From Acidobacteriota bacterium (GTDB lineage: Bacteria > Acidobacteriota > Terriglobia > Terriglobales > Acidobacteriaceae), in NCBI GenBank assembly GCA_021793405.1, contig JAJYSV010000030.1, positions 1-46,745 of the forward strand: DNA of 46,745 nucleotides. The letters run 5' to 3'. The notes under the pieces were generated by a model. It saw nothing but the letters and a program-made list of their open reading frames with translations, had not been told where the DNA came from and did not search any database. This document shows positions 1 to 46,745 of the stretch, one piece after another (the stretch's first letter is position 1; each line of letters begins with the position of its first letter). A program made the position numbers and the translations under genes.

Positions 1-226
1 GAATGGCAACCAACTGGGAACTGCGACAGAATGCGCACTTGTTCTTCAGTTCCGGCTGGATCCGACCGCATTCGCCACATTCGTTCGCCGTCTGTCCCGT
101 CATATCCCCAAGCAGCATTTTCTGCACCCTGCCGGCGGCAAGAGCTTTCAGAACTGCGTGTAGTCCATGCGCGCCGCGTCCGTTATCATCATCGATCGTG
201 TGCAGCAGGACCGCTCCAATCTCTCG
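1..226 (-). pseudogene. C-terminal fragment of a bacterial eRF1-like (baeRF) protein, runs off the left edge
   Basis: Reading the minus strand from an in-frame TGA at 227-229 to the edge gives a peptide with the segment GAVLLHTIDDDNGRGAHGL, then a helix ending in GRVQKMLL, then a zinc-ribbon-like pair CGEC and CAFC. This order (helical segment, LxALxxGRVxxLL, CxxC-x10-CxxC) is what I know from the C-terminal domain of bacterial archaeo-eukaryotic release factor homologues. Upstream of the TGA the same frame does not look like this family, so I read it as a remnant. It could be the end of an intact gene with a sequencing error at 227. Function would be ribosome- or RNA-related but is unproven. 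Confidence 0.4.
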
Positions 227-466
227 TCAGCATTTCCACCTTCCAACGGGCGCAGTACCTTGGGCGCGGGCAATCACTACGATCCTCGCACAGGTGAGGT
301 TCTTGAAATGCTGGACATGCATCACGGCGTAAAACCCCGAGTCGCCGCCGCCACCGGGGGCAGGAATACTGGTAAGTATCCCCTGGCCGCGGGGCCTCCC
401 ATGCTTAGCTAGAAAAGGCGCTAATTCCCGTGCGAGAGTAAGCTCGATGGGGAGAAAACAATTGTT

Positions 467-2740
467 ATGATCCGCGACGAAGATGCATTTGAGTATCACT
501 CATCCAACCCGCCGGGAAAAATTTCGATCATTGCGACAAAACCCTGCCTGACACAGCGTGATTTAAGTCTGGCCTACACCCCAGGGGTGGCCGCTCCCTG
601 TCTGGCAATCCATCGCGAACCGGATCTCGTTTACAAGTACACGGCGAAGTCGAACCTGGTTGCAGTGATTTCAAACGGGACCGCCGTTCTAGGATTGGGC
701 AACATTGGGCCGGCCGCAGGCAAGCCGGTGATGGAGGGAAAGGCGGTCCTCTTTAAACGTTTCGCGGATATCGATGTCTTCGATCTTGAGTTGGACGCGA
801 ACGATCCTCAGGATGTCATCCGGGCCTGCCAGATGCTGGAGCCCACATTCGGCGGAATCAACCTCGAGGACATCAAGGCGCCTGAGTGCTTCATTATTGA
901 AGAGGAACTGCGCCGGACCATGAAGATTCCGGTCTTCCACGACGATCAGCACGGCACAGCGATTATCTCCGGCGCGGCATTGCTGAACGGACTGGAGGTC
1001 GCCGGAAAAGAGATCCGCCACGCGCGGATTGTTGTCAACGGCGCTGGAGCAAGCGCGATTGCCTGCGCGGAGCACTTCATTCTCCTCGGCGCACTTCCTG
1101 AAAACATTCTGATGTGCGACTCCAAAGGGGTTCTCTATGAAGGACGCCAGGAGGGCCTCAATCCCTACAAGGCGCGGTTCCTGCGAAAGACACAGCTTCG
1201 CACCCTTTCCGACGCCCTGGTCGACGCAGATGCCTTCATCGGGCTATCCGCGGCAGGTTGTGTCACGGCGGAGATGCTGCGTCGAATGGGATCGAATCCC
1301 TTGGTCTTTGCTTTGGCAAACCCCGATCCGGAGATTGACTATACAGATGCAATTGCGGCAAGGCCGGATGTCATTGTTGCCACTGGCCGGTCGGACTATC
1401 CGAATCAGGTGAACAATGTCCTTGGCTTTCCTGGCATCTTCCGTGGAGCGCTCGATGCACGCGCCACCGAAATCAACGACGCGATGATGCTGGCAGCCAC
1501 CCGCACCCTTGCCGACCTAGCAAAGCAGGACGTTCCCGAATCCGTATGCAAAATCTATGGGCTGGACGACCTTGGATTTGGCGCGAACTACATCATCCCT
1601 AAGCCATTCGATCCCAGGGTTGTTGTTCGGATCGCGGCCGCCGTGGTTGCTGCCGCAATGCAATCGGGAGTTGCCCGCGTGGACCTTAACCTGGAGGACT
1701 ACCGCCATAGCTTGGAGAAACGTCTGGGCGGTGATCCCGGCGTAACCAGGGTCCTCATTCAAAAAGCGCGCGCGAAACCCTGTCGTATTGTATTTCCGGA
1801 GGGGGAGAATCCCACCGTTCTGCGTGCTTGCCGCGTCCTGGTCGACGAGGGGATTGCCAGGCCTGTGCTCCTCGGAAACGCAAAAGAGATTCGAGAGCGC
1901 GCAACCGGCCTGCACCTGGATCTTGCGGCATTGGAGATCGTCGATGCTGCAACCCATCCTCGGCTGTCATCTTATGCAGATGAACTTTTTCGATTGCGAC
2001 AGCGCAAGGGAGTTACGCGAACGGAAGCCAGTGGACTGGTTCGAAGCTGCAATATTCTGGGCGCTTTGATGGTGCACCACGGCGACGCGGACGCTCTTGT
2101 GACTGGTTTAACGACCCACTATCCCGACACCATCCGGCCCTTATTGCAAATCATCCCGCTGCAGCCGGACGTGCGACGAGCATCCGGCTTGTACCTGACG
2201 ATCACGCCTCGAGGCAAGCTTTATTTCCTGGCCGACTGCACGGTCAACATCCAACCTTCCTCTGAGGATCTGGCGGAGATCGCCATCTGTGCCGCCAGTA
2301 CCGCCCGCCGCTTCGATGTTGAGCCCCGGGTTGCCTTGCTGTCGTTCTCCAACTTTGGAAGCAGCCGCCACGAGTCCTCCGACAGAGTGCGCCTGGCAGT
2401 TGAGATAATCCACCGGAGGTGTCCGGACCTTCTGGTCGATGGTGAAATGCAGGCGGACACAGCCGTGCTACCCGAACGGATTGAAACCACGTATCCTTTC
2501 AGTCCGTTGCGGGGCGGGGCGAACGTTCTCATCTTCCCCAGCTTGAATGCCGGAAACATCGTCTACAAGCTGCTCGCCTCACTCGGCGGAATGCAAGTGA
2601 TCGGTCCCATCCTGATGGGCCTCGCCCGACCGGTACATGTACTTCAACGGGATTCCTCGGTTTCGGACATCGTCCATCTGGCAGCGCTGGCGGCTGTCGA
2701 GTCGCAGGAGACCTTGCGATCCAGCAAGCTCCCGCAGTGA
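467..2740 (+). CDS. maeB: NADP-dependent malic enzyme with C-terminal phosphotransacetylase-like domain
   Basis: The 757-residue product matches the two-domain MaeB layout. The N-terminal malic enzyme half has the catalytic segment [10 protein letters not shown], the [19 protein letters not shown] segment, the metal-binding stretch NLEDIKAPE followed by HDDQHGTA, and a Rossmann motif VNGAGASA near residue 190. From about residue 430 a phosphate-acetyltransferase-like domain starts with [14 protein letters not shown]; in MaeB this domain is usually regulatory (acetyl-CoA sensing) rather than catalytic. The reaction is malate to pyruvate plus CO2 with NADP reduction, in the cytoplasm. ATG at 467 follows a GGGGAGAA ribosome site. 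It is transcribed convergently to the stress protein gene, with stop codons only one base apart. Confidence 0.93.
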
Positions 2741-2741
2741 A

Positions 2742-3644
2742 TTACAGCAAAACATTCTCATGGTCTGCGTGGTGTGTCCCCTGCGGATGATGCGGGGCGT
2801 GGAAATTCCGCAGGATCATGGCCGGGCAGCGAGACCTCCATAAAACCTTCGCCATAGTTCCTGATCGAAGGTGCGTTAGTAACCCGTTGCCGCAATGCGC
2901 GCTCATCACCAGCAGGTCCGCCTGCGTGTCCTCCGTCATGCGGACGATTTCATCTGCGGGTTCTCCCTCACGAATCAGACATTGCGGCTTTACCGTTAAC
3001 CAGACATCCCGGCTCATCATCTTTTCCAGGGCGTCGAATTGGCCTTCCAAGAGGCTTGCAATGCCTTTTTCTTTCACCGTGAAAATCGTTAGGCGCGCTT
3101 GGTGGCCGGTGGCGATATCGCCGGCCACGCGGGCGGCCTCGGTCACTCCTTCCGCGGTATCACACGCCAGCATCAGATGTTTCCAGGGGATCGTTTTTTC
3201 CGCTATTGCCGCGGCATGTGTGCCCACGACGATGACTGGATAGTCTGATTTGCGGATGACTGTTTCGGCGACCGAACCCAAGAGAAGGCGCTCAATCCCG
3301 CTGCGTTCCTCGGTCCCAACTACAATGCAGGCAGCCTTCAACTTATTCGCCAGCTTGATCAGTTCGTGGGCCGGCGTACCCAGTACGAGAGTACCTTCGA
3401 CTTTCAGGCCACTCCCTTGCAGCTTTTGTTCTGCCGCATGTACTTGTTGCTGGAGTTCGGTTTTCTGGATTTCCAGCAGGTCCGGAGAGCTGTCCGGAAT
3501 CAGCGGCATGACATTGACCAAATATAAGGGCCTTGCTTCCTGCACCGCCAACCTTGTCGCGTACTCCAGGATGGATTTGGATAACAGGGAAAGATCTGTT
3601 CCAACTATGATTGGGCCATGGGTGAGTGCTGAGTCGATAGACAT
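2742..3644 (-). CDS. tandem universal stress protein (two UspA domains)
   Basis: The 300-residue product carries two UspA domains in tandem. Domain 1 begins PIIVGTDLSLLSKSILEYA and ends with the nucleotide-binding pattern GTEERSGIERLLLGSVAE (G-x2-G-x9-G-S type). Domain 2 starts about residue 155 and ends with the similar segment SAHCGNGLLTHLRSGTMAK, so both could bind ATP. Start chosen at 3644 because ATGTCTATCGACTC is preceded by GGAGAGGAG; the frame is open further upstream but without a start signal. A GTGA-N6-TCAC palindrome lies 70 bases upstream (3713-3728), shared with the aprB, dsrA and gltA upstream regions, which suggests common control with sulfur respiration. Confidence 0.9.
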   Translation of the reverse strand: MSIDSALTHGPIIVGTDLSLLSKSILEYATRLAVQEARPLYLVNVMPLIPDSSPDLLEIQKTELQQQVHAAEQKLQGSGLKVEGTLVLGTPAHELIKLANKLKAACIVVGTEERSGIERLLLGSVAETVIRKSDYPVIVVGTHAAAIAEKTIPWKHLMLACDTAEGVTEAARVAGDIATGHQARLTIFTVKEKGIASLLEGQFDALEKMMSRDVWLTVKPQCLIREGEPADEIVRMTEDTQADLLVMSAHCGNGLLTHLRSGTMAKVLWRSRCPAMILRNFHAPHHPQGTHHADHENVLL

Positions 3645-3712
3645 ACAACTCCTCTCCTGCGCGATGATAGGAGTGGCTGGAGTAGAAACTTGTGACGCAA
3701 CATACGCGTGGA

Positions 3713-3728
3713 CGTGATAGCAATCACA
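3713..3728. promoter_or_regulatory. GTGA-N6-TCAC palindrome upstream of the universal stress protein gene
   Basis: CGTGATAGCAATCACA reads GTGAT-N4-ATCAC, a two-fold symmetric site of CRP/FNR-family type. Its centre is about 76 bases upstream of the ATG at 3644. It is one of four such sites in the window, all in non-coding DNA upstream of genes. Confidence 0.55.
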
Positions 3729-3879
3729 GTTTTTGGTCTTCGCGGGCCATGCCAATGGACCAATTAGAAATCTCCCAAACATCTTGTAGCAAGGTGATGG
3801 CAGCTATCCTACAATTTCTCTCACTCCGACCCTGAGCAAGAGAGTATCTACCTCAGCCCTCGCGGTTGCTCGGTGAAGA

Positions 3880-5196
3880 TCACCTATCCATTTTGGCCAC
3901 ATCGGCAGCCTGGCGTTCTTCCATCGGAAGAAATCGGCGTGCACGCTGCCCGGTGTAGATCTGCCGCGGACGAGAAATTTTCTGTTCCGGATCGACAATC
4001 ATCTCCTGCCACTGGGCCAGCCAGCCCACCGTGCGCGGGATGGCAAACAGCGCGGTGAACATTTCCGGCTTGAAGCCCATGGCCTGGTAAATGATTCCGG
4101 AATAAAAATCGACATTGGGATACAACTTGCGGCTGACGAAGTAATCGTCTTCCAGGGCAATCCGTTCCAACTCCAGGCCAATATCCAGCTTGGGATTGCG
4201 TCCCGTCACTTCGAACACCTGCTCGGCGGCCCACTTGATGATCTTGGCGCGTGGATCGTAGTTCTTGTATACGCGGTGTCCAAAGCCCATCAGTTTGACG
4301 TGCCCTTCCCTGACTTTTTTAAGATACGCAGGCACGTTTTCTTTGGAGCCGATTTCGTCGAGCATCTTGAGAACTTGCTCGTTGGCTCCGCCATGCAGGC
4401 TGCCTGACAGCGCGGCGGCGGCAGCGGCGGTGGCCAGATACGGATCGGCATACGAGCTGCCCACCGAACGCATGGCGCTGGTGCTGCAGTTCTGTTCGTG
4501 GTCGGCGTGGAGGATGAACAGGATGTCCAGCGCGCGCGCCAGCACCGGGTTAGCCACATACTTGGGCTCGACCATCTTCCACAGCATGTTCATGAAGTTT
4601 TCGGTGTAGCTTAGATCGTTATCGGGATAGACATACGGAAAACCAACATTGTGCCGGTACGACATGGCGGCAATCGATGGCATCTTTCCAATCAGCCGCT
4701 TGATTTGCAGCAGGCGATTGGCTGGATCGTGAACCTCTTTCGCTCCCGGATAGACCGCGGACAGCGCCGCCACCGTACTTACCAGCATGGCCATGGGATG
4801 GGCATCGTAACGGAAGCCCTCCATAAACTTCTTAGTGGCTTCCTGCAGCATGCTGTGGTGCGTGATCTCGTTCGTCCAGCTTTTCAGTTCCGGTTCGTCG
4901 GGAAGCTCTCCGAACAGCAGTAGGTATGCGACTTCAAGAAAAGTGCAGTGCTCAGCCAACACCTCGATGGGGTAGCCGCGATACTCCAGGATGCCGCGCT
5001 CGCCATCGATGAAGGTGATGCTGCTGCGGCAGGCAGCCGTGTTCATGAATGCGGGATCGTACGTCATGAGCCCGAAATCTTCCGGACCGGTTTTCATTTG
5101 CCGCAGGTCCATCGCGCGTATGGTGCCGTTCTCGATGGGGAGAGTGTAAGTTCGGTTGGTGCGATTGTCGGTGATTGTGAGAGTATCCTGTGCCAT
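3880..5196 (-). CDS. gltA: citrate synthase
   Basis: The 438-residue product is a full-length type GltA citrate synthase, condensing oxaloacetate and acetyl-CoA at the entry of the TCA cycle. The three catalytic residues are visible: His268 in SGSLHGGANE, His307 in MGFGHRVYKNYDPRA and Asp363 in PNVDFYSG, matching the spacing known from the family. The N-terminal beta-rich part (residues 5-50) typical of this class is present. I start at the ATG at 5196 because AAAGGAGA sits about nine bases upstream; a TTG two codons earlier is in frame. A GTGA-N6-TCAC palindrome lies at 5352-5367, about 157 bases upstream. The stress protein gene follows downstream on the same strand after 235 bases. Confidence 0.95.
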   Translation of the reverse strand: MAQDTLTITDNRTNRTYTLPIENGTIRAMDLRQMKTGPEDFGLMTYDPAFMNTAACRSSITFIDGERGILEYRGYPIEVLAEHCTFLEVAYLLLFGELPDEPELKSWTNEITHHSMLQEATKKFMEGFRYDAHPMAMLVSTVAALSAVYPGAKEVHDPANRLLQIKRLIGKMPSIAAMSYRHNVGFPYVYPDNDLSYTENFMNMLWKMVEPKYVANPVLARALDILFILHADHEQNCSTSAMRSVGSSYADPYLATAAAAAALSGSLHGGANEQVLKMLDEIGSKENVPAYLKKVREGHVKLMGFGHRVYKNYDPRAKIIKWAAEQVFEVTGRNPKLDIGLELERIALEDDYFVSRKLYPNVDFYSGIIYQAMGFKPEMFTALFAIPRTVGWLAQWQEMIVDPEQKISRPRQIYTGQRARRFLPMEERQAADVAKMDR

Positions 5197-5351
5197 TAAC
5201 AAGTCTCCTTTCGCGTTCGAAAGCCTTTGCCGCCCCGAGATTTTCTCGCGGGCACGCCGGTAACAGATCCGTATCCTCTCCAGTCAGTCCGAGTTTCACC
5301 GGGGAGGCACAATCGTACCCACTCTGATTACGATTACCAGAGAGATTTGTC

Positions 5352-5367
5352 AGTGATGCCAATCACC
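5352..5367. promoter_or_regulatory. GTGA-N6-TCAC palindrome upstream of gltA
   Basis: AGTGATGCCAATCACC fits GTGAT-N4-ATCAC and matches the sites at 3713, 10790 and 19329. It lies between the start of gltA and the 3' end of the decayed siroheme-synthase gene. A CRP/FNR-like regulator is the natural candidate; none is encoded in this window. Confidence 0.5.
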
Positions 5368-5410
5368 CGTAATTCTGCGAAAGGGCCAAGTCATCCTGCG
5401 GAAGCTGCGC

Positions 5411-5833
5411 CTAGATTTTACATTTGAGCTGCTGGGCGAAGGCCGGACTTTCGCCCGCGGTGGAGATAGCGATCTGCAGACTGTCGCGCGATATGACCGA
5501 TCCAAAATAGAAATCGCAGTTGGAAAGATCATCGACAGAATTGCAGAGAATATTTCGACGCAAGGCCTCCTGGTAGACAGCATGATTCACCTACGGGGAA
5601 TTGGTTGCGGCAATGACCAGGAAACAATTTGCTGAGTCGCCGGGCTGGAAGGCGCGTTGGCGCCAGGAACGGCTTGCTTGCTGCGCCAACTCACGAATGG
5701 CCGGAACAGCATCCGGCGCTACAACGATGACATCCACCCCCGCGCTCTGCAGGCGTTCAATTTTGCCCAGCGCGACTGCCCCTGCGCCGACGACCAGGCA
5801 CCGCCGCCCGTCGAGTCTTAGAAAGATCGGAAG
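5411..5833 (-). pseudogene. decayed precorrin-2 dehydrogenase / siroheme synthase N-domain (CysG-N, Met8-like)
   Basis: The minus strand encodes LRLDGRRCLVVGAGAVALGK, then DVIVVAPDAVPAIRELA, FLVIAATNSP, an in-frame amber TAG at 5591-5593, and in the same frame VNHAVYQEALRRNILCNSVD, DLSNCDFYFGSVISRD and STAGESPAFAQQLKCKI-stop. This order (GxGxxA NAD fold, AATxx, VNxxVYxEA, CNxVDD, CDFYF, STxGxSPAxA) is the precorrin-2 dehydrogenase/ferrochelatase N-domain. Three defects are seen: no start codon (TGA at 5834-5836 directly precedes the frame), the internal TAG, and loss of the helical C-terminal part. This enzyme would convert precorrin-2 to sirohydrochlorin for DsrAB siroheme. An intact copy may lie elsewhere in the genome. 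Confidence 0.75.
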
Positions 5834-6060
5834 TCAGCTCATAAAGTTCTCTCAAAACTATTTTCCTCCCTCGCGAGCTAAGGCTGGGTAACTCCCGGTT
5901 ACGATCGGGATTTCTCGTTTTCAGGCAGAGAGCAGGAAAATGCATAAAATCCCGACTCCAGAGCCAGAAAATAACGGTCTCTTTAGAACTCCAGATTGCA
6001 TTTGTATGATGACTGTGGAAATTGAGAGGACCGACTGTTGCGGACTCCAGAGCTGGAGGA

Positions 6061-6939
6061 ATGATGGATCCTACCACCGTATTAATGATCTCTCGAGGCA
6101 CCCTCACCGGCGGAGCCGACGTTGCCGCTTGTTTAAAAACAATCGCCAATATGCGGTGCATCATGCGCGAGGATTTGCTCCAGGTTGTCAATCGTTTCGG
6201 CGATCTTGCCAGCCGCATGACCGACCGAGTCGAGAAGGCAACGGAGGACTACGAACTGTTGAGCGAACTGCGGCACCCCTACGAGGTGCTGATGAAGCAA
6301 GCGCTTCTGAATTACGTGCGTGAAGGGCATCTCGCCTATCTGGGATATTCCGGGCACCTGCTTTTGGGAAGGGTGCGACACATTGTGCGCATCCGTCTCA
6401 TCGCTCCGGAGGAAATGCGAATCGCGCGCGGGCAGCAGGTTCTTGGCGAGTCCATGGAGGAAGCCCGCACTTATGTGCGCAGGGTGGACCAGGAAAGAAA
6501 CCAGTGGGCGCGTTGGATGTACGGCGAAGACCTTCGCGACCCGGCTCTGTATGACATCTGTCTGAATCTCGACCGGCTTCCCGCGGACAGCGTTTGCAAT
6601 CTGCTTTACGTCATCATGCAGGAGCCAGCGTTTCAGCCCACCGCGGAGTCGATTGAGCAAGTCGAAAACGACTATATCGCCACCCAGGTTCTAGCCAAGC
6701 TGGTGCTGGATTCACGCACATCGCGGTATGAATTCGGCGCCACTCTGCAAAAAGGAATACTGCAGCTGGTGGGACCTTACCTTGACGGCGAAATCCTGGA
6801 TACTATCCGCGCCATCGCGACCTCGGTCGAGGGCATCAACAATCTGCATTACGAACCGGGCTACGCGCCTGCCTTTTCCATGTCCACCGATGTTACTTGG
6901 GTTGACACAAAAGGAGCACCCCATGCCGCACGATCTTGA
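6061..6939 (+). CDS. cytidylate kinase-like family protein
   Basis: The 292-residue product resembles the cytidylate-kinase-like family (PF13189 type). Near the N-terminus it has VLMISRGTLTGGADVAACL, in the place of the P-loop region of these proteins but without a canonical GxxGxGK[ST]. Later come GYSGHLLLGRVRHIVRIRLI, MEEARTYVRRVDQERNQWAR and LYDICLNLDRL, which match the LID and base-binding parts of the family. Actual kinase activity is uncertain. ATG at 6061 directly follows GGAGGA, so the next ATG at 6064 may be the better start; an upstream TTG at 6022 lacks a signal. Its 3' end overlaps the next gene by 17 bases, so the two are probably translated together. Confidence 0.7.
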   Translation: MMDPTTVLMISRGTLTGGADVAACLKTIANMRCIMREDLLQVVNRFGDLASRMTDRVEKATEDYELLSELRHPYEVLMKQALLNYVREGHLAYLGYSGHLLLGRVRHIVRIRLIAPEEMRIARGQQVLGESMEEARTYVRRVDQERNQWARWMYGEDLRDPALYDICLNLDRLPADSVCNLLYVIMQEPAFQPTAESIEQVENDYIATQVLAKLVLDSRTSRYEFGATLQKGILQLVGPYLDGEILDTIRAIATSVEGINNLHYEPGYAPAFSMSTDVTWVDTKGAPHAARS

Positions 6940-7696
6940 AGAGACCCAGCAGAACGGCCGACCCGCGGTGATTCAACTGCTAACGGAAATCTCGCATCTG
7001 GAACAGCAACAAGCTGCGGAACTGCAGAAACAAGGGGAACTGGCGCGCCAGAGAACCGACACTACTTCCAATCTTGTGGCCTATTCGTCCCAGACAGCGG
7101 AAAATGCGGAGAAGCAAACAGGGTTCGCGCAAGAACGGACGGCACTCACCCGCGAGCAGACCCGGCTCTCTACCCGGACGACCGAGTTAGCCAGCGTGCG
7201 CACGGAGCTGGCGCAGGAGCGGACGCGATTTGCGGAAGATCGGACACGGCTGGCGGTTCATCGGACAGAGATGGCGCGCCGTCGCACGGCGCATGCCGAG
7301 TGGCGAACCAGGCTTGCGGAACGGCGCACTGGATTGGCCCGCGAGAGAACCGTGCATACAATCACGCGAACGCGCTTTGCGATGCAGCGCACCACTCTGG
7401 CCAAGGGCCGCACCTGTCTGGCGATGATTCGCACCGGACTTGCGCTCCTGACAGCGGCCCTGGTATTCATGCGCTACTTTGGCTTTTCCCTGTGGACGAT
7501 ATTCGATGTGGCGCTGCTCTCTTGCAGCCTGGGGTTCCTTTACTTCGGAGCCATGGGATATCACCGTACCCGGAACCTGGAGAAAGAAATGGCCGTGCTG
7601 CTGACAGAGGCCATTCCTTCCATCATGGCGAAAAATGCATATGAAAGCGCACAGGCTCTCGACAGCCGCTTCAGTGAAACGCAAGCGATCAAGTAG
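6923..7696 (+). CDS. membrane protein with long RT-heptad repeat and DUF202-like C-terminus
   Basis: The 257-residue product has three parts. Residues about 1-65 are Gln/Glu-rich and helical. Residues about 70-175 form roughly 15 consecutive seven-residue units of the form x-R-T-x-L-A-x, for example ERTRFAEDRTRLAVHRT, with the Arg-Thr pair recurring every heptad. The last units run directly into IRTGLALLTAALVFMRYFG and a second hydrophobic segment, DVALLSCSLGFLYFGAMG, as in DUF202 small membrane proteins, whose own signature contains one or two such RTxLA units. The repeat looks like an expansion of that signature into a long amphipathic helix. ATG at 6923 follows AAGGAGCACCCC. Function unknown. 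Confidence 0.75.
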   Translation: MPHDLEETQQNGRPAVIQLLTEISHLEQQQAAELQKQGELARQRTDTTSNLVAYSSQTAENAEKQTGFAQERTALTREQTRLSTRTTELASVRTELAQERTRFAEDRTRLAVHRTEMARRRTAHAEWRTRLAERRTGLARERTVHTITRTRFAMQRTTLAKGRTCLAMIRTGLALLTAALVFMRYFGFSLWTIFDVALLSCSLGFLYFGAMGYHRTRNLEKEMAVLLTEAIPSIMAKNAYESAQALDSRFSETQAIK

Positions 7697-8014
7697 AGCG
7701 AACTTTTGTTGCTAAAGCAGTTTCAGCGAGACTATAGACTGTCGACACAGCGAGTCGTGGTCTCCCACCCTTTGCGCAAGAGGCGCACAAAGGATGGCGC
7801 GCCCAGGGTTTTGTTGACACTTGATTTGAAGATGCTCTAAAAGCGAATTTTCGATTGCCATGCCCCTCCCGATACAAAGATAAGCGTCTTTCTTGCGGAG
7901 AGGCCACGCCATCCGGAGCGCATCTATCTAAGAAGAAAACGCTGCAAAGGAAATGCGGATTCGCCTGAGCGAACCCGCATTTCCATGACCCCGATTGCAC
8001 GCAGTGGAAATGAG
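7697..8014. other. intergenic stretch between the RT-repeat gene and sat
   Basis: No convincing gene is seen; the open frames here have no family resemblance or ribosome site. The part next to sat holds the terminator described separately. Confidence 0.5.
7949..7984 (-). terminator. hairpin terminator downstream of sat
   Basis: GGAAATGCGGATTCGC, loop CTGA, then GCGAACCCGCATTTCC: a 16-base-pair stem with one mismatch, about 30 bases after the sat stop. On the minus strand it is followed by a T-rich stretch (TTTGCAGCGTTTTCTTCT). Confidence 0.75.
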
Positions 8015-9280
8015 CTATCGCGCGCTAGCGCCGGTAGCCGCACCGTGCAGTTCCACGGCCACCTTCTCCTCTAGTGAATCGTAGTACTGTTTCAGAATCG
8101 CAATCACCTCCGGCCTTGAGAACTCCGCAGGCACTGGCTTGCCTTCGCTCATCAACTTGCGCAGCAAGGTCCCGGAAAGCAGCAGACGCGCGCCCCCCTG
8201 GTATTTGCCATTCTCATCAATGACCGCTTTGCTCTCATGTGGGCAGGTCTTCATGGAAGCCATGCATCCGCATTCGTAGCAGTAGAACGTCCAGTCCATG
8301 CACAGCGGCCGCAGCAGCAGCGCGTTGGGTGGAATTTCGTTGAAGATCTTCTGCGCGTCGAAGGGACCGTAGTAGTCTCCCACGCCGGCATGGTCTCTTC
8401 CGACAATCAGGTGAGTGCAGCCGTAGTTCTGACGGAAGATTGCGTGCAGCAGCGCCTCGCGCGGCCCGGCATAGCGCATCTCCATCGGGTATCCGCCCTG
8501 GAGGATTCTTTCTTTGCGGAAATACTTGTTGACCAGAGCGTCGATCGCCTTCACCCGTACTTCGGCCGGTATGTCTCCCGGCTTCAATTTGCCGACCAAC
8601 TGGTGGATGTACACACCGTCGCACACCTCGACCGCGATCCATGCCAGATAGGCGTGCGAATTGTGCATGGGATTACGCAATTGCAAGGCTGCTATAGACG
8701 ACCAGCCGCGCTTTTCAAACTCCGCGCGAGCTTCGGCGGGGCGCTGGTAGATGCCCGCAAACATCTCCGGATAGTAGGACTCCGACAGCACTTTGACGGG
8801 ACCGGCCAGATTGACCGCGCCCTGCTCCATCACCTTCTGTACGCCGGGATGTTTCACATCCGTGGTGCGAAATACTTGTTGGCATTCATAGGCCTTGTCG
8901 ACCTTGTGTTTTTCTGTGACCTTCATGGTGCCCATCAGGGAATCTGTTTCTGTGTCCCAGAGCGCGACCTCTTCGCCCACTGCGATCGTTTTGGCATACT
9001 CCTCATCCGTTGAAAGCGTAATCGGAATGGGCCAGAACAGCCCCGATTTCGACGGCATGGAATAGCTTTCGCAACACCCTTGCCAATCGTCGCGACCCAT
9101 GAAGCCATCCAGCGGGGTAAATGCCCCGATTCCCATCATTATGAGATCGCTTGTCTCACGCGAAGTCATGGGGATCTTTTTCAGGCCTTGGGCCTTCAGG
9201 ATCTCCTGTTTCCGCTCTGCTCCATCGAGCAAGAGCACTTTCAGTGACTGGCTACCGTGCGGAAGAATCAGCTTGCTCAT
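8015..9280 (-). CDS. sat: ATP sulfurylase (sulfate adenylyltransferase)
   Basis: The 421-residue product is a homo-oligomeric, dissimilatory-type ATP sulfurylase that makes APS from sulfate and ATP in the cytoplasm. Diagnostic motifs are [10 protein letters not shown] (residues 200-209, the QxRNPxHxxH active-site loop), [13 protein letters not shown] (268-280) and [12 protein letters not shown] (294-305). Cysteines 334, 337, 339 and 346 in [13 protein letters not shown] resemble the metal-binding insertion of many prokaryotic Sat enzymes. ATG at 9280 is preceded by AAGGAGAGATAT. The gene is divergent from the regulator at 9490, sharing a 209-base upstream region, and ends in a strong hairpin. 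It supplies the substrate of AprBA. Confidence 0.96.
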
Positions 9281-9489
9281 ATATCTCTCCTTGGCGTTCG
9301 GACTACTTCGTTCGCGATACTAGAAGGCTTCGCGTTTCGGAACAACCGCACATTTCAGATAAAGAAAGCCGGTCGAAAACCCATAATTTCCGGATGTTTC
9401 CGGCAGCGATTTCATTTATTTTGACCATGTAGATTGCATTTTTTGCGATAGAGGATCACACTTTAGTTGCTTCCCGGAGGTGTAATGCC

Positions 9490-10389
9490 GTGGCGGCCCA
9501 ATACATCACGACTGGCAAGGCCGCGCGCCGCTGCTCGGTTCAGCCCGACACAGTCTTAAAGTGGGTCAAAAAAGGCAGGCTGCCCGCGATACGAACCCCA
9601 GGCGGACACTATCGCATCGACGAGCGCGATCTCGCACGATTCGCGGGCATTCGTGAGCCGGAAGATCCTGGAGCTCTGCCCGTACTCCAAACCCCGAAGC
9701 GCATTCTCCACTGCTGGGAATATTTCAGCGAAGAACTCCGCGCGGAGTGCAAAAGCTGCGTAGTCTACCGTGTGCGCGCGAGCATGTGCTTTCAACTCCG
9801 ACTGGCGATGCATGGGAATGGGCACAGCAAGGAATTCTGCAAAGACATCTGCCAGGATTGCCCCTACTGCCGGCGTGTGCATGGAGTGCCCACGAACGTT
9901 CTTGTAATTACTCGCAACGAGCAACTGATCCAGCGTCTTTCTCAAACGCCTAATCAACATCTGGTTCTGCGGTATGCGCGCAGCGGATACGATTCTTCGG
10001 CGGTGCTGGCGGTCTTCCGTCCCGCGCTTGCAGTGGTGGATGTGCGCTTACTCGCGTGTCATTGGGAGAATGGGGGCCTGATCGCCGCCTTGACCTCGGA
10101 TGAACGGGCCAAGGGAATGCGCGTCTTGATATCCGTTCCGGCGGAAGGCGCTTGCCCGGAGCTGCCGGATGCGTGCGAGGCTGGCACAATACCGGAGCCC
10201 TCGGCCCCAGCCGACCTGCTGCGCTGGGCCAATTGCGGAGAAGTGGAAGTAATACCCGAAGAATCCGTACACAAGGCGCCGTCAGTTGTCGGCGAGGAGA
10301 CTTCGATACCGAAGACTTTATCCTGCAATGCTTCTCCTGCGAGGGATATTCCTGCTAAAAAGGCTGCGGGGCACCCGCGAAAACAATAA
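9490..10389 (+). CDS. putative transcription regulator: MerR/excisionase-type HTH, Cys-cluster domain, receiver-like domain
   Basis: The 299-residue product has three visible parts. Residues 1-55 form a helix-turn-helix of excisionase/MerR type (YITTGKAARRCSVQPDTVLK, then GRLPAIRTPGGHYRI). Residues about 70-135 contain a cysteine cluster, HCWEYF, CKSC, MCF, FCKDICQDCPYC, resembling CW-type cysteine domains and suited to binding Fe-S or zinc. Residues about 135-245 resemble a response-regulator receiver (VLVITRNEQL, then AVVDVRLL, then MRVLISV), with an Asp in the expected place. Start is GTG at 9490, nine bases after GGAGG. Its position, divergent from sat and just ahead of aprBA, suggests redox- or metal-responsive control of these genes; this is inference. 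Confidence 0.7.
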   Translation: MAAQYITTGKAARRCSVQPDTVLKWVKKGRLPAIRTPGGHYRIDERDLARFAGIREPEDPGALPVLQTPKRILHCWEYFSEELRAECKSCVVYRVRASMCFQLRLAMHGNGHSKEFCKDICQDCPYCRRVHGVPTNVLVITRNEQLIQRLSQTPNQHLVLRYARSGYDSSAVLAVFRPALAVVDVRLLACHWENGGLIAALTSDERAKGMRVLISVPAEGACPELPDACEAGTIPEPSAPADLLRWANCGEVEVIPEESVHKAPSVVGEETSIPKTLSCNASPARDIPAKKAAGHPRKQ

Positions 10390-10853
10390 CTCTTTCGGCT
10401 TCGGGCAATGCCAGGATTTTAAAAATCCAGAAAATCCAGAAAGCTTTGCCGCACGCGCCAGAGTGAGTGTGGGCCGCGGCAAACGCAGCGAACAAAGCCA
10501 TTCCCGCCCTGTCAAATCGCTTAAATTGCAGTAACTACGTCAATTCCCAACGGCGCGGGTCGCTGACTTCATTGCGCTGAAAAATCTTACAAAGATATGA
10601 CAACGTACCGATTCTTGCGCATTCTTGCCGCAAATTCTCAACGGGTCTACATTCGATCCGGATGTTACGGCAGGGATGGCGGCGAAGCGACCAAGACTAA
10701 AGCGGGTCATTCGACAGTGAGTAACTGAACTCAAAACAAAAAGCGGATGCAGTGAACGCGAATGGGCACGATGAAATCAAACCATGGCATGTGATTCGCG
10801 TCACGGACATCACGATGGATTACGCAAATAGTTAAAAACCGGAAGGAGAGGTT
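10390..10853. other. aprBA upstream region without a gene
   Basis: I see no convincing gene in these 464 bases. They contain a perfect AT-rich palindrome GGATTTT-A-AAAATCC at 10414-10428, followed by the repeated string AATCCAGAA. The CRP/FNR-type palindrome at 10790 lies near the right end, followed by the aprB ribosome site GGAAGGAGAGG. Confidence 0.5.
10790..10805. promoter_or_regulatory. GTGA-N6-TCAC palindrome upstream of aprB
   Basis: TGTGATTCGCGTCACG has the TGTGA-N6-TCAC form of CRP/FNR-family operators, centred about 56 bases upstream of the aprB ATG. In Deltaproteobacteria the CRP/FNR-type regulator HcpR has been proposed to act on similar sites in front of sat and apr genes, which makes this site plausible here. 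Confidence 0.6.
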
Positions 10854-11300
10854 ATGCCGAGTTACGTGAATCCAGACAAATGTGACGGGTGCAAAGCACT
10901 GGACAGGACGGCCTGCCAGTATATCTGTCCCAACGACCTGATGGTGCTGAACAAGAGCACGATGAAGGCCTATAACCAGGACGTCTCGATGTGCTGGGAG
11001 TGTTACAGCTGCGTCAAGATCTGCCCCACGCAAGCCATAGAAATTCGCGGATACGCGGATTTCGTCCCCATGGGCGCTGCGGTCACCCCGTTACGCTCCA
11101 CCGATTCGATCATGTGGACGGTCAAGTTCCGCAATGGTACCTTGAAACGCTTCAAATTTCCCATTCGCAGCACCGCAGAAGGGACTGCGGTCCCGAGCGG
11201 TGGGTTTGAGGGCGATAGCGATCTGGACAGTCCTGTGCTTTATACGGAGCCGGCATCTCTGGGTACGAAAGAAATTTTCACTTTCAACGGGAACGCTTAG
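10854..11300 (+). CDS. aprB: APS reductase beta subunit (ferredoxin subunit)
   Basis: The 148-residue product holds two [4Fe-4S] clusters: Cys10, 13, 21, 25 (CDGC, then CQYIC) and Cys47, 50, 53, 57 (CWECYSCVKIC), with the conserved Trp48 between the cluster cysteines. The C-terminal tail (about residues 70-148) is the usual extension that wraps around AprA. It passes electrons to the FAD of AprA for reduction of APS to AMP and sulfite. The start is set by GGAAGGAGAGGTT just before the ATG. The gene lies 13 bases ahead of aprA and is the first gene of the apr unit. Confidence 0.97.
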   Translation: MPSYVNPDKCDGCKALDRTACQYICPNDLMVLNKSTMKAYNQDVSMCWECYSCVKICPTQAIEIRGYADFVPMGAAVTPLRSTDSIMWTVKFRNGTLKRFKFPIRSTAEGTAVPSGGFEGDSDLDSPVLYTEPASLGTKEIFTFNGNA

Positions 11301-11313
11301 GAAGGAGTCGGAA

Positions 11314-13242
11314 ATGGAAAAGTTTGACGTACAGATCATTGAAACTGACCTGCTCATCCTGGGCGGAGGCATGGCGGCCTGTGGGGCAGCTGTCGAGGCC
11401 GCGCACTGGGCGCGGAAAAAAGGACTCAAGGTCACCTTGGTGGACAAGGCGGCCATCGACAGGTCTGGAGCTGTTGCCATGGGCCTGTCGGCCATCAACC
11501 AGTATGTGGGACTGAAAGATGGGAAGAACACGATCAAGGATTACGTGGACTATGTGCGCAATGACCTGATGGGCGTGACCAGAGAAGACCTGGTGGCAAA
11601 CATCGCGCGGCACGTGGACTCCTCAGTCCACTTGTTTGAGAAGTGGGGCCTTCCCATCTGGAAAGATGAAAAGGGCAACTACGTGCACGAGGGCCGCTGG
11701 CAGCTCATGCTGAACGGCGAGTCATACAAGGTGATCGTGGCCGAGGCCGCCAAGAACGCTCTCAGCCAGGATGGAGTGGGCCAGATCTTCGAGCGCATTT
11801 TCATCGTTGGGCCGCTGATGGACGGAGACCGCTGCGCGGGCGCCGTGGGCTTCTCGGTACGGGAAAACAAAGTGTTCGTGTTCAAGGCGAAGGCGACGCT
11901 GGACGCCATGGGCGGCGCAGTGCATGTCTTCAAACCGAGGAGTTCGGGCGAAGGCTTCGGACGCGCCTGGTATCCGCCATGGAACGCGGGATCGTCGGCC
12001 TACTTCACGTTGAAGGCCGGGGCGGAAATGACCTGCCAGGAGGTACGCTTCATTCCCATTCGCTTCAAAGACGCGTATGGTCCTGTGGGAGCATGGTTCC
12101 TGCTCTTCAAATCGCGGGCGACCAACGCCATGAATGAGGAGTACATGGTGACGCGCCGACCGGAACTGGAGAACTGGCTGCCCTATGGACGTGTCAAGCC
12201 GATCCCGGCCAACCTGCGGAACTACCTTGGGATGCTGGACGTGGCGGATGGGAAAGGCCCCATCTTCATGCGCACCGACGAGGCGATCGGCAAGATTGCC
12301 GATACCTTCAAGGACGATCCGAAAGCCTACAAGAAGAAGATGAAGGACCTGGAGAACGAGGCTTGGGAAGACTTCCTGGACATGACCATCTCGCAGGCCA
12401 TTCTGTGGGCGGGGAGCAATGTCCAACCGGAAGAGAAGAGTTCGGAGATCGCGGCCGCCGAGCCGTACTTTATCGGCTCGCACTCCGGCGCTTCGGGTGC
12501 GTGGGTCAGCGGTCCGTCGGACTTGCAGACGGACGAGACTCGCAGCAAGTACTTCTGGGGCTACGCCAACATGTCGACGGTGAAAGGGCTGTTTTGTGCG
12601 GGAGATGCCTCCGGCGCGTCGAGCCATAAGTTCTCTTCCGGCTCCCACGCGGAAGGACGCATCGCTGCCAAGGCCGCCGTTAAATTCATCGTGGACAACA
12701 ACACGATGCCTGCGGTTGAGCAGAGCGTCATTGATGCTACGGTTGCGGAAATCCTCAAGCCCATGGAGACGTTCGAGCAACACAAGAACGCCACCACGGA
12801 TGAAGAGGTAAATCCTCATTACATCAAACCGCGCATGTTCATGTTCCGGCTGCAGAAGATCATGGACGAATATGCGGGCGGTGTTAGCTCCCAGTTCAAG
12901 ACCAACAAGGCCCAACTGGAGCAGGCTCTGAATCTCTTGGCCTTCCTGCGCGAGGACTCGGAGAATCTGGGGGCTTCAAACCTGCATGAACTGATGCGGG
13001 CCTGGGAGAACATTCATCGCATGTGGCAGGCGGAAGCCCATGTGCGAACTGTATTGTTCCGCGAAGAGACCCGCTGGCCCGGTTACTACTTCCGGGCTGA
13101 TACGCCAAAGATGGACGAGGAAAAATGGCATGTTTTCGCCAACTGCCGTTTCGACCCCGCCACCAAGGATTGGCAAATGATGGCCCGCCCGATCTATCAC
13201 GTGTTCCCGCAAGCCAAGGAACACGAGTTATTGGGTGGTTAA
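11314..13242 (+). CDS. aprA: APS reductase alpha subunit (FAD subunit)
   Basis: The 642-residue product is a full-length dissimilatory adenylylsulfate reductase flavoprotein of the fumarate-reductase fold. The FAD-binding motif LILGGGMAACGAA is at residues 15-27, followed by VTLVDKAAIDRSGAVAMGLS; the second FAD segment FCAGDASGASSHKFSSGSHA lies near residues 428-447. It reduces APS to sulfite and AMP in the cytoplasm with electrons from AprB and QmoABC. ATG at 11314 is chosen over the longer open frame because GAAGGAGTC precedes it and it starts with the family sequence. A strong hairpin terminator follows at 13251, so aprBA can form its own transcript. Confidence 0.97.
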   Translation: MEKFDVQIIETDLLILGGGMAACGAAVEAAHWARKKGLKVTLVDKAAIDRSGAVAMGLSAINQYVGLKDGKNTIKDYVDYVRNDLMGVTREDLVANIARHVDSSVHLFEKWGLPIWKDEKGNYVHEGRWQLMLNGESYKVIVAEAAKNALSQDGVGQIFERIFIVGPLMDGDRCAGAVGFSVRENKVFVFKAKATLDAMGGAVHVFKPRSSGEGFGRAWYPPWNAGSSAYFTLKAGAEMTCQEVRFIPIRFKDAYGPVGAWFLLFKSRATNAMNEEYMVTRRPELENWLPYGRVKPIPANLRNYLGMLDVADGKGPIFMRTDEAIGKIADTFKDDPKAYKKKMKDLENEAWEDFLDMTISQAILWAGSNVQPEEKSSEIAAAEPYFIGSHSGASGAWVSGPSDLQTDETRSKYFWGYANMSTVKGLFCAGDASGASSHKFSSGSHAEGRIAAKAAVKFIVDNNTMPAVEQSVIDATVAEILKPMETFEQHKNATTDEEVNPHYIKPRMFMFRLQKIMDEYAGGVSSQFKTNKAQLEQALNLLAFLREDSENLGASNLHELMRAWENIHRMWQAEAHVRTVLFREETRWPGYYFRADTPKMDEEKWHVFANCRFDPATKDWQMMARPIYHVFPQAKEHELLGG

Positions 13243-13250
13243 CTGTAGTG

Positions 13251-13283
13251 AAAAATCGGGGGGCCAGCGGCCCCCCGATTTTT
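13251..13283 (+). terminator. strong hairpin terminator after aprA
   Basis: AAAAATCGGGGGGCC, loop AGC, GGCCCCCCGATTTTT: a perfect 15-base-pair stem with flanking A and T tracts, so it can work in both directions. It separates aprBA from the downstream zinc-ribbon/YkgJ/qmo genes. Confidence 0.88.
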
Positions 13284-13309
13284 CAGAAGTCCTCTTTTCG
13301 GTAAGTCAA

Positions 13310-13597
13310 ATGGATTTCGGCGGTCCAATTCGCTGCCCGCACTGCAATACCCCCATGCCGCGGTGGGCGAACCCCGAACTCACCAATTGGAGCGGGGAGT
13401 TTCAATATGTCTGTTTCAGCGATGCTTGTCCGTATTTCATTCGCGGCTGGGCCTGGATGGAGGACAACTTCAATGTGCATTCCTCTTACCGGTGCCGCCT
13501 GGATCCAACCACCGGCGAGACCGGACCTTTACCCGTCTGGTCGCGTGAAGCACTGAAGGACCGGATTGTCCCGTCCGAGGAGGACTTCGATGCCTGA
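13310..13597 (+). CDS. small zinc-ribbon-like protein between apr and qmo
   Basis: The 95-residue product begins MDFGGPIRCPHCNTPMPRW and later has VCFSDACPYF, so four cysteines (CPHC and CxxxxC) could bind zinc, recalling Ogr/Delta-like zinc ribbons. The middle is rich in aromatic residues (WSGEFQYV, GWAWMEDNF). I take the ATG at 13310, since the open frame upstream runs into the aprA terminator; no strong ribosome site is seen. Its last eight bases overlap the start of the next gene (ATGCCTGA), so the two are coupled. A role in assembly or control of the Apr/Qmo enzymes is only suggested by position. Confidence 0.65.
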   Translation: MDFGGPIRCPHCNTPMPRWANPELTNWSGEFQYVCFSDACPYFIRGWAWMEDNFNVHSSYRCRLDPTTGETGPLPVWSREALKDRIVPSEEDFDA

Positions 13598-14414
13598 AGC
13601 AAAACTGATCCAACCCGAACGGCCAAAAGACCTGCCTCCCATTGGACTGGATGACCTCTTCCCTTTTCAATGCCGCCGCGACCTGGACTGTTTCACGACC
13701 TGTTGCCAGAATGTGTCCATCATCCTGACCCCGTATGACGTGCTGCGCATGCGCAAGGCGCTGGGCATCGATTCGACGGAGTTCCTGGAGAAATATACGC
13801 TCCCCGCATTTACAAAAGAACAGAAACTTCCTCTGCTGCTGCTGCGGATGGATCCGGAAACACTGCGCTGCCCCTTCGTAAGCGAAGCAGGCTGCACCGT
13901 CTATAACGATCGTCCCTGGGCCTGCCGGATGTATCCGTTGGGACTGGCTGAACCACGCCAGGCAACGTCCAGGGAGCAGCCGTTTCATTTCCTGCTGCAG
14001 GAAGATTTGTGCCACGGACACGGATGCGGAAACACGCAGACCGTGCGGCAATGGCTGGATGGACAAGGGCTGGAGCAGTTTGAGGCCATGGAGGCCCCAT
14101 TCAAGAAACTAATGCTGCACGAATTTTGGCAGAAGGGTGAGGCCTTGTCTTCCGACAAGGCGGTCATGACCTATATGGCCTTTTACGACCTCGACCGGTT
14201 CCGGCGCTTTATCTTCGAGTCGCGATTTTTGACGTTGTTCGATGTGGATGAGTCGCGCGTGGAGGCGATCCGTGTGGACGACGAAGAGTTGCTGGACTTT
14301 GCCATGGAGTGGCTGCAATTCGTGTTGTTGGGCGCCCGCACTATGAAGCTCCGGCCCGCGGCCCACGAGCAAGCTGCGAAAGCGACTGCCGGGACCGCGG
14401 CGGCAGGGGAGTAG
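13590..14414 (+). CDS. YkgJ-family cysteine cluster protein
   Basis: The 274-residue product has the YkgJ pattern: FQCRRDLDCFTTCCQNVS, then LRCPFVSEAGCTVYNDRPWACRMYPLG, and later DLCHGHGCGN. These cysteines are thought to bind zinc or an Fe-S cluster in the family. The C-terminal half is helical with many aromatic and acidic residues, ending in an Ala/Glu-rich tail. ATG at 13590 is fixed by GAGGAGG and by the overlap with the previous stop. It is followed after six bases by qmoA. Members of this family occur next to sulfur and electron-transfer genes, but no function has been established that I can rely on. Confidence 0.8.
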   Translation: MPEAKLIQPERPKDLPPIGLDDLFPFQCRRDLDCFTTCCQNVSIILTPYDVLRMRKALGIDSTEFLEKYTLPAFTKEQKLPLLLLRMDPETLRCPFVSEAGCTVYNDRPWACRMYPLGLAEPRQATSREQPFHFLLQEDLCHGHGCGNTQTVRQWLDGQGLEQFEAMEAPFKKLMLHEFWQKGEALSSDKAVMTYMAFYDLDRFRRFIFESRFLTLFDVDESRVEAIRVDDEELLDFAMEWLQFVLLGARTMKLRPAAHEQAAKATAGTAAAGE

Positions 14415-14420
14415 AGGACC

Positions 14421-15695
14421 ATGGCGAATGCAAGGACACCGCAAAGCGAAGGGCTGGACATCCTGGTGCTGGGCGGCGGTGTGGCTGGCATCTCCGCAGC
14501 GATTGAGGCAACCGAAGCCAGCTGCAACGTTACCTTGATCGAAAAGTCTCCCACCCTGGGCGGACGGGCCGTACGCAACCACCAATATTTCCCCAAGCTT
14601 TGTCCTCCCTCCTGCGGTATGGAAATCAACTTCCAGCGCATCAGGAAAAATCCCCGCATTCATGTCATCACTCAGGCGGAGCTGGAGCGGCTGGAAGGCG
14701 TGCCCGGCGACTTTCAGGCCACGCTGAAGATTGCGCCGCGTCACGTCAACGCCAACTGTACGCAGTGCGGGGCCTGCGCCGTGGTATGTCCGGCGGAACG
14801 GCCCGATGAGGTGAATTGCGGACTTTCCCGTACCAAGTCAGCGTATCTGCCATCATTGACGGCCTACCCTCCTTGGTATGCGATTGACCGGCAGGCCTGC
14901 GTCGAGGGGTGTCATGCGTGCGTCGATGCCTGCCAGTACGCCGCCATCGATTTGCAACAACAGCCGGAGCGGAAGACGGTGCGCGTTGCGGCGGTGGTAG
15001 CGGCGACCGGCTGGGAATCCTACGACGCCACAAAGATCGCCAACCTGGGCTTCGGGCGCTGCCGCAACGTGGTGACAAACGTAATGATGGAGCGGATGGC
15101 ATCGCTGTCCGGGCCCACCCAAGGAAAGATTCTTCGCCCCTCCGATGACCAGCCGCCGCGTTCTGTGGCCTTTGTGCAATGCGCCGGCTCACGCGACGCC
15201 AATCATCTTCCCTACTGCTCGGCGGTCTGTTGCTCCGCCTCTCTGAAACAGACCACGTATCTTCATCGCCAACTTCCCGAATGCAAGACCACCCTCTTCT
15301 ATATCGATCTGCGCACTCCGGGCCTGTTGCAGGACTTCTACAGCAAAGTGACGGCGGACGGCAGCGTCCGGCTGATCAAAGGCAAGGTGGGAAAGATCGA
15401 GGAAGACGCCGCCACCGGGGACCTGATCGTGACGGCGGAAGAGGCCCTGACGGGAAAAAAGATCTCCACGCGTTTCGACATGGCAGTGCTGGCCACCGGC
15501 ATGGTGCCCAATACGCAGGGACTGCCGGAGGGCTTCCACCCCGACGAATTCGGCTTTCTGACCAATGAAGACAAGGGACTGTACGGCGCCGGGTGCGTAC
15601 ACCGGCCCAGCGAAGTGGTAAGCAGCATTCGCGACGCCACGGGTGCAGCTCTGCGGGCCTTGCAATGCGTAGTGGAGGGCCTTCCCCGTGGATAA
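14421..15695 (+). CDS. qmoA: quinone-interacting membrane-bound oxidoreductase, flavoprotein subunit QmoA
   Basis: The 424-residue product is an HdrA-like flavoprotein. It has an FAD motif ILVLGGGVAGISAA (residues 14-27) and two cysteine sets, C113/116/119/123 (CTQCGACAVVC) and C160/164/167/171 (CVEGCHACVDAC), which could hold Fe-S clusters, plus the downstream segments VVAATGWESYDA and VAFVQCAGSRD typical of HdrA proteins. QmoABC carries electrons between the quinone pool and AprBA. The ATG at 14421 follows the YkgJ stop after six bases. Its end overlaps the start of qmoB by eight bases, so both are translated as a unit. Confidence 0.95.
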   Translation: MANARTPQSEGLDILVLGGGVAGISAAIEATEASCNVTLIEKSPTLGGRAVRNHQYFPKLCPPSCGMEINFQRIRKNPRIHVITQAELERLEGVPGDFQATLKIAPRHVNANCTQCGACAVVCPAERPDEVNCGLSRTKSAYLPSLTAYPPWYAIDRQACVEGCHACVDACQYAAIDLQQQPERKTVRVAAVVAATGWESYDATKIANLGFGRCRNVVTNVMMERMASLSGPTQGKILRPSDDQPPRSVAFVQCAGSRDANHLPYCSAVCCSASLKQTTYLHRQLPECKTTLFYIDLRTPGLLQDFYSKVTADGSVRLIKGKVGKIEEDAATGDLIVTAEEALTGKKISTRFDMAVLATGMVPNTQGLPEGFHPDEFGFLTNEDKGLYGAGCVHRPSEVVSSIRDATGAALRALQCVVEGLPRG

Positions 15696-17943
15696 AAAAC
15701 TGGGTGTCTACATTTGCAGCGGGTGTGAAATCGGCGACAAGCTGGGCGTGGATGGGCTTGTCCAGGTGGCTGAGAAGGAATCGAAGGCCGCTATTTGCCG
15801 CACGCATCCTTTTCTATGCGGGCCGGAAGGCACGGCGTCCATTCGCCAGGACATGGAAGGCGGCGCGGCCAATACGCTGGTGATTGCCGCCTGCTCGGCG
15901 CGCGCCAAGACCGAAGCGTTCTCTTTTGACCCGCGCATGGTGATGGAGCGGGTGGACCTGCGCGAGCGAGTGGCATGGAGTCATCCCGCGGGCGAGGATG
16001 AGACGCAGGCCCTAGCGGAAGACTATCTGCGCATGGGCATTGCCAAAGCCAACAAAATGGAACCGCTGGAGCTGATGACCGGGCAGGTATCGAAGGCCAT
16101 TCTGGTGGTGGGAGGCGGCATCGCCGGCCTGACGGCCACGCTGGAGGCTGCCAATGCCGGCTATGAAGTTGTTCTGGTGGAAAAAAGCGAAAGCCTGGGC
16201 GGCAGCCTGGCCGAGGTGAAACAGCCTATCCCAGTGAAGGCACCATACACCGAATCTCTCCAGAACGATGCGCTGGAACGGGCGCGTCTGGTCATGGAGC
16301 ATCCTCGCATCCAGGTCTTGACTGCATCGGCCATCACGCGCACAGAAGGTCAGCCCGGACAATTTGACGTGACCCTGGCCACGCCGAGCGGGCCGGTCAC
16401 TTTCCGGGCCGGAGCCATTGTGATGGCGACAGGCTGGAAGCCGTACGACCCGGCGCGGCTCAGCGGGCTGGGATATGGTTCCTGCCCCAACGTCGTGACC
16501 AATCTGGAAGCGGAACGGATGGCGGTGGTAGGCCGGATTCGCAGGCCATCGGACAAAAAGCCTCCGCGACGCACGCTCTTCATTCAGTGTGCCGGCTCGC
16601 GCAGTAGCGACCAGCTGCCATATTGTTCCTCGGTCTGCTGCATGGCCACGCTCCAGCAGGCGAAATACCTGCATGATGCGGACCCGAATGCGGAAGTCTA
16701 TGTGATCTATCAGGACATGATGACACCGGGGCCTTATGAGAAGTTTTACCAAAAGGTGCAGGATCACCCGCGATCTTTTTTTATGAAGGGCGAGGTGACC
16801 AGCGTAGGACCGCGGCCAGACGGCCAGATTCGGGTCCGCGTGGAACATACATTGGCCGACGGGCCGTTTGAGATCGACGTGGATCTGGTCGTGCTGGCCA
16901 CGGGCATGGTCCCGAATGCAGCCGACAGCGAGGCCATCCGCACACTGCACGACGCGCAGGCAAAGGTGCTACGCAATGAGTCCGAAAAACAGCGCACTGA
17001 AGCCGAAGCCGTCGTCGCCAGTTTGCGTCAGCACGAGAACACGGAAATCCTGCACTTGGCGTATCGCCAAGGACCGGACCTGCCGGTGCTGCGGCACGGC
17101 TTTCCGGATTCAAACTTCATCTGTTTTCCCTACGAGTCCCAGCGGACTGGCATCTATGCCGCTGGCGCGGTTCGCTCGCCCATGGATTGGGCAGGCGCGG
17201 AAGAAGACGCAGCCGGCGCGGCAATGAAAGCGATCCAGAGTGTGGAGTTGGCCACTCTCGGCGCGGCCGTGCATCCCCGCGCGGGAGACCTGTCCTTCCC
17301 GTTTTTCAATCTCCAGCGATGCACGCAGTGCAAGCGCTGCACGGTCGAGTGTCCTTTCGGCGCCATCGATGAAGACGAAAAAGGGACACCCAAATTCAAT
17401 CCATACCGTTGCCGCCGCTGCGGTGTCTGCATGGGCGCCTGTCCGGAACGGATCATCTCCTTCAAAAATTATTCCGTGGACATGATCGCGAGCATGATCA
17501 AGGCGGTCGAGGTCCCGGAAGAAGAGGAAGAAAAACCGCGGATCCTGCTCTTCGCGTGCGAGAACGATGCGGTCCCGGCCCTCGACATGGCAGGCATGGA
17601 ACGGACGCAACTGGACGCCAGCGTGCGCGTGATTCCGCTGCGCTGCCTGGGCTCGATGAACATGGTCTGGATTGCGGACGCGCTCTCCAGCGGATTCGAC
17701 GGCGTGATGCTGGCAGGTTGCAAGCACGGGGAAGACTACCAGTGTCACTTTGTGCGCGGCAGCGAACTGGCCGAGCGCCGCCTCGACAACGTGAAGGAGA
17801 CCCTGCAACGGCTGCAGTTGGAGTCTGAGCGCATCGAGATGGTGGAAGCCGCCTTTGACGATTGCAGACGGCTGCCCCAATTGATCAACGATTTTGCCGG
17901 GCGCATCCGGGCGCTCGACCCCAATCCGTACAAGGGATTTTAG
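15688..17943 (+). CDS. qmoB: QmoB, HdrA/MvhD-like flavoprotein with Fe-S clusters
   Basis: The 751-residue product starts with LGVYICSGCEIGDKL, has an FAD motif LVVGGGIAGLTATLEAAN near residue 135, and two ferredoxin-type cluster motifs near residues 546-590 (CTQCKRCTVECPFGAI and CRRCGVCMGACPERII). The C-terminus (from about residue 615, ILLFACENDAVPA, ending with GCKHGEDYQCHF) is an MvhD-like delta domain, as in known QmoB. It works with QmoA and QmoC in electron transfer to APS reductase. It ends at 17943, two bases before the qmoC ATG. Confidence 0.95.
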   Translation: MDKKLGVYICSGCEIGDKLGVDGLVQVAEKESKAAICRTHPFLCGPEGTASIRQDMEGGAANTLVIAACSARAKTEAFSFDPRMVMERVDLRERVAWSHPAGEDETQALAEDYLRMGIAKANKMEPLELMTGQVSKAILVVGGGIAGLTATLEAANAGYEVVLVEKSESLGGSLAEVKQPIPVKAPYTESLQNDALERARLVMEHPRIQVLTASAITRTEGQPGQFDVTLATPSGPVTFRAGAIVMATGWKPYDPARLSGLGYGSCPNVVTNLEAERMAVVGRIRRPSDKKPPRRTLFIQCAGSRSSDQLPYCSSVCCMATLQQAKYLHDADPNAEVYVIYQDMMTPGPYEKFYQKVQDHPRSFFMKGEVTSVGPRPDGQIRVRVEHTLADGPFEIDVDLVVLATGMVPNAADSEAIRTLHDAQAKVLRNESEKQRTEAEAVVASLRQHENTEILHLAYRQGPDLPVLRHGFPDSNFICFPYESQRTGIYAAGAVRSPMDWAGAEEDAAGAAMKAIQSVELATLGAAVHPRAGDLSFPFFNLQRCTQCKRCTVECPFGAIDEDEKGTPKFNPYRCRRCGVCMGACPERIISFKNYSVDMIASMIKAVEVPEEEEEKPRILLFACENDAVPALDMAGMERTQLDASVRVIPLRCLGSMNMVWIADALSSGFDGVMLAGCKHGEDYQCHFVRGSELAERRLDNVKETLQRLQLESERIEMVEAAFDDCRRLPQLINDFAGRIRALDPNPYKGF

Positions 17944-17945
17944 TC

Positions 17946-19124
17946 ATGGACACGACATCGATTGGCAGACCCGACAACGATTTTATCCAGGACGTGCTGG
18001 GTCTCGGTGGAGAGGACCTGAAGAAGTGCTATCAGTGCGCCGCCTGCACCTCCGCCTGTTCCCTGTCCACGGAGCAAAACGGCTTCCCGCGCAAAGAAAT
18101 GCTGATGGCGCAGTGGGGCATGAAGGACAGGACAATCGAAGACCCTGGCCCGTGGCTTTGCTACTATTGCGGCGATTGCTCCAAGGTCTGTCCGCGTAAG
18201 GCCAATCCTGGCGAGACCATGATGGCCTTGCGCCGCTATCTTACCTCCTACTACGACTGGACAGGGCTTTCCCGCCGGATGTACCGCTCCGGCATTTGGG
18301 AGATTGGCTTCCTGCTGCTGATGGCCGCGGTGGTTATTGCGCTGTTTACGCTGCCCCATGGCTTTGGTTTTGGCCTGCTAGCCCGCTCGGGCCCCGCGCC
18401 GCTTACGCACGTGATGCTGGATCGCTTCGCGCCGGTTGCAATCGCGCACCGTGCCGACCAGATCCTGGCCCTGTTTTTGGCGGTTTTTCTGCTCTCGAAT
18501 GCCGCACGCATGTTTTTCTTCCTGACGCGCGGGAGGAAAATCCCTGTCGGCCTTTACTTTACCTATCTCCCGGTCTTTGCTCTGCACGGGCTGACCCAGA
18601 TTCGGTGGAAGTCCTGCGGTAGCGCGGAGACGACCAAGAATTGGCTGCGCCACCTCTTTCTGGTCACAGGCTACGCGACCATGTTTCTCCTGGTAGTGAT
18701 CTTCCTGCCCTGGTTCCAGGTACAGAACAATAGTTTCCATTGGACCAGTTTTCTCGGCTACTACGCGACGGCGGTCTTGCTGATCGCGACTACGTGGATA
18801 CTGATCGACCGCGTTAGGAAACAGGATGAAATATACAGATACAGCCATATCTCGGACTGGCTGTTTCCCATACTGCTCTTTCTCACGGCCCTGAGTGGCA
18901 TCCTGCTGAACGTGCTGCGATTGATGGACCTGCCGATGCCGACCTATGTCCTGTACACGGTCCACTGGGCCATCGCGGCGCCCATGCTGATCGTGGAAGT
19001 GCCTTTCGGAAAATGGGCGCACCTGATCTATCGTCCGCTGGCTATCTATCTTGCTGCCGTAAGAAACAAGGCGGAGGAATTGTCCGCGGAAAAGAAGGTC
19101 GACCTAAGTGAGATGGTTGCATGA
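17946..19124 (+). CDS. qmoC: QmoC, membrane subunit with ferredoxin and b-type cytochrome domains
   Basis: The 392-residue product joins an N-terminal HdrC-like ferredoxin domain, with clusters at C28/31/34/38 (CYQCAACTSAC) and C72/75/78/82 (CYYCGDCSKVC), to a NarI-like membrane domain with about six hydrophobic helices from residue 115 on, containing histidines suited to heme b. It anchors the Qmo complex in the cytoplasmic membrane and exchanges electrons with quinone. ATG at 17946 (ATGGACACG) is chosen because it lies just after the qmoB stop. No terminator is obvious after it; a 376-base non-coding region separates it from dsrA. Confidence 0.94.
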   Translation: MDTTSIGRPDNDFIQDVLGLGGEDLKKCYQCAACTSACSLSTEQNGFPRKEMLMAQWGMKDRTIEDPGPWLCYYCGDCSKVCPRKANPGETMMALRRYLTSYYDWTGLSRRMYRSGIWEIGFLLLMAAVVIALFTLPHGFGFGLLARSGPAPLTHVMLDRFAPVAIAHRADQILALFLAVFLLSNAARMFFFLTRGRKIPVGLYFTYLPVFALHGLTQIRWKSCGSAETTKNWLRHLFLVTGYATMFLLVVIFLPWFQVQNNSFHWTSFLGYYATAVLLIATTWILIDRVRKQDEIYRYSHISDWLFPILLFLTALSGILLNVLRLMDLPMPTYVLYTVHWAIAAPMLIVEVPFGKWAHLIYRPLAIYLAAVRNKAEELSAEKKVDLSEMVA

Positions 19125-19500
19125 GTGATGGCGCGCAAAGGTATCAGGCGCGGGTGGACAGCCGCTGCGAGGGGTGGATAGACCGCACTTATCGCCAAAA
19201 GGAGATCAACGCGGAGCACCTATGCACACGACTTATTGCCAATAAGTATTTCTTTGTGGGGAATAACTATTTGCGAGGTAACATACTGCACTTTTGTATC
19301 TCGAAGATGACTTAGTCGCAATCAGATGCGTGATAGAGATCACCGATAGAAACAAGGTCTCGGCGCATAGTTTGGAAGTAGGTGGAAACGATGAAAGACA
19401 CCCGAGAATCCAGGTTGCAAATTGAGCAGGCAGGTTAGCGAAACTCTACTTTCCGCACCTTGGGACAGGGAAACGGGAAGCGTGTGCTAAAGGAGAAAAC
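19125..19500. other. dsrA upstream region without a gene
   Basis: These 376 bases are more AT-rich than their surroundings. A 64-codon open frame starts at the qmoC stop but has no ribosome site or recognisable sequence. The region holds a perfect palindrome ACTTATTG-C-CAATAAGT (19231-19247), a weak promoter-like pair TTGCGA-N17-TTGTAT just after it, the CRP/FNR-type site at 19329 and the dsrA ribosome site AAAGGAGAAAAC. It is most likely the control region of the dsr operon. Confidence 0.55.
19329..19344. promoter_or_regulatory. GTGA-N6-TCAC palindrome upstream of dsrA
   Basis: CGTGATAGAGATCACC is a perfect GTGAT-N4-ATCAC palindrome, centred about 164 bases before the dsrA ATG. It differs from the stress-protein site (CGTGATAGCAATCACA) at only three of 16 positions, and matches the aprB and gltA sites in both half-sites. 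Confidence 0.6.
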
Positions 19501-20685
19501 ATGGCAGACAAAAAATATGAGACCCCGATGCTGGATGAACTGGAGAAAGGCCCGTGGCCAAGTTTTGTGAAGGAGATAAAAAAGTCCACGGACATCAGTC
19601 CCGCATGTCAAGACCTTTTGGGAGTTCTGGAGGTCTCCTACGAAGACAAGAAGAACCACTGGAAGCATGGCGGGATTGTAGGGGTCATGGGCTATGGCGG
19701 CGGGATCATTGGACGCTATAGCGACATGCCCGAGCAGTTTCCCGAGGTCGCCCACTTCCACACGATACGCGTCAACATGCCAACAGGATGGTTTTATACC
19801 AGCGACGCCTTGCGCACCCTGTGCGACATCTGGGACCGGCACGGGTCCGGTCTGACCAATATGCACGGATCCACCGGGGACGTTATATTTCTGGGCACCA
19901 CGACCGATGAACTGGAGCCGACTTTCAAGGACTTGACTGCCGCCGGATTTGACCTGGGCGGGTCCGGGTCTTGCGTGCGGACTCCCTCGGCCTGCGTAGG
20001 ACAAGCGCGTTGCGAGTGGGCATGCTACGACACACTGGCTGCCTGTAACGACATCACGCAGACGTATCAGGACGAGTTGCACCGCCCGGCGTTTCCATAC
20101 AAGTTCAAGTTCAAATTCAGCGGCTGCCCCAACGATTGCGTCGCTTCCATTGCCCGCTCCGACCTGGCCATTATCGGCACATGGAAGGACGAGATCCAGC
20201 AGGATGATGCAGCTGTGGCGGAGTACGCCGCATCCGGGTTGGACATCCAGAAGGACGTATGCGGTCACTGTCCCAGCAAGTGCATGGAATGGGACGGGCA
20301 AAAGCTGAGGATCAGCAACCGGGAATGCGTGCATTGTATGCACTGCATCAACGTGATGCCGAAGGCGCTTCGCCCCGGAAAAGAGAAAGGGGCGGCGATC
20401 CTGATCGGGGCCAAAGCGCCGATCGTGCAAGGCGCTCTGCTGGCCTCCGTGCTGATTCCGTTTGTGCCTGCCGAGGAACTGCTGGACACGATCAAGGAAC
20501 TGACCTCCCGCATCTGGGACTTCTGGGGCGAATATGGCAAGAACCGCGAGCGGATCGGAGAACTGATCCAGCGTGTCGGCATGGCGAATTTTCTGGATGC
20601 TATCGGCTTGGATCCAGTGCCGGAGATGGTCTCCGCGCCCCGCGACAATCCGTATGTTTACTTCAAGGCGGAAGACAAAATATAG
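19501..20685 (+). CDS. dsrA: dissimilatory sulfite reductase alpha subunit
   Basis: The 394-residue product carries the siroheme/[4Fe-4S] cysteine set C165, C171, C209, C213 (CVGQARC and CPNDC), within the DsrA sequence [19 protein letters not shown] ferredoxin domain is inserted with cysteines near residues 254-261 (CGHCPSKC) and 276-282 (CVHCMHC). DsrAB reduces sulfite in the cytoplasm and loads the sulfur on DsrC. The sequence reads as a reductive bacterial type, in line with the dsrD downstream. ATG at 19501 follows AAAGGAGAAAAC. A GTGA-N6-TCAC operator-like site lies upstream. Confidence 0.97.
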
Positions 20686-20739
20686 CCCGATGGCCGGAGG
20701 ACAAGATCCATCCGACCCTAGAGGAATGGAGATACGATC

Positions 20740-21822
20740 ATGGCAACAGCACCCGTCAAGCGCATTACGGACATCGGACCACCGAGCTACGAGAACTTCC
20801 TTCACCCGGTCATCAAGAAAAATTATGGTCTATGGAAATACCACGAGAACGTGGCCCCCGGCATCCTCTGTCACGTTTCCGAGACAGGCGATCGCATCTA
20901 CACGGTGCGGGCCGGTTCGCCGCGGCTGCTGAGTACCCACACTATTCGCCTGTTCGCGGCATTGGCGGACAAGTACTGCGATGGGTTCCTGCGCTTTACC
21001 AGCCGCAACAATGTGGAGTTCCTGCTGGACAAGAAGGAAAACATCGAACCGCTGAAGCAGGACCTTCATGCCGCCGGTTTTCCGGTGGGAGGCACCAACA
21101 ACGCCATCAGTAATATTGTGCATACGCAGGGATGGGTCCACTGCCACTCTTCGGCCACAGACGCTTCCGGCATCGTCAAGTGCGTCATGGATGCACTGTA
21201 TGACCACTTCACAGAAGAAAAACTGCCGGCCAAGATGCGCATTGCACTGGCCTGCTGCCTGAACATGTGCGGCGCCGTGCATTGCTCGGATATAGCCATC
21301 CTCGGCATCCATCGCAAACCGCCGCAGGTCAACAATGACACGATCAACAAGATCTGCGAAATCCCCAACGTGATCGCTTCCTGCCCGACCGGAGCCATCC
21401 GCACCGCTACGGTCAATGGCAAGCCTTCGGTGGAGGTGGTGGAGGAGCAGTGCATGTACTGCGGCAACTGTTACACCGTCTGCCCGGCGATGCCGCTGAA
21501 CGACCCGGCCAATGATGGGATTTCCATCTGGGTCGGGGGCAAGGTGAGCAACGCCCGCAGCGAGCCGCGCTTCTCCAAGCTGGCCATTCCTTTTCTTCCC
21601 AACAATCCGCCGCGCTGGCCGGAGGTGGTGAACGCGGTGGTGAACATCGTAAACGTCTATGTCGAGAACGCACGCAAGCATGAGCGCATGGGCGAGTGGA
21701 TCGACCGCATTGGATGGCCCCGCTTCTTTGACCTGACGGGCATTGAGTTTACCCGCTACCACATTGACGATTTTAAAAACGCCGGCCTGACATACGCCCG
21801 CTCGGCGCACATCCGGTACTAG
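20740..21822 (+). CDS. dsrB: dissimilatory sulfite reductase beta subunit
   Basis: The 360-residue product is a full-length DsrB. It has the siroheme-domain segments [14 protein letters not shown] (residues 83-96), [17 protein letters not shown] and [18 protein letters not shown] (169-186), and a ferredoxin domain with C238/241/244/248 ([11 protein letters not shown]) plus the earlier C206 and C215. It pairs with DsrA as alpha2beta2. ATG at 20740 follows TGGAGATACGATC. It starts 54 bases after dsrA and is followed after nine bases by dsrD. Confidence 0.97.
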
Positions 21823-21831
21823 GAGGGAACC

Positions 21832-22080
21832 ATGTCTGTCCCCGTCGAAACAATTGCAGAAGAGATGTTCAAGATGGTCACGGAATACCAGGGCAAGAAA
21901 AACCTGAAGGCCCTGGACCTGACCAAGGCCATGATCGCGAAATATGGCGACGCGGAATGCAGCAAGGACGACTGCAAGCACGCCATCCGGCAATTGATGG
22001 ATTCCGGGCGTTGTGTCTACAGCTATTTTGGTGGAAGTTTTATCACTCTGCCGCACAAGGAAGGCGCGGCGCCGGAGTAG
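21832..22080 (+). CDS. dsrD: DsrD, small winged-helix protein that activates DsrAB
   Basis: The 82-residue product has the DsrD features: helical start ETIAEEMFKMV, LTKAMIAKYGDAECSKDDCK and the end VYSYFGGSFITLPHKEG. DsrD has a winged-helix fold but has been shown to stimulate sulfite reduction by DsrAB rather than bind DNA. It is found mainly in organisms that run the pathway reductively, so it is useful evidence for direction. GGAGGGAACC precedes the ATG. Confidence 0.95.
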   Translation: MSVPVETIAEEMFKMVTEYQGKKNLKALDLTKAMIAKYGDAECSKDDCKHAIRQLMDSGRCVYSYFGGSFITLPHKEGAAPE

Positions 22081-22133
22081 TCACGCTTGGCCGTGCGCAC
22101 AAAGGCCACGGCGCGTACCAGGAAAGGACCGCA

Positions 22134-22586
22134 ATGAAGACAATATCGCTGGACAAGAAAAAAACTGCGGATGGGCAAGTGGTGCTCACCAGCCTGCTCC
22201 GCCAGTGGCAGCAGATCGAGGACCACAGCGTGGAGTCCACCACGCACATCATCCAGCAGACGAAAAACTCGTTCATCAAGCTATTGATGGAGATCATCCG
22301 GCAAGACTCCGTGATGCACAAAAAGGTGCAGCAATTCATCCTCGACAGCATGGAAATAGAGGCCGTCACTTTGACCCCGGAGGACGTGGGGGAAATTTGG
22401 GAGAACATCGAGCGACACGCGGCGATGGAGAAGGAGACCATCGAGTTGGCCGTGAAGGCGCAGAAGGAATGCCGCCTCTTTGTACAGAGCGAGCTTTTGA
22501 CCTATCTCATCGAAGACGAACATTTGCACGACCGCCTGCTTGGTCAGCTTGAGGACTTCAAACGCAAGATGTATTCCAACGGGTAA
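22134..22586 (+). CDS. uncharacterised helical Glu/His-rich protein, ferritin-like candidate
   Basis: The 150-residue product is nearly all helical and lies between dsrD and dsrL. After a short charged start (MKTISLDKKKTADGQ) it has four predicted helices with metal-ligand-like residues: QIEDHSVESTTHI, DSVMHKKVQQFI, ENIERHAAMEKETIE and LIEDEHLHDRLL. The repeated E..H pairing recalls ferritin-like diiron four-helix bundles, but I cannot match it to a named family. ATG at 22134 follows AGGAAAGGACC. Position within the dsr operon suggests a role in sulfite reduction, protection or sensing. Confidence 0.65.
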   Translation: MKTISLDKKKTADGQVVLTSLLRQWQQIEDHSVESTTHIIQQTKNSFIKLLMEIIRQDSVMHKKVQQFILDSMEIEAVTLTPEDVGEIWENIERHAAMEKETIELAVKAQKECRLFVQSELLTYLIEDEHLHDRLLGQLEDFKRKMYSNG

Positions 22587-22600
22587 GAAGTGGGGCGGCC

Positions 22601-24259
22601 ATGGGTCTCTTTAAGGAAGTCAAAAAACCGGTCATCAAAACGGGGGGAAGCGGCGCGGACATCTCCGCCACGCGACCGCATTTCGTGGAGAAGACCCCTC
22701 CCTGCGTTGGCACCTGCCCCTGCGGTACGGACATCCGAGGCTGGCTGACGACGATTGCGCAGTCTGAGGAATACGGCCGGACCCATGAACAGGCCTACGA
22801 AATGGCCTGGCAGAAAATCACCGAGCACAATCCCTTTCCGGCAGTCTGCGGACGGGTCTGCCCGCATCCGTGCGAAGACGCGTGCAACCGCAGCGCCAAG
22901 GACGGCGGCGTGGCTATCAACGCGCTGGAGCGCTATGTCGGAGACTTTGGCCTTTCCAAGGCGCTGAAGCTGACGAAATTGACGGACGAGGTTCATTCAG
23001 AAAAAGTGGCGGTCATCGGCGCTGGCCCGGCAGGCCTTTCCTGTGCCTACCAACTGGCGCGCCGTGGGTATGGCGTCACTGTGTTTGAGGCTTTCAGCCA
23101 CGCTGGAGGAATGTTGCGGTATGGCATCCCCTGCTATCGCCTTCCCCGAAAGGTCCTCGATGCGGAAATTCAAAACATCCTGAATGTAGGGATCGAGCTG
23201 CGTTGTAACACGCAGGTAGGCCGCGACATTTCCCTGGAACAGCTCCGTCAGGATTATGCCGCGATCTTCGTGGGCATCGGCGCCCATAAAGGAGCGCAAC
23301 TGGGCGTGCCGGGCGAGGGTGCGCCGAATGTCTACACCGGTACGGAGTTCCTGAACCACGCCAACAGCGGCGAGGCCGTCGATCTCGGTGAAAAAGTGAT
23401 CGTGGTGGGTGGCGGCGACACGGCCATCGACGCCGCGCGGATGAGCAAGCGGCTGGGCGCATCGGTGACCATCTTCTATCGCCGCACGCGCCAGGAAATG
23501 CCTGCCATCAAGCCGGAAATCGAAGGGGCGCTGGAGGAAGGCGTGCAGATCGATTTTCTGGTTGCGCCGGTGGAAATATTGCTCAAGGACGGCAAAGCGG
23601 TGGGCCTGAAGTGCATTCGCATGGAGCTAGGCGAACCGGATGCATCCGGACGGCGGCGCCCAGTCCCCATTGGCGGGTCCGAGTTTGAAACTGAGGCCAC
23701 CGCGATCATCACGGCCATCAGCCAGGAGCCGGAGTGGAACGGGTTGGCGGCCATCCAGCCGGACAAGAACTGGATCAAGGCCGGGGAGTGCGGCGAGACC
23801 GGTGTGGACGGAGTCTTTGCGGGCGGCGACGATACCGGCCTGGCGCTGGTGACCACGGCCATCTCCCAGGGTCAGTTTGCGGCCAAGGCCATTGACGCCC
23901 AACTGCGCGGCAGGAAGCTGGAAAGCCCCTTCCATGGCCCCACCATCAAGCCGGAGAAGATCAAGCTGGGCTGGTACAAGGAAATGGCCCGCCACGAGCG
24001 CGCGCATCTGTCCGCGCCTGAACGCCAGAAGGATAGCGAAATCGAGTTGGGGCTGTCTGAAACCGAGGTCTTCGAAGAAGCAAAACGCTGCATGTCCTGC
24101 GGCATGTGCATGGACTGCCAGACCTGCTGGATGCTTTGCTCCAATAGCTGTTTCGTAAAGCAACCCAAGGGAGAGCATTTCAAAATCAAGCTGGAGCTTT
24201 GCAACGGATGCCAGAAGTGCGCGCAGGAATGCCCGTGCGGCTATATCGAAATGCAATGA
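22601..24259 (+). CDS. dsrL: DsrL, NAD(P)H-dependent iron-sulfur flavoprotein
   Basis: The 552-residue product has the glutamate-synthase-small-subunit fold. N-terminal Fe-S cysteines lie at C35-C41 and C83-C95 (CGRVCPHPCEDAC), the FAD motif VIGAGPAGLSCA at 138-149, an NAD(P)H motif VVGGGDTAIDAAR near 267 followed by FYRRTRQEMPA, and a C-terminal ferredoxin part with CMSCGMCMDCQTC and CNGCQKCAQECPC. This is DsrL, which exchanges electrons between NAD(P)H and DsrAB. It is well known from sulfur oxidisers and also occurs in some reducers and disproportionators. Its length is closer to the shorter DsrL-2 class than to the longer DsrL-1 of phototrophs. The ATG lies 14 bases after the preceding stop. 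Confidence 0.9.
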   Translation: MGLFKEVKKPVIKTGGSGADISATRPHFVEKTPPCVGTCPCGTDIRGWLTTIAQSEEYGRTHEQAYEMAWQKITEHNPFPAVCGRVCPHPCEDACNRSAKDGGVAINALERYVGDFGLSKALKLTKLTDEVHSEKVAVIGAGPAGLSCAYQLARRGYGVTVFEAFSHAGGMLRYGIPCYRLPRKVLDAEIQNILNVGIELRCNTQVGRDISLEQLRQDYAAIFVGIGAHKGAQLGVPGEGAPNVYTGTEFLNHANSGEAVDLGEKVIVVGGGDTAIDAARMSKRLGASVTIFYRRTRQEMPAIKPEIEGALEEGVQIDFLVAPVEILLKDGKAVGLKCIRMELGEPDASGRRRPVPIGGSEFETEATAIITAISQEPEWNGLAAIQPDKNWIKAGECGETGVDGVFAGGDDTGLALVTTAISQGQFAAKAIDAQLRGRKLESPFHGPTIKPEKIKLGWYKEMARHERAHLSAPERQKDSEIELGLSETEVFEEAKRCMSCGMCMDCQTCWMLCSNSCFVKQPKGEHFKIKLELCNGCQKCAQECPCGYIEMQ

Positions 24260-24280
24260 GCGAAAGAGGAGTGAAAAACG

Positions 24281-24598
24281 ATGCCTACATTTGAAGCAAA
24301 CGGCCATACCTACGAAGTGGATGAGGATGGCTTTCTGCAGGATCCCGAGATCTGGAACGAGGAAGTGGCTAAGGATTTTATGACCACCGAAGGGGTCACG
24401 GAGCTGACCGAGGATCACTGGAAGGTGATCAAGATGTTGCGGGACTATTACCTGCAGTTCGGGATCGCGCCAATGGTGCGCAAGGTCTGCAAGGACACAG
24501 GTTTCAAACTGGGCCGGATCTATGAGCTGTTTCCGTCGGGACCGGCCAAGGGCGCTTGCAAACTGGCGGGTCTACCCAAGCCGACCGGGTGCGTCTAG
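24281..24598 (+). CDS. dsrC: DsrC sulfur-carrier protein
   Basis: The 105-residue product has the flexible C-terminal arm GACKLAGLPKPTGCV with both redox cysteines, Cys93 and the penultimate Cys104, spaced as in true DsrC. The segment LTEDHWKVIKMLRDYYLQFG and RKVCKDTGFKLGRIYELFP are family hallmarks. DsrC receives sulfur from DsrAB as a trisulfide, which the DsrMKJOP complex then reduces. Placing dsrC directly behind dsrL and ahead of the dsrM cluster fits that role. Confidence 0.97.
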   Translation: MPTFEANGHTYEVDEDGFLQDPEIWNEEVAKDFMTTEGVTELTEDHWKVIKMLRDYYLQFGIAPMVRKVCKDTGFKLGRIYELFPSGPAKGACKLAGLPKPTGCV

Positions 24599-24664
24599 CC
24601 ACGTCCGAACGGCGCAGGGAAATAGTTGCTCTTCAGTAGCCCCGCAATAGAGTGAGTCGCGAAC

Positions 24665-25153
24665 ATGCGCGCAGTGGACAATGCGGAAATCGATGGGATC
24701 GCGAAGGCATGGCTGATTCAGGTCGTTCAGTCTTTTTCGTTGCAGGGCCAGCCTTTTCTTGAGCAGAAGAAAGATCCCTTCCGCAATCCCATGGGGCATG
24801 CGATCCAGGAAAACCTCCCGATCGTGCTGCAAGAGATATTGGGCGGCATGAATCGCCCGCGACTCGCGGCGGCACTGGAAGCGATCGTGCGCATCCGCGC
24901 CGTGCAGGAAGCCGCTCCCAGCAAGGCAGTGGAGTTTCTTTTCCAGCTTCCTCTCATCTTGCGGGAGCAATGGAAAGCGTGGTCCGCGGAACAGGAAGAG
25001 GTGCTCCAGCACACCCAGCAGGCCGCGCTCATCGCATTTGATTTGTACATGGCGTGCCGGGAAAAGATTTTCGCCCTGCAAGCGGACGAGGCGCGACGTC
25101 GCACAGCACAACTGGAAAGGGTCTACCAGAGGATGGAGGCGGAACCGAGATGA
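24665..25153 (+). CDS. RsbRD N-domain-like protein preceding dsrM (possible DsrT)
   Basis: The 162-residue all-helical product resembles the RsbRD N-terminal domain: ENLPIVLQEILGGMN, LEAIVRIRAVQEAAPSKAV and FDLYMACREKIFALQADE. Similar small proteins are encoded directly ahead of dsrMKJOP in many sulfate reducers, where one such gene is called dsrT; I am not certain this is the same protein. The function is unknown. The start has only a weak ribosome site. The stop overlaps the dsrM start as ATGA, so the two are coupled. Confidence 0.7.
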   Translation: MRAVDNAEIDGIAKAWLIQVVQSFSLQGQPFLEQKKDPFRNPMGHAIQENLPIVLQEILGGMNRPRLAAALEAIVRIRAVQEAAPSKAVEFLFQLPLILREQWKAWSAEQEEVLQHTQQAALIAFDLYMACREKIFALQADEARRRTAQLERVYQRMEAEPR

Positions 25154-26151
25154 GCCCGTTGCGAGCAGGCATCGCGTTTTTGCTGGTGGTCCTGGTGGCC
25201 GCTCTGGCGTATTTCGGTGCGGAGACGGCGGCCGTGCGGCCTCTGCTTGCGGACATCCTTCCGTATGCGGCGCTGGTGATTTTTCTGGCTGGTTTCAGTT
25301 TCAAGGTGATTCGCTGGGCGTGGTCGCCTGTTCCCTTTCGCATCCCCACCACCTGCGGACAGCAAAAATCACTTCCTTGGATCAAGGCCAACCGCCTGGA
25401 CAATCCATCGACCAAGACCGGCGCGTGGGGCCGCATGGCGCTGGAGGTCCTGTGCTTTCGTTCCCTATTTCGCAATACGCGGGCGGAATTGCGCGAAGGG
25501 CCCAGGATCGCCTACTCCGAAGATAAGTTCTTATGGCTGGCGGCGCTGGCCTTCCACTGGTCTCTTCTCTTCATTCTGCTGCGTCACTTGCGCTTTTTTC
25601 TGTTGCCGGTACCGCACTGGTTGCTGGGGATGAGCGCGCTGGACGGATTTTTCCAGGTGGGTGCTCCCGGGCTGTACATCACGGATGGGGTGATTTTTCT
25701 GGCGCTGCTCTACCTGCTGGCGCGGCGCTTTTGGGATGCGCAAGTACGTTATCTGTCTCTGCTGGCGGATTATTTTGCGCTTTTTCTATTGCTCGGACTG
25801 GTGCTGACGGGAATCCAAATGCGCTATTCCGACAGAGTGGACCTGGAGAGGGTCAAGGAGTTCGCCCTCAGCCTAACCGTTTTATCTCCCCACATATCGG
25901 CGGCCGTGGCACCCTTGTTCTTCGTCCACCTGACCTTCGTTTGCGTGCTGCTGGCCTACATTCCTTTCAGTAAGCTGATGCACCTGGGCGGCGTTTTCCT
26001 CAGTCCCACCCGCAATCTGGCCAACAATAGCCGCATCCAGCGCCACATCAATCCCTGGAACCCCCCGGTGAAGGTCCATACCTATGCGGAGTGGGAGGAC
26101 GAGTTCCGGGAAAAAATCAGGGCGGCGGGTCTTCCGCTGGAGAAGGAATAA
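25150..26151 (+). CDS. dsrM: DsrM, membrane cytochrome b subunit
   Basis: The 333-residue product is a NarI-like membrane protein with six or so hydrophobic helices, including LLVVLVAALAYFG at the N-terminus and FFVHLTFVCVLLAYIPFSKL near the end, with histidines suited to two b hemes. In the DsrMKJOP complex DsrM oxidises menaquinol and passes electrons to DsrK on the cytoplasmic side. ATG at 25150 overlaps the previous stop; the longer open frame upstream is ignored because it lies inside that gene. The C-terminal soluble tail continues to two bases before dsrK. Confidence 0.93.
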   Translation: MSPLRAGIAFLLVVLVAALAYFGAETAAVRPLLADILPYAALVIFLAGFSFKVIRWAWSPVPFRIPTTCGQQKSLPWIKANRLDNPSTKTGAWGRMALEVLCFRSLFRNTRAELREGPRIAYSEDKFLWLAALAFHWSLLFILLRHLRFFLLPVPHWLLGMSALDGFFQVGAPGLYITDGVIFLALLYLLARRFWDAQVRYLSLLADYFALFLLLGLVLTGIQMRYSDRVDLERVKEFALSLTVLSPHISAAVAPLFFVHLTFVCVLLAYIPFSKLMHLGGVFLSPTRNLANNSRIQRHINPWNPPVKVHTYAEWEDEFREKIRAAGLPLEKE

Positions 26152-26153
26152 AC

Positions 26154-27782
26154 ATGTCCGATCATGCGCCATCGCCGCAGGAATTGGTCCAGATCACGTA
26201 TCAGCCCAAAGGAAGCACAGATTGGCTGGAACCGGTTGCCACTCTGTCCAAAGGGAGGTACTGCTACAGCGCGGCCGCCAAAAACCTGAACGCCATGGAT
26301 CTGCCCAACCCACGCGAGTGGCAACCCTTTGAAGAAGATTGGAAGCTACCTCCGGACTGGCAGAAAATCATCCTGAACGGCATGCAGGCGAGGCTGAAAA
26401 AGTTCCGCTCCTTCCGGCTGTTCATGGATATTTGCGTGCGCTGCGGGGCCTGCGCCGACAAATGCCATTTTTACCTCGGTTCCGGCGATCCGAAAAACAT
26501 GCCAGTTCTGCGGGCCGAGCTGATGCGTTCGGTCTACCGTCGCTATTTCACCGTCGCCGGTCGCTTGTTTGGCAAATGGGCGGGTGCGCGCGATTTGACC
26601 GTGCCGGTGCTCAAGGAGTGGTTCTACTACTTTTATCAATGCACGGAATGCCGCCGCTGCTCAGTCTTCTGCCCCTACGGCATCGACACTGCGGAGATCA
26701 CCATGATCGCCCGCGAGCTGCTGAACCTGGTGGGAGTGAACGTCAACTGGGTGATGGAGCCGGTGGCCAATTGCTACCGGGTGGGCAATCACCTGGGAAT
26801 CCAGCCGCACAGTTTTGTGAACAGCATTGAGATGGCTGTGGATGATATTGAGGACCTGACCGGCATCCGTATCGAGGTCCCCATCAACCGCAATGGCGCG
26901 GAGGTCCTGTTTGTCATGCCCTCAGCGGACTACTACGGCTCGCCGCATTACTATACCCTGCTCGGCTATTTGATGCTGTTCCATGAGATCGGGCTGGACT
27001 ACACGATCAGCGCCTACGCGGCGGAGGGCGGCAACTTCGGACTGTTCGCCTCCAACGAGATGATGAAGCAGTTGAATTACAAGATCTACGCCGAGGCCAG
27101 GCGCCTGGGCGTGAAGTGGCTGTTGGGCGGCGAGTGCGGCCACATGTGGCGCGTACTCAATCAATACATGGACACCATGAACGGCCCCGCGGATTTCCTC
27201 GAAGTGCCGGTCTCCCCCGTCACCGGAACGCGGTTTGAGAACACCCGCTCCACCAAGATGGTGCACATCTGCGAATTCACTGCCGACCTGATCCACCAAG
27301 GCAACCTGAAGTTGGACCCGAGCCGCAACGACCAATGGCGGGTGACCTTCCACGACTCCTGCAACCCGGCGCGCGGCATGGGACTGCTGGAGGAGCCGCG
27401 CGCCATCATCCGCAGCACCTGCAACCAGTTTTATGAGATGCCGGAGAACACCATCCGCGAACAGACCTTCTGCTGCGGCAGCGGCGCCGGTCTGGGCACG
27501 GATGAAAACATTGAGATGCGGATGCGGGGCGCATTGCCCCGCGCCAATGCCGTCAAGTATGTACAGCAGCGCCACGGAGTGAACATGCTGGCCTGCATCT
27601 GCGCCATTGATAAAGCCACGCTGCCCACGGCAATGAACTACTGGGTGCCTGGAGTCGAGGTGGGCGGCGTGCATGAGTTGCTCGGCAACGCCCTGGTGAT
27701 GCAAGGCGAGAAAGAGCGCACCACAGACCTGCGCAGCGAGCCTCTAAAAGAAAAAGAAAAGGAGGCGCCAGTCCATGCGTAA
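26154..27782 (+). CDS. dsrK: DsrK, HdrD-like iron-sulfur protein
   Basis: The 542-residue product has two [4Fe-4S] motifs, C94/97/100/104 (CVRCGACADKC) and C163/166/169/173 (CTECRRCSVFC), and the CCG-type catalytic region with HDSCNPARGMG and TFCCGSGAGLG, as in heterodisulfide reductase HdrD. DsrK is the cytoplasm-facing catalytic subunit that reduces the DsrC trisulfide. The start ATGTCCGATC lies two bases after the dsrM stop. The end is rich in Lys/Glu. Confidence 0.95.
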   Translation: MSDHAPSPQELVQITYQPKGSTDWLEPVATLSKGRYCYSAAAKNLNAMDLPNPREWQPFEEDWKLPPDWQKIILNGMQARLKKFRSFRLFMDICVRCGACADKCHFYLGSGDPKNMPVLRAELMRSVYRRYFTVAGRLFGKWAGARDLTVPVLKEWFYYFYQCTECRRCSVFCPYGIDTAEITMIARELLNLVGVNVNWVMEPVANCYRVGNHLGIQPHSFVNSIEMAVDDIEDLTGIRIEVPINRNGAEVLFVMPSADYYGSPHYYTLLGYLMLFHEIGLDYTISAYAAEGGNFGLFASNEMMKQLNYKIYAEARRLGVKWLLGGECGHMWRVLNQYMDTMNGPADFLEVPVSPVTGTRFENTRSTKMVHICEFTADLIHQGNLKLDPSRNDQWRVTFHDSCNPARGMGLLEEPRAIIRSTCNQFYEMPENTIREQTFCCGSGAGLGTDENIEMRMRGALPRANAVKYVQQRHGVNMLACICAIDKATLPTAMNYWVPGVEVGGVHELLGNALVMQGEKERTTDLRSEPLKEKEKEAPVHA

Positions 27783-27805
27783 GAACCCCAGGCGTAAACA
27801 ATCTC

Positions 27806-28201
27806 ATGCGTAAGAAAATTGGCATTCTGGCTGTCCTGCTGGGCTTTTTCATTCTGGTGACCTTCCCCTTGTGGCACAGCGTGGGCATGCGGCATTCCCT
27901 TGAGCCGCCCAACCTGGTGCTGCCTGCAAACCAGAAAAACTGCGTCATGCCGGTCGCCTATATGCGGTCTTCCCACATGTTCCTTCTGCTCAATTGGCGG
28001 GAGCTGGTGGTCCGTCACGACCAGCACACTTTTCGGTCTTTTGACGGCAAGAGCTACAACATGAGTTTGACCGGGACCTGTCTGGGCTGCCACAACAAGC
28101 AACAATTTTGCGATCGTTGCCACACCTACATGGGCGTCCAGACTCCGAATTGCTTCAACTGCCATGTAGACCCCATGGCGCTGCGCGGAGGCATGCGATG
28201 A
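27806..28201 (+). CDS. dsrJ: DsrJ, triheme cytochrome c
   Basis: The 131-residue product has an N-terminal membrane anchor or uncleaved signal (IGILAVLLGFFILV) and three CxxCH heme c motifs at 92-96 (CLGCH), 102-106 (CDRCH) and 116-120 (CFNCH). The single extra cysteine Cys46 (KNCVMP) lies where DsrJ is known to use Cys as a distal heme ligand. It sits in the periplasm in the DsrMKJOP complex. Its start repeats the end of dsrK: CATGCGTAAGAA occurs at both places, 30 bases apart. The stop overlaps the dsrO start. Confidence 0.94.
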   Translation: MRKKIGILAVLLGFFILVTFPLWHSVGMRHSLEPPNLVLPANQKNCVMPVAYMRSSHMFLLLNWRELVVRHDQHTFRSFDGKSYNMSLTGTCLGCHNKQQFCDRCHTYMGVQTPNCFNCHVDPMALRGGMR

Positions 28202-28962
28202 ACATCACACGCAAACAATTTCTGGGGCTTGCGGGGGCCTCCATCCTGGTCGCCGTCAGCGGCAAGCAGGTGCTGGCCGAATTGGAAGGCGAGCGGCAAG
28301 ATGGCAAGCCGCGACCGCGCAAGCAGTATGCCATGATCGTCGATACTCGCAAGTGCAGCACCCTGCCCGACTGCACCAAGTGCATCGACGCTTGCAATAG
28401 CAGTCACAACGTCCCGGTAATTCCCAATCCTGAACATGAGATCAAGTGGATATGGAAAGAAGAGGTCGCGAATGTTTTTGAGGCGCAACAAATCCCCTAT
28501 CTGGAAACCACGCTAAAAGAGCGGGCTACGATAGTGCTCTGCAACCATTGCGACAACCCGCCCTGTGTCCGTGTCTGCCCGACCGGGGCCACATGGAAGC
28601 GCGAGGAAGACGGCATCGTGATGATGGACTGGCATCGTTGTATCGGCTGCCGTTATTGCATGGCCGCCTGTCCGTACGGCTCGCGCAGCTTCAACTGGAT
28701 CGACCCGCGCACCGAGCTGAAGGTGTTGAACCCGGCCTTCCCGACCCGCACCAAGGGTGTAGTGGAGAAATGTGTGTTCTGCTACGAGCGGCTGGCCCTC
28801 GGCCAAGGGCCGGCGTGCGCGGAGGTATGTCCGGCGAAGGCCCTGATCTTTGGCGACTTGAACGATCCACAGTCCGAAGTGCGAAAGATGCTCGGTTCCG
28901 GGCTGACGCTGCGGCGCCGGCCATCGCTCGGCACTGGGCCCAACATCTACTACATCCTTTGA
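28198..28962 (+). CDS. dsrO: DsrO, periplasmic ferredoxin-like subunit
   Basis: The 254-residue product has a signal region (MNITRKQFLGLAGASILVAV) and ferredoxin clusters in the pattern of DsrO/NrfC: CSTLPDCTKCIDAC, CNHCDNPPCVRVC, CIGCRYCMAAC and CVFCYERLA. It works in the periplasm with DsrJ and DsrP. The twin-arginine motif is TRKQFLG, Arg-Lys instead of Arg-Arg, which may lower Tat use but is tolerated in some proteins. The start overlaps the dsrJ stop as ATGA. Confidence 0.93.
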   Translation: MNITRKQFLGLAGASILVAVSGKQVLAELEGERQDGKPRPRKQYAMIVDTRKCSTLPDCTKCIDACNSSHNVPVIPNPEHEIKWIWKEEVANVFEAQQIPYLETTLKERATIVLCNHCDNPPCVRVCPTGATWKREEDGIVMMDWHRCIGCRYCMAACPYGSRSFNWIDPRTELKVLNPAFPTRTKGVVEKCVFCYERLALGQGPACAEVCPAKALIFGDLNDPQSEVRKMLGSGLTLRRRPSLGTGPNIYYIL

Positions 28963-28972
28963 GGTGGTTGTG

Positions 28973-30211
28973 ATGTTCATGCTGGAAAAAGCCGTGACCG
29001 GAAGCAGAAAGTACTGGACGTGGATTTCCGCGCTGCTGCTGGTGATACTGGTCGCCTTCTACTACTACATGCGCCAGTTCGACTACGGCCTGGGACTGAC
29101 CGGTATGGGCCGAAACATTTCCTGGGGCCTGTACATCGGCCAGTTCACCTTCATGGTGGGAGTGGCCGCCTCGGCGGTGATGGTGGTGCTGCCGTACTAT
29201 CTCCACGACCATAAGGAATTCCACCGCATGACCATCCTAGGGGAGTTGCTGGCCGTTGCTTCCGTCGTGGTGTGCATGCTCTTCATCTTTGTCGACATCG
29301 GCCAGCCGATGCGCATCCTCAACGTGCTTTTGTATCCGCAGTTCCACTCCGTGATGTTCTGGGACATGGCGTCGCTCAGCGGCTATTTGCTGCTAAACAT
29401 CATCATTACGCTGGCGGCGCTGCACGCCGAACAAAAAGGTTTGCCCGTGGCGCGGTGGGTGAGGTATGTGATTCTGCTCTCGATTCCGTGGGCGGTTAGT
29501 ATCCATACCGTGACGGCATTTCTGTATGCCGGTCTTCCAGGACGGCCATTCTGGCTTACCGCGATCATGGCCCCGCGCTTTCTGGCCTCCGCGTTCGCAT
29601 CGGGTCCGGCGCTGCTGATCCTGCTTTGTATGCTGGTCCGACGGCTGACGGGTTACGATGTGGGCCGCAAGGCCATTGACGCCCTCGCCGTCATCATTAC
29701 CTACGCGATGGCGATGAATGTTTTTTTCCTGTCGCTGGAAATCTTTACGGCGTACTACAGTCGCATCCCCGACCTGACGGAGGACTTCAACAACCTGTAT
29801 CTGGGCATCGGACCCCATTCCACCCTGCTGCCGTGGGGACGCGCTTCCATTGTGCTGATGGTGATTTCCCTGGGAATGTTGCTGCTGCCGCGCCTGCGCA
29901 GAAACCATGTCACGTTGGTGGTGGCCTGCGTGGTCACATATCTCGCTCTCTGGATCGACAAAGGCATCTGCCTGGTGGTTGGCGGCTTTATGCCCTCTCC
30001 GTTCGGATTCGTCAGCCGCTATGTTCCCACTTTTCCGGAGGTGATGATCACCGTGGGCGTCTATGCCATCGGCATCCTGATGGTCACGGTGCTGTACAAA
30101 GTCACGCTCGCGGTGAAGGCCGCCGACCCGACGCAGTTTGCTTATGTTCCGGAGGACAAGCACAAGGCTACGCCGGCTGTCGGCACACTGGCAGCGACCG
30201 AAGTGAAGTGA
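28973..30211 (+). CDS. dsrP: DsrP, NrfD-family integral membrane protein
   Basis: The 412-residue product has about ten hydrophobic segments, for example ISALLLVILVAFYYYM, GVAASAVMVVLPYYL and VMITVGVYAIGILMVTVLY, typical of the NrfD/PsrC-like DsrP. DsrP binds quinone and closes the membrane part of DsrMKJOP. I start at the ATG at 28973, eight bases after GAGG; in-frame GTG codons at 28964 and 28970 and an ATG at 28979 are alternatives. The C-terminal tail (VPEDKHKATPAV) is cytoplasmic or flexible. Confidence 0.92.
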   Translation: MFMLEKAVTGSRKYWTWISALLLVILVAFYYYMRQFDYGLGLTGMGRNISWGLYIGQFTFMVGVAASAVMVVLPYYLHDHKEFHRMTILGELLAVASVVVCMLFIFVDIGQPMRILNVLLYPQFHSVMFWDMASLSGYLLLNIIITLAALHAEQKGLPVARWVRYVILLSIPWAVSIHTVTAFLYAGLPGRPFWLTAIMAPRFLASAFASGPALLILLCMLVRRLTGYDVGRKAIDALAVIITYAMAMNVFFLSLEIFTAYYSRIPDLTEDFNNLYLGIGPHSTLLPWGRASIVLMVISLGMLLLPRLRRNHVTLVVACVVTYLALWIDKGICLVVGGFMPSPFGFVSRYVPTFPEVMITVGVYAIGILMVTVLYKVTLAVKAADPTQFAYVPEDKHKATPAVGTLAATEVK

Positions 30212-30344
30212 GTGCGTCCATGAACGAGTCAAGAAGTGCGTCAAGGTGCGGAGATACGGAGAAGCATGCCGGCGCGGTCGGGAAAAGCAAGCATGGTGGA
30301 ACTGCGAGTGCCTCCAAATCAAGCGCTCGAGGAGATGAGAAGTT

Positions 30345-31292
30345 ATGACGACATTCTTCTACATAGCGATTTATGTTGCGTTGGCCGTGTTTCTGGCGGC
30401 TTGTGCGGTGCGTGTGGTCAGCTATGCTCGCGCGCCCATCCATCTGCGATGGGAGCTGTACCCTGTGCCTCACGACGATCCGGCACTGGTAAAGCATGGA
30501 GGTTCGTACTTTGAAGTCACGGATTGGTGGAAGTTCCCGTTGCACGTCAACCACCTGGGCGATCTGAAGGTGATGGTCCCTGAGATCCTGCTTCTCAGGG
30601 GGCTAAAGAAATTCAACCCGGTCCTCTGGTATAGCTCGTTTCCGTTTCACTTCGGGCTCTATCTGCTGATCGGGTCCATAGCCATGGTCTTTGTGCATGC
30701 GTTGCTGCCAACCGCGGCCGTTGCTTCGTGGATCGTCATGACCGCAACGGTTCTGCGCGACCTGATCCTGATTACCGCGGTGCTGGGTTCGGCGTTGTCC
30801 ATCCTGGGGGCGATCGGTCTTCTGGTGCGCCGCTTCACGCACCCAAAGCTCCGCAACTACACGACCCCGGCCGATATTTTCAATCTGATTTTTTTCATCG
30901 TCGCCTTTGGATTTCTCTGGGCCGGCTATTTCCTCAGGCAGCCCAGCCAGGCCGGTCCTCTGGCCATCGCCCATGGCCTGCTGCACTTCGACCGCACCGT
31001 TCCCGTGTCCATATTGCTGGCGGTGGGACTTGGCCTGAGCGCTGTGCTGCTGGCTTATATCCCGCTGACGCACATGTCGCATTTTATTGCGAAGTATTTC
31101 ACCTATCACTCCGTCCGCTGGGATGACGAGCCCAATCGCCCGGGAAGCAAAATTGCGGTGAAGATCGCGGAGTACCTTACCTACCGGCCCACATGGAGCG
31201 CAGCGCACGTTGGCGCCGACGGCTCCAAGACCTGGGTCGAAGTGGTTTCGAGCGCTCCGCCGAACCTGCTAAAGAAGGAGAAGAGATCATGA
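30345..31292 (+). CDS. dsrM2: second DsrM-like cytochrome b membrane protein
   Basis: The 315-residue product is a NarI-like membrane protein with about six hydrophobic helices (TTFFYIAIYVALAVFLAACA, FHFGLYLLIGSIAMVFVHAL, VSILLAVGLGLSAVLLAYIP) and histidines for b-type heme, followed by a soluble tail. It is a second DsrM, found with a second DsrK in some reducers and related to the Tmc/Hmc membrane subunits. A ribosome site GAGGAGATGAG precedes the ATG after a 133-base gap, so the pair may be a separately tuned unit. Its end overlaps the dsrK2 start. Confidence 0.85.
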   Translation: MTTFFYIAIYVALAVFLAACAVRVVSYARAPIHLRWELYPVPHDDPALVKHGGSYFEVTDWWKFPLHVNHLGDLKVMVPEILLLRGLKKFNPVLWYSSFPFHFGLYLLIGSIAMVFVHALLPTAAVASWIVMTATVLRDLILITAVLGSALSILGAIGLLVRRFTHPKLRNYTTPADIFNLIFFIVAFGFLWAGYFLRQPSQAGPLAIAHGLLHFDRTVPVSILLAVGLGLSAVLLAYIPLTHMSHFIAKYFTYHSVRWDDEPNRPGSKIAVKIAEYLTYRPTWSAAHVGADGSKTWVEVVSSAPPNLLKKEKRS

Positions 31293-32977
31293 ACGGCGAA
31301 GTCAAGACGCCCACATCAAGTTTGTCCAGTGAGCAGAAGGCCGCTCCGCCTTCCACTGGCCCTCTGGTGGAAGGCCGCCCGGTGAAGATCTCCGACATGT
31401 CCCGAGACGAACGCCAGCCGCTGGTGAAACTGGGGCTGCAGGATCTGAAACCGCTCCCCACCCCTCTCGATGATTTAGAGAACAGCCATCCCTTCGCGCC
31501 GCTCAGCGAGAAGACGATGGCGCAGTACGAGTGCCTCCTGGACAATACCTGCGCGGTGAGCATTCCCAAACCCAAAGACCGCGAGGAAGAAAATGCGCTT
31601 GTGGCCAAGTTTCTCTCCGGACTGGAAAAGCTGTTTCGCAAAGAAGACAACTGGACATTCCTTCAGCCGCTGCTGCTGACCATGGAGCATTGCGTCAAAT
31701 GCCAGACCTGTTCGGACGCCTGCCATATCTACGAAGCCAGCGGCCAGAACGAACTCTATCGTCCGACCTATCGCTCGGAAGTCTTGCGTCGCCTCTACTT
31801 CAAGCATGTCAAGGGCGGTGGTCTGCTCTCTGCCTGGCAGCATGGCGACATCGAGATCAATTGGCCGCTGGTGGCCCGCTTGATTGAACTCTCCTATCGC
31901 TGCAACCTGTGTCGCCGCTGTGCCCAGGCGTGTCCTATCGGCGCCGACAATGGCCTGGTGGCGCACGAGCTCCGCAAGCTGTTCAGCCAGGAAATGGGCA
32001 TCGCTGCCAAGGAACTTCATGACAACGGCTCGATGCTGCAACTGCGCGTGGGCTCTTCGACCGGCATGACCCCGGAAGTGGTGAAGGACAACATTGCCTT
32101 CATCGACGAGGAAATGAGCGAGAAGACCGGCATTGAGGTGAAGACGCCCTGGGACGTGCAGGGTGCGGACATTCTGCTGATCCACAACGCCGGAGAAATC
32201 CTGGCGTGGCCGGAGAACCCCGGCGCATTCGCCACCATCATGAAGCTGGCCGGGATCAGTTGGACGATGTCTTCCGAGGCGGTCGGCTACGACTCGATCA
32301 ATTACGGACTGTGGTACGACGACGTGCAGTTTGCGCGAGTCGCTGCCAAGCACGCTGAGATTGCCCGCAAGCTGGGCGTCAAGAAAATCGTGCTGGGTGA
32401 ATGCGGACACGCGCACAAGGCGCTCAGCGTCATTGCAGACCGCATTTTGTTGGGCGACGCCAATGTTCCGCGAGAGAGTTCGATGACCTTGCTTCGGGAG
32501 ATTGTAGTGAGCGGCAAACTGGCCTTCGACCCCAGCCGGAATGATTTTCCGGTCACGCTGCACGACCCCTGCAACATGGTGCGGTTGATGGGAGTCGTGG
32601 AACCTCAGCGCGAAATCGTACGAAAGCTATGTCCCCAGTTCCGTGAGATGACTCCCCATGGCGTAGACAATTATTGCTGCGGCGGCGGCAGCGGCTTTGC
32701 CATCATGGGCGGCCACAATTTTCCCGATTGGCGTTTCCAAGTCGCTGGACGCAAGAAGATGGAGCAGATCCTAAATGCATTCTCCGATTGCATGGCCCCT
32801 GAAACTCCAAAGTACCTTTGTGCCCCTTGCAGCAACTGTAAAGGGCAATTCCGCGACATGCTGCAGTACTTCGGTCTATGGGAATCCAACCGCATTCTTT
32901 ATGGCGGACTGGCCGAACTGGTGGTCAACGCCATGGTAGACGTCAAACCCGGCTTCCTGGAATGGGAGTGGCACTGA
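31289..32977 (+). CDS. dsrK2: second DsrK-like iron-sulfur protein
   Basis: The 562-residue product has two ferredoxin motifs (CVKCQTCSDACHIY and CNLCRRCAQACPIG), then HDPCNMVRLMG, NYCCGGGSGF and CAPCSNCKGQF, the CCG-type catalytic cysteines of HdrD/DsrK. An N-terminal Pro/Ser-rich stretch of about 50 residues (PTSSLSSEQKAAPP) is not in the first DsrK. With dsrM2 it likely forms a two-subunit menaquinol-thiol/disulfide reductase; DsrC or another disulfide could be the substrate. The ATG overlaps the dsrM2 stop. Confidence 0.88.
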   Translation: MNGEVKTPTSSLSSEQKAAPPSTGPLVEGRPVKISDMSRDERQPLVKLGLQDLKPLPTPLDDLENSHPFAPLSEKTMAQYECLLDNTCAVSIPKPKDREEENALVAKFLSGLEKLFRKEDNWTFLQPLLLTMEHCVKCQTCSDACHIYEASGQNELYRPTYRSEVLRRLYFKHVKGGGLLSAWQHGDIEINWPLVARLIELSYRCNLCRRCAQACPIGADNGLVAHELRKLFSQEMGIAAKELHDNGSMLQLRVGSSTGMTPEVVKDNIAFIDEEMSEKTGIEVKTPWDVQGADILLIHNAGEILAWPENPGAFATIMKLAGISWTMSSEAVGYDSINYGLWYDDVQFARVAAKHAEIARKLGVKKIVLGECGHAHKALSVIADRILLGDANVPRESSMTLLREIVVSGKLAFDPSRNDFPVTLHDPCNMVRLMGVVEPQREIVRKLCPQFREMTPHGVDNYCCGGGSGFAIMGGHNFPDWRFQVAGRKKMEQILNAFSDCMAPETPKYLCAPCSNCKGQFRDMLQYFGLWESNRILYGGLAELVVNAMVDVKPGFLEWEWH

Positions 32978-33063
32978 TCGGTTTCCTCGGGGAGCGAGCA
33001 GAAAGCTTCCGGTGCGGATGGCGCGACGGAACCGCGGACAGCGCGGATACAGAGGAAGGCACG

Positions 33064-33897
33064 ATGCTTGGCAAGGTCTATCTCGTAGGTGCGGGACCGG
33101 GAGACCCGGAGTTGTTGACGGTGCGGGCAGCGCGGATTCTCGGTGAGGCGGAGGTGGTCCTGCACGATGGCCTGGTTTCTCGGGAAGTTGTGCAACTGGC
33201 CGTCCACGCCCAGGTCATCGATGCCGGAAAACGGTGCGGTAACAACAAGCGGGTAACTCAGGAACAGATCAACGCGATGCTGGTGGAACACGCCCGGCGC
33301 GGGCGAATTGTCGTGCGGCTGAAAGGCGGCGATCCGCTGATCTTTGGCCGCGCGGGGGAAGAGGTCGCAGCGCTGCAGGCTGCCGGAATTGCGTATGAGA
33401 TTGTGCCTGGAGTGACCACGGCTTCCTGCGCAGCGGCGGCCGCGGGAATTTCCCTTACGTATCGCAGAGGGGCCTCTTCGCTGGTCTTTCTGCCCGGCCA
33501 CGGGGGACAGGGAAAGTCCGGAAACGATTGGCCGGACCTCAACCCCAAAGGGGCGGATGCGCCCGATGTCACGGTGGCGGTGTACATGCCCGGCACGGAC
33601 TACGCCGCCTTGCGAGACCGATTGCTGGCCGCCGGGATGGCCCCGTCCACGCCCTGCCTGTTGGTTTCCGGCGTAGGCACCGATGCGAGCCTCTCCCACC
33701 GAACGACTCTCGCGGAGTTGCCCAGTGCTCCGGACCTTCCCGCTCCAAAAATCCTGCTTGCCGGGGAAGTGGTGCGGGCCGTTCCCATGACCCGCCATCA
33801 CGCGAGCCAGCCGGACATAGAAGCGGAAGAACTTGACGTGCTGCACAACGAGCAATGGCTGGAACAAGAATTTGACGTACTGGTGGAAAAGGCATGA
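33064..33897 (+). CDS. cobA: uroporphyrinogen-III C-methyltransferase (SUMT)
   Basis: The 277-residue product has the SUMT signatures VYLVGAGPGDPELLTVRA (residues 4-21), VVLHDGLVS, RLKGGDPLIFGRAGEE and EIVPGVTTASCAAAAAGI. It makes precorrin-2 from uroporphyrinogen III with SAM, the first step to siroheme of DsrAB and to cobalamin. ATG at 33064 follows AGAGGAAGG; the longer upstream frame lies inside dsrK2. It is followed by the barrel gene and dsrN, so cofactor supply is built into the dsr run. The next enzyme in the route, at 5411-5833, is decayed here. Confidence 0.93.
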   Translation: MLGKVYLVGAGPGDPELLTVRAARILGEAEVVLHDGLVSREVVQLAVHAQVIDAGKRCGNNKRVTQEQINAMLVEHARRGRIVVRLKGGDPLIFGRAGEEVAALQAAGIAYEIVPGVTTASCAAAAAGISLTYRRGASSLVFLPGHGGQGKSGNDWPDLNPKGADAPDVTVAVYMPGTDYAALRDRLLAAGMAPSTPCLLVSGVGTDASLSHRTTLAELPSAPDLPAPKILLAGEVVRAVPMTRHHASQPDIEAEELDVLHNEQWLEQEFDVLVEKA

Positions 33898-34039
33898 CGT
33901 TGCCTGGGTGGGGGCCGCAATCGCCGAAGACGGGACACGCAACGCCTGACTTCAGACTGAGGTTCGTCCACGGATGGTTTGAACAGAGGCCCTGATCTTG
34001 GTTGGAGAAAACGGAAGACCTGTGATCCACGCACCGTGG

Positions 34040-34876
34040 ATGGATCGGCTTGAAAAGCGCTGTTGCTGTGTCCGCAGGCTCCTCCTTCTTTTGGCTGTCA
34101 CTTGCCTGGCTGGTGCGCAGAACACCTTTGTCAACCGATGGCTGGACAATGTGACGCGCATCCAAAACGAGGAGCCGCACTGGATATCCCCGCTGGTGAT
34201 GACCACCCCTCGCCTGGAACAAAAGCTTCGAGAGGACATTGCACGCCATCAGATCCTGGGTGGCAATGTCTGGATATTCGACGACGGCAAGGGATTGGAG
34301 TTCGTTCCGGCGCGGCACCTTGCGCTGACCTTCAACCTGCCGCCGTACCTGCAATACAATGCCCCCCAAACCAACGATGGTTTTGGAGATGTCAGTTTCC
34401 TGCTCAAGTACCGATTCCTGGCCAGGAATGAAACGAGCGGCAATTATATTGTGTCAGCCTTTCTCGGGGGCAGCGTTCCCACAGGTTCCTACAACAACGG
34501 AAAGAACAGCGCCACCGTTACGCCCACCCTGGCAGGAGGCAAGGGCTGGGGAAGGTTTAATCTGGAAGCCTCCTTGGGCGGATCGTTGCCGGTGGATAGT
34601 GTCGATACCGTGGGTCGATGCATTCTGTGGGACACTGTGGCCGAGTACAAACTCTATCGAATTTTCTGGATGGAAGCGGAATCCAATACGACCTTCTACA
34701 AGGGTAGATCGAACGACGGCACGACACAGGAGTTTGTTACACCAGGTTTCCAAATTGGCCGCATTCGGCCTCGCAAGCGCACAGGACTGACGTTCGGCGC
34801 GGGCATGCAGATCGCAACATCCCACTATCACTGCTATAACCATGCGCTGATCCTTAGCGGCCGCTACTCGTTTTAG
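34040..34876 (+). CDS. putative outer-membrane beta-barrel protein inside the dsr locus
   Basis: The product (about 278 residues) has a basic, hydrophobic N-terminal signal (RRLLLLLAVTCLAGA) and then alternating aromatic/polar strands typical of a barrel: GDVSFLLKYRFLARNE, NYIVSAFLGGSVPTGSY, LTFGAGMQIATSHYH. It ends in GRYSF, a C-terminal Phe as in outer-membrane beta-signals. It resembles transporter-like barrels of the phenol-degradation/MetA type (PF13557-like), without a clear assignment. I start at the ATG at 34040; the frame is open from a TTG at 33998, and neither has a good ribosome site. A role in moving a sulfur compound or cofactor is only suggested by its place between cobA and dsrN. 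Confidence 0.65.
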   Translation: MDRLEKRCCCVRRLLLLLAVTCLAGAQNTFVNRWLDNVTRIQNEEPHWISPLVMTTPRLEQKLREDIARHQILGGNVWIFDDGKGLEFVPARHLALTFNLPPYLQYNAPQTNDGFGDVSFLLKYRFLARNETSGNYIVSAFLGGSVPTGSYNNGKNSATVTPTLAGGKGWGRFNLEASLGGSLPVDSVDTVGRCILWDTVAEYKLYRIFWMEAESNTTFYKGRSNDGTTQEFVTPGFQIGRIRPRKRTGLTFGAGMQIATSHYHCYNHALILSGRYSF

Positions 34877-34958
34877 AGAATTGAGAGTTGCTGCAATATA
34901 CATCTGAAGGCGTCATTCTACGCGGCGCTTGCGCGAAGCGAAGTACAATGTGAGGACA

Positions 34959-36371
34959 ATGGATACTGCGGATTCTCGCTTGGTTCCGCGTGTGGTTGTG
35001 GCCGGGTTGGGCGGAGATAGTGGGAAAACACTCACCTCACTCAGCCTGCTGCTTCTGGCCAGCAAAGCCGGCCTCCGCGTGACCGCTTTCAAAAAAGGGC
35101 CGGACTACATCGATGCGGCCTGGCTCACCTGGGCCTCTGGCCGTCCCGCCCGCAATCTGGATACCTGGATGATGGGGCCGGGCGCTGTCATCCGGTCATT
35201 TTGGACACACGCCGAGAGCGATAGCCTGAACCTCATCGAGGGCAACCGCGGGCTGTATGACGGCTTCGATGCCCGGGGCTCGCATAGCACAGCGGAACTG
35301 GCGAAGCTGCTCGGTGCTCCTGTGCTGCTGGTGCTGAATGCCACCAAGATGACCGGCACGGCGGCGGCACTGGTGCTGGGCTGCCAGCGGCTCGACTCGC
35401 AAGTGCGCATTGCCGGGGTGATTTTGAACCAGGTGGCCAACCGCCGCCATGAAAGCGTGCTGCGGGACGCCATCGTTTCCACGTGCGGAGTTCCCGTCCT
35501 GGGAGTAATCCCGCGCGGCCGCGAGGAACTGCTCCTGCCCGGACGACATCTAGGCCTGGTCACGCCAGAGGAGCACCCGGAAATTGACGCCCTGCAGCGC
35601 AATCTACTTGCCCTAACGGAATCCCGCTTCGACCTGAAAAAAATTATGGAGATCGCCCGAGATGTCCTGCCTTTGAAATCGCCACCGGCAGCGCCGGAGG
35701 ACTTGCCGACGGGACAAGGGCTTAAGATTGGCCTGATTCGGGACCGCGCGTTTACTTTTTACTACCCGGAGAATATAGAAGCCATCGAGCGCTCCGGCGC
35801 GACCATCGTGACCATTTGTTCGCTCTCCGAAAGGCATCTGCCTCCAGACCTGGACGCGCTTTGCATTGGCGGCGGTTTTCCTGAGGTCCAGGGCGTGGCG
35901 ATCTCCTCCAACGCGCCGTTCCTGGCTTCATTGCGCGATGCGGCGGAAAAAGGACTGGCCATCTATGCGGAGTGCGGCGGCCTGATGTTGCTGGCGCGGG
36001 CCATTCACTGGAACTCGCAGCGCCATACCATGTCTGGGGTCCTGCCGTTTGATGTGGAGGTATGTGCCTCGCCACAAGGACACGGATATACCACTCTCAC
36101 CGTGGACCAGATCAACCCTTTTTTCCCTCTGGGCACTGAATTGCGTGGCCATGAGTTTCACTATTCGCGGATTTTGGCTGGCGAAGAAGCGCCCAGTACG
36201 GCATGCGCCGTGCGGCGAGGCACAGGCAGTTTTCCGGGCAGGGATGGCGTAATCATCAATAACGTGTGGGCGGCCTACACCCATCTGCATGCGCTGGCCA
36301 CTCCGGAATGGGCGCCGGGCGTGTTGCGGGCAGCCACAGACTCGCGGGCACGGCGGAGCTTGACAGAATAA
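34959..36371 (+). CDS. dsrN: DsrN, CbiA/CobB-like siroheme amidase
   Basis: The 470-residue product is a cobyrinic-acid a,c-diamide-synthase-like protein: P-loop VVVAGLGGDSGKTLTSLSL, then FKKGPDYIDAAWLTWASG and NRGLYDGFDA, and a C-terminal glutamine amidotransferase half with GGGFPEVQ, IYAECGGLMLLARA (catalytic Cys) and LRGHEFHYS (catalytic His). In dsr loci this enzyme is DsrN, which amidates siroheme to the siroamide used by DsrAB. The ATG at 34959 has a short-spaced TGAGGA; an in-frame TTG at 34929 is possible. The setting near cobA supports a siroheme rather than cobalamin role. Confidence 0.88.
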   Translation: MDTADSRLVPRVVVAGLGGDSGKTLTSLSLLLLASKAGLRVTAFKKGPDYIDAAWLTWASGRPARNLDTWMMGPGAVIRSFWTHAESDSLNLIEGNRGLYDGFDARGSHSTAELAKLLGAPVLLVLNATKMTGTAAALVLGCQRLDSQVRIAGVILNQVANRRHESVLRDAIVSTCGVPVLGVIPRGREELLLPGRHLGLVTPEEHPEIDALQRNLLALTESRFDLKKIMEIARDVLPLKSPPAAPEDLPTGQGLKIGLIRDRAFTFYYPENIEAIERSGATIVTICSLSERHLPPDLDALCIGGGFPEVQGVAISSNAPFLASLRDAAEKGLAIYAECGGLMLLARAIHWNSQRHTMSGVLPFDVEVCASPQGHGYTTLTVDQINPFFPLGTELRGHEFHYSRILAGEEAPSTACAVRRGTGSFPGRDGVIINNVWAAYTHLHALATPEWAPGVLRAATDSRARRSLTE

Positions 36372-36746
36372 CTGCACGCAGATGCGAGTTCCCATCGACG
36401 GGAATTGCGTTGTGCGGTATGGTGGCCGCTGCAAGAAATTCGTTCTCTTTGACGTTGCCTCGGCAACAATAATGGGTGCTGCATCGTCGGAAATGCCGGT
36501 ACCCGAGTGTTCGCCAAGTCTGTTGCCTGCGTGTCTCCAGACATGTGGCGTGATCCAAGTCATAGCGGGCAACATGGGCGCTCATGCACACTCGTTCTTT
36601 CAGGGTTGCGATCGAGGTCCTCACCGCCGCGCTCGCGAAATTCGCCGCGGTTCTTGTCCGCCAGGATCTGGACTAAGCGCGAGTGATCGGCGAGAGCGCC
36701 TGCGATCGCTAACCCCACTCGATATTGACAACTTTTGCGGAGAGAC
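36372..36746. other. non-coding stretch between dsrN and the CoA-disulfide-reductase-like gene
   Basis: I see no recognisable gene; a 122-codon open frame has no family features or ribosome site. A partial GTGA-N6-TCAT site (36550-36563) is one base off the palindrome seen in front of aprB and dsrA, and is too weak to claim. The ribosome site for the next gene is GCGGAGAGAC. Confidence 0.4.
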
Positions 36747-38402
36747 ATGACAAAGAAACGGGTAGTGATCGTCGGAGGTGTCGCGGGCGGCGCAACTTGT
36801 GCGGCGCGTCTGCGGCGGCTGGATGAAGACGCGGAGATCGTGCTGCTGGATCGTGGGCAGTACGTCTCCTTTGCCAATTGCGGCTTGCCCTACTATGTCG
36901 GCAACGTAATTCATGAGGAGTCGAAACTCCTGCTGGCCACGCCCACATTATTTCGGGAACGGTTCAACATCGAGGTTCGCACGCGCAACGAAGTCACTGG
37001 GATGGACCGCGCAGCGCGTACCATCACAGTTCACGATCTGGATAGAGAGCGCGAATATCGCGAGCACTATGATGCGCTGGTGTTGTCCCCCGGCGCCGCG
37101 CCCATCTCTCCACGCTGGCCGGGCTCCGGCTTGCCGGGAATCTTCACTTTGCGAACTATCCCCGACAGCCGGCAAATCCGGGACTGGATCGAATCGAAAA
37201 ACCCGCGCAAAGCCGTGATTGTAGGCGGGGGCTTCATCGGCTTGGAGATGGCAGAGAATCTGGCGCACCGCGGGATCGCCGTGACGATTATCGAATTGGC
37301 CAGCCAACTGATGCCGCCGCTTGACCCGGAAATGGCGGAGTATGCACGCGAGCACCTGATCGCCCATGGGGTCCGCCTCTGCATGGGCGATGGAGTCGCG
37401 GGCTTTGAACAGTCAAGCGATGGCGGACTAGTTGTGCGTACGAAGTCAGGAGCGGCGTTTGATGCGGACCTCGTGGTTCTCGCCATCGGGGTGCGCCCGG
37501 AAACCAAGCTTGCGCGCGATGCCGGTTTGGAAATCGGCGCGCGCGGCGGCATTCGTGTCGATAGCCAAATGCGCACATGCGATCCTCGCATCTGGGCCAT
37601 CGGGGACGCCGTCGAAGTGAAGAACCTTCTCACCGGGCAGTGGGAACTGGTTCCTCTGGCAGGGCCGGCGAATCGCCAGGGGCGTGTGGCCGCGGATGTT
37701 ATCTGCGGGCGCGATTCGAGATTCGAGGGCGTCCTAGCGACTGCGGTCTGCGGCTTTTTGGGTCTGACAGTGGCCCTTACGGGTGCAACGGAGAAGGCGT
37801 TGCGAAGCGCCGGAATCAGGGACTACCAAAGTGTCTATCTGCACCCCAATCAGCACGTCAGCTATTACCCAGGAGCGCATGCCATCCATTTGAAGTTGGT
37901 CTTTCGCGCGTCGGACGGACGTGTTCTCGGCGCACAAGCAGTGGGCGAATCGGGCGTGGAACGCCGCATCGATGTGATTGCCGCCGCGATTCAGATGAAG
38001 GCCACGGTGTTCGACCTGGAAGAATCGGAACTGTGCTACGCGCCGCAGTACGGCGCCGCCAAGGACCCGGTGAATCTCGCGGGGATGGTCGCTGCCAATG
38101 TGCTGCGAGGTGATGTGGCAATTGCTCCATGGCAGGAACTGGAGGCCACCGATGCGTATCTGGTGGATGTCCGCGAGCCCTTCGAGTTCCGCCGGGATTC
38201 CGTCGACGGGGCGGTCAATATCCCGCTGGGACAGTTGCGGGGGAAAATGAGCGAACTGCCGCGCGATCGGGAAATATGGGTCAGTTGCGGGATCGGCCAG
38301 CGCTCCTATTATGCATGCCGGATTCTTACCCAACACGGCTTCCGTGCGCGCAGCCTTTCTGGCGGCTATCAAACATATCGAGTCATGTACCCGCTGGAGT
38401 AG
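36747..38402 (+). CDS. CoA-disulfide reductase-like flavoprotein with C-terminal rhodanese domain
   Basis: The 551-residue product has an FAD motif VIVGGVAGGATCAARLRR, the redox cysteine in SFANCGLPYYVGN (residue about 43), a second Rossmann motif AVIVGGGFIGLEMAENLA for NAD(P)H, and the FAD-binding DPRIWAIGDAVEV. From about residue 455 a rhodanese domain follows, with the active-site loop VSCGIGQRSYYA. This layout is that of CoA-disulfide reductase/NADH-dependent persulfide or polysulfide reductases with fused rhodanese. It could recycle CoA or glutathione persulfides or reduce polysulfide. It is the last intact gene of the sulfur run. Confidence 0.88.
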   Translation: MTKKRVVIVGGVAGGATCAARLRRLDEDAEIVLLDRGQYVSFANCGLPYYVGNVIHEESKLLLATPTLFRERFNIEVRTRNEVTGMDRAARTITVHDLDREREYREHYDALVLSPGAAPISPRWPGSGLPGIFTLRTIPDSRQIRDWIESKNPRKAVIVGGGFIGLEMAENLAHRGIAVTIIELASQLMPPLDPEMAEYAREHLIAHGVRLCMGDGVAGFEQSSDGGLVVRTKSGAAFDADLVVLAIGVRPETKLARDAGLEIGARGGIRVDSQMRTCDPRIWAIGDAVEVKNLLTGQWELVPLAGPANRQGRVAADVICGRDSRFEGVLATAVCGFLGLTVALTGATEKALRSAGIRDYQSVYLHPNQHVSYYPGAHAIHLKLVFRASDGRVLGAQAVGESGVERRIDVIAAAIQMKATVFDLEESELCYAPQYGAAKDPVNLAGMVAANVLRGDVAIAPWQELEATDAYLVDVREPFEFRRDSVDGAVNIPLGQLRGKMSELPRDREIWVSCGIGQRSYYACRILTQHGFRARSLSGGYQTYRVMYPLE

Positions 38403-38599
38403 CGGCATGTCCACATCAACAAGCGTGTTAACGACATCCACGCCGAACGTGCCAAGCGTGCCGCCGCCGCAATGAGCTTCAGTTCCGTATCGGTGATCTC
38501 AAATTCGCTGCGGCTTCGGAACGCGGAACTATAACATTCTGGAGAAATCTGCCGCGTCGAAAATGTCGTGTTGTGCCGATTGTGCATCATGCAAACTCA

Positions 38600-38812
38600 C
38601 TTCCTTCATCGCCTAATGGAATCAACGGTCCTGAGCCATATCAGCCCGCCAAGTGCCAACCCGGCAAGCAGCGAAAGAAACGTTGCTATCCGTTTTCAGT
38701 GATCCCGGCAAGTTTTATGGAGCAGACCTTACACATTCCTGTTTGTCTCGCTGATGGTTCTTATCTTCGGACCGGGCTTCTTTGCATTGGACACGGACGG
38801 ACGGCGATGACC
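38600..38812 (+). pseudogene. possible C-terminal remnant of a DoxX-like membrane protein
   Basis: Between 38403 and the IS remnant no intact gene is seen. In one + frame after an early TGA the string VFSDPGKFYGADLTFL is followed by FVSLMVLIFGPGFFALDTDG and a stop. The ending LxFGPGxxALD resembles the last helix of DoxX-family proteins. The match is short; it may be a fragment cut by the neighbouring IS element. Outside it I see nothing in 38403-38600. Confidence 0.3.
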
Positions 38813-39267
38813 ACGGCTAGATACAGCCAGCCTGCCTCGGTGGCGATATAGGTCACATCGCCTGTCCACGCTGTGTTCGGCTTGTTGGCCGTGAAGTTGC
38901 GATCCAGCAGGTTCGGCGCAATGGGCAACTCGTGGTTGCTGTTGGTGGTCGTAACAAGAAATCTCCGCTTGCCACGCGCCCGAATGCCCTGTTGCTGCAT
39001 CAGCAGACGCACCCGCTCCTTACCTGCGCGCACCCCGCGACGACGCAGCTCTCGCCACATTCGCGGCCACCCATAAGCGCCGCGCAGCTCTGCATGAATG
39101 GCACGAATATGAACCAGTAAGGCCGCATCCGTCATGTAGCGGCGACCAGCGATCTGTTTGCGACGCTGGTGATGCTGGTGATAGCCCGTGAAGCTGACCT
39201 CCAGCACTGCGCACTGCAAGCGAACCGGCCAGAGATGACGACTGCGATGGATATGGGCGTACTTCAT
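38812..39267 (-). pseudogene. IS3-family transposase orfB, truncated
   Basis: The first part matches IS3-type OrfB: QHHQRRKQIAGRRYMTDA, an HTH_21-like IRAIHAELRGAYGWPRMWREL, QGIRARGKRRF and then the start of the integrase core PNTAWTGDVTYIATEAGWLY with the first catalytic Asp. After LYLAVVI the match ends (about 38806-38812) and the frame runs on to a stop at 38761 in unrelated sequence, so two of the three DDE residues are lost. It cannot be active. Confidence 0.8.
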
Positions 39268-39560
39268 CTCTGGCTCCGCGAGAAGTACGCCATAGCTTTT
39301 CCCAAAATGTCGCGTTCCATCTTCAGACGCGCAACTTCGGCTCGCAGTTGTCGGATCTCGATCTGCTCGGCAGTCAACCTGGAACCGCGACCGTTGGCCG
39401 TCAGCTTACCGCCCTTGTGCGCCTGCATCCAGTTCCACAGCGTCTGCTCGACGATGCCTAGTGACCGTGCCGCTTCCGCAATGCTCTGCCCGGACTCCAC
39501 AAGCCGGATTGCTTCCAGCTTGAACTCGTAGGTGTATATCTTCCTGGGTAAACGCTCCAT
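39264..39560 (-). CDS. IS3-family transposase orfA
   Basis: The 98-residue product is the HTH protein of an IS3-type element: FKLEAIRLVESGQSIAEAAR, GIVEQTLWNWMQAHKGG and a leucine-zipper-like end QLRAEVARLKMERDILGKAM. Its stop overlaps the orfB start (ATGA). It looks intact, but the element is truncated. Confidence 0.85.
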   Translation of the reverse strand: MERLPRKIYTYEFKLEAIRLVESGQSIAEAARSLGIVEQTLWNWMQAHKGGKLTANGRGSRLTAEQIEIRQLRAEVARLKMERDILGKAMAYFSRSQR

Positions 39561-39697
39561 CTTGGCTGCCCTTTCGCCATTATCCCAGAGCGTTATGGAG
39601 TACGTTTTGCGGGGGCAAGGTCAAATAGCTTAGCGATTGAATGACTCACCACACTTAGGTTGCTGACCGTTTGTCGTTGTGCCGATAGAGCGGGTGC

Positions 39698-39727
39698 CCC
39701 AGGTCTCGCCTTTGAGACCTGGGTTTT
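39698..39727. terminator. hairpin next to the glycosidase remnant
   Basis: CCCAGGTCTC, loop GCCTTT, GAGACCTGGG: a perfect 10-base-pair stem, followed by TTTTG on the plus strand. It lies about 28 bases beyond the stop of the minus-strand glycosidase, but its T-tract points the other way, so which gene it serves is unclear. Confidence 0.5.
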
Positions 39728-39754
39728 GTGTACCTTTTCTACACGGTCGCGGCG

Positions 39755-41186
39755 CTAGCGCGGCACAGTCTTAAACTCTACCTCCGATGTTACCTGTAAC
39801 GGTCTCACCGATCGGATCGCAATCCGATTTGGATCGAGATCGAAATAGGTGTGAGCGCCCGCTGCTATTAGGCGCACACGATGGGTACCCGGCGGCACAC
39901 CTGAAAGATCCAGGGTGTACATTGTACCGGTCAGATCTTTTGCCACGGCGTGACCGTCAAGCAGGATCGAGTAGCTCTTGGGCTTATTGCCCAGAATGCT
40001 CCAATGGAGCTTTAGGTCCTTCTGCTTTACAGTCGTACCCCCAAAAGGACCGGAGAGGGCCATCACGGTGATATCTGGCGTCTCACCGCGATAGAGTGAA
40101 ATAATCGCGCGAGTCAAGTTCATATAGTAATAACCCCAGCCGCCGCATCCCCGATACGCGCATGTTTTCAGCTGTGTTGGCTCTAAATCGTCGCTAAATT
40201 CGAGATTATACTCGTCACCGTAGATAGAAGCCGAGCCTTCCTTTTGGCCCATGAACTCATTCCACTGATGGATTTGAATGAACTTTGGGCGGTTTGCGAA
40301 CGCTACCTTCCAACTATCGATATACGGAGCGCCGTGGTCCCGGCCAATTGCATTCGGATTGAGCCAGCCTTTCGGCGGAAATGCGGCAGGCGTTACAACC
40401 GTTTCTTCAGCTTTTCCGTCTCTAATAGTAACTTTCTGTTGAATATCTCCGTCCATCCAGGACCACATCCCGCATCTCTCCGCATGTTCTACCTGCAGTT
40501 GCGTCGCCATCCAGCGAACAGTCCATCCCGAGGCATTCAGCGGCGCCTCAGCTAAATCTGTTGTAAGTTGTTTGCAAGGATCTGCCGCGTTGTAGAGAAT
40601 GGTTAGCAAAGGTTTGCCATCGTAATATAGCCAAAGATCTTGGTATTTCGGATTATCGCGATAATTGATATCCAACCAATTGATAATTTCATTCAACCTT
40701 TGGACTTTATGCGGAGTTGGGGGTCCATTTAGCAGACCCAGCATGAAGACCATCTTAGGCGTATATTTTCCCTCTTTTTCGAGCTCTAACGAAGTCTGGA
40801 ACATGAGCGCCACACTTCGCTCCAACTCGTGGGTCACTCCAGTGCTTCTCCCAAGCCGGCGTGGACCAAAGCATGTTGCTCCAATCAATCAACAACCAAT
40901 TAATCCCCAATTGGTGAAACCAATCGAAGTGCTTTTTCAATATGCTTGCATCGTAAGAACTGTATTTGCCAAGGATTGGGACTGCCTCTGCGGTTTGCCA
41001 GGAGCTAGCGCCCTCGGTAAAAAAGTTTTCATATTGGATGCCGATCAATGAGCCCTTGACATTATCTGCATCAAGCCGGTGCATAAAGGGGGCTTGAGAT
41101 GACAGCCCTTCCCGCTCTTGCGCACCTAGACTTGTGACAATAAACGTCGCCAGGATAATGGGGAAGACCGCTCGTACTATACGCAT
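39755..41186 (-). pseudogene. frameshifted GH71/99-like glycosidase
   Basis: Two minus-strand frames join into one protein of about 476 residues. The first, from ATG at 41186 (after GAGAGGAGTTTGCGC), has a signal peptide (VFPIILATFIVTSLGA), then IGIQYENFFTE, PILGKYSSYDASILKKHFDW and WLLIDWSNMLW. The second continues with THELERSVALMFQTSLELEK, MVFMLGLLNGPPTP, DLWLYYDGKPLLTILYN and QIHQWNEFMGQ. The switch is near 40830-40845, and the total length is a multiple of three plus one, so a one-base insertion fits. The layout is like secreted glycosidases of the GH71/GH99 type, with a C-terminal beta domain. It could be a sequencing error rather than decay. Confidence 0.65.
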
Positions 41187-41355
41187 GCGCAAACTCCTCT
41201 CAAACGAATCGTTACCAGCTTTGAAATCTCTTATTGCCCTAACTGTGCGCGTTGTGTCAGCAACTTGCCTCGCCAAGCTGTTTTCCGCGTGTATTGACGA
41301 ATTCGTCCATCAAACCCATGAACTCTTACGCCGGGAAGTGTCCATGGGTTTACTG

Positions 41356-41505
41356 TTAAAACTTTATGTAGGCTTCAAACTGCAAGACGCGTGGAGTATT
41401 GGCTTGGCTGCTGACGGTACCGAAGGTAGTGCTCGTGATATTTGTTCCGATTCCTCCGAACTGCACACGGTTCAACACGTTGAAAGCATCAGCCTGGAAC
41501 CTGGA
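41356..41505 (-). pseudogene. 3' remnant of a TonB-dependent receptor
   Basis: The minus strand reads RFQADAFNVLNRVQFGGIG, then TFGTVSSQANTPRVLQFEAY, then IKF-stop. This is the typical last stretch of acidobacterial carboxypeptidase-regulatory/TonB-dependent outer-membrane proteins, ending in Phe. It starts within the same DNA that ends the SDR gene, in a different frame, which marks a recombination junction near 41505. Confidence 0.6.
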
Positions 41506-41884
41506 TGGCGAATTTAGTTGCGTGAATGCAGCCTTTCACATGAACATTGAAAGTCTCGTCCCAAATCTCAGGACTCGTGCCAACCACATCGCCGTAACGC
41601 TGAATCCCGGCATTGCTTACCAGTACATTGAGAGCCCCATAACGTTGCATAACCTCATCGAATGCACGGCGCACGTCCGATTCCGCCGCAACATCGCACA
41701 TTTGGAAACTTGCCGTGTGGCCCTCATTTACAAGTGCATGAACCGTAGCCAGCGCGGCTTCTGCGTCACGATCTAGAATGGCAACGGAAGCGCCAAGCTT
41801 ACAAAATTTTCTCGCTGTAGCCGCACCAATTCCTATCGCGCCTCCGGTGACGACCGCCACCTTTCCGTCGAATCTAATATTCAT
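41489..41884 (-). pseudogene. truncated short-chain dehydrogenase (SDR)
   Basis: The start is a normal SDR: KVAVVTGGAIGIGAATARKF (TGxxxGIG cofactor site), ILDRDAE, CDVAAESDVRRAFDEV and LNVLVSNAGIQRYGDV (NAG motif). After FNVHVKGCIHATKFAI it ends at residue 131, before the catalytic YxxxK, because the DNA changes into the TonB-receptor remnant. It cannot be active. The ATG at 41884 begins the family sequence; an ATG at 41908 in frame is preceded by AGGAGA at a long distance. Confidence 0.7.
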
Positions 41885-42140
41885 AGCACTATCCGGCTCG
41901 TGACCCATATCCACTTGGTAATTCTCCTGGTTTCTAAATCTTTTGTTTGGCCAACTTTTGCCCGCACGCATCGGTTTGATCGCTGCATATATGCCACCGT
42001 CCCCAGTATAGCGACATATAGAGTGCCGCCCTGGACCCACGCTAGGCTACTCGGCCCCAAATGTTGACAGCATCTGCTGTCTTTGTAAGAGTAAGAACTG
42101 CCGCCGCTTTCGCGGTGGCCAGCTAGCCCCTGGTATCCAG

Positions 42141-42227
42141 GCCGAAGTGGCGGAATTGGCAGACGCGCATGGTTCAGGTCCATGTACTCGCAAGGGTGTG
42201 GGGGTTCGAGTCCCTTCTTCGGCACCA
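42141..42227 (+). tRNA. tRNA-Leu (anticodon CAG), CCA encoded
   Basis: GCCGAAG pairs with CTTCGGC as acceptor stem, followed by ACCA. The D-arm is GCGGAATTGGCAGACGC. The anticodon stem CATGG/CCATG encloses TTCAGGT, giving CAG, and a long variable arm (class II, as expected for Leu) leads to GGGGGTTCGAGTCCCTT as T-arm. tRNA genes are common integration sites, and the repeat-rich accessory DNA starts directly after it. Confidence 0.93.
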
Positions 42228-42290
42228 GACTTTCTGATAAGTTGTTGACGCGTCTCGTAAATGTAAGATTCTGAAAGACTTGGATGGCGT

Positions 42291-42317
42291 CAACACAATC
42301 AACGCAATCAACGCAAT
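42291..42317. repeat. three tandem 9-mers after tRNA-Leu
   Basis: CAACACAAT, CAACGCAAT, CAACGCAAT follow each other without spacing, about 65 bases after the tRNA. Confidence 0.8.
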
Positions 42318-42321
42318 ATGG

Positions 42322-42377
42322 CTTTGTAAGGTCAGTTTGTCTCTTTTACCTTACAAAATGGGAACCACCTTACAAAG
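42322..42377. repeat. inverted repeat set CTTTGTAAGG / CCTTACAAA / CCTTACAAAG
   Basis: CTTTGTAAGG (42322-42331) is the reverse complement of CCTTACAAAG (42368-42377), with a nine-base copy CCTTACAAA (42349-42357) between them. One plus two inverted copies within 56 bases resembles recombinase, transfer or initiator binding sites rather than a terminator. Confidence 0.75.
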
Positions 42378-42408
42378 CGATTTCAGGGCTTTTCGGGGGT
42401 TCCGAGAA

Positions 42409-42452
42409 ACACACAAGTCCACCAAGGAGTTCACCCTGGTGGACTTGTGTGT
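42409..42452. repeat. perfect 16-base-pair inverted repeat
   Basis: ACACACAAGTCCACCA (42409-42424), 12-base loop, TGGTGGACTTGTGTGT (42437-42452). No T-tract follows, so it is less likely a simple terminator. The rest of 42228-42672 holds the other repeats listed here and no convincing gene. Confidence 0.8.
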
Positions 42453-42549
42453 TGGTTCAGCGATGATTTAGGGAATAGCGCAAGCCTTGCGACGAAGGCA
42501 GTGATGACGCGGCACATATGATTTCGCTGACGGCGCATTTTGATTTGAA

Positions 42550-42582
42550 CAAGCCGAGCCCTTGCTGTGGGCGCTCGGCTTG
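42550..42582 (-). terminator. hairpin downstream of the unknown minus-strand gene
   Basis: CAAGCCGAGC and GCTCGGCTTG form a 10-base-pair stem about 90 bases after the gene that stops at 42673. On the minus strand it is followed by TTCAAATCAAAA. Confidence 0.5.
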
Positions 42583-42672
42583 TCTCAAAAGGCCTTGACA
42601 GCCCCATGGAACAGCCGTAGGAACAGCCGTAAAAGGTCAATGCCTAGCCAGGGACATTGGCGAGAACGAGAC

Positions 42673-43455
42673 TCAGCTTTCTTTCATTGGTAAAACACCA
42701 TGTTCGAGAGTCAGCCGCCGCTGGATCCAGATTTCCTCTTCCTCTTTCCGAGTTGGGTTAACTGCGAGTTCCCCGGCGCGCTTCTCAGCCTTGTTCATAG
42801 CGGTCTCTCGAATTTCAAATTCGGGGGCTATTGCCATCATAATTTTCGCAAGCCATATGACCCGGTGACCAAACCACTCCTCGTCGGTGGACTTCGACGG
42901 GCGTGTGATTCGGTACAGTTCCGGCAAGTTGATCTTCTTAGGCAGTTGGATAGAGGCTGGAGGCGGACCCAACTCTCCCCGCGTGAATCTCCTCACGTCC
43001 TCCAGAACGATCGGAAGATCAAAATCGCGAATTGGCTCATCAGGCAAGGCATTTTTGCAAAAGTCCAAGATGGTGTCGGCGGCCTTGTCGCTCGGAGCGC
43101 CGGATTTTTTCTCTTCAATCAGCCTCTCCTGCCCCGATGTTTTAGCATCCCTGACCGCCTTTCTTGCCAATGACTTTTTCACCGATTCCCCCTCCTTCAA
43201 GGAGTTTCGATCCGCGCTGGGCAGTGAGGGCAATGTCATATATCTGCGAAGTGTGGTCTCGGGTACGCCCAGATCAGATACAAGGCCTCGGATCGAGCAG
43301 CCGTGGTTGAAGAGATCTCGAATAAAGTCACCACGCTGGATGTCATCCAAGTGTTCCCAATCCTCGCGCAGCTTGAGAATGAGCGGCCTCACTTCCGGTG
43401 AGCCCGCGATTTTCCGGTGCGCCGTTTTCCTCTTACGGACTGTAGCCTTGCTCAT
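42673..43455 (-). CDS. unknown protein with a central helix-turn-helix
   Basis: The 260-residue product has a basic start (TVRKRKTAHRK), then a helix-turn-helix-like segment CSIRGLVSDLGVPETTLRRY near residues 53-72. Next come a Lys/Glu-rich linker, LDFCKNALPDEPIRDFDLPI and IWLAKIMMAIAPEFEIRE, and an acidic end. The HTH has some resemblance to ParB/KorB-like proteins, not enough to name it. Its start overlaps the stop of the small frame upstream (ATGA), so they were a transcription unit. DNA binding is likely; the function is unknown. Confidence 0.6.
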   Translation of the reverse strand: MSKATVRKRKTAHRKIAGSPEVRPLILKLREDWEHLDDIQRGDFIRDLFNHGCSIRGLVSDLGVPETTLRRYMTLPSLPSADRNSLKEGESVKKSLARKAVRDAKTSGQERLIEEKKSGAPSDKAADTILDFCKNALPDEPIRDFDLPIVLEDVRRFTRGELGPPPASIQLPKKINLPELYRITRPSKSTDEEWFGHRVIWLAKIMMAIAPEFEIRETAMNKAEKRAGELAVNPTRKEEEEIWIQRRLTLEHGVLPMKES

Positions 43456-43721
43456 TTTTTCTTATTCTCCTTTAGCTTGATTCGTTTCTGGACGAACTCG
43501 AAGAGAAACTCCTGAGCTTCGCGCCGTTGGCCATTCTGAAGCATGTAGCGGAAGTGAAATTTCCATATCCTGCCAAGGCGGGAGTATCGGACAAACAGCC
43601 GAATTACGTGCCGGAGTTCCCGCGGATCAGGAATTTAAAACCCTTCATAGCGGATCGCTGTTTCGGCGATTGCAGTCAATTGGTCAATGACCATCCGATG
43701 CACGATCCCGCGACCTTTCAC
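43452..43721 (-). pseudogene. small frame interrupted by TAA between two unknown genes
   Basis: From a GTG overlapping the previous stop (GTGA), the minus strand reads VKGRGIVHRMVIDQLTAIAE, then TAIRYEGF, then a TAA, and in the same frame LRHVIRLFVRYSRLGRIWKF, LQNGQRREAQEFLFEFVQ and KLKENKKK, with a stop that overlaps the next start. Both junctions are tight overlaps, so a coding frame of about 90 codons is likely, broken by one stop codon. No family recognised. Confidence 0.4.
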
Positions 43722-44347
43722 CCCTCTACCACCTTGAAATAGGCCAGATGGAATTTCATCCATCGAAGGTGCGACTGCCATTCTTTTGACATCTCTGCAA
43801 ATTCAGAGCGTGGCGTAAATTTCAAAGAACTGCGGGTCGCGCGCTTCATGTTCCGCTCGAGCGATTTGATTACTGGCCCGGTTTGTTGCTTCCTTTTCTT
43901 GATCGCTGTCCGGTCGAGACCGAGAGTTTTCTTTGTTTTCGCGTCCTTGCGCCGGGCGTCGTGAACATTCCTGCGTAAGAGCTGCAGATTGACGCGGGCG
44001 GCGTAGATGGCAGCGCGAACCTCGATGGCACTCATCTCGACGCGGCCGCCGGTCGTTGCTATGTGCTTCATGCGGATCCAAAGCGCACGAATGCGATCCG
44101 TCATCGCGGGGCGATAAGTACCGTCGTCGAACCCACGCGGCAGTGGACACACTCTGAATGAATACGCGAACTCACAGGTTCCAAACTTTTCCCTGCTCAG
44201 AAGGGCGAGAACGAGAAAGTTGAGGCCGGGCCAGATGACCGACATCTGGGTTTTGGAGAGACGCATTTTGACCGCAGCTGGATCTGTGTCCATCGGACTC
44301 TTGAGCCTTACATGATGTGCGGGCATGTTGGCGCGCAGAGAACGCAC
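43718..44347 (-). CDS. unknown basic protein
   Basis: The product of up to 209 residues begins MRSLRANMPAHHVRLKSPMD and is rich in Arg and Lys, with LNFLVLALLSREKFGTCEFA, a helix-rich IEVRAAIYAARVNLQLLRRN and a very basic segment KTKKTLGLDRTAIKKRKQQT. No start signal is clear; the second Met at residue 8 is an alternative. It overlaps the small frame downstream by one GTGA. I recognise no family. Its basic charge suits nucleic-acid binding. Confidence 0.5.
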   Translation of the reverse strand: MRSLRANMPAHHVRLKSPMDTDPAAVKMRLSKTQMSVIWPGLNFLVLALLSREKFGTCEFAYSFRVCPLPRGFDDGTYRPAMTDRIRALWIRMKHIATTGGRVEMSAIEVRAAIYAARVNLQLLRRNVHDARRKDAKTKKTLGLDRTAIKKRKQQTGPVIKSLERNMKRATRSSLKFTPRSEFAEMSKEWQSHLRWMKFHLAYFKVVEG

Positions 44348-44788
44348 GTTAGGGGAGTTGGTGGCGTCGGAGCTCGGCTCGCCCGGCGAACGGTTCGAAG
44401 GGAACCCCTAATCCTACCCCTTATTGAAATAGAAAATCACGCGTCGTCACTGGATTGATAACTCTTCGGTAATCACGAACTCGGATTTCCGCTTCAAGTC
44501 GGCCTCTTTCCATCGTCAAAGCGCTTTTGAGAACAGCTTGAGTCTCTGCACGGTATCGATCATGTTAGAGGTTCACACAATCTCGGTTCATTGTTTCTGA
44601 CATTGCCGACACGTGCATCAACCTTCCATGCTTTCATGGTGCCGGAATTCGTGGTTTCAGGTACCGAGGGTCAAAAATCCACAAGGCGGGGCAGGGGTTA
44701 GCCGGAGTCGTCGCCAGCCGTAACACTACTTAACACAGACTCTAACCTTACGAACACCGCGCCACGGGAATAGACCCATAGGCAGGGA
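44348..44788. other. non-coding stretch
   Basis: I see no convincing gene, RNA or repeat in these 441 bases. Confidence 0.4.
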
Positions 44789-45034
44789 ATGCCGACAAGG
44801 GACGGTAGGAAGAGAAAAGCGGCACGGAACGGGGGTGAATTCCTCTTTTTGCCTTTGCCGATTATTGATATAGGACCGTCATGTCGTTTCAACCATCGAG
44901 CATTCGAGCGTTTCAAACGCTTTAGGCAGCATGTGAAGGAGATCGCGCTGCACGATCATTTGTCGGATTACCGCCTCGCTTTCGACGAAATGAATTATCC
45001 GTTGGGGCTCGTCTCGGGAACGATCTCATGGTGA
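44789..45034 (+). CDS. unknown small frame, possibly a 3' gene remnant
   Basis: The last half of this 81-residue frame, AFERFKRFRQHVKEIALHDH, then LSDYRLAFDEMNYPLGLV and SGTISW, has the look of real coding sequence. It loosely recalls the end of plasmid replication initiators, which have a similar DYRxxxD segment. The first half (MPTRDGRKRKAARNGG) is low in information. No good start is seen, so it may be a remnant. It ends five bases before the convergent ImmA/IrrE gene. Confidence 0.3.
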   Translation: MPTRDGRKRKAARNGGEFLFLPLPIIDIGPSCRFNHRAFERFKRFRQHVKEIALHDHLSDYRLAFDEMNYPLGLVSGTISW

Positions 45035-45038
45035 GATG

Positions 45039-45599
45039 TCAATAAACGGAGCGTCGATGCCGGATACGCGCGCCGCTGCCGTTAATACGCATGCGAAGCA
45101 AAGGCAAGCTGACTTCATAATGCGAACATGCGGTCTCGTCATCGAATCCTTGCCGCAGGATATGAAGGGCGGATTCGTCGGAGATGAGGATCGTAGCGCC
45201 AAGCCAACTCGCTTCCTCTTCGAGTTCGCGGTCACGATTTCGGCAGCCCGAGTTGTCGATCGGGTATGTAAAGGGATGGCCAAGCAGGACATGCGAGATT
45301 TCGTGCGACAAGTTGCTGCGTTGCCTGTACGGATGGTGGGAATCGTTATGGACGATGATGCGCTTGCTGGTGTCGAACCGGATTGTGGTCGCAGAAAAAG
45401 CCTCCGAATCCGTGATCGAAAGCTGCCGAACGGCTTGTGGATTCTCCTTAGCAAAAGCCGACAATGGCACGATCTCAATTTCAAGCCGCTGCGCAATAAT
45501 CTCCAGATCGATCGGCGCATAAGGTGGGCGATCCTGCCCGCGCCGCAGTCGTATCGCTAACCTGTTGGCGCTTGCCTTGAAACCTCGCCTGAGGCTCAT
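45039..45599 (-). CDS. ImmA/IrrE-type metallopeptidase
   Basis: The 186-residue product has the zinc-protease motif SHEISHVLLGHP (HExxH), preceded by RFDTSKRIIVHNDSHHPYRQ and followed by RELEEEASWLGATILI with the third-ligand Glu region. This is the ImmA/IrrE family, which often cleaves an XRE-type repressor made by the neighbouring gene. The start overlaps the end of the XRE gene by four bases, so the pair is one unit. It could act as a switch for the locus on its right. Confidence 0.85.
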   Translation of the reverse strand: MSLRRGFKASANRLAIRLRRGQDRPPYAPIDLEIIAQRLEIEIVPLSAFAKENPQAVRQLSITDSEAFSATTIRFDTSKRIIVHNDSHHPYRQRSNLSHEISHVLLGHPFTYPIDNSGCRNRDRELEEEASWLGATILISDESALHILRQGFDDETACSHYEVSLPLLRMRINGSGARIRHRRSVY

Positions 45600-45952
45600 T
45601 TTTCCGGTCCCCTAAATCGCTTATAGGCTGCTTTTAATATCTCTTCGATTGCCTCAGCGCTTTTCCGGTTCAGGCTCTTGTCGGCTCTCAGAACGGCAGT
45701 GATCTGGGCGATCGGTTCTGCTTCCTTCTTCTTAGAGCCCTTTGCTGGAATAAACATCTCTGCCCTCAAGCCGGACCACCTCAACAACGCTCCTAATCCG
45801 TCAATATCCGGCCCTTTTCCTTGCGACATGCGGGTTAACGTGGAGGCGCTAACTCCTGCTTCTGCAGCAACTTCCTTCCAGGTCATTCCCATTGCCAATC
45901 GTTGGCTATCGAGTGCCGCCCGGAATGCCTCGGTGTCGAAATTTTCTGTCAT
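45596..45952 (-). CDS. XRE-family helix-turn-helix regulator
   Basis: The 118-residue product has a clear XRE HTH: AMGMTWKEVAAEAGVSASTL followed by TRMSQGKGPDIDGLGALLRW. The C-terminal half is basic (PAKGSKKKEAEP, then AIEEILKAAYKRFRG). Start at 45952 because GGAGGAGAATGG lies just before that ATG; the longer frame has no signal. It is divergent from the multiubiquitin gene at 46064, so their promoters share about 110 bases. It is likely the repressor that the adjacent ImmA/IrrE peptidase may inactivate. Confidence 0.85.
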   Translation of the reverse strand: MTENFDTEAFRAALDSQRLAMGMTWKEVAAEAGVSASTLTRMSQGKGPDIDGLGALLRWSGLRAEMFIPAKGSKKKEAEPIAQITAVLRADKSLNRKSAEAIEEILKAAYKRFRGPEK

Positions 45953-46063
45953 CCATTCTCCTCCAGAAATTGCGATATTGCAATTGCGCGTCACTTGTGC
46001 AATTATGATCCTGCGATTCGAGTTTAGCAACCGCTGACCTCAGTCGCAATCGAGGAGGCGAAA

Positions 46064-46363
46064 ATGGAACAAACTCAGTCATCTTCACCCGAACTGCACG
46101 GCCATCATCATCCGCACCATCAGCCAAGCCCCGAGACCGTGGAATTCCACGTCAATGAAAAGCACGTTCGGATGGAGGGCCACACGCATACCGGGCTCCA
46201 GATCAAGGAGGCGGCAAAAGCCCAAGGGGTCAAAATCGAGCTCGATTTTCTCCTTTACCTGCTTCGCCATCACCAACCAAACCAGCTGATCGCCGACGGC
46301 GAAGACGTGCACCTTACGCACGAGAGCCGGTTCCACGCGATCGCGGATGACGACAATTCGTGA
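46064..46363 (+). CDS. multiubiquitin-domain protein (single ubiquitin-like fold)
   Basis: The 99-residue product has a His-rich start (HGHHHPHHQ) and then one ubiquitin-like domain of the multiubiquitin type: VEFHVNEKHVRMEGHTHTGL, QIKEAAKAQGVKIELDFLLY, LIADGEDVHLTHESRFHAIA. It ends in DDDNS with no C-terminal glycine. GAGGAGG precedes the ATG. The next gene is an E2-like protein, so this is the modifier of a bacterial ubiquitin-like conjugation system. Activating enzyme and JAB peptidase, if present, lie beyond the window. Confidence 0.8.
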   Translation: MEQTQSSSPELHGHHHPHHQPSPETVEFHVNEKHVRMEGHTHTGLQIKEAAKAQGVKIELDFLLYLLRHHQPNQLIADGEDVHLTHESRFHAIADDDNS

Positions 46364-46375
46364 GGTCTGTTGGCC

Positions 46376-46630
46376 ATGACGCCGGAAGTGCAGGAAGCAA
46401 TTAAAGAGATTTCCGAAGCGTACCCGGATTGCCGGATCGATTCCGTGGATGACGGTGAAGGCGGTGCTGTCGTAACGGTGCAGGACATCCCGCTCGATGG
46501 CTCGCTATACGTGCAGACGCACACGTGGGTCGGGTTTCATATTACCCACACCTATCCGTATGCGGATGTCTATCCGCATTTTGTTAGGCACGATCTGAGC
46601 CGGCGTGATGGGAAGGCGCTAGTACCGTGA
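46376..46630 (+). CDS. E2-like protein (prokaryotic E2 family E type), apparently short
   Basis: The 84-residue product begins MTPEVQEAIKEISEAYPDC and has DDGEGGAVVTVQDIPLDG, THTWVGFHITHTYPYADVYP and HFVRHDLSRRDGKAL, which I recognise as the family-E type E2 fold found beside multiubiquitin genes. Family members usually run on for another 35-45 residues; here a TGA at 46628-46630 ends the frame. The only cysteine is in YPDC near the start, so no E2-type catalytic cysteine is visible. ATG at 46376 is 12 bases after the modifier gene. Confidence 0.75.
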   Translation: MTPEVQEAIKEISEAYPDCRIDSVDDGEGGAVVTVQDIPLDGSLYVQTHTWVGFHITHTYPYADVYPHFVRHDLSRRDGKALVP

Positions 46631-46745
46631 CCGCATAAATGAGTAATTCATTTTCCGGCGCGCGTGTTTTCTGGTGAACTTCCAGCGGATAGTGATGTGA
46701 TCGCTATTCGCACGTCGATTACACGCTTTGGTCTGACGGCGCAGG
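46631..46745. other. right edge of the window, unassigned
   Basis: None of the three + frames carries on the E2 family's usual C-terminal pattern (a Trp-containing strand, then SRRSNRW-like residues). One frame reads RYSHVDYTLWSDGA at the very edge without recognisable relation. A start of the next gene could lie here. Confidence 0.3.

Follow-up and report, generated by a model that had tools for sequence, protein, structure and literature searches.

Does the right-hand end of the window (the whole 46,745-nucleotide stretch that we analyzed) encode a working bacterial ubiquitin-like conjugation locus under the control of a protease-released repressor, as had been proposed in the first-pass annotation of positions 45039 to 46745? 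Our analyses recovered the four named genes in the order and divergent arrangement that had been claimed. The minus strand encodes a 186-residue ImmA/IrrE-type HExxH metallopeptidase (45039 to 45599; Pfam PF06114, Peptidase_M78/IrrE, E = 2.5e-13) with the motif HEISH, and a 119-residue XRE-family HTH regulator (45596 to 45955, ATG at 45955; Pfam HTH_3, E = 1.2e-5). On the plus strand, the ORF at 46064 to 46363 encodes a ubiquitin-like modifier (Ubl) of 99 residues with one β-grasp domain that matches Pfam Multi_ubiq (PF14452; 26.8 bits against a cut-off of 24.5, E = 6e-6). The modifier terminates in Asp-Asp-Asn-Ser (DDNS; 46349 to 46360), without Gly-Gly, and is followed by the 5′ part of an E2-like (BubB-like) gene (46376 to 46621). 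An NCBIfam scan gave no match for Ubl or E2, phage records searched with the Ubl yielded none, and the interval 45039 to 46745 contains no E1 or JAB gene. As the following data indicate, the locus is likely the promoter-proximal half of a 6e/Bub-type ubiquitin-like conjugation cassette in which an IS630-family insertion broke the E2-like gene.

The claim of an adjacent E2-like gene held as to position and strand, but the ORF is cut short and fused to an insertion sequence (IS). The ORF (46376 to 46630) encodes 84 residues, and its stop codon (46628 to 46630) falls inside the IS. Its homology to a profile of full-length relatives covers positions 1 to 81 of 127 (106.9 bits), and of the ∼128 codons of the gene the window retains ∼82, at the 5′ end, before CTAG (46619 to 46622) and the IS end. 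This 5′ part is 49% identical to a full-length homolog from the same phylum, and the truncation removed the conserved Q-x-S-R region. The contig ends at 46745, inside the element, and its last 127 bases, from the CTAG onward, form a repeat with which contigs C88 and C41 also begin. Each of the three copies of this IS end in the genome lies at a CTAG, with differing flanks. On the reverse strand, the repeat encodes the 40-residue C terminus of an IS630-family transposase, with 22 of 40 residues identical to the C-terminal end of a relative's transposase. The homologous element of that relative matched NCBIfam transpos_IS630 with E = 9.6e-20 (71.2 bits; the cut-off of 100 applies to the whole protein), and the 40-residue window piece by itself matched no family. 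IS630 elements prefer CTAG targets, and the window element end combines an IS630-type transposase with such a target. These terminal 127 bases of IS repeat make up ∼7% of the reported interval. The window copy of the cassette is therefore probably dead, with a jumping gene through its second gene.

The intact form of the cassette is evident in a set of 70 relatives. Ubl, E2, and E1 genes are consecutive on the majority of 61 genome contigs, which span many phyla, and the cassette is present on eight plasmid records, with consecutive Ubl-E2-E1 genes on plasmids of Mesorhizobium, Deinococcus, Nostoc, Mycolicibacterium, and Rhizobium. The common order in intact relatives, again across many phyla, has ImmA and XRE genes diverging from Ubl, E2, and JAB/E1. 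An E1 gene was found in 68 of the 70 relatives, as was a Ubl; L098 and L099 are partial matches that lack the Ubl, and E1 is absent from L098 and also from L080, the locus of which stops 49 bases past the match. The N-terminal half of E1 harbors the JAB residues (E in 67/68; H, H, S, and D each in 67/67), and four zinc-type cysteines are kept in 65/65 relatives. On the Deinococcus plasmid, where the gene order is that of the window, the E1 is shortened, lacks the Cys pairs, and adjoins transposase genes. The E2 proteins share an invariant Ser-Arg (67/67), and their alignment has no conserved Cys column; this family scores under the Pfam E2_E cut-off (best 24.7 versus 25 bits), and three of six full-length members were unmatched. 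Upstream genes were counted in 67 relatives, as three of the 70 lack 1.5 kb of upstream sequence. An ImmA-type gene lies within 2.5 kb upstream in 42 of these, a count that includes a helicase-sized ORF with an ImmA-like N terminus in L019, and the remaining 25 have no ImmA nearby. Divergent ImmA and XRE genes together occur in 29/67 and a divergent XRE without ImmA in 14/67. As a control, we looked within 4.5 kb downstream of E2, counting also flanks shorter than 4.5 kb, and found no ImmA in any relative. Thus, for the family, both the E1/JAB genes and the XRE/ImmA pairing on which the first-pass annotation had staked its reading are borne out.

This architecture is that of the 6e operons described in 2006 by Iyer, Burroughs and Aravind, a type that comprises a Ubl with one to three domains, an E2/RWD-like protein without a catalytic Cys, and a JAB domain fused N-terminally to E1 (PMC1779556). 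The intact relatives match 6e in the Ubl and the JAB–E1 fusion, and their E2-like protein, which has no conserved Cys and for one relative a modeled E2 fold, is probably the 6e counterpart; the window copy, by contrast, has a matching modifier but is truncated and without E1. The passages of that report describing 6e mention no XRE/ImmA genes, DDNS tail, or operator (PMC1779556). The multiubiquitin cassette of Synechocystis pSYSX likewise has Ubl-E2-E1 beside XRE and DUF955/COG2856 (ImmA-type) genes; there, in the sections that treat the cassette, the Slr6056–Slr6057 pair was read as toxin–antitoxin, and an operator is not mentioned (PMC4963859). The XRE/peptidase link has been described in 2016 as a toxin–antitoxin module (PMC4963859) and in 2026 as CapH+CapP beside Bub operons (PMC13373217). 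The 6e operon type and the XRE/peptidase link are already published; the findings made here are the DDNS tail and an operator-like palindrome.

How would such a cassette be controlled? CapH+CapP (PMC13373217) and PprI–DdrO (PMC10904395) are, like the window pair, HTH repressors with metallopeptidases that control adjacent or stress genes, and in the window an HTH protein and an HExxH peptidase adjoin a divergent operon, which is the CapH+CapP layout. It is conceivable, if somewhat doubtful, that the pair is CapH+CapP proper, in which DNA damage is followed by cleavage of the repressor by a peptidase that ssDNA activates, as happens next to CBASS. The best PADLOC matches were indeed capP for the peptidase (E = 1.1e-6) and capH for the XRE protein (E = 0.0014), but the latter is weak and partly generic to HTH domains. 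CapW or CapH+CapP was reported beside 219 of 544 Bub operons (PMC13373217), a total that may or may not include the branch studied here. Against this reading, only 88 residues separate HEISH from the C-terminal end of the window peptidase which, judged from its sequence, is too short to hold the GAF-like ssDNA-sensing domain of PprI. CapP itself needs a C-terminal GAF-like region. In PprI, HEXXH lies at residues 92 to 96 and ssDNA sensing uses residues up to Arg267; without the GAF-like domain, both ssDNA binding and activation are lost (PMC10904395).

Regulation by the XRE protein is supported by a palindrome, ATT(G/T)C-N6-GCAAT, that recurs across phyla in the gaps between XRE and Ubl genes. 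The window contains a single perfect copy, at 45969 to 45984 between the divergent genes, which is a predicted operator. With at most one mismatch, the motif was found in 18 of 41 gaps, the window included, and ranked first of 1,024 possible arms; two gaps were left out as too long. Loci with the motif include L044, from Chloroflexi, and L058, in which ImmA is present as well. The motif was first noticed in five loci, leaving the other 36 as a separate test: in these it occurred with at most one mismatch in 13 and perfectly in two, the perfect count being equaled by two other arms. Palindromes sought gap by gap were mostly no better than those in shuffled sequence (3/34 gaps had three or fewer of 60 shuffles as good), and the window palindrome was equaled in 14/60 shuffles that preserved base counts only. 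A promoter scan of the window gap gave a single weak site, on the minus strand. The motif was present, with at most one mismatch, in only 5/27 gaps of loci with ImmA versus 13/14 without it, and therefore mainly marks one XRE subgroup. Of the proposed inducible expression, control by XRE is supported by the shared palindrome, but the window ImmA has no room for the ssDNA-sensing domain.

The same counts bear on the unlikely alternative, put forward earlier for Synechocystis pSYSX, that XRE/ImmA is a toxin–antitoxin (addiction) module whose only effect is to stabilize the cassette. Such a role would suit the eight plasmid-borne cassettes, and 70% of PF14452 proteins were found to adjoin XRE/DUF955 loci, read as toxin–antitoxin (PMC4963859). 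An obligate pair is, however, at odds with the 14/67 relatives that have a divergent XRE and no ImmA, and the motif is retained in nearly all gaps of loci without ImmA. A presumed antitoxin kept without its toxin, with the operator retained, fits a regulator better. Two motif sites 35 to 41 bases apart in 11 gaps also speak for a regulator, although autoregulation alone could explain them. The predicted regulator–operator pair, which is common to Proteobacteria, Chloroflexi, and others, makes control of the cassette directly testable and helps to tell a regulator from a toxin–antitoxin module.

Could the cassette nevertheless be complete in the cell, with the IS junction an assembly error or minority variant? 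The break does coincide with a repeat and a contig end. The junction, though, is set back 127 bases from the contig end, at CTAG as in the two other copies with their different flanks, and neither the E2 C terminus nor E1 was found elsewhere in the assembly, all of which renders this explanation quite improbable. Specifically, the remaining E2 half and a JAB–E1 gene were sought throughout the 4.6-Mb assembly, which may leave out short contigs, and neither was found. The E2 profile matched only the 5′ part in the window, and a PF14462 search of the genome gave nothing above the cut-off. Inspection by eye of the ORFs listed for C88 and C41, the two contigs with the same IS end, revealed no such cassette. 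Continuation on another contig was considered and rejected: a search with a relative's E1 reached C56 and C17 through the ThiF core alone, with matches confined to query residues 182 to 337, outside the JAB part. The smallest of the contigs sized (30 of 137) is 5.5 kb, so a smaller piece bearing E1 could be missing from the assembly, and a copy may exist in trans. Hence the E1 (ThiF-like) and JAB genes expected rightward did not materialize, as position 46745 is the contig end and the assembly yielded none. The idea of a working conjugation locus was likewise not upheld for the window: the copy is a broken remnant, as no JAB–E1 gene is present at the window end or was found in the assembly. 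It belongs to an operon type that is already published, and is itself dead or dying.

To relate the intact relatives to characterized systems, we compared them with the Bub proteins of Citrobacter (BubA, BubB, and BubCD; PDB 9EA4, 9EAE, and 9EAV), a comparison based on PDB titles and sequences. The E2 and E1 of the intact relatives, rather than the window copy, are the homologous parts. The AlphaFold model of E2 from L047, a Binatia relative, was nearest to BubB (E = 8.9e-6; VIA Z 13.8), and the L047 E1 model was nearest to BubCD (E = 1.8e-31), with Cap2 far weaker. A profile of 35 relatives' E1s matched BubCD across the JAB and E1 parts (E = 7e-46), while the E2 sequence profile reached only 0.08 against BubB. 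The JAB Asp and the Tyr mutated in 9EAV appear to align with invariant residues of the relatives, given a residue offset that we infer to be two. Differences from Bub are that the relatives mostly have one modifier domain (detected in 64/68, some with long N-terminal parts), a DDNS tail, and two CxxC pairs in E1, the first of which BubCD lacks; the second falls outside the alignment.

The DDNS tail is present in 65 of the 68 relatives with a Ubl; L019 ends in HEDS, L091 in DNNS, and the Ubl ORF of L085 has a different end, perhaps through a frameshift. A literature search for this tail gave no match. The modifier thus carries a fixed DDNS in place of the Gly-Gly of canonical ubiquitin, and its E2-like partner keeps Ser-Arg and no cysteine. 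Bil and type II CBASS conjugation are defined by a Gly-terminated modifier or a catalytic Cys E2, and although the broad parts are alike (Ubl, E2 fold, E1, and JAB), the tail, the Cys-less E2, and structures nearest to Bub make a defense system of that type highly implausible. If conjugation proceeds from the DDNS tail, ubiquitin-like chemistry would be wider than known. A speculative and rather unlikely extension is a glycine-free, cysteine-free cascade with DDNS-end activation, a Ser/Tyr-based E1–E2 relay, and a cross-phylum XRE operator switch, in which JAB might cut off the final Ser and leave Asn at the end, comparable to the C-terminal Asn that MccB activates in MccA.

Our best reading is a de-repressible, noncanonical ubiquitin-like conjugation cassette, inactivated in the window. 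In an intact copy, XRE bound at the ATT(G/T)C-N6-GCAAT sites would repress both divergent genes. By analogy with CapH–CapP and PprI–DdrO, a stress signal would lead the ImmA-type protease to cut XRE, and the operon would open. The JAB–E1 fusion would then activate the modifier, with its JAB half trimming or deconjugating, as suggested by BubCD, and the E2-like protein, with its invariant Ser-Arg and no conserved Cys, would take part in transfer to the target. The activation and transfer steps are impossible from the window locus, because its E2 lacks the Q-x-S-R region and E1 was not found. The XRE, ImmA, and modifier genes are intact ORFs there and could still be regulated.

The locus had also been placed in an accessory region starting at a tRNA. 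The tRNA-Leu is real (42141 to 42227), but two ORFs separate it from the peptidase gene and neither matches an integrase, and integration beside the tRNA was therefore rejected as proof of an island. Phage defense is unproven even for the nearest characterized relatives (PMC13373217), and support for a defense or mobile island is indirect. The tRNA-Leu with 94 upstream bases has a 99% copy on contig C38, and C46 holds a 75% copy of 42527 to 44393, with a phage-type integrase ∼1 kb away. Among 100 genomes searched, the Ubl gave no match in the nine others of the genus; these copies and the patchy distribution support "accessory" only. Matches came only from the genome itself and from one other of the same class (G525), in which XRE, Ubl, E2, and E1 are consecutive.

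The window is the entire contig C6 of its genome (46,745 bases), and at its right end an ImmA/IrrE-type peptidase gene (45039-45599, minus strand; PF06114, E = 2.5e-13; HEISH motif) and an XRE regulator gene (45596-45955, minus strand; HTH_3, E = 1.2e-5) diverge from a gene for a 99-residue Multi_ubiq modifier, Ubl (46064-46363, plus strand; E = 6e-6, over the curated cut-off). The XRE start at 46030 in the ORF list is probably too far upstream; from the ATG at 45955 the protein has 119 residues and retains the HTH match. The first-pass annotation had described a ubiquitin-like conjugation locus with an XRE/ImmA switch that would suggest inducible expression. The peptidase, the regulator and the modifier were borne out, and the E2-like ORF beside the modifier (46376-46630, plus strand; from the ORF list and a homologue profile) is present but truncated. 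The interpretation is supported in part. What remains here is a damaged copy of an already known type of locus, worth following for its candidate operator and its modifier tail.

The E2 ORF aligned with positions 1 to 81 of the 127 in the homologue profile (106.9 bits, E = 3.3e-30), and nine full-length homologues have 126-139 residues. The missing portion contains the Q-x-S-R motif and the final helix; elsewhere in the 4.6-Mb assembly, no further part of the profile matched at E ≤ 10. At 46619 a 127-base repeat, the end of an IS630-family element, begins with CTAG, with 126 bases identical at the start of contig C88 and 117 at the start of contig C41; CTAG adjoins all three copies and the flanking DNA differs. 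The CTAG position corresponds to Leu-Gly in four of eight aligned E2 relatives. The reverse strand of the repeat encodes 40 residues, 22 of them identical to the C terminus of a transposase from a same-family genome (E = 2e-12), itself a fragment matching DDE_3 (1.1e-16) and NCBIfam IS630 (9.6e-20, under the whole-protein cut-off). An E1 or JAB gene had been expected to follow the E2. With a relative's 478-residue JAB-E1 fusion as query, the own assembly yielded two ThiF-core matches only, both lacking the JAB part. Despite its completeness rating of 100%, this assembly may lack a small contig bearing the E1, as the smallest of the 30 contigs sized (of 137) is 5.5 kb; the E1 went undetected in the assembly, which is a lesser claim than deletion.

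A tblastn search with the E2 fragment matched eight plasmid records, and Ubl, E2 and E1 are consecutive in all eight (identities from annotation, with unnamed genes assigned by alignment). Those of Deinococcus sp. D7000, Nostoc sp. ATCC 53789 and Rhizobium ruizarguesonis carry a divergent annotated ImmA-HTH pair like that of the window; in Deinococcus the E1 is shortened and has transposase genes beside it. Of 91 pattern matches from a single scan of the genome_contigs collection, 61 were confirmed as loci, spanning Proteobacteria, Chloroflexi, Actinobacteria, Cyanobacteria, Acidobacteria, Nitrospira, Planctomycetes and others. Together with seven further plasmids and two own-phylum genomes these make 70 relatives (the Mesorhizobium AR07 plasmid, found in both sets, being counted once), 68 with a Ubl and 68 with an E1. 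The nearest uninterrupted relative seen is a locus from the same class (genome G525, L130:3729-6679), with a divergent XRE gene and consecutive Ubl, E2 and E1; no ImmA match was found there within the 10 kb taken.

These cassettes resemble the Citrobacter Bub pathway. At the JAB motif positions, the 68 aligned E1 rows retain Glu in 67 of 68 and His, His, Ser and Asp in 67 of 67 each; two CxxC pairs are present (four Cys in 65 of 65), whereas BubCD lacks the first pair. A profile of 35 relatives' E1s matched BubCD at 7e-46 across both halves. For an AlphaFold model of the E1 from a Binatia relative (L047; pLDDT 84.9), the eight best Foldseek matches were BubCD chains (E = 1.8e-31 to 1.5e-28), followed by the E1 of entry 6H77 (UBA5) and then MccB. 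PDB titles of BubCD name the mutants D104A and Y370F; assuming a residue offset of two from the alignment, D104 would be the JAB Asp and Y370 would align with a Tyr found in 65 of 65 relatives. In the E2s, no Cys column reached 85% among 70 rows, and Ser-Arg is present in 67 of 67 and Gln in 65 of 67; the Ser may be the residue used in transfer. The Binatia E2 model (pLDDT 93.7) best matched BubB (Foldseek E = 8.9e-6; VIA Z = 13.8, rmsd 2.8 over 127 residues); next came UEV domains (Z = 9.9) and after them E2 enzymes (Z = 8 to 9). A Z near 8 is by itself unconvincing, and on this predicted model BubB stands clearly apart from the other matches; the E2 sequence profile reached BubB at E = 0.08 only. 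The assignment to "family E" is a fair guess rather than a passed test, because Pfam E2_E scored at best 24.7 against a cut-off of 25 bits on six full-length relatives, three of which had no match.

The modifier ends in Asp-Asp-Asn-Ser (DDNS) in the window and in 65 of 68 relatives, the exceptions being L019 (HEDS), L091 (DNNS) and L085 (another end). Of 396 own-phylum genomes, 19 encode Multi_ubiq proteins (L133-L154); 16 of the 19 fall outside the DDNS branch, the family of the window cassette and its relatives. Among these proteins, DDNS ends are confined to the window and genomes G205 and G298, the two with a DDNS-branch E2; other tails are TxxS, GGSS, FGNP, INPG plus variable residues, or otherwise, and two of the proteins are fused to an E2-like part. 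Variable residues past INPG suggest processing at that site; the constancy of DDNS suggests recognition of the terminus itself. MccB activates the C-terminal Asn of MccA; more speculatively, the JAB domain could trim the Ser of DDNS to expose a comparable Asn. Seven of these own-phylum Multi_ubiq loci have ImmA-like matches within about 1.5 kb.

Three of the 70 relatives were skipped for having less than 1.5 kb of upstream sequence. Among the other 67, ImmA lies within 2.5 kb upstream in 42 and a divergent ImmA and XRE pair in 29, so the possibility that modifier/E2 pairs never accompany XRE/ImmA genes does not hold. A divergent XRE without ImmA occurs in 14 and neither gene in 10; in no relative, loci with shorter flanks included, does ImmA lie in the 4.5 kb that follow E2. 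After removal of E2s at least 90% identical, 36 of 60 loci have ImmA and 27 the divergent pair. This association is already in print: the accessible text of PMC4963859 places 70% of PF14452 proteins beside XRE/DUF955-type loci, taken as toxin-antitoxin, and that of PMC13373217 reports CapW or CapH+CapP (an HTH repressor and peptidase pair) at 219 of 544 Bub operons, which may not include the DDNS branch. The best PADLOC models for the window pair were capP (1.1e-6) and capH (0.0014). As described in the accessible portions of these sources, single-stranded DNA triggers PprI and CapP (PMC10904395, PMC13373217), and PprI, with HEXXH at 92-96, does not respond without its GAF-like domain, which includes Arg207 and Arg267 (PMC10904395). 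The C-terminal portion of the window peptidase, counted from HEISH, is 88 residues long (202 in the Deinococcus plasmid relative), so the single-stranded-DNA model is not simply transferable to this enzyme. In Mesorhizobium huakuii (L019:1833-5189) an annotated ATP-dependent helicase lies upstream of the cassette, with an ImmA-like N-terminal part bearing HEIGH, possibly a protease-helicase fusion; in L014, L057, L068 and L084, upstream ORFs of 403-419 residues apparently hold XRE and ImmA in one protein.

At 45969-45984 the XRE-Ubl gap contains ATTGCGATATTGCAAT, a perfect ATTGC-N6-GCAAT with no second such copy in the window; sites at one mismatch or fewer number four across the window, about as many as expected by chance. 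A Dehalococcoidia locus (L058) has all 16 letters in its corresponding gap. Of 41 such gaps, counting that of the window, 7 hold a perfect copy and 18 a copy within one mismatch; the 424 kb of these loci that lie beyond the gaps hold 0 and 7. The motif was first seen in five loci, leaving 36 gaps as a test. There, 13 had it within one mismatch, a count inflated because several test loci are closely related, and it ranked top among all 1,024 five-letter arms; the runner-up, ATTTC (9), is the motif's own variant, and the best other arm of equal composition gave 1. A spacer of 6 gave 13 and the next best (11) gave 4; perfect copies numbered 2, equalled by two other arms. Paired sites (at most two mismatches) lie 35-41 bases apart in 11 gaps. 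The motif is present in 13 of 14 gaps of ImmA-less loci versus 5 of 27 with ImmA (the window among them), and other XRE subgroups therefore probably use other sites. The toxin-antitoxin reading is weakened by this distribution: a predicted operator kept by XRE without ImmA would point to a regulator first.

The accessible literature on Bub operons and their kin yielded no report of protection by the DDNS branch, and phage protection by Bub operons is described as not demonstrated in the accessible text of PMC13373217. A search of 50,697 phage records with the Ubl found no match. The stretch 41000-46620 matched somewhere in 97 of 100 genomes, own included; among the matches listed, those in other genomes cover only the tRNA and the region to its left, and two unknown ORFs right of it match only a second own-genome copy near an integrase. 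These two adjacent minus-strand ORFs (42673-43455 and 43718-44347) had no Pfam, NCBIfam or PADLOC match. The second copy of their stretch (42527-44393) is 75% identical and lies at C46:6557-8452, with a phage-type integrase (PF00589, 2.8e-11) about 1 kb away. The tRNA-Leu with its 94 preceding bases (42047-42230) recurs at 99% on C38, a duplicated tRNA segment. Further left, the overlapping minus-strand ORFs 39755-40888 and 40755-41276 (within 38761-41276) appear by eye to be a single frameshift-split gene, adjoined by a transposase pair (38761-39560; HTH_21/rve and HTH_Tnp_1) that is presumably IS3-like. Contig C88 (L007, 1-18743), which starts with the same IS630 end, carries two XerC-like integrases and type I restriction-modification-like genes (labels by eye) and an AbiEii/AbiEi pair (PF08843, 8e-28; PF09407, 1.8e-20), and is a probable defense island.
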